A stretch of 26,744 nt of DNA from a bacterium (GTDB taxonomy: Bacteria; JAJRZV01), in contig JAJRZV010000048.1 of NCBI GenBank assembly GCA_024275095.1, forward strand, positions 1 to 26,744, written 5' to 3'. Under the pieces are notes generated by a model that searched no databases, was not told the origin of the DNA, and worked only from the letters and a program-made list of their open reading frames with translations. Every line of letters starts with the position of its first letter. Within the stretch, counting starts at the first letter, position 1. Below, piece after piece: positions 1 through 26,744 of the stretch. A program made the translations under genes and the position numbers.

Positions 1-816
1 GATGGCCGCCTCAAGACCTGTAAGTTCTTCCTTCTTTTTTGCAGCGGAAGAAGCTTTCTCCTCTCTTTCCTCAGCAATTTTTGACAGTGTGTTTTCTATA
101 TTCTTCAATTGCCGTTCCAGTTTTACTCGCATAATCCGATTTTTCTCAGCCTGAAGTTTACGAAAGCGCTCTGCTTTGTTGGCCTGACGTTTCAAACTGT
201 TACGCTGTCTTTCCAGTTCCCTGATTATGTCCTGGACGCGCGATAAGTTCTCCTTAGTCCTGTCCATGCGTCTGAGCGTTTCCTCACGGCGTTTACGGTA
301 GCGACTAATACCAACGGCTTCGTCTACATATCTGCGCAAATCATCGGGACCAGCAGTCGCCACCTCAGAAATTTCGCCCTGAGCAATAATGGAAAAGGAG
401 CGGCTGGTAATGCCTGCATCCATTAAGAAATCGGTAATATCTTTCAGTCTCACAACTCTTCCATTCATGATATATTCGCTCTCCCCCGAGCGATAAAGAA
501 CACGGGATATAGAAAACTCGGTGCTCCCATTGTTCTTTTCTATAAGTAAGGGGTCCTCCAGAACAAACGTGAGGGTTACCTCGGCAGAACCTGCCGGCTT
601 CCTGTCATCAGTACCAGCAAATATCACTTCTTCCATGGAATAACCGCGAAGAGCTCTGTAACTTTGCTCACCCAGACACCACCGTATGGCATCCAGGATA
701 TTGCTCTTGCCACTTCCGTTGGGACCGACGATGGCTGTTATACCCTCGTGAATTTCCAGCACCTGACGCTCGGCAAAAGATTTAAATCCCTGGAGCTCTA
801 TGGTTTTTATTTTCAT
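1..816 (-). CDS. smc: Chromosome segregation ATPase SMC, N-terminal part (runs off the left edge)
   Basis: The first 272 codons of an SMC protein are present; the reading frame is still open at the window edge. SMC dimers use ATP-driven head engagement to organise and segregate the chromosome together with ScpA and ScpB. The N-terminal head opens with MKIKTIELQGFKSF, has the Walker A loop GPNGSGKSN at residues 31-39 and the following DAIRWCLGEQS stretch. The Q-loop region (IIAQGE) and a YRKRREE segment follow, leading into the first heptad-rich coiled coil from about residue 180. The ATG overlaps the TGA of the upstream TPR gene as ATGA, which indicates translational coupling and fixes the start. 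The hinge, second coiled coil and C-terminal head lie outside the window. SbcC or RecN are less likely, because the start and the LGEQS signature are typical of SMC. Confidence 0.95.
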   Translation of the reverse strand, partial: MKIKTIELQGFKSFAERQVLEIHEGITAIVGPNGSGKSNILDAIRWCLGEQSYRALRGYSMEEVIFAGTDDRKPAGSAEVTLTFVLEDPLLIEKNNGSTEFSISRVLYRSGESEYIMNGRVVRLKDITDFLMDAGITSRSFSIIAQGEISEVATAGPDDLRRYVDEAVGISRYRKRREETLRRMDRTKENLSRVQDIIRELERQRNSLKRQANKAERFRKLQAEKNRIMRVKLERQLKNIENTLSKIAEEREEKASSAAKKKEELTGLEAAI

Positions 817-3800
817 TGTAACCGTTGCAATTCCCGCCTTGCCGCTTCTTCTAAATCAGACGGCAATCCTATTTTCAAAGCCCTGGTAAAATATCTACGC
901 GCTTCACTCCAGCGAGAAAGACGCCTGAGAACTACCCCTGCAGAATAATAGGCTTCAGCAAAGTTTTTATCAAGAGCAAGTGCCCGCTTGAAAAAAGTAA
1001 AAGCCTGGTCGAGAGACCCCTCCTCCAGCAAAATTTTGCCCAGCAAAAAGTAAGTTTCCGCAAGAGGCCTTATTCTGAGAGCACTGTAAAGGAGTTTCTT
1101 TCCTTTCGATATGTTGCCCTGGTATATCTGTACTTTACCAAGTTTTGTCAGGACATCAGCACGGCGCCCAAAACGCCTGAGCGCCTGTGAAAGAATTCGC
1201 TCAGCTCCCTGATAATCACCTGTAGTGATGCGCAAATCTCCAAGAAGAACATATAGATCTTTACGGTTGGGATGTGCTCCTATAGCATCCTGAAGCACCC
1301 TGGAAGCTTCACTTGTTCGACCCTTCCTGATCAGGCTTTTTGCGTATATGCTGGCATAATCAGGATCATCCTTTTTAGCAAGATAAGCCTTTTCTGCATG
1401 ATAAAGTGCCCTGTCAATGTTTCCCATCTGCCAGAAAATTCGGGCCAGATTGTAGTGTGCTTCATGATACCCGGGGTTAATCTCTGTAACCTTTTTGTAC
1501 AAACTTTGAGCTTTATCTTTCATTCCCTTCATGGAATAAACTTCCGCCAGGTTGAACAAAATATCAACATCAAGCGGCTTTCCAGCAGAAGCGTTTTCAT
1601 AGTAGCGGATAGCCCTGTCCAAATCTCCGGACTCGCGAGCCACCTTCCCAGCTTCCTTAAGAACATCCACATCATTCGGAAACTTGGATAAAAGTTCATC
1701 ATATACTTTTAAAGCTTGAGAAAACGCACGTTCTTGAGAATAAAGACGTGCCAGCTTTAAGTACATGGCTTTATTCTTTTCGCCTGTCCATTGAAGATAC
1801 CTGTGGAGACAGAGAATAGCTCGGGGCATATCCCCGCCCTTTTCAAAAATATCCGCGAGTTCTTTTAAAAGTTCTGCATTTTCACGTGATATACTCTCAA
1901 AAGCATAAAAGGCTTGAGTAAGTGCTGATTGACGGGAATTCTTCATGAGTAAAATCCTGGCGTATACAACCCGAGCTTCTGCATTTGAAGGGTCTCTCAT
2001 CAACACCTGACGCATCATTTCTTCGGCCTTAGACAAAGATTCCTTATCTCCCTCTTTGGCCGCCATGATTCTCGCGTACAGGATTCGGGCCTTTACATGG
2101 TGTGGTGATTTTGATAAGACTTCTTCCACCACTCTTATCGCTTCCTTACTCTGGTTCAAACGATAAAGCGACTCAGCGTACGCAACTGCCATGTCAGCAT
2201 TTCCCGTCTCTCTATAAAGGGTGGAATAATACTGAGAGGCTGCCGCATAATCTCCGGCAGCGAATCGTGCTTTCGCCATGAATTTCAAAGCCTCTATCTT
2301 ATAGCGTTCCTGATTTGCCAGTACTTTTACCGTTTGCTCTGCCTCGTTATATCTATCTGCCAACGCGAGCAAACGTCCGAGTTCCAGGCGTAATTTAGGA
2401 TCATCATTCACCCTCAACTCTTTCTGTCCTTCCTTTATGGCCTGATCGGTCTCACCTTTTATCCACAAAAGGTTCATACGTGCACGTGTGTACAGCGGCC
2501 TCAATTCCACAGGCACCTTGTTATTTTTAATTTTCGAAAGGAGTTTTTCAGCTGAAGAAGCGTTTTTATAAAATCGAGATTCAATGTAGGCCAGTAGCAG
2601 CGTAAGTCCAAGATGCCCCTCAGGTGTTTTTTCAATATGTTTACGTGCATATCTGACAGCCTGTTCAATCTTTCCGTCTTCCAAAAGGGCTTCAGCTGCA
2701 AAGAACGCAGCAGAAGGGGTAAGTTCTTTGCCCGCACCAGAATATTTCTCTACCACGGCAGATACAATCGAGAAAAATGCTGCTGCGCGCAGCTGTGCGA
2801 GAAAGAGGGTTATGTCTACCGGATCGAGTTCATTCCAATTGACTTCAGCTATTTTTCTCTGAAGCTGATCTTTGTCTCCGGACGCACAAGCGACCATCAA
2901 TTGAAGCACATTCAAAACATTCGGAGGAACATCCTTCTCACCCTCAATCGAAGACAAAAGGTCCATCTGCCACACATGAATTCCCCCGCCTTTCTCGGTT
3001 GAGCGAATGAAACTCATCTCCAGGAAACGCACGATACTTTTCCAGTAATGAGGTGCGATGGCTGCCGCTTTTACTGATGCTGTGTAAAGTGAATCTATGT
3101 CCAACAGGGAAGAGTATGAAACCTTTTTATCAAGCCCTGTGATTATCTCTTCTGCTTCTTTTATCTTGGAAGAACTTTCTTTCAGCAGTCCACGACGAAG
3201 GTTCAGAATTTTCGTTCCCGAAGCAGCTTCCGGATTCCCCACATACTCAAATGTGTAATAATAATATCCTCCAATTCCCCCCAGCAGGAGCACAAGAAAA
3301 CCAAGGGCCATCGGAAGGGCGATGCGACGTGTACCTGGTCTTTTCTCTTCTTCCTCTTCCTCCTCCTCTTCCTCTTCCTCCTCCTCTTCCATAAGAAACT
3401 CGTCGAAACTGATCTCTCTGCCTTCCCCCGTCTCCCTCTCCTCTTCTTCCTCCTCTTCTTCCTGAAGCAAACTTGATAGTTCTTCTTCCAGCGACTTCAA
3501 TTCATCATCTTCCGCCGTGAATTCTTTCTCTTCGGGAGCTTCCTCGACATCCTCCACCGTCTCAACCTCAACGCCTTCTGTATACAGCGAGTCCTCTTGC
3601 TCCTCCTGGTCACCCAGAAACGTTACACCTTTATCCAGAACTTCGCCTTCCTCTCCCACTTCCTCTTCAATAGAAGCGAAACTCACTTCTTCTTCCCGCT
3701 CTACAGACTCCTCCGCGGAAAGAGTCTCAGCCTCAAGCGACTCGACCGAAACCTCCTCTTCCACTTCGCCTTCTTCCTCCGGAGCGGCGACACCAGCATC

Positions 3801-3941
3801 CACATCCTGTTGAACCGGTATATCTTCTTCTCCCATCACATCTGCGAATTCTACCTCCTCCTCTTCCTCCTCTGCCTTAACGGAATCAATCAGCGGGGGC
3901 TCTTCCACTACTTCTTCAACAGATACAGATGTGTCTTCCAC
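813..3941 (-). CDS. Membrane-anchored TPR protein with acidic N-terminal region (probably the C-terminal part of a split zinc-ribbon/TPR protein)
   Basis: The open frame encodes 1,042 residues from a GTG at 3941. Residues 1-198 are extremely acidic and look disordered, ending in a run of 14 Glu. KRPGTRR is then followed by one membrane segment (about 206-228). The remaining ~800 residues are helical, with roughly a dozen TPR units clearest from about 560 to the end (LYRETGNADMAVAYAESLYR, HYNLARIFWQMGNIDRAL). Basic residues before the membrane segment suggest that the acidic part is cytoplasmic and the TPR solenoid periplasmic; this is inference. The frame is open upstream for another 21 codons to a TGA and is the same frame as the preceding zinc-ribbon gene. 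The GTG start has no distinct ribosome site beyond purine-rich Glu codons. The stop overlaps smc as ATGA. TPR domains imply protein binding; the partner is unknown. Confidence 0.75.
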   Translation of the reverse strand: MEDTSVSVEEVVEEPPLIDSVKAEEEEEEVEFADVMGEEDIPVQQDVDAGVAAPEEEGEVEEEVSVESLEAETLSAEESVEREEEVSFASIEEEVGEEGEVLDKGVTFLGDQEEQEDSLYTEGVEVETVEDVEEAPEEKEFTAEDDELKSLEEELSSLLQEEEEEEEERETGEGREISFDEFLMEEEEEEEEEEEEEEEKRPGTRRIALPMALGFLVLLLGGIGGYYYYTFEYVGNPEAASGTKILNLRRGLLKESSSKIKEAEEIITGLDKKVSYSSLLDIDSLYTASVKAAAIAPHYWKSIVRFLEMSFIRSTEKGGGIHVWQMDLLSSIEGEKDVPPNVLNVLQLMVACASGDKDQLQRKIAEVNWNELDPVDITLFLAQLRAAAFFSIVSAVVEKYSGAGKELTPSAAFFAAEALLEDGKIEQAVRYARKHIEKTPEGHLGLTLLLAYIESRFYKNASSAEKLLSKIKNNKVPVELRPLYTRARMNLLWIKGETDQAIKEGQKELRVNDDPKLRLELGRLLALADRYNEAEQTVKVLANQERYKIEALKFMAKARFAAGDYAAASQYYSTLYRETGNADMAVAYAESLYRLNQSKEAIRVVEEVLSKSPHHVKARILYARIMAAKEGDKESLSKAEEMMRQVLMRDPSNAEARVVYARILLMKNSRQSALTQAFYAFESISRENAELLKELADIFEKGGDMPRAILCLHRYLQWTGEKNKAMYLKLARLYSQERAFSQALKVYDELLSKFPNDVDVLKEAGKVARESGDLDRAIRYYENASAGKPLDVDILFNLAEVYSMKGMKDKAQSLYKKVTEINPGYHEAHYNLARIFWQMGNIDRALYHAEKAYLAKKDDPDYASIYAKSLIRKGRTSEASRVLQDAIGAHPNRKDLYVLLGDLRITTGDYQGAERILSQALRRFGRRADVLTKLGKVQIYQGNISKGKKLLYSALRIRPLAETYFLLGKILLEEGSLDQAFTFFKRALALDKNFAEAYYSAGVVLRRLSRWSEARRYFTRALKIGLPSDLEEAARRELQRLQ
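3339..3390. repeat. 52-base uninterrupted pyrimidine tract (purine on the coding strand)
   Basis: The plus strand is C/T only from 3339 to 3390, built from tcc/ttc units. On the coding strand it gives GAG/GAA codons for the poly-Glu run just before the membrane segment of the TPR protein. Similar but interrupted tracts lie at about 3430-3460 and 4490-4520. Such tracts can slip in replication and can form triplex or R-loop structures; no function can be read from the sequence. Confidence 0.8.
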
Positions 3942-4004
3942 CTCTCTTTCTTCCCCTTCCAGAGAAACTTCCGCATCCTCCTGGGATGGGGTTTCAAAGC
4001 CTTC

Positions 4005-4007
4005 TCA
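4005..4007 (-). other. In-frame TGA separating two halves of an apparently continuous reading frame
   Basis: This TGA ends the zinc-ribbon ORF directly after codons for VDFGDVM. The same frame stays open on both sides, and the next possible start is a GTG 63 bases on. On the plus strand, 4001-4019 matches 3827-3845 at 17 of 19 positions, and both copies lie in the same reading frame. In the second copy the equivalent codon is GGA (Gly), giving VEFADVMG. A single G-to-T change explains the stop. Other genes here end in TGA and encode Trp as TGG, so a genome-wide reassignment of TGA is not supported. Confidence 0.8.
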
Positions 4008-5246
4008 CATCACATCTCCAAAGTCCACATTCTCTTCTTCACCCACTTCGTCTGATATTTCCTCACGCCACGATTCTTCTTCCACCTCGGGCTTTTCCTC
4101 CATCGGAAACACATCCGTCGTTGTAGTTTTATCTACTCCCTCTGATTGAAATGTGACATCTTCTTCCTTCTCTTCCGCTTTTTCCATTTCATCACCAAGG
4201 GTTCCGAAATCAACCTCGTCTTCTTCGGGTAATTGATCAGCCTCTTCGCGAGTAATGGAAAATTCCTCCTCGGCTGTGGGAAACGTTTCTTCAATCCCTT
4301 CTTCGCGGGGTGCTTCGCTATCAAGAGGAATGCTTCCAAAATCTATTGCTTCACTCTCTTCTTCCGTCTCCTCTCTCATGGAGGTATCTACTGTTTCAGA
4401 AAGGTCCTGTGTGTCCTTGAAAAGTTCATCAGGGAGCTCTGCTTCCGCTTCCCCGGCCAGAAAATCGCCCATCGACTCAACGACTTCCTCTTCTTCAACA
4501 TCCACGGACTCCGCTTCTTCCTCCAGGGATTCACCGGACTCTGAAACCTCTCTCGAAGGTTCCTCGGTCACCCCGGCCTCCTCTTCAGAGGAAAGGTCTC
4601 CAAAGCTCACGTAATCGTCCACCTGTTCTTCTTCCGATGGTGGAATCTCTTCACCTGGTTGAACTTCGGCTGTCTCCTCTTCGGCGGAAGTGATGGAGTT
4701 AAGTGCTTCCTTCACCTCTGCGTCCGCTCCCGACTCGGCCAACGTTCTTTCAAGATATGGGCGTGCCTCTTCCGCCTTTCCCAGGCGGTACAATGAAAGC
4801 CCCAATCCCCTGAGTGCTCGAAGATTTTGAGGAGATGCGGAAAGAACTCTCTGATACACGCCCACAGCTTTATCAAGCTCACCCAGGGCAAGATAGGCAT
4901 CGCCAAGGTATACAAGAATTGACGAATGCGAATAAAAACGATCTCCCGTGCGTTTGAAAATTTCGGGGATAAGGTCATATTGTTCACGAGATATCAGTTC
5001 TCGGCAGATTTTCATCATGGACGGGGCATGTCCTTCTTCCACCGCTCGTTGAAAATCTTCCTGCAAATGCGATGGTATCTGGTGAAGAATGGGTGTTTCT
5101 CCTCCTTCAGGCGGTTTCTCCTCCTTAATAATTTCCACCTGAAATGTGAGGCCGCACTTCTGGCATCGAAACATATTTTTATTCCTGTGCAGCAGTGCTT
5201 CAGGAACATCATAAACAGCCCTGCACCTGGGGCACCCGAATCTCAT
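4005..5246 (-). CDS. Zinc-ribbon (MJ0042-like) TPR protein with long acidic tail (probably the N-terminal part of a split protein)
   Basis: The ORF encodes 413 residues from ATG 5246. This start is chosen because it overlaps the PHP gene stop as ATGA and has an AAAGGTGG ribosome site about 8 bases upstream. Upstream in-frame GTG codons at 5258 and 5255 are less likely, since they lie in that site. Residues 1-36 form a four-Cys zinc ribbon (CPRC and CQKC pairs around AVYDVPEALL) of the kind at the N-terminus of many deltaproteobacterial regulatory or membrane proteins. Residues 70-185 form two or three TPR units (ILVYLGDAYLALGELDKAVG). From about 190 the chain is Glu/Ser-rich and apparently disordered, with recurring motifs YVSFGDL, AIDFGSI, EVDFGTL and NVDFGDV. 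It has no membrane segment; that is supplied by the next ORF if the TGA at its end is not a true stop. The exact function is unknown. Confidence 0.8.
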   Translation of the reverse strand: MRFGCPRCRAVYDVPEALLHRNKNMFRCQKCGLTFQVEIIKEEKPPEGGETPILHQIPSHLQEDFQRAVEEGHAPSMMKICRELISREQYDLIPEIFKRTGDRFYSHSSILVYLGDAYLALGELDKAVGVYQRVLSASPQNLRALRGLGLSLYRLGKAEEARPYLERTLAESGADAEVKEALNSITSAEEETAEVQPGEEIPPSEEEQVDDYVSFGDLSSEEEAGVTEEPSREVSESGESLEEEAESVDVEEEEVVESMGDFLAGEAEAELPDELFKDTQDLSETVDTSMREETEEESEAIDFGSIPLDSEAPREEGIEETFPTAEEEFSITREEADQLPEEDEVDFGTLGDEMEKAEEKEEDVTFQSEGVDKTTTTDVFPMEEKPEVEEESWREEISDEVGEEENVDFGDVM

Positions 5247-5896
5247 GCTGACCACCACCTTTTAAATATTTGTTTCATTTCCTCTTCTATACGATTCACC
5301 TCTTTTCTGCTCAAACCTGCAGCGAGGGCAACCCTGCGTCGAAACTCTTGAGGCATAATGTCTTCAGGACCATGTGCATCAGAATTCACGCACAGAGGAG
5401 CTCCAACCTTCCTGGCGATACTGACAACAACGCCATTACCCAGACAGTGACCCTTGCGATAAGTAACTTCCAGAAGCACCGATTTCCCTGCAGCAGCTAC
5501 TGCCACCTCTTCATCAATGAGCCCCGGATGAGCCAACACGTCCACACCAGCCTCTACAGCAGCGGCATTTGTGCCTTCCCATACAGGCTCAACAAGGGTT
5601 TCACCGTGAACAAGGACAACTCTGGCCCCGGCTTTTCGCAATTCCCGGGTGAGATGTTTGATGTCCTCCGGTCTTACATGTGTAATCTCTGCACCAGGCA
5701 GTACCGTCAATCCTTTCCTGGTGAGAGCCTCGCAGGCTTTGAGAACATTGCCCAGGACAAATTCAAAATTGGAATGGTCCACATGGTCAGTAATTACAAA
5801 TCCCTCAACCCCCACGCTCATCATGCGGCGGGCCAACTCGGCAGGTATGAGTTCTCCGTCGCTGAAAACGGTATGAGTGTGAAAGTCGTATTTCAT
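5243..5896 (-). CDS. PHP-domain phosphoesterase (histidinol-phosphatase-like)
   Basis: The 217-residue protein consists of one PHP domain, a metal-dependent phosphoesterase fold. The expected metal ligands are visible in order: HTH at 6-8 followed by FSDGEL, ITDHVDH around 36-41, GAE at 68-70, VHGET with H97, LAHPG with H123, and NSDAHG at 171-176. The length suits a stand-alone PHP protein related to histidinol phosphatase, but no histidine-biosynthesis genes are nearby, so the substrate is unassigned. It is cytoplasmic, with no signal peptide. Both ends use ATGA overlaps, with the receiver/PATAN gene upstream and the zinc-ribbon gene downstream. Co-transcription with signalling proteins may mean a role in signal or nucleotide turnover, but that is inference. 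Confidence 0.85.
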   Translation of the reverse strand: MKYDFHTHTVFSDGELIPAELARRMMSVGVEGFVITDHVDHSNFEFVLGNVLKACEALTRKGLTVLPGAEITHVRPEDIKHLTRELRKAGARVVLVHGETLVEPVWEGTNAAAVEAGVDVLAHPGLIDEEVAVAAAGKSVLLEVTYRKGHCLGNGVVVSIARKVGAPLCVNSDAHGPEDIMPQEFRRRVALAAGLSRKEVNRIEEEMKQIFKRWWSA

Positions 5897-7437
5897 GTCA
5901 TGGTCCTTGTGAAAAAACTTTTCATGAATTCAGTAATAGAAGATGGTCTGTGTATATTAACCAGGTGAATCTCATCTTCATCAAAAACTTCCCTGAGTTT
6001 TTGAACGCATTCTTCTATCAAATTTTCGTGTGCCTTGTTTTTCTTAAACGTCTCGTCCAGGAGGGTGTAAAACACAGGCCGGTATACTTTCCTGCGATAA
6101 AAATTTACCATTTCAATCACATCTTCGCAGACATTGAACCCTCTTGAAGGATGAAAGATCACAATGGCTCCGAGCGTATCCCCTGAGAGAAAATGCCATA
6201 AGGGTTTCATTGTGCTACCCGTCGGAAGAGTGAAAAACTCCACTTCAAAGCTCTCTGATGGAGCGTAACGGCCCACACTACCGAAAGCGTGGGGTTCAGA
6301 CTCAAGCCCTTGAATTTCTATGGTGAAACGATCAAAGGTTTTCAATATATCTACAAATATTATCTTATCATCTCGCTCGTTAGGAATAAGAAGCACACGC
6401 GGTTTGCCCACAAATATAAAATCCTGCTTAATGCTTTCCATCCGTTCCATGTACTTGAGCATCACATCGGGAGGAATCAATTCATCACGCCGTTTACCTG
6501 TCTCGCGTATTGGTTTCATCAAGGAAAGTATTCCCCTATCAATGAGCGCTTTAATCGTCACAAGGACTTCGTAGTCAGGATACGTACAGTTTTCCATAAT
6601 ATCCTCTACGCGTGTGTAAAACTCCGCAAGCAATAACACCTCTTTTGTAATGGGCTTGAGCGTTTCGTCCAGCTCGTGGAGTGGTTTCACAAGCCTTACG
6701 TGGTCGTTCAGTGTGGGCAGGGCTGTTTTCCTCTTTTCATACTCATCCATTTGACGCATGGCTTCCATGAGAAGGTTATCAGGAGAGGTTTTTATGTGTA
6801 CCGGAGAGATAGGACGACCGGGAATAAACTCGAAGCGCCCTTTCTTCCACTTCAAAAGCCTGAAGAGCGCTTTCTCTCCCTCGATTCTGCCCAGCATTGC
6901 ATTAATAATGTAGCCTTTTTCCAGGTACACAAAGCCTTTTTCACCATTTTCAGCGTTTTCTACCAGTATGGTCCCGTCTCTTCTGTTTATTGTGAGAATT
7001 TGTAAAAGGTCGATAAGGCTCATCTGTTCAAGTTTGCCTTCTATCTCCTTTTCCCCGGCCACGGCTTCTTCGTCACGCTCTATCTTCTCTGAAATTTCTT
7101 CCACCTTTTGCCTTACACCCGCTACCACATTGCCATCTTTCTTCACCCACTTGTCATGTACGGACTTAATGGCTTCTATACGTGCCTTGTCCCTCACTAT
7201 GAAAATAAAAGGTGTCTCTTCTGTTTTGGGATTGTTCCTCAAGATCTGTACAATTCGTTCAAAAGGAACAACAGATATATCCTCGTCCAGCACAATTACA
7301 TCTGGAGCCTCTGTCACAGCCATTTCTATGGCCCTTCCCCCGCCTCTTGCAACCGAAATTACATGCCCGTCTTTGCGAAGAGAATCCCGCAAGCTGATAA
7401 GAATGCGCTGATCTTCACCTGCAACGAGAACCTTCAC
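5893..7437 (-). CDS. Receiver-PATAN (DUF4388) protein with a C-terminal GTPase-like region lacking a P-loop
   Basis: The protein has 514 residues from GTG 7437, chosen for an AAAGGAG site 7 bases upstream and because the preceding gene stops 1 base before it. A longer ORF from 7473 would overlap that gene. Residues 1-120 look like a response-regulator receiver: an acidic pair (GED, 7-9), a candidate phosphoacceptor Asp51 (VIVLDED) and Lys near 99; the usual Ser/Thr after the fourth strand is not evident. Residues 132-207 match the PATAN/DUF4388 pattern (GKLEQMSLIDLLQIL, DGTILVEN, KGRFEFIPG). A winged-helix-like stretch follows at about 255-310. From 345 to the end, the order of strands and helices resembles MglA/Ras-type GTPases, but the P-loop position reads PNERDDK. 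I therefore call it a putative pseudo-GTPase, by inference. PATAN proteins generally act as protein-interaction modules in regulation and motility. Confidence 0.75.
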   Translation of the reverse strand: MKVLVAGEDQRILISLRDSLRKDGHVISVARGGGRAIEMAVTEAPDVIVLDEDISVVPFERIVQILRNNPKTEETPFIFIVRDKARIEAIKSVHDKWVKKDGNVVAGVRQKVEEISEKIERDEEAVAGEKEIEGKLEQMSLIDLLQILTINRRDGTILVENAENGEKGFVYLEKGYIINAMLGRIEGEKALFRLLKWKKGRFEFIPGRPISPVHIKTSPDNLLMEAMRQMDEYEKRKTALPTLNDHVRLVKPLHELDETLKPITKEVLLLAEFYTRVEDIMENCTYPDYEVLVTIKALIDRGILSLMKPIRETGKRRDELIPPDVMLKYMERMESIKQDFIFVGKPRVLLIPNERDDKIIFVDILKTFDRFTIEIQGLESEPHAFGSVGRYAPSESFEVEFFTLPTGSTMKPLWHFLSGDTLGAIVIFHPSRGFNVCEDVIEMVNFYRRKVYRPVFYTLLDETFKKNKAHENLIEECVQKLREVFDEDEIHLVNIHRPSSITEFMKSFFTRTMT

Positions 7438-7438
7438 C

Positions 7439-9271
7439 TCACAACTCCTTTTCAAATACGTAAGAGTCTTCAAGTTTTACAACGAGGTTCTCCACCAGGT
7501 GAGAATCAGTGCTGTGGAACCCGGAAAAAGCCCCGTCTGGCCCAGCCTTCAAGAAGGTACAATATGTGCCAAGCTCACCCACATACACGAGGAAATACGT
7601 GCCTTTGAGGGATTCATCCGTAAGATATACCGGCACTACGGGAGAAATATCTTCATCGCGCGGACCGTCACCTGCGATAAGGTATACTTTTGTTGATGTA
7701 TTCTTCAGGCGGTGGTGGTGCTGATAAAATGGCTCTTCATTGTCAATTATTTCCTCTCCCACGTATAGAACTCCCCGGGCACTGGGATTGCGTGCAATTT
7801 CATTAATAAGCATATACTTGAGAGATTGCAAAAACGCTCCGTCACCCTGAATAGCCACACTTATCTCGTCAATATTTTCAGTCCCGCGAATACTCAAAAA
7901 TTGAAAAATCTCATCGAGACATACAAGAAAAGGTTTATCCTCCAGATGTAACTTGGCGTAAACACTCCCTCTCACGTGTTCGATACGTCGTTCCCCAACA
8001 TCCATAAGAGACCCATAATCCAGACCATCTCGAGGATACGTGGCTTCAACCACAACAATCTTCAGGGGCAGCCATTCTTTACGAGGGCTGTGAGAAACCG
8101 AGGCAGCCCAAAAGGCTCGAAGCAGCCGTTTTTTTAACGTCAAAGCACCGTAATAATCTGTTTCTGAAAGCACCACCGCATATCTGTCATCTCTGATTTT
8201 GCTGATAACATCAGAGCTTCTCACAATGCTGTTGATAATGGTGAGCATGCGAGTAATGGATGCCTGGACGGCTTCTGAACGGTATTGGCGCTTGAGGTCT
8301 GGATAATTCTCCACACTGATAAAAAGTACGGAAACTACCCGGCGAAATCTGTGAGCCTTTTGTATCTCCTTGTCCAGATAATCCCTGAAAAAGCTCAGGT
8401 TGTATACACGCATCTCCGTGTCAATTAACTGGGAGCGCCTCAGGCGTTCAAGACGGCTGGTACTGTGAAGTGCAGCCGCGGCAATACGCAAAACTGCGTG
8501 CAATCCTCTCACCAGCAGAGGATCGTACCTTTCCCTATCTACAAAAACCTTTACTATTCCTATTACATCTCCTTGAAAATCCAAAAATGCCTGCAGGACG
8601 ACTTCACCACGTGCAGCTTTAACATCTGTCTCCACGAGTTCATTCCGTGGAAATTCTGGAGCAGGAGCTGCATCAGAAGAATCTATAGCAGAAGGTTCTC
8701 CCCTCATTTCTACTTCACCGGTCGCGGAAGTCATAATATATTTTCCAGGTGCCTCAACTCCCTTCATCCAGCCAATACCACCTCTCGCATCCAGTCGAGA
8801 GGTAAGAATTTCCAGCAAGCGTTCCATAACCCTGTAGGGATCATCAAAAGAATACAAATCAATAATCTCGTCAAAATGGTCGAAAAGAACGGAATTCGTA
8901 CGTGCAAGCTCCCGCAAACGTACCACATAGTTGGCCTCTTGAATTTTCTTCCGAAGTTCCACTGAAGAGAGGGGTTTCTTCAAAATATCAAAAAATGTGG
9001 ATGCAACTTTTCCATCCAGAGATTTAAATACCTGGGGAGAGCATATTCCCAGAAGCACGTGATTTTCTCCGTCCACACTTCTAATGGAAGATGAGCCTCT
9101 TACACTTTCGTTATCAAGATTGCACATAACCACACTGAAATTATGAAGTGAAAACCCCGGGGGCAACCGAGGCTCCATGGAAACTTCTACACGAAAACCG
9201 TGACTTTCAAAAACACGGCTCAGTGCAGCCGACTGCTTTTTATCAAATCCCCATACAAGTGCCTTTCTCAT
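7439..9271 (-). CDS. Receiver-like / GAF-like / degenerate GGDEF signalling protein
   Basis: The protein has 610 residues. Residues 1-112 resemble a receiver domain (C-terminal FDILKKPLSSVELRKKI is typical), but the expected phosphoacceptor region reads VVMCNLDN, so phosphorylation is doubtful. Residues 130-265 have a GAF-like sensory layout. Residues 275-435 align with a diguanylate cyclase domain (YNLSFFRDYLDKEI, then RSSDVISKI), but the GGDEF signature is RDDRY (360-364), so cyclase activity is not expected. The last 170 residues, including FYQHHHRLKN and GTYFLVYVGELGTYC, match no family I can name. The ATG start has an AAGGAG site upstream and overlaps the VanZ-like gene stop as ATGA. The receiver/PATAN gene follows after 1 base. 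No signal peptide or membrane segment is seen. It is probably a cytoplasmic scaffold or sensor; no ligand can be assigned. Confidence 0.7.
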   Translation of the reverse strand: MRKALVWGFDKKQSAALSRVFESHGFRVEVSMEPRLPPGFSLHNFSVVMCNLDNESVRGSSSIRSVDGENHVLLGICSPQVFKSLDGKVASTFFDILKKPLSSVELRKKIQEANYVVRLRELARTNSVLFDHFDEIIDLYSFDDPYRVMERLLEILTSRLDARGGIGWMKGVEAPGKYIMTSATGEVEMRGEPSAIDSSDAAPAPEFPRNELVETDVKAARGEVVLQAFLDFQGDVIGIVKVFVDRERYDPLLVRGLHAVLRIAAAALHSTSRLERLRRSQLIDTEMRVYNLSFFRDYLDKEIQKAHRFRRVVSVLFISVENYPDLKRQYRSEAVQASITRMLTIINSIVRSSDVISKIRDDRYAVVLSETDYYGALTLKKRLLRAFWAASVSHSPRKEWLPLKIVVVEATYPRDGLDYGSLMDVGERRIEHVRGSVYAKLHLEDKPFLVCLDEIFQFLSIRGTENIDEISVAIQGDGAFLQSLKYMLINEIARNPSARGVLYVGEEIIDNEEPFYQHHHRLKNTSTKVYLIAGDGPRDEDISPVVPVYLTDESLKGTYFLVYVGELGTYCTFLKAGPDGAFSGFHSTDSHLVENLVVKLEDSYVFEKEL

Positions 9272-9636
9272 GGTTTCTTTCTCCTTACCGCAACCACCAC
9301 CAGTACCAGTGTAATACCTGTCACGTCTGCCAACCAGTCCCAGAAATCCGCCTCACGCCCGGGAGTACGCATCTGATGAATTTCATCAGACAGCGCAAAT
9401 GCTGTTGTTCCCGTCCATGTGGCTGAAATCCTTAACGGGAGAGCACGAATCATCCCCAGGGCGTTCCACGAAAGGTAACTCAACACTGCATACTCTCCCA
9501 TATGGATTATCTTGTCCGTGCCTCCTGGAAGAGAGGAAATACCCGGCACGTGAGAGAGGGATGAAAGATAAAATATAACCACACAATACATAATTGTTGC
9601 CGTTTGCCACAGGTAAAGACCAATTCTCTGCCTCAA
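9268..9636 (-). CDS. VanZ-family small membrane protein
   Basis: The 122-residue protein has about four hydrophobic segments: 8-26, 47-65, 68-82 and 102-117. The family hallmarks are present: DKIIHMGEYAVLSYL (41-55) and SDEIHQ followed by PGREADFWDWLAD. VanZ-type proteins are inner-membrane proteins of mostly unknown function; the founding member raises teicoplanin resistance. The start is uncertain. The only usual start codon after the upstream TGA is TTG 9636, preceded closely by AAGGA; a later ATG at residue 15 would delete part of the first membrane segment. It lies 15 bases after the BFN gene and overlaps the next gene as ATGA. Its position in a housekeeping cluster suggests a general envelope role rather than antibiotic resistance. 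Confidence 0.85.
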   Translation of the reverse strand: MRQRIGLYLWQTATIMYCVVIFYLSSLSHVPGISSLPGGTDKIIHMGEYAVLSYLSWNALGMIRALPLRISATWTGTTAFALSDEIHQMRTPGREADFWDWLADVTGITLVLVVVAVRRKKP

Positions 9637-9651
9637 CGTCCTTGCTAATCC

Positions 9652-10137
9652 TCACATCTTATATTTACCAAAGTCTTCTGTATCCAACTGCCTGAGCAGT
9701 TCCTCCAGTTCGCTTCGTTCCTCGCTATCTCCTTCAGCGCTTACAGAGTCCATTGTTTTCTGCATCACGATCTCTTCCACGAAAATTGGGGCATCAGCTC
9801 TCAGCGCCAGTGCAATGGCATCTGATGGCCTGCTGTCAACAAGGATTTCCTCTTCCCCGTATCGCAAATATATGTTGGCATAATAGGTGTTATCTATGAG
9901 GTCCGTCACAACGACTCTTTCCACACGCACCCCAAGCTGGGCCAGACAATTATTCAACAAGTCATGAGTCATCGGGCGTGGCATTTCCACACCTTCGAGC
10001 TTGGCGGCAATTGCAGATGCCTCCATAAACCCGATCCATATAGGAAGGATTTTGTCACCTTCTTCCTCTTTGAGAATAACAATGGGAGAGTTGGTTTTGT
10101 TGTGGATTACTACACCAGCAACTTTTACCTTAATCAT
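9652..10137 (-). CDS. Bifunctional nuclease (BFN, DUF151) family protein
   Basis: The 161-residue protein belongs to the BFN/DUF151 family, named after plant and archaeal proteins with DNase and RNase activity; the role in bacteria is not established. The family signature VDSRPSDAIALALRADAPIFV is complete at about residues 99-119, and the N-terminal KVKVAGVV, ILPIWIGFMEA and PMTHDLL blocks are present. A Ser/Glu-rich tail follows. Start ATG 10137 is preferred over an in-frame upstream start at 10191, because a GGAGGGT site lies 7 bases before it and residue 1 then matches the family. It overlaps the end of miaB by 8 bases. Position directly after miaB suggests a link to RNA metabolism, but only by context. 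Confidence 0.88.
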   Translation of the reverse strand: MIKVKVAGVVIHNKTNSPIVILKEEEGDKILPIWIGFMEASAIAAKLEGVEMPRPMTHDLLNNCLAQLGVRVERVVVTDLIDNTYYANIYLRYGEEEILVDSRPSDAIALALRADAPIFVEEIVMQKTMDSVSAEGDSEERSELEELLRQLDTEDFGKYKM

Positions 10138-11476
10138 GATTTCTACCCTCCTGCGCGGTTTCAACAATTTCACCACGCAAAGAATTGGCATGGGCCTGAG
10201 TAATGTGAACCTTCACCTCACGTCCCATAACTTCAGAAGGACCGGGGAAATTGACCACGCGATTACACCGTGTTCTGCCTGTCAGTTCGTGCCTGTCTCT
10301 GCGAGACGTTCCCTCAACCAGTACATCAACAACACGATTTTCCAGGTCTCTGTTCTTTTTCAGAGTGATTTCCTTCTGGAGAGCCTGTACCTGCGCCAAT
10401 CTTTCAAGGCGGACTTTCAGAGGCACCTGATTATGCAGTCTGGCCGCCGGGGTCCCTGGCCGCGGAGAATACGCAAATGAAAAAATAAAATCAAATTGCA
10501 CTTCTTCGAGAAGACTGAGGGTGTCCTGAAAATCCTTTTCGGTTTCTCCAGGAAATCCTACTATGATATCAGTCGAAAGTGCCACTGTTACAGGGAGTTT
10601 TTTTACCATTTCCACCTTTCTCAGGTATTCATCCCGGGTATACCCTCTGTTCATGGCCTTCAGTATTCGAGTAGAACCAGCCTGTACAGGAAGGTGCAGA
10701 TGCTCGCAAAGAACGTCGAGTGTTACAAACCGCCTTGCAAGCTGCTCTGTAAAATCTCGGGGGTGGGAAGTAATAAAACGCAGTCTTTGCAAACCCGGTG
10801 TTGCAGCCACCATATCCAACAGATGTGGAAAGTCAACTCCCCAGCCTTCTTTTAAACCGTAAGAATTCACGTTCTGACCGACAAGCGTAATCTCTTTCGT
10901 ACCTCTTGATACCAGTTCTTTCACCTCTTCAAGTATATCTTCAGGAGGCCTGCTGACTTCTCGACCCCTCACATGGGGGACGATGCAATACGCGCAAAAA
11001 TTATCACAACCTTCCATCACTGTTACATACTCTTTAAGTCCCGAAGATACCCGCAAACGTTTAGCACTAAACCGCTCACCCGGAGTGTAATCAGTAGAAA
11101 CATCAACAGCCTTCTCGCCGGAGCTTGCTTTTTCGATAAGCTCAGGCAATCTGTGAAGAGAATGAGTTCCAAAAACCACATCCACATGGGGGAAACGCTC
11201 TGCTATGGTCCTTCCTGCTTCCTGAGCCATACATCCCCCTATACCAACCACAACATTTGCACACCGTTGTTTGAACATTTTCAACCGCCCCAGTTCACTG
11301 AGAACTTTCTGTTCAGCTTTTTCCCTCACAGCACAGGTGTTAATGATAATTACATCAGCTTCGTCGATGTTATCCGTCATTTCATACCCTTCTTGCTTGA
11401 GCACACCAAGAATTGCCGACGTATCTCTCACGTTCATCTGACATCCGTATGTCTTTACGTAAACCCGACCTTTCAC
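10130..11476 (-). CDS. miaB: tRNA-2-methylthio-N6-dimethylallyladenosine synthase MiaB
   Basis: This radical-SAM methylthiotransferase converts i6A37 to ms2i6A37 in tRNAs that read UNN codons. The UPF0004 domain has its three cluster cysteines in KTYGCQMN (C12), NTCAVRE (C48) and GGCMAQ (C82). The radical-SAM cluster is CDNFCAYC (C157, C161, C164), and the C-terminal TRAM domain carries NRVVNFPG. About 448 residues is normal for MiaB. I place the start at GTG 11476 because GAGGAGG lies 8 bases upstream; TTG 11479 or TTG 11497 are possible but would put the ribosome site too close or inside the gene. The enzyme that makes its substrate, MiaA, is encoded in the same run of genes (17354-18289). 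A gap of 74 bases separates it from the upstream subtilase; I see no hairpin there. Confidence 0.96.
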   Translation of the reverse strand: MKGRVYVKTYGCQMNVRDTSAILGVLKQEGYEMTDNIDEADVIIINTCAVREKAEQKVLSELGRLKMFKQRCANVVVGIGGCMAQEAGRTIAERFPHVDVVFGTHSLHRLPELIEKASSGEKAVDVSTDYTPGERFSAKRLRVSSGLKEYVTVMEGCDNFCAYCIVPHVRGREVSRPPEDILEEVKELVSRGTKEITLVGQNVNSYGLKEGWGVDFPHLLDMVAATPGLQRLRFITSHPRDFTEQLARRFVTLDVLCEHLHLPVQAGSTRILKAMNRGYTRDEYLRKVEMVKKLPVTVALSTDIIVGFPGETEKDFQDTLSLLEEVQFDFIFSFAYSPRPGTPAARLHNQVPLKVRLERLAQVQALQKEITLKKNRDLENRVVDVLVEGTSRRDRHELTGRTRCNRVVNFPGPSEVMGREVKVHITQAHANSLRGEIVETAQEGRNHD

Positions 11477-11550
11477 CAACCTGGCCTCCTCGTTCAAGCT
11501 ATGCCGAACGGAATTTCCTCCCTCTTTTTTCTTGAAGTAATTATTTTACC

Positions 11551-13704
11551 TCAATTCTCCCTTCTGGTGTAGGCAAGAACCCACATTACCTGAAACACCA
11601 GTAAAAGCAACAGGAGTGTTCCCGGTAAATCTCCCTCAGGCGAAAAGCGACACCCGAAGCCGCGCATGATGTTGTTCACAAACACGTAAGGTCCATATAC
11701 GGCGGAAACTCCACGCAAGGATTCGATCGTTAGTGTTACCTCTACCCTACCCACTCCAGGACTGAAAACACTTTTTCCAGCATCAGATACAGTTGATTGG
11801 AAAAATTCACCTGCCATGCCTGAACCTTCCCACATTATTCGTACTCTGCCGGGTTTATCCATCATCCACTCAACTTCTACTTTCCCGTTACCCTGTGGTT
11901 TCATATTCAATAATATCAACCCCGGGGGTTCATCATCACATTCTCCGATATTGCCCCTGGAAGACAAAATGTCCAAAGGAAAATGCAATTTTCCGTATCC
12001 CCAGGAAGGATTGGGCACCTGTCCAGTGAACACGTCTGTAACAGCAGAGTTCCAGATCAGCTCCCTCACCTCCTGTGGAGAAAGTCCATTACATGGGTCC
12101 AGGAGTCTCGCGGCAACTCCTGTAACAAAAGGACTGGCCACGCTGGTACCCCACAAAACCATGTGCTCGCCGTCCTCTGTGATGTATCCACTGCTCACCA
12201 TGGAGTCATCTGCATGTGAAGACACCACCACTTCCCCTGGAGCAACAACGTCAGGTTTCACAAAGCCTTCACCCCGCGCCGGACCCTTGCTGGAAAATGT
12301 CGAAAGGGAGCCTATTGTTTTCCCTATGGATCTGAGCTGTCCATTTTTATCGTACCAGGAATTTCTTGAGACAAAACTTCCAGTTGCTATTATCCGAGGG
12401 GATGTTGCAGGCACATTAATGGTGTAGAAAGTATCACCAGGGATCAACTTCACTGTTGACGTGGCCACGGTGATTGTGTCTGTCACAGTGGAGAAATATG
12501 CGCTACCCTCTGAAATCCACATATCCCAACGCACTTCTTGAGACTGAGGTTCCATTAGAATTACATATTCATACGCATCAAATTCAGGCCCCTGAATCTG
12601 AAAAAGCACGTGGTCTGCACCATTCATTGCACTGGGAGAATCCAAGGCATCAATAGTGACTGAAAGAGCAAAATCTCCCTTATCGGAAGTAAAAGAAGAA
12701 ACCGCTATGGTTCCGCTTTTGACCCACGAAGAGATATCAATGAGCGAGCCATCTTTCATCAGTCCCACTGCATAACGGGAAACCAACGGTGGGTTTGCCC
12801 ATAATTCTACTTCCACGCTGCCTCCTCCCGGGAAAAAAAACGAAACAGGCACAAGTCGACAGGCTCTGGGTCCTGTGCTACTGGTCCCACAGTGCACGAA
12901 GTGATTACCGTCATTTCCCGCCGCTGCAACAGCCAGGCCATCCTCACCCAGACACTCCGCAATGAGGTCTTCAAAAGGGGTTGTTCCATCATGAGGACCA
13001 TACTGGCCACCCAGAGAAAGGTTTACCACAAAAGGCATGTTCAAACTTCTCGCCTTTTCAGCAATGTAGCACACAGCATCCACGACCGCCGTTTCGACGA
13101 ACTTCACCTTCACAAACACGAACATTGCATCCGGACAGAGCCCGGTATATACAGAATTCAACGACGCAAGGATACCGGCCACGTGTGTCCCATGACTCGT
13201 CCCATCATCCTCAACAAAACACTCCCCCTGATTGATGTCACCGGTTGTACACTCATGCCCATAGCTATATCCTTCGGGAGGCGGACCGGTTAAGGAGGTC
13301 TGATCCCACACGTAAGCAAAGACATTTGTTCCGTCAGAATACACAAAATCCGGATTGTAAAGGTCTATACCCGTATCTACTATCCCTATGAGCACACCTG
13401 TACAGCCAGGGGGCATTTTGCCATGTGGTGGCTTTACACCCACGACTTCAGCCGCCACATCAAGAAGAGGTCGAAGTGGATGAACAGGATATACTCCCCA
13501 GCCCCTCAGGTCTCTTGCTGTTCTTATAACATCCCACCGGTGTCCCGCGCGTATTACAGTAGCCTGCCGCAAAGCATTTACTATCCGTCCCCGGGTATAA
13601 CTGCTCTTGAATATAAAGTATTCCTTTTCTTGAGATGCATTCGCCCATAATGCACTACACATCACCGACGTCGTCAGCAAGAGGATGAAGGCTGCCCTTT
13701 TCAC
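11551..13704 (-). CDS. Secreted subtilisin-like serine protease with C-terminal membrane/sorting tail
   Basis: The 717-residue S8 peptidase starts with an export signal (MKRAAFILLLTTSVMCSALWANA). The catalytic triad is Asp110 (VDTGIDL), His171 (SHGTHVAG) and Ser521 (GTSVASP), with oxyanion Asn264 (AAAGND). About 256 residues separate Asn264 from Ser521, far more than in subtilisin, so a large beta-rich insert sits there. A C-terminal beta domain (about 575-680) is followed by GFGC, a DLPGT stretch, a hydrophobic segment (697-712) and Arg-Arg. That tail resembles Cys-containing CTERM sorting signals such as MYXO-CTERM or JDVT-CTERM, which would anchor or process the protein at the envelope; the exact class is uncertain. 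The GTG start overlaps gspN as GTGA and has no clear ribosome site, so translation probably depends on coupling. It may be a cargo of the neighbouring type II secretion system. Confidence 0.9.
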   Translation of the reverse strand: MKRAAFILLLTTSVMCSALWANASQEKEYFIFKSSYTRGRIVNALRQATVIRAGHRWDVIRTARDLRGWGVYPVHPLRPLLDVAAEVVGVKPPHGKMPPGCTGVLIGIVDTGIDLYNPDFVYSDGTNVFAYVWDQTSLTGPPPEGYSYGHECTTGDINQGECFVEDDGTSHGTHVAGILASLNSVYTGLCPDAMFVFVKVKFVETAVVDAVCYIAEKARSLNMPFVVNLSLGGQYGPHDGTTPFEDLIAECLGEDGLAVAAAGNDGNHFVHCGTSSTGPRACRLVPVSFFFPGGGSVEVELWANPPLVSRYAVGLMKDGSLIDISSWVKSGTIAVSSFTSDKGDFALSVTIDALDSPSAMNGADHVLFQIQGPEFDAYEYVILMEPQSQEVRWDMWISEGSAYFSTVTDTITVATSTVKLIPGDTFYTINVPATSPRIIATGSFVSRNSWYDKNGQLRSIGKTIGSLSTFSSKGPARGEGFVKPDVVAPGEVVVSSHADDSMVSSGYITEDGEHMVLWGTSVASPFVTGVAARLLDPCNGLSPQEVRELIWNSAVTDVFTGQVPNPSWGYGKLHFPLDILSSRGNIGECDDEPPGLILLNMKPQGNGKVEVEWMMDKPGRVRIMWEGSGMAGEFFQSTVSDAGKSVFSPGVGRVEVTLTIESLRGVSAVYGPYVFVNNIMRGFGCRFSPEGDLPGTLLLLLLVFQVMWVLAYTRREN

Positions 13705-14555
13705 AGAGGATTTACGCGAGGTTTAATTAACGGTCCTGAAATACTAAAACGCCACCCTTTCTCCCCGAATTTTCTGAGGTTGAGAAAGGAAAGTTTCTCT
13801 CTTACAGCTTTTTCCAGCTCTCGACCGGGCTTGATAGTGAGCACACAATTGACGCGTGTCTGTTCCACAGGGATTTTCAAAAAGATTCTTCCTTTAAGCT
13901 CTCCCTTAAGGGATGGACCCTCGATCCGGCCGACTTTCACCTCCCCAACAGATTGCTTGAACTCCGCCTTTAAAACCCCTTCTCCCAAAGAAAGCGGTGG
14001 AAGTTCAAAAATATCCAGCAACTTTCCCCCGCTTACAGACATACCTTTTAACTTAAGTATTACCCTTCCATCGTAAGTGTTTCTCCGAGACGAAGACGAG
14101 TGCATCTCTATCTCCACATCAGCCTCACCTGCTATCTCCATACCGAGCCGTTCCTTTAACCCCAGCATCGTAATATTTAATTTTTTTGCATTCAAAATAA
14201 AGTTATAAGGTTCACGATACTTATATTCCAGTTGAAAAGTTCCTCCGAGGGTATGACCGTAGATACTAACTGCAGGAGAAAAAATGTGTTTACTCAACTT
14301 TACATCCCTGAGGGTGAAAACATCTCCCACGGCAACATTTTCAATAACAAGACCCAGTGGAAACGACACTTTTACACCCTCGGCATACACCAGCCCCTTG
14401 GTTTGCCTCTGTAGATACAGCGAAAAAATCCGACCAACCATATGGTGAGGAAACGTGGCATAAAAGAAAATGATAAACGCTATTATGAAAAGGCTTACAT
14501 AACCCAGTACCCTGACAGGCTTTCTGTGTAATATACCCAGTACCTTCTCTCGCAT
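13701..14555 (-). CDS. gspN: Type II secretion system protein GspN
   Basis: The 284-residue protein has one N-terminal membrane anchor (about 16-34) followed by FPHHMVGRIF and a beta-rich periplasmic domain ending in FSISGPLIKPRVNPL. This matches the GspN type found in deltaproteobacterial and spirochaete gsp operons, in which the C-terminal half resembles AsmA-like beta repeats. The assignment rests on this layout plus position after gspL and gspM. GspN is an accessory component of uncertain function in the inner-membrane platform. ATG 14555 is preferred over GTG 14558, because AAGGA lies about 6 bases before it. It starts 9 bases after gspM and overlaps the protease gene as GTGA. Confidence 0.75.
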   Translation of the reverse strand: MREKVLGILHRKPVRVLGYVSLFIIAFIIFFYATFPHHMVGRIFSLYLQRQTKGLVYAEGVKVSFPLGLVIENVAVGDVFTLRDVKLSKHIFSPAVSIYGHTLGGTFQLEYKYREPYNFILNAKKLNITMLGLKERLGMEIAGEADVEIEMHSSSSRRNTYDGRVILKLKGMSVSGGKLLDIFELPPLSLGEGVLKAEFKQSVGEVKVGRIEGPSLKGELKGRIFLKIPVEQTRVNCVLTIKPGRELEKAVREKLSFLNLRKFGEKGWRFSISGPLIKPRVNPL

Positions 14556-14564
14556 CACTTATCC

Positions 14565-15095
14565 TTACTTAACATGAGGTGCCTCTACTTCAACCACAGC
14601 GTTGATCCCGTCTCCTTTAATATTCTTTTCTATGCTCACCCGTACAAGGCTCATGCGTACCTTTGAGTAATTTTCGATCCGGTTCAAGAAACGCATGAAG
14701 CGATCAAACGCCACACCCTTGAATTTCAATTTCACACTCTGTATAAGGTATGTTCCCCGATCAACCGGGCTTCCAGGCTCAATGGTTTCATATTGGATAT
14801 TCTCTTTATTGACAAGTTCATTTACTATGGACATCAGGCTTTGTCCTGCCGGCAGGGCCTTTGCCACGTTCTGGCGCGGTCCTGAAGGAACCTTTTCTTT
14901 CAACTTCACCATCTCCTCATACCGTTTGAAATGCCTATCCACGCGGTCGCGCAGCTCCCGCAAGCTGCCAATCTGAACCGCAAATACCACCAGCGATATA
15001 AAAAGTGCTACTCCCAGTAACACATTCAGAACCAAGGACCACCGAGATCGCAGTTCTGCAATAATGTCTTTAAATGAAGGAGGAAACATTTTCAC
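14565..15095 (-). CDS. gspM: Type II secretion system protein GspM (PilO-like)
   Basis: The 176-residue protein has a short cytoplasmic N-terminus, one membrane segment (about 19-41), a coiled-coil stretch (SLRELRDRVDRHFKRYEEMVKLKEK) and a small ferredoxin-like periplasmic domain. This is the GspM/PilO layout. GspM binds GspL in the inner-membrane platform that links the secretion ATPase to the pseudopilus. Sequence identity in this family is low, so the call depends on architecture and on the gspL-gspM-gspN order. The GTG start overlaps the gspL stop as GTGA, with GGAG 9 bases upstream; an internal ATG at codon 3 is the alternative. Confidence 0.78.
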   Translation of the reverse strand: MKMFPPSFKDIIAELRSRWSLVLNVLLGVALFISLVVFAVQIGSLRELRDRVDRHFKRYEEMVKLKEKVPSGPRQNVAKALPAGQSLMSIVNELVNKENIQYETIEPGSPVDRGTYLIQSVKLKFKGVAFDRFMRFLNRIENYSKVRMSLVRVSIEKNIKGDGINAVVEVEAPHVK

Positions 15096-16432
15096 TTTAC
15101 TTTACTCCTGATGCGAAAGCGATAGCCGGAACCGTCTCTCGTTCTCCGGGTAAGAATGACTTTTACGTCTTCAAACATTTCTTCCTCTTCGAGGCGTTTC
15201 CGAAACGCATCTACCAGTATCACTTCATCCGCACGACCGTCAATCTCAACCCTTCCTTCAATAAAAGAAACCTCTACAAGCTGAACTTTTGAAGCATCAG
15301 CGGAACGACTCACCGCGAGAAAAATATCCAAAAATGCATTGTTAGTACCATCAAAACCACGCTCGATATACTTCTTCGTCATTTCTTTCATCTGGAGATA
15401 TGGATCAAGTATCTTCTTTACGTCGGGGAATGTATCCACAAAGAGGTTCAGTTCCTTCGCTTTTAAGATTTGAAGTGACTCTCTGTAACTCCTTTTGACA
15501 ATGGCTAAACCAGTATCGAGAGCAATTAACGAAGCCAGGACAAAAGCAGCAAAGACCCTCAACTGGGCAACCGGCAGGCCCTTGCGAAAATGGGGGGCGA
15601 GTTCCCCTGTTCTGAAATTAACAGTTTGCGTGTACATGGCAACAGCCAGGGCCGGAAAGAAAGCAACGAATTCTTCTTCGCTGTAGGGCCATTGAATAGC
15701 AAAGTCTTTTGAATTTACCGTCTTCACATCAGTAGCCACGTTTTTAAATATGTTCTGAACTTCGAGTTTACAAGCTTGTGAACCACATAACACCAATGAA
15801 TTGATAGCGCCCTCGCCTGGAAGAGCGTGTATTGTTCGACGGATTTCCCGATGAATCCACGAAGAATCACTTTCATCCTTAACCCCACGACGGATAATCC
15901 GTGGAATTACGATCCCATCGCGACAACACAAAATCACTGTGTAATATTTTTCTACATTTACCACGCATCCTTCTTTTCCTCTAATAACCTCCCGCAGCGG
16001 TAAAATGCCGTCTCTTACCACATCAGCGAAAAACTCCTTCTCGTCCAGCTCACCAACGAAACTCTCAACAAGCTCCCTTGGAGCAGCCATGACAATATAT
16101 TTTTCATTTCCTGCCGGTTCAAAAGCGGTGAGCATCTCATTTGCTTTCAACGGTATTTCATTCTCCATCTCAAATGGCAACACCTGTGACAGCTTTCGCG
16201 GATTCTTCAGAGGAATTTCCAGCAACCTGAAATGAAGAAAAAATGGTGGCAGGGTAACTCTCACCTCGCCTTCCCGAAGCCACTGAGAACAATCAGAAAC
16301 CAGCTTTTCCGCTTCATCTACAGCGTACCGTCCGCGGAAGAGAACACGATCACCTTCCCGGCTGTGCTGAACAACAACGCATATAAACTCTTCTCCTGTT
16401 GCATAAATTGCCGTTGTTACGGGTAAATTCAT
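15092..16432 (-). CDS. gspL: Type II secretion system protein GspL (PilM/PilN-like)
   Basis: The 446-residue protein has the GspL layout: a cytoplasmic actin-like domain (1-285, with LPFEMENEIPL and LVLCGSQA segments), one membrane segment (about 293-312) and a periplasmic ferredoxin-like domain (from about 370: VQLVEVSFIEGRVEIDGRAD). GspL recruits the ATPase GspE on the cytoplasmic side and pairs with GspM on the other. It follows accA with an ATGA overlap and leads into gspM with a GTGA overlap. The upstream gsp genes (C to K) that usually precede gspL are absent from this window; the neighbours here are accA, miaA and mutL. PilM alone would be about 350 residues without the periplasmic domain, so GspL fits better. 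Confidence 0.85.
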   Translation of the reverse strand: MNLPVTTAIYATGEEFICVVVQHSREGDRVLFRGRYAVDEAEKLVSDCSQWLREGEVRVTLPPFFLHFRLLEIPLKNPRKLSQVLPFEMENEIPLKANEMLTAFEPAGNEKYIVMAAPRELVESFVGELDEKEFFADVVRDGILPLREVIRGKEGCVVNVEKYYTVILCCRDGIVIPRIIRRGVKDESDSSWIHREIRRTIHALPGEGAINSLVLCGSQACKLEVQNIFKNVATDVKTVNSKDFAIQWPYSEEEFVAFFPALAVAMYTQTVNFRTGELAPHFRKGLPVAQLRVFAAFVLASLIALDTGLAIVKRSYRESLQILKAKELNLFVDTFPDVKKILDPYLQMKEMTKKYIERGFDGTNNAFLDIFLAVSRSADASKVQLVEVSFIEGRVEIDGRADEVILVDAFRKRLEEEEMFEDVKVILTRRTRDGSGYRFRIRSKVK

Positions 16433-17367
16433 ACTTCCACCCTGAAAACACCCATCTTTTTATATTTCTCGAAACGTTTATTCACTCTCTCTTCGAGAGG
16501 CACGGACTGTATTTGCGAAAGATGCCGGGCAATAGCGTCTTTCAACATGCGAACAGCACCTGGTGGGTCCCTGTGGGCACCACCTAAGGGTTCCTTAACC
16601 ATATCGTCGACTATTCCAAGCTGCAAGAGCTCAGGTGCTGTAAGTTTCAACATTTCGGCAGCCTGAGGGGCTCGACTGCTGTTGCGAAACAGAATGGATG
16701 CACATCCTTCAGGGGATATAACGCTGAATATAGAATGTTCCATCATCAGGATTCTGTCTGCAGATGCAAGTGCAAGAGCACCCCCACTTCCTCCTTCTCC
16801 GATGATCACTGACAGCGTAGGTACAGGTAACGAAAGCATTCGTTCAATACATTCGGCAATAGCCGTAGCCTGCCCTCTTTCTTCTGCCTCCACTCCAGGA
16901 TAAGCCCCGGGCGTATCCACCAGAGTTATGAAAGGTTTGTTGAAGCGCCTTGCAAGTTCCATAATACGCATTGCCTTTCTATATCCTTCTGGATGAGCCA
17001 TACCGAAATTCCGTTTTTGACGTTCGCGGGCATTTCCACCTTTCTCCTGGGCTGCAAAGAAAACCGTCTCGTTTTCAAAGCGGGCCACGCCTGTAATAAG
17101 AGCAGGATCATCTCCTCCGCACCTGTCTCCATGAAGTTCGTAAACATCACTGAAAATACTGTAAACATAGTAAAGGGCATGCGGTCGGTCTGGATGACGT
17201 GCAAGCAACACCCTTTGCCAGGGAGTAAGTCGAGAAAATATATCCTCTATGGTCTTCTGAATCCGGGCCTCTAAGCGTTTAACCTCTTCCTCGTTTCCTT
17301 CGCTCAAAGCTTCAGAAAGGCGCTCGTCCAGTTCCTGAATGCTCTTTTCAAATTCAAGGTATTGCAA
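16429..17367 (-). CDS. accA: Acetyl-CoA carboxylase carboxyltransferase subunit alpha
   Basis: The 312-residue protein is the alpha subunit of the carboxyltransferase that moves the carboxyl group from carboxybiotin to acetyl-CoA, giving malonyl-CoA for fatty-acid synthesis. Recognisable blocks are LARHPDRPHALYYV, ELHGDRCGGDDPALI, GMAHPEGYRKAMRIM, TLVDTPGAYPG, and GEGGSGGALALASADRILMM followed by SVISPEGCASILF. Length is normal. The beta subunit AccD and the biotin proteins are not in the window. The start is taken as TTG 17367, within the last codons of miaA (14-base overlap), behind a GGAAGAGGGG purine stretch; no ATG lies near the conserved N-terminus. It overlaps gspL as ATGA, so lipid synthesis and secretion genes are co-transcribed. 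Confidence 0.97.
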   Translation of the reverse strand: MQYLEFEKSIQELDERLSEALSEGNEEEVKRLEARIQKTIEDIFSRLTPWQRVLLARHPDRPHALYYVYSIFSDVYELHGDRCGGDDPALITGVARFENETVFFAAQEKGGNARERQKRNFGMAHPEGYRKAMRIMELARRFNKPFITLVDTPGAYPGVEAEERGQATAIAECIERMLSLPVPTLSVIIGEGGSGGALALASADRILMMEHSIFSVISPEGCASILFRNSSRAPQAAEMLKLTAPELLQLGIVDDMVKEPLGGAHRDPPGAVRMLKDAIARHLSQIQSVPLEERVNKRFEKYKKMGVFRVEV

Positions 17368-18289
17368 TGTACCCCTCTTCCTGACTTCTAAGAATAATTT
17401 CTTTTAATGTACGTACAATGGGCTCCTTCGTTATACACATAATGCCCTGTTCTTTCTTAAACCATGTCTTTTGTCTTCGAGCATAGGCTCTGGTACTGCG
17501 TACAAAGTTTTCAAATGCATTCTCAACGTGCTCGACTCCCTTTATCACTGAAACGAACTCCCTGTACCCAATGGTTTTCAATCCAGGAGCTTTATCGCCA
17601 TATTTTCTCACGAGTGCGTCCACCTCTTCCAGCAAACCCTTCTCCAACATACTCCTGCATCTTTCCTGGATTCTGATAGTGAGAGCATCGAAAGGTACGT
17701 CAAGGTAAACCTTTATCATACGATAACGAGGTTTCAGCTTTCGACGATGCTCTTCCCAGAATGCTGAAATCGGACGACCTGTAAGAATGTACACTTCCAG
17801 ATATCGCAATAATCTGTGAGTGTCCTGTGGCGGGATTTTCCGGGCAGCAACCGGGTCTACCTCCTGAAGCTGCCTGTAAAGAACATTTCTACCTTCCTCT
17901 TCCAGACGCCTTTTTAAATACGTTCTCAATTCTTCATCTCCCTCCGGGGCCTCACACAAACCAAATTCAAGCGCTCTGATGTAAAGGCCGGTACCTCCAA
18001 CCAGCACGGGAACACGACCACGAGCAACTATGTCATTGTAAACAGCATCAGCCATCTCAACAAACCGGCTGGCTGAGAAATGCTCTGCAGGAGAGACAAC
18101 ATCAACAACGTGGTGGGGCAGTCGCTGCATTAAACCTTTGGGCGGCTTGGCAGTACCAATATCCATCTCTTTGTAAACCTGACGCGAATCTGCTGATATG
18201 ACCTCCACTGGTACATACTCTGCCAGTTTTTCTACCAGAGCGGTTTTACCTGAAGCAGTGGGGCCGCATATAACAACAAGGGACTTCAA
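17354..18289 (-). CDS. miaA: tRNA dimethylallyltransferase MiaA
   Basis: MiaA transfers a dimethylallyl group to N6 of A37 next to the anticodon, the first step before MiaB. The P-loop GPTASGKT is at residues 9-16, followed by ISADSRQVYKEMDIGTAKP, LPHHVVDVV, VLVGGTGLYIRAL, the DTHRLLRYLEV block and GLKTIGYREF; the C-terminal YARRQKTWFKK is typical. At 311 residues it has the usual size. The TTG start overlaps the mutL stop as TTGA, with GGAGG about 11 bases upstream. The mutL-miaA order is common in bacteria; the usual hfq partner is absent here. Confidence 0.97.
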   Translation of the reverse strand: MKSLVVICGPTASGKTALVEKLAEYVPVEVISADSRQVYKEMDIGTAKPPKGLMQRLPHHVVDVVSPAEHFSASRFVEMADAVYNDIVARGRVPVLVGGTGLYIRALEFGLCEAPEGDEELRTYLKRRLEEEGRNVLYRQLQEVDPVAARKIPPQDTHRLLRYLEVYILTGRPISAFWEEHRRKLKPRYRMIKVYLDVPFDALTIRIQERCRSMLEKGLLEEVDALVRKYGDKAPGLKTIGYREFVSVIKGVEHVENAFENFVRSTRAYARRQKTWFKKEQGIMCITKEPIVRTLKEIILRSQEEGYIAIP

Positions 18290-19995
18290 CGCCTCTTAAA
18301 CCTCCTTTCCAGTTCACTTCTACTGATGGAAAACATAAGAGGTCGTCCATGGGGGCAATATTTCATAAGATTTTCGTCAAAAAACATCTTCAAAATTCGC
18401 AAAACATCATTTTCTCCCATCCTCACAAAACCCCTTACCACTGAATGACATGCTATGGTAGCACATATATGCGAGATCTCATTCCTTACCGCATCTACAC
18501 CTCTGGTTTCATCGCTCGTCACAGCCCTGATGATGTCATTTATGCTCACGTCCTGAAGCACTTGGGGAACCTCTCTTACAGCCACAGCATGAGGCCCTGC
18601 ATCCTCGACCACAAAACCCATACGTTCTAAAGTCATCTTCATTTCACTCAGTAAACTCTTCTCATCCGAAGACAAGGTGACTACTTCAGGCACAAGTTTT
18701 GGAACCCGAGGTGCCCCACCTTCCTCTACATTTTTCATAAGGGAAGCATATACCACCTGTTCTGCTGCTGCATGTACATCCAGGAAAACAATTTCATCCA
18801 TCCGTTCAACCATGGCAAAACGCCCGAAGGCGATGCCGTGAAATTTCCACGTATCCGGTTCTTTACCAGTCAGATACATCGGCGAAGGCTCGTTGAGGCC
18901 GGGTGACCGAAACTCCTTTCTGGAAAAGGTGATCCTGTTGACGTCTTTTTTTTCTCCCGTGTCGGTTTCAGATATATCAGATGTAAAAGTCTCTGTGTTC
19001 GCAGGCGTGGCAACGGAAATCCTGTGAAGTTCCTGTACAGCAGTACGAACTGCCTCGTATACATCTGAAGGTCTCATAAAACGTACAGACTCCTTCCGCG
19101 GATGTACATTCACATCAACCTCTTCAGGATCAAGCTCAACGAAGAGAATTCCAGCTGGATAACGCGAGGGTTCTACAAGATTTCCGTACGCGCCCATAAC
19201 GGCGCTGAAAATCACGTCGTCTTTTATCCACCTGTTGTTCACGTAAATATAAAGTTTGCGGGAGGTTCTGACACACCATTCAGCGGGGGTGAGCCATCCG
19301 TAAACGCGTATGCCGTGGGTTGTGGCATCAAAACCTTCCAGATGCACATCCAATCCCGTTGCCTGAATATATCTGTCCTGAGGACCGGACCGAGCATAAA
19401 GAAGAAAAACATCCCTCTTCTCTGAAAGGAGTTTCACGCGCATGTGCGTAAGTGGGACAGCAAGTCGTCTGAGCATCTCGGCAGCTGCGGCTGTCTCGCG
19501 TTGAGGCGATCGCATGAACTTGCGGCGGGCGGGGGTGTTGAAAAAAAGGTCGCTCACTTCTACCTGGGTTCCACGTCTCCAGGGATCCACGCGGAGCACT
19601 TTCACCTGACCTTCAACTGCTTCCAGCACTCTCCCCTCATCACTTCCCATCCACTTTGTCCTTATGCGCAGACGGGAAACGGCAGCAATAGCATGGAGTG
19701 CTTCACCGCGGAAACCATATGTTTCAAGTTGGAGCAGATCATCCAGTGACTGAACTTTGCTGGTTGTATATCTTTCAATTACAAGGGGCAAATCCTCTGG
19801 ATGAATGCCTTCTCCGTCATCGGTAACTCGAATAAGGCGCATACCGCCACCTTCGATCTGAACCTCTACACTTTCAGCACCAGCATCAACAGCATTCTCG
19901 AAGAGCTCTTTCACCACTGATACGGGACTTTCCACAACTTCTCCCGCTGCAATGGCCTTCCGGATCTCTTCTTTTAAAGGAAAAACGTATTTCAC
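18286..19995 (-). CDS. mutL: DNA mismatch repair protein MutL
   Basis: The 569-residue MutL couples mismatch recognition by MutS to strand removal. The GHKL ATPase domain has IAAGEVVESP, KELFENAVDAGA (catalytic Glu33, Mg-binding Asn34), DDGEGI and FRGEAL. The linker spans about 325-385 and the C-terminal dimerisation domain follows. The endonuclease motif is partly altered: DVHAAAEQVVYA (406-417) has Ala where the second Glu of DQHA-x2-E-x4-E belongs, and the ACR motif reads ACH (515-517), whereas CPHGRP (547-552) is intact. The GTG start follows AGGGTG by 5 bases. It is the first gene of its transcription unit, about 120 bases after the groEL terminator. MutS is not in the window. Confidence 0.96.
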   Translation of the reverse strand: MKYVFPLKEEIRKAIAAGEVVESPVSVVKELFENAVDAGAESVEVQIEGGGMRLIRVTDDGEGIHPEDLPLVIERYTTSKVQSLDDLLQLETYGFRGEALHAIAAVSRLRIRTKWMGSDEGRVLEAVEGQVKVLRVDPWRRGTQVEVSDLFFNTPARRKFMRSPQRETAAAAEMLRRLAVPLTHMRVKLLSEKRDVFLLYARSGPQDRYIQATGLDVHLEGFDATTHGIRVYGWLTPAEWCVRTSRKLYIYVNNRWIKDDVIFSAVMGAYGNLVEPSRYPAGILFVELDPEEVDVNVHPRKESVRFMRPSDVYEAVRTAVQELHRISVATPANTETFTSDISETDTGEKKDVNRITFSRKEFRSPGLNEPSPMYLTGKEPDTWKFHGIAFGRFAMVERMDEIVFLDVHAAAEQVVYASLMKNVEEGGAPRVPKLVPEVVTLSSDEKSLLSEMKMTLERMGFVVEDAGPHAVAVREVPQVLQDVSINDIIRAVTSDETRGVDAVRNEISHICATIACHSVVRGFVRMGENDVLRILKMFFDENLMKYCPHGRPLMFSISRSELERRFKRR

Positions 19996-20019
19996 GTTTT
20001 CACCCTGAACTTTTATGAA

Positions 20020-20070
20020 CCAGATTCATTATTGAGTATACATATTGAGCATAAATTCTGCATCCCCGGA
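20020..20070 (-). promoter_or_regulatory. Possible promoter region for the mutL-miaA-accA-gsp unit
   Basis: The 117 bases between the groEL terminator and mutL are A/T-rich and must hold the start of the long downstream unit if the terminator is efficient. On the minus strand a TATACT hexamer lies at about 20040-20035 without a good -35 box; a TTGATC/TATGCT pair with only 15 bases between them lies just upstream. Neither is a strong match, so the exact site is not fixed. Confidence 0.3.
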
Positions 20071-20112
20071 TCAAATAAATTTTTTCTATTTTACACTTTT
20101 TGCACTGCTGGA

Positions 20113-20151
20113 TAAAAAAACTCCCGGGAGAACTTCCGCTCTCCCGGGAGT
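20113..20151 (-). terminator. Intrinsic terminator of groESL
   Basis: A perfect 12-base-pair stem (20120-20131 with 20140-20151, core CTCCCGGGAG on both arms) encloses an 8-base loop. On the minus strand it is followed by seven T (20120-20114). It lies about 40 bases beyond the groEL stop. The plus-strand side has no T run, so it acts in one direction. Confidence 0.93.
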
Positions 20152-20189
20152 CGCCTCAGCCTTAATTCAGGGACGAAGGTTAATTCACA

Positions 20190-21869
<1,680 letters not shown>

Positions 21870-21888
21870 TCATTTGCACCATATGTCT

Positions 21889-22179
21889 TCACTCTTCCAC
21901 AATTCCCAGTACTTCATCCTCGGAAAGAATCAGGTGCTCCTCTCCATTGAGCTTAATCTCTGTACCGGCGTACTTGGCAAAAATCACCTTCTGGCCCTCT
22001 TTCACCTCAAGCGGTACAACCTTCCCATCATCAAGCAACCGACCCTTACCCACAGCCACCACAAGACCCAGCTGGGGCTTTTCCTTGGCGGTATCGGGGA
22101 TCAGGATGCCTCCTTTGGTGCGCTCTTCTTCTTCAATACGTTTGACGAGGATTTTGTCTCTCAACGGTGTCACCTTCAT
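21889..22179 (-). CDS. groES: Co-chaperonin GroES (Hsp10)
   Basis: The 96-residue protein is the lid of the GroEL chamber. It has the family pattern [18 protein letters not shown], the mobile-loop segment [16 protein letters not shown], the VVAVGKG strand and [18 protein letters not shown]. Size is normal. ATG 22179 is preceded by AGGAGGTGGGCCC, a strong ribosome site. It is the first gene of the groESL operon, with a leader of about 100 bases that begins in a CIRCE element. Confidence 0.98.
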
Positions 22180-22253
22180 GGGCCCACCTCCTGTGGAATA
22201 TTATTCAATTCAACCTCATTTAGACCAAAAATTTTATAAACAGCATCAAATTG

Positions 22254-22280
22254 TTAGCACTTTTCTCTTTAGAGTGCTAA
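22254..22280 (-). promoter_or_regulatory. CIRCE operator (HrcA binding site)
   Basis: The inverted repeat reads TTAGCACTT-N9-GAGTGCTAA on the plus strand, matching the CIRCE consensus (TTAGCACTC-N9-GAGTGCTAA) in 17 of 18 positions. It covers the predicted transcription start of groES. HrcA bound here would block groESL until heat or misfolded protein inactivates it. The hrcA gene is not in the window. Confidence 0.95.
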
Positions 22281-22283
22281 TAA

Positions 22284-22325
22284 AAATATAACCACAGGAA
22301 CGAGAGTGTCAACCCGTTCCTGTGG
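22284..22325 (-). terminator. Intrinsic terminator of prs-rplY-pth-hppA
   Basis: An 11-base-pair perfect stem (22292-22302 with 22315-22325, CCACAGGAACG and its complement) encloses a 12-base loop. It is followed on the minus strand by the T-rich TTATATTTTTA. It lies 25 bases after the hppA stop. The T run is broken, so termination may be incomplete, allowing some read-through into groESL. Confidence 0.8.
22285..22312 (-). promoter_or_regulatory. Housekeeping-sigma promoter of groESL
   Basis: On the minus strand TTGACA (22312-22307) and TATATT (22290-22285) are separated by 16 bases, a near-consensus vegetative promoter. The predicted start falls about 7 bases on, inside the CIRCE element. 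The -35 box lies in the loop of the hppA terminator hairpin. Confidence 0.85.
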
Positions 22326-22349
22326 GTCCGAAACTTAATTCCCAGAAAT

Positions 22350-24398
22350 TCAGCCGAAAATTGCCTGGTACACCCGTAGAATAAAAGGAGCAAAAACCAG
22401 TGACACTACTGACATGAGCTTGATAAGAATATTCATAGATGGACCAGCCGTATCCTTAAAGGGGTCACCGATCGTATCTCCCACAACAGCTGCCTTGTGA
22501 GGCTCGGAACCCTTGCCGCCGAGGTTACCTTCTTCTATCCACTTTTTCGCATTATCCCACGCGCCTCCCCCGTTGGCCATCATGAGCCCAATAAGTACCC
22601 CTGTAGCTGTCGCACCGGCTAACAGTCCTCCCAAGGCAGCCGGCCCAAGAATAAACCCTACAAGCAAGGGTACGACCACCGCTGTCACCCCCGGTACAAC
22701 CATCCGTTTCAAGGCTGCATTGGTGCTGATGGCCACACAGCGCGCGGAATCGGGCTTTGCCTTACCTTCCATAAGACCGGAAATTTCGCGGAACTGGCGG
22801 CGTATCTCCTCCACCATCTCGAATGCTGCATCACCAACAGCATTGAGAGTAGAAGCGGAAATAAAGAAAGGCATAAGTGCTCCGATAAGGAGACCAATAA
22901 CCACATTGGGGTTTGTAAGGTCTATTATCAGTTTTTCACCGGTCAATTTTCCGATGGTGCTGGAGTAAGCAGAAAAAAGAGCCAGCGCCGTGAGAGCGGC
23001 CGATCCGATAGCAAAGCCTTTTCCAATCGCTGCCGTCGTGTTGCCAAGTGCATCAAGGGTATCTGTTATTTTCCTGGTCTCAGGACCCAGTTCCGCCATC
23101 TCGGAGATTCCCCCGGCATTATCTGCAATGGGACCGTATGCATCCACAGACATGGTAATTCCCACTGTGCCAAGCATGCCCACCGCTGCCAGGGCGATTC
23201 CATAAAGTCCGGACGTGGTGAATGCAACCCAAATGCCTGCTCCAATAGCAAGAAGAGGAAACGCAGTGGATTCCATCCCCACCGCAAGTCCGGTGAGGAT
23301 ATTGGTGGCCACTCCTGTTTTAGATGCTTCTGCTATGCGTCGTATGGGTTTTCCAGAAGTGTAATATTCTGTTAAAAGTCCAATAACAACTCCGTCAATT
23401 ACGCCAATAGCCACTGCCCAGAAAGGAGCTGTAAGAAATCTGAATCCTGCTGGCACAGTAGATGCCTGAGCCCCGAGTCCTCGAACGATCAAATACGAAA
23501 ATATAAGGAAGAGTCCTACAGATACAAATGTGGAATACCTCAGTGCCACCTGGGGGGACAGCCTTTCAAAAATTCTTACCGAGAAAATTCCCACAACCGA
23601 AGCAACGAGCCCACCTACAATGAGAAAAAGCGGAAGGGAAGTCCAGATATGGGGGTCTGGCAAAGTGACACCGATAGCAATGGATGCCACCACAGACCCC
23701 ACATAGGACTCGAACAGGTCAGCGCCCATGCCTGCCACATCACCCACGTTATCTCCTACGTTATCAGCGATAACTCCCGGATTGCGTGGATCATCCTCAG
23801 GAATACCAGCCTCAACCTTACCCACCAGGTCTGCTCCCACATCCGCTGCTTTGGTGTAAATGCCACCTCCTACCCTGGCAAAGAGAGCAATGGATGAAGC
23901 ACCCATTGCGAAACCATTAATAATGGCAATTTTATGTAAATCTCGGGAAAGAACAGCGTATAGCAGGCCGAGGCCCAGAATTCCAAGAGAAGCCACAGAA
24001 AGTCCCATAACAGAGCCGCCCAAAAATGCGATACGAAGTGCTTTGCTCTGGCCTTCACTGGTGGCTGCCTGAGAGGTCCGCACATTAGCACGAGTGGCAG
24101 TTTTCATCCCGAAAAATCCTGCAAGCATGGAGCTGAGAGCACCGAATGCAAATGCAAGTGCTGTTTCAAGTCCGTACTCTCTCAGCCCGAACCATAAAAG
24201 CAAGAACACCACAACTTCAAACACAGCGATAACAGAATACTCGCGCCGTAAGAACACCATTGCTCCCTGGTGAATCATCTCTGCAATCTCCTGCATCTTT
24301 TCATTGCCTGCAGGTTGCTTTTTAACAAACAGAAAAATGCTCAACGCTACAAGAAGACCCACTGCACCCATAACAGGAACGATGACAACGTAGCTCAT
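22350..24398 (-). CDS. hppA: Membrane-bound ion-pumping pyrophosphatase (K+-dependent type)
   Basis: The 682-residue membrane protein, with about 16 hydrophobic segments, hydrolyses pyrophosphate and pumps H+ or Na+ across the inner membrane. The PPi site is intact: [11 protein letters not shown] (186-196), [19 protein letters not shown] (212-230) and the late [32 protein letters not shown] (452-462) has Ala and Gly at the two positions that are Lys and Thr in K+-independent enzymes, so it should need K+. H+ versus Na+ transport cannot be settled by eye. The ATG is preceded by GGAGGATGAGTC and overlaps pth as ATGA. As the last gene of a prs-led unit, it may recover energy from biosynthetic PPi. 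Confidence 0.96.
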
Positions 24399-24985
24399 GA
24401 CTCATCCTCCTTGATTTGGTGAAATCGATTCATGGCCGTTTGAGGGCCGTTATCTATTATTTCAAAAACAGCCTCCGCTGCCATATTCACTCCGCTCATA
24501 ATTTTCTCCAACATTTCCCCCCTGAGAGGCTCCAGCACATACACGCTACCACTTATTCCCGGCGGCCTTCGACCTACACCCACACGCACACGTACAAACC
24601 TGTGCGTGTGGATGTGAGCTATCACAGATGCAACACCCTTGTGACCTCCGTGACCACCGGCTGTTTTTATCCGAATACGTCCGGCGGGTATATCCATATC
24701 ATCGTGAACTACGATCAGGTCACTCACGCCAATTCTCTCTGCATCCATAACCCGTCTGATTGGACCTCCGCTCTCATTCATATATGAAAGAGGTTTAAAG
24801 AGTATTAAATGAGCATCTTTATGGGTCGTGCGCCAGCATGCTCCACCGTGCAAAAATTCAGGAGGGGTAGTTATCTTCTTTAATTCACAAATACGATCAA
24901 TCACGAGGAACCCCGCATTATGGCGTGTCAAGCGATACTCTTCTCCTGGATTGCCCAATCCTGCAATGAGAAAAACATCTGCCAC
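24395..24985 (-). CDS. pth: Peptidyl-tRNA hydrolase
   Basis: The 196-residue enzyme frees tRNA from prematurely released peptidyl-tRNA. It shows [20 protein letters not shown] (Asn and catalytic His), [11 protein letters not shown] (Met-Asn) and [11 protein letters not shown] (catalytic Asp partner). At the position of the conserved Asn of HGGHNG (Asn114 in E. coli), this protein has Lys: [13 protein letters not shown]. The remaining active-site residues are intact. The ATG lies 6 bases after GGAG and 16 bases after rplY; the stop overlaps hppA as ATGA. Order rplY-pth after prs is common in bacteria. Confidence 0.96.
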
Positions 24986-25001
24986 TCCAATTCTACGCCT
25001 G

Positions 25002-25676
25002 TTATTCTTCCTCTTCTTTCTCCTCTTCCTTTTCTTCCTTGCCCCGGGCGATTACCTCAGGTTCCACCGCTTCTTCCTCTTCAATCTCTTCTGCAACCTC
25101 TTCTTCTTTCTCTTCAGCCACAACAGCTACAACAGGCAACTCCTCGTCATCAATAGGCCGAACACCGGGAGGATATTCAATGTCACCGACATGAATCACA
25201 TCACCAATGTCCAGCGAAGAAATGTCCACCTCGAGGTGTTCAGGAAGGTCCTTGGGCAGGCACCTAACCCAGATAGTTCTTTTCATCCAGTCCACAATTC
25301 CACCTTTTCTCAACCCCACAGGCTCACCTTTAATGTGCACTGAAATTTCCATATCCATTTCCTGGCCGCGCTGAAATTCGTAAAAATCAATGTGCACCAG
25401 CTCCAGAGAAAGCGGATCTATCTGTACATCCTTAAGGATTACCATGCGTCCATCAATATCAGAGGACTCAGGGGACACGAACTTTATCAAAACAGTCTCT
25501 CCCTTACGGACTTTCAGTTTGGATTTTATTTCACTCACCGGCACCCATATTTTCACCGGCTCTATTGCTGGACCATACACAATGCTCGGTACAAGACCAT
25601 TCCGCCGGTTGGTTTTAAGAACAGACTTTGTCGTCTTTTCTCGAGGCTTGACCTCAATTTCCACTACCTGAGCCAT
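25002..25676 (-). CDS. rplY: 50S ribosomal protein L25 / general stress protein Ctc
   Basis: The 224-residue L25 of the long Ctc type binds 5S rRNA. The N-terminal L25 domain (1-95) contains LVPSIVYGP and KDVQIDPLSLELVHIDFYEF; the Ctc beta domain (about 100-185) contains VHIKGEPVGLRKGGIVD and DISSLDIGDVIHVGD. The last ~35 residues are almost only Glu, Lys, Val and Ala, a disordered acidic tail found in many Ctc proteins. The ATG follows GGAGGTGATAATTC and starts 22 bases after prs. Placement between prs and pth matches the common bacterial order. Confidence 0.96.
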   Translation of the reverse strand: MAQVVEIEVKPREKTTKSVLKTNRRNGLVPSIVYGPAIEPVKIWVPVSEIKSKLKVRKGETVLIKFVSPESSDIDGRMVILKDVQIDPLSLELVHIDFYEFQRGQEMDMEISVHIKGEPVGLRKGGIVDWMKRTIWVRCLPKDLPEHLEVDISSLDIGDVIHVGDIEYPPGVRPIDDEELPVVAVVAEEKEEEVAEEIEEEEAVEPEVIARGKEEKEEEKEEEE

Positions 25677-25698
25677 GAATTATCACCTCCTCTAATTC

Positions 25699-26634
25699 TC
25701 ACACAAACAGGGAACTTACGGATTCACCTTTGTGAATACGGCGTATGCTTTCACCAAGGAGCTCACTTACCGTAAGCACCTCTATTTTTTCACTTCGTGC
25801 AGCCTCATCCTTGAGAGGGATAGTGTCAGTGACAACAAGCTTCTCAAGTTGGGAACGTTCTATCTTCTCAACCGCATTTCCCGAAAGCACGGCATGCGTA
25901 CAACATGCAAAAATTCTGGTAGCACCTCTTTCTTTCAAGGCATCCGCAGCTCTGACAAGGGTACCGCCTGTATCTACAATATCATCAACAATTACCGCCG
26001 TTTTACCTTCTACCTCTCCAATAACGTGCATTATCTGGGCCACGTTGGGTCGCGGGCGGCGTTTGTCAATAAGAGCAAGTCCACAATTAAGACGCTTCGC
26101 ATACTGACGTGCTCTTTCTGTACCCCCAGCGTCAGGAGATACGATTACCATCTCCTCATCGTCTATATTCTTGATAAATTCCAGCAGTACAGGTAAAGCG
26201 TAAAGATTATCAACCGGAATATTGAAAAAGCCCTGAATCTGGCCTGCATGGAGGTCGACAGTTACTACCCTGTGAGCTCCTGCTGCAGTAATAAGGTCAG
26301 CCACAAGCTTGGCAGAGATAGGAGTTCGGGGTTGAACCTTCCGGTCCTGACGAGCGTATCCATAGTATGGGATAACCGCTGTAATCGTGGTTGCAGATGC
26401 TCGTTTCAGCGCATCGAGCATGAGCAAAAGTTCCATGAGATTATCATTACCGGGGCTACAGGTACTTTGAACCACGTACACATCTTCCCCGCGCACGCTT
26501 TCCTGAATTTCTACGAATATTTCCCCGTCACTAAACCTTGTAACTTCGCATTTTCCAACTTCTATCTCAAGATACCTGCAGATTTTCTCCGCAAGTAAAG
26601 GATTAGATGTCCCCGTGAACACCTTGATGCGCAT
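25699..26634 (-). CDS. prs: Ribose-phosphate pyrophosphokinase (PRPP synthetase)
   Basis: The 311-residue enzyme makes PRPP from ribose 5-phosphate and ATP for purine, pyrimidine, histidine and tryptophan synthesis. Family blocks are [35 protein letters not shown] (ATP loop), [23 protein letters not shown] and the PRPP-binding [13 protein letters not shown]. Length fits the classical, phosphate-activated class. ATG 26634 is preceded by GAAGGTGGCTC. It is the first gene of its unit, about 30 bases downstream of a strong promoter. Confidence 0.98.
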
Positions 26635-26665
26635 GAGCCACCTTCGAAACGAAAAAGTCAGCGTG

Positions 26666-26695
26666 ATTTTAAGTGAAGCTCACTCAAAGTGTCAA
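26666..26695 (-). promoter_or_regulatory. Promoter of prs-rplY-pth-hppA
   Basis: On the minus strand TTGACA (26695-26690) is followed after 18 bases by TAAAAT (26671-26666); TTAAAA with a 17-base spacer is the alternative reading. The predicted leader to the prs ATG is about 25 bases, too short for a riboswitch. In the remaining 49 bases to the window edge I see no gene end or RNA that I can name. Confidence 0.82.
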
Positions 26696-26744
26696 CAATA
26701 CTTTATATTTCCCGCCCGCCCTATCCCTGATTATCTCTCGGCGC

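Follow-up and report, generated by a model that had tools for sequence, protein, structure and literature searches.

The window (the whole 26,744-nucleotide stretch of DNA analyzed here) contains, at positions 816 to 9271, an operon of overlapping ORFs coding for a GGDEF protein, a DUF4388 protein, a PHP-domain protein, a zinc-ribbon/TPR membrane protein, and smc; we take the pairing of the zinc ribbon with DUF4388 to recall polarity or motility modules. The gene for the zinc-ribbon/TPR protein, which like all features of the window detailed below lies on the minus strand, is broken in the deposited sequence. Its N-terminal half, ORF A (4005 to 5246), runs from an ATG at 5246 to an in-frame TGA at 4007-4005 and comprises a zinc ribbon, TPR repeats, and the first half of an acidic linker. 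The same frame then continues from 4004 to 813 (ORF B) through the second half of the linker, a membrane segment, and a long TPR array, the first possible start of this continuation being a GTG at 3941. An alternative start for ORF A, the GTG at 5258, lacks a ribosome site. Counted from the ATG at 5246, the fused frame has 1477 residues and a single stop, at position 414; the TGA is its sole interruption, and the frame of ORF B is otherwise undamaged. Thus, the two ORFs are indeed parted by this TGA alone, as the first-pass annotation had it. That annotation also singled out the junction as unlike the others between 9271 and smc, and rightly so; the TGA at 4007-4005 is without overlap, whereas all remaining junctions overlap (ATG 816 of smc over TGA 815-813; 5246/5243; 5896/5893; 7473/7439).

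The first-pass annotation had further envisaged a fusion of about 1,477 residues in the order zinc ribbon, TPR, acidic linker, membrane segment, and TPR, with which both the Pfam matches and the translation agree. An MJ0042-type zinc ribbon at the N-terminus (Pfam code PF13717, Zn_ribbon_4; 5142 to 5246) exceeds the curated cut-off (E 1.6e-8; 34.8 bits versus 30.3) and is followed by N-terminal TPR repeats (4698 to 4919), for which PF13432, PF07719, and PF14559 are all over the cut-off. A long C-terminal TPR array occupies 870 to 2246 (PF14559, E 1.8e-55, plus others). Between the linker and this array, a membrane segment of about 25 residues, IALPMALGFLVLLLGGIGGYYYYTF (3249 to 3323), is predicted from the translation, and the basic stretch that precedes this hydrophobic segment suggests that the N-terminus would lie inside and the C-terminal TPR array outside. 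The protein thereby resembles the MJ0042/Zn_ribbon_4 TPR membrane proteins, which have an N-terminal Zn_ribbon_4 domain, TPR repeats, and one membrane segment. It differs from them in its long acidic linker with seven copies of a short motif, which has no match in Pfam, and in that the NCBIfam TPR models (PrsT, GltE, FlcA, and MamA) all score under their cut-offs; no full-length family model matches it. Searches for orthologs in sets of 59 and 192 genomes, along with a scan of contigs, recovered no ortholog, just TPR matches of a generic kind and the window again, the genomes compared sharing only the domain with the JAJRZV01 organism and none belonging to the same phylum.

The linker, about 450 residues in length, provides a link between the two halves. 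It holds seven copies of a VDFGDL-type motif with the pattern [VIL][DSEN]F[GASD][DSTEN][LIVMF], four before the TGA and three after it, ahead of the membrane segment. The first four are VSFGDL (4593 to 4610), IDFGSI (4329 to 4346), VDFGTL (4197 to 4214), and VDFGDV (4011 to 4028), the last of which is followed by a Met and then by the TGA. Beyond the stop come VEFADV (3837 to 3854), which belongs to a near-identical copy of the preceding stretch with a sense codon at the position of the TGA, VSFASI (3669 to 3686), and ISFDEF (3396 to 3413). In 5,000 shuffles of the linker the motif occurred 0.04 times on average and twice at most, a figure that overstates the significance somewhat because the motif was defined after the sequence had been inspected. 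Glu makes up 30% and 39% of the residues on the two sides of the stop. Lying at 3396-4610 between the zinc ribbon/TPR part and the membrane segment, the array resembles a multivalent docking array.

The near-identical copies pointed out by the first-pass annotation are real, the 19-mers at 4019 and 3845 being identical at 17 of 19 positions with a sense codon in the second copy where the first has the TGA. By itself this repeat counts for little: a match of 17/19 is reached by 41 pairs of 19-mers in the linker, almost all of them from Glu runs, although the pair at 4019 and 3845 is among the few that are not. The motif array and the acidity shared by the two sides are stronger evidence for one gene. 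Further, the stretch of 21 codons (63 bases) from the TGA to the first possible start has a coding-like score in the shared frame (0.36) but in none of the other five (all at -0.09 or below). The shared frame, the motif array that spans the stop, and the coding signal that resumes just past it give good support to a single gene that the TGA divides into two ORFs.

The evidence that tips the balance is a census of comparable stops, taken in 1.74 Mb of non-N sequence of the same assembly, about 72% of the genome, the criterion being a coding signal in one frame on both sides of the stop with all six frames compared. Two earlier versions were dropped, one based on a codon score as too insensitive and a second as too loose. 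The census yielded 67 candidates without a close ATG, 50 of which were checked in Pfam with an X at the stop. Many candidates, such as YchF/shikimate dehydrogenase, SecE/NusG, and S18/L9, were left out of the count as true neighboring genes in one frame. In at least 14 other conserved genes, however, an in-frame stop stands alone, and Pfam homology extends across it or lies on both of its sides. TAA interrupts prfB, dnaE, a T2SSE ATPase, an ABC permease, an enolase-superfamily protein, and two methyltransferases; TAG interrupts a LeuA-type synthase, glutamate 5-kinase, an M16 peptidase, AFOR, and an M50 peptidase; and TGA interrupts SufB and a RhuM-like protein. With the window included, the tally is seven TAA, five TAG, and three TGA, which corresponds to roughly one detectable nonsense change in every 116 kb screened. 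Alignments to solved structures cross the stop in seven of these genes (dnaE, prfB, T2SSE, AFOR, proB, M16, and SufB). The residues aligned to the stray stops are mixed and include Glu, Asp, Arg, and Leu; hence, a single class of substitution (e.g., G to T) is not claimed as their cause.

Two of these interruptions are particularly telling. The TAA in dnaE lies in the finger domain, and this gene is single-copy, the genome having neither another DnaE candidate nor a PolC-like one; that in prfB (L160:1461-2585, G000:C21) is a lone in-frame stop in the middle of the PCRF domain. In 58 other genomes most dnaE matches are without an internal stop and a few have one (G057, G041, and G017), and SufB, also single-copy here, is the sole interrupted version among the matches listed from 31 genomes; both genes are almost always intact in the other phyla compared. 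One of the exceptions, G057 (one contig, 5.0 Mb), has a TAG in dnaE (C1:2465201-2468251) and another in a TPR match (C1:780228-780632), and TAG could be reassigned or read through in that genome.

No cell could live without both its only replicative polymerase and, when UGA is the stop it mainly uses, RF2. The stops in dnaE and prfB are therefore absent from the living cell, and with both genes broken, the assembly must carry base errors or minority variants. As an assembly error would lead one to expect, interruptions like that of the gene in the window are also present in other conserved genes of this assembly that are single-copy and indispensable, and at the density found in the census one stray stop in a window of 27 kb is unremarkable. 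From this genome-wide pattern we infer that the TGA in the window belongs to the same class of stray stops. Taking these observations together, we consider it likely that the locus is one gene of 1,477 residues and that the TGA at 4007-4005 is a base-level error of the draft assembly. The gene would then be one frame coding for a zinc ribbon, TPR repeats, the acidic linker, a membrane anchor, and the C-terminal TPR array, the TGA would be either a miscalled base or a minority variant chosen by the assembler, and the full-length protein of about 1,477 residues would probably be made in the cell by ordinary translation. Such errors are known from deposited genomes. A parallel is offered by Mycobacterium smegmatis, where a significant proportion of interrupted coding sequences are reported to be sequencing errors (PMC1852416). 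There too, genes that are intact apart from one point change are disrupted in the deposited sequence; those cases were settled by resequencing and proteomics (PMC1852416), whereas here the argument comes from the genome-wide pattern and the broken dnaE and prfB.

The other readings of the locus rank, in falling order, as a recent mutation, two proteins with a restart, and read-through. A real nonsense mutation that arose recently in the sequenced strain, leaving a young pseudogene or only the cytoplasmic zinc-ribbon/TPR half, would account for the undamaged remainder of the frame, as expected of a young mutation; single-base nonsense changes occur in all genomes, the protein is not obviously essential, and the single stop here may be a real mutation while the others are errors. 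Yet no living cell could have the similar stops in dnaE, prfB, and sufB all at once, and the error rate alone predicts stops of this kind, so we regard such a mutation as unlikely. Less probable again is the production of two proteins, one soluble with the zinc ribbon and TPR and the other a TPR protein anchored in the membrane, by termination at the TGA and restart within the linker at the GTG at 3941, 3839, or 3764. ORF B does keep its membrane segment, and the Shine-Dalgarno (SD)-like sequence upstream is strong for the GTG at 3839 (-11.2) and fairly strong for that at 3764 (-9.5). However, such scores come cheaply in a purine-rich linker, where the anti-SD background has a median of -5.3 and its strongest 10% lie at -9.8; apart from the GTG at 3839, the internal starts blend with this background, and the GTG at 3941, 21 codons past the TGA, scores an unremarkable -7.2. 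A restart is also at odds with the coding character of the 21 codons after the TGA, with the continuation of the motif array past the stop, and with the overlap at every other junction of the operon.

Besides error and mutation, the first-pass annotation had raised regulated read-through of UGA. Some ribosomes would then decode the TGA as an amino acid, so as to yield a short soluble and a long membrane form. The frame beyond the TGA is intact and coding-like, as read-through would have it, and a prokaryotic survey describes in-frame stops in bacterial genes as widespread and often, or at least possibly, read through (PMC7918605). UGA, however, serves this genome as a normal stop codon; TGA terminates 555 of 1,054 stop-to-stop open frames of more than 250 codons in 72% of the genome, making it the commonest stop, and prfB, the gene for RF2, is present (522.7 bits versus a cut-off of 370). 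Both findings rule out reassignment of UGA under code 4 or 25. Selenocysteine insertion at the TGA is likewise rejected, both of its components falling below their cut-offs: the best SelB candidate reaches 108.4 bits against 242.25, with matches typical of other translation GTPases, and no tRNA-Sec with a UCA anticodon is above the gathering score (best 46 versus 47) or found by ARAGORN in 72% of the genome. Among the 36 tRNAs that ARAGORN reports from the same 72% there is no suppressor tRNA, and no Rfam element matches within the window. Moreover, TAA, TAG, and TGA all occur among the stray stops, so nothing about these is special to UGA. The prfB gene carries AGGGGGTATCTTTGAC, which we take to be the canonical RF2 autoregulatory frameshift site; it too has an in-frame UGA inside a gene and passes it by programmed recoding, whereas the TGA in the window has no frameshift site and the frame is unchanged across it. 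Read-through is thus neither needed nor supported, and we hold it to be very improbable; of the explanations offered in the first-pass annotation, error gains from the census of the same assembly and read-through loses.

For the survey's view (PMC7918605) to apply here, it would have to cover three stop codons, and dnaE and prfB together. The resulting picture would be one of leaky termination at all three stops, in which dnaE, prfB, sufB, and the membrane scaffold are all made by read-through, and we find it barely credible. As a part of that joint picture, UGA at this locus would give a short soluble and a long membrane-anchored form, to which we attach just as little credence. Real stops would imply that this lineage terminates translation in a leaky manner that has not, to our knowledge, been described for bacteria. 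Under the reading we prefer, that of an assembly error, the locus illustrates the false appearance of recoding that one draft genome from a lone phylum can give, and because even dnaE and prfB carry lone stops, any claim that a gene of this assembly is read through, split, or a pseudogene needs the support of reads.
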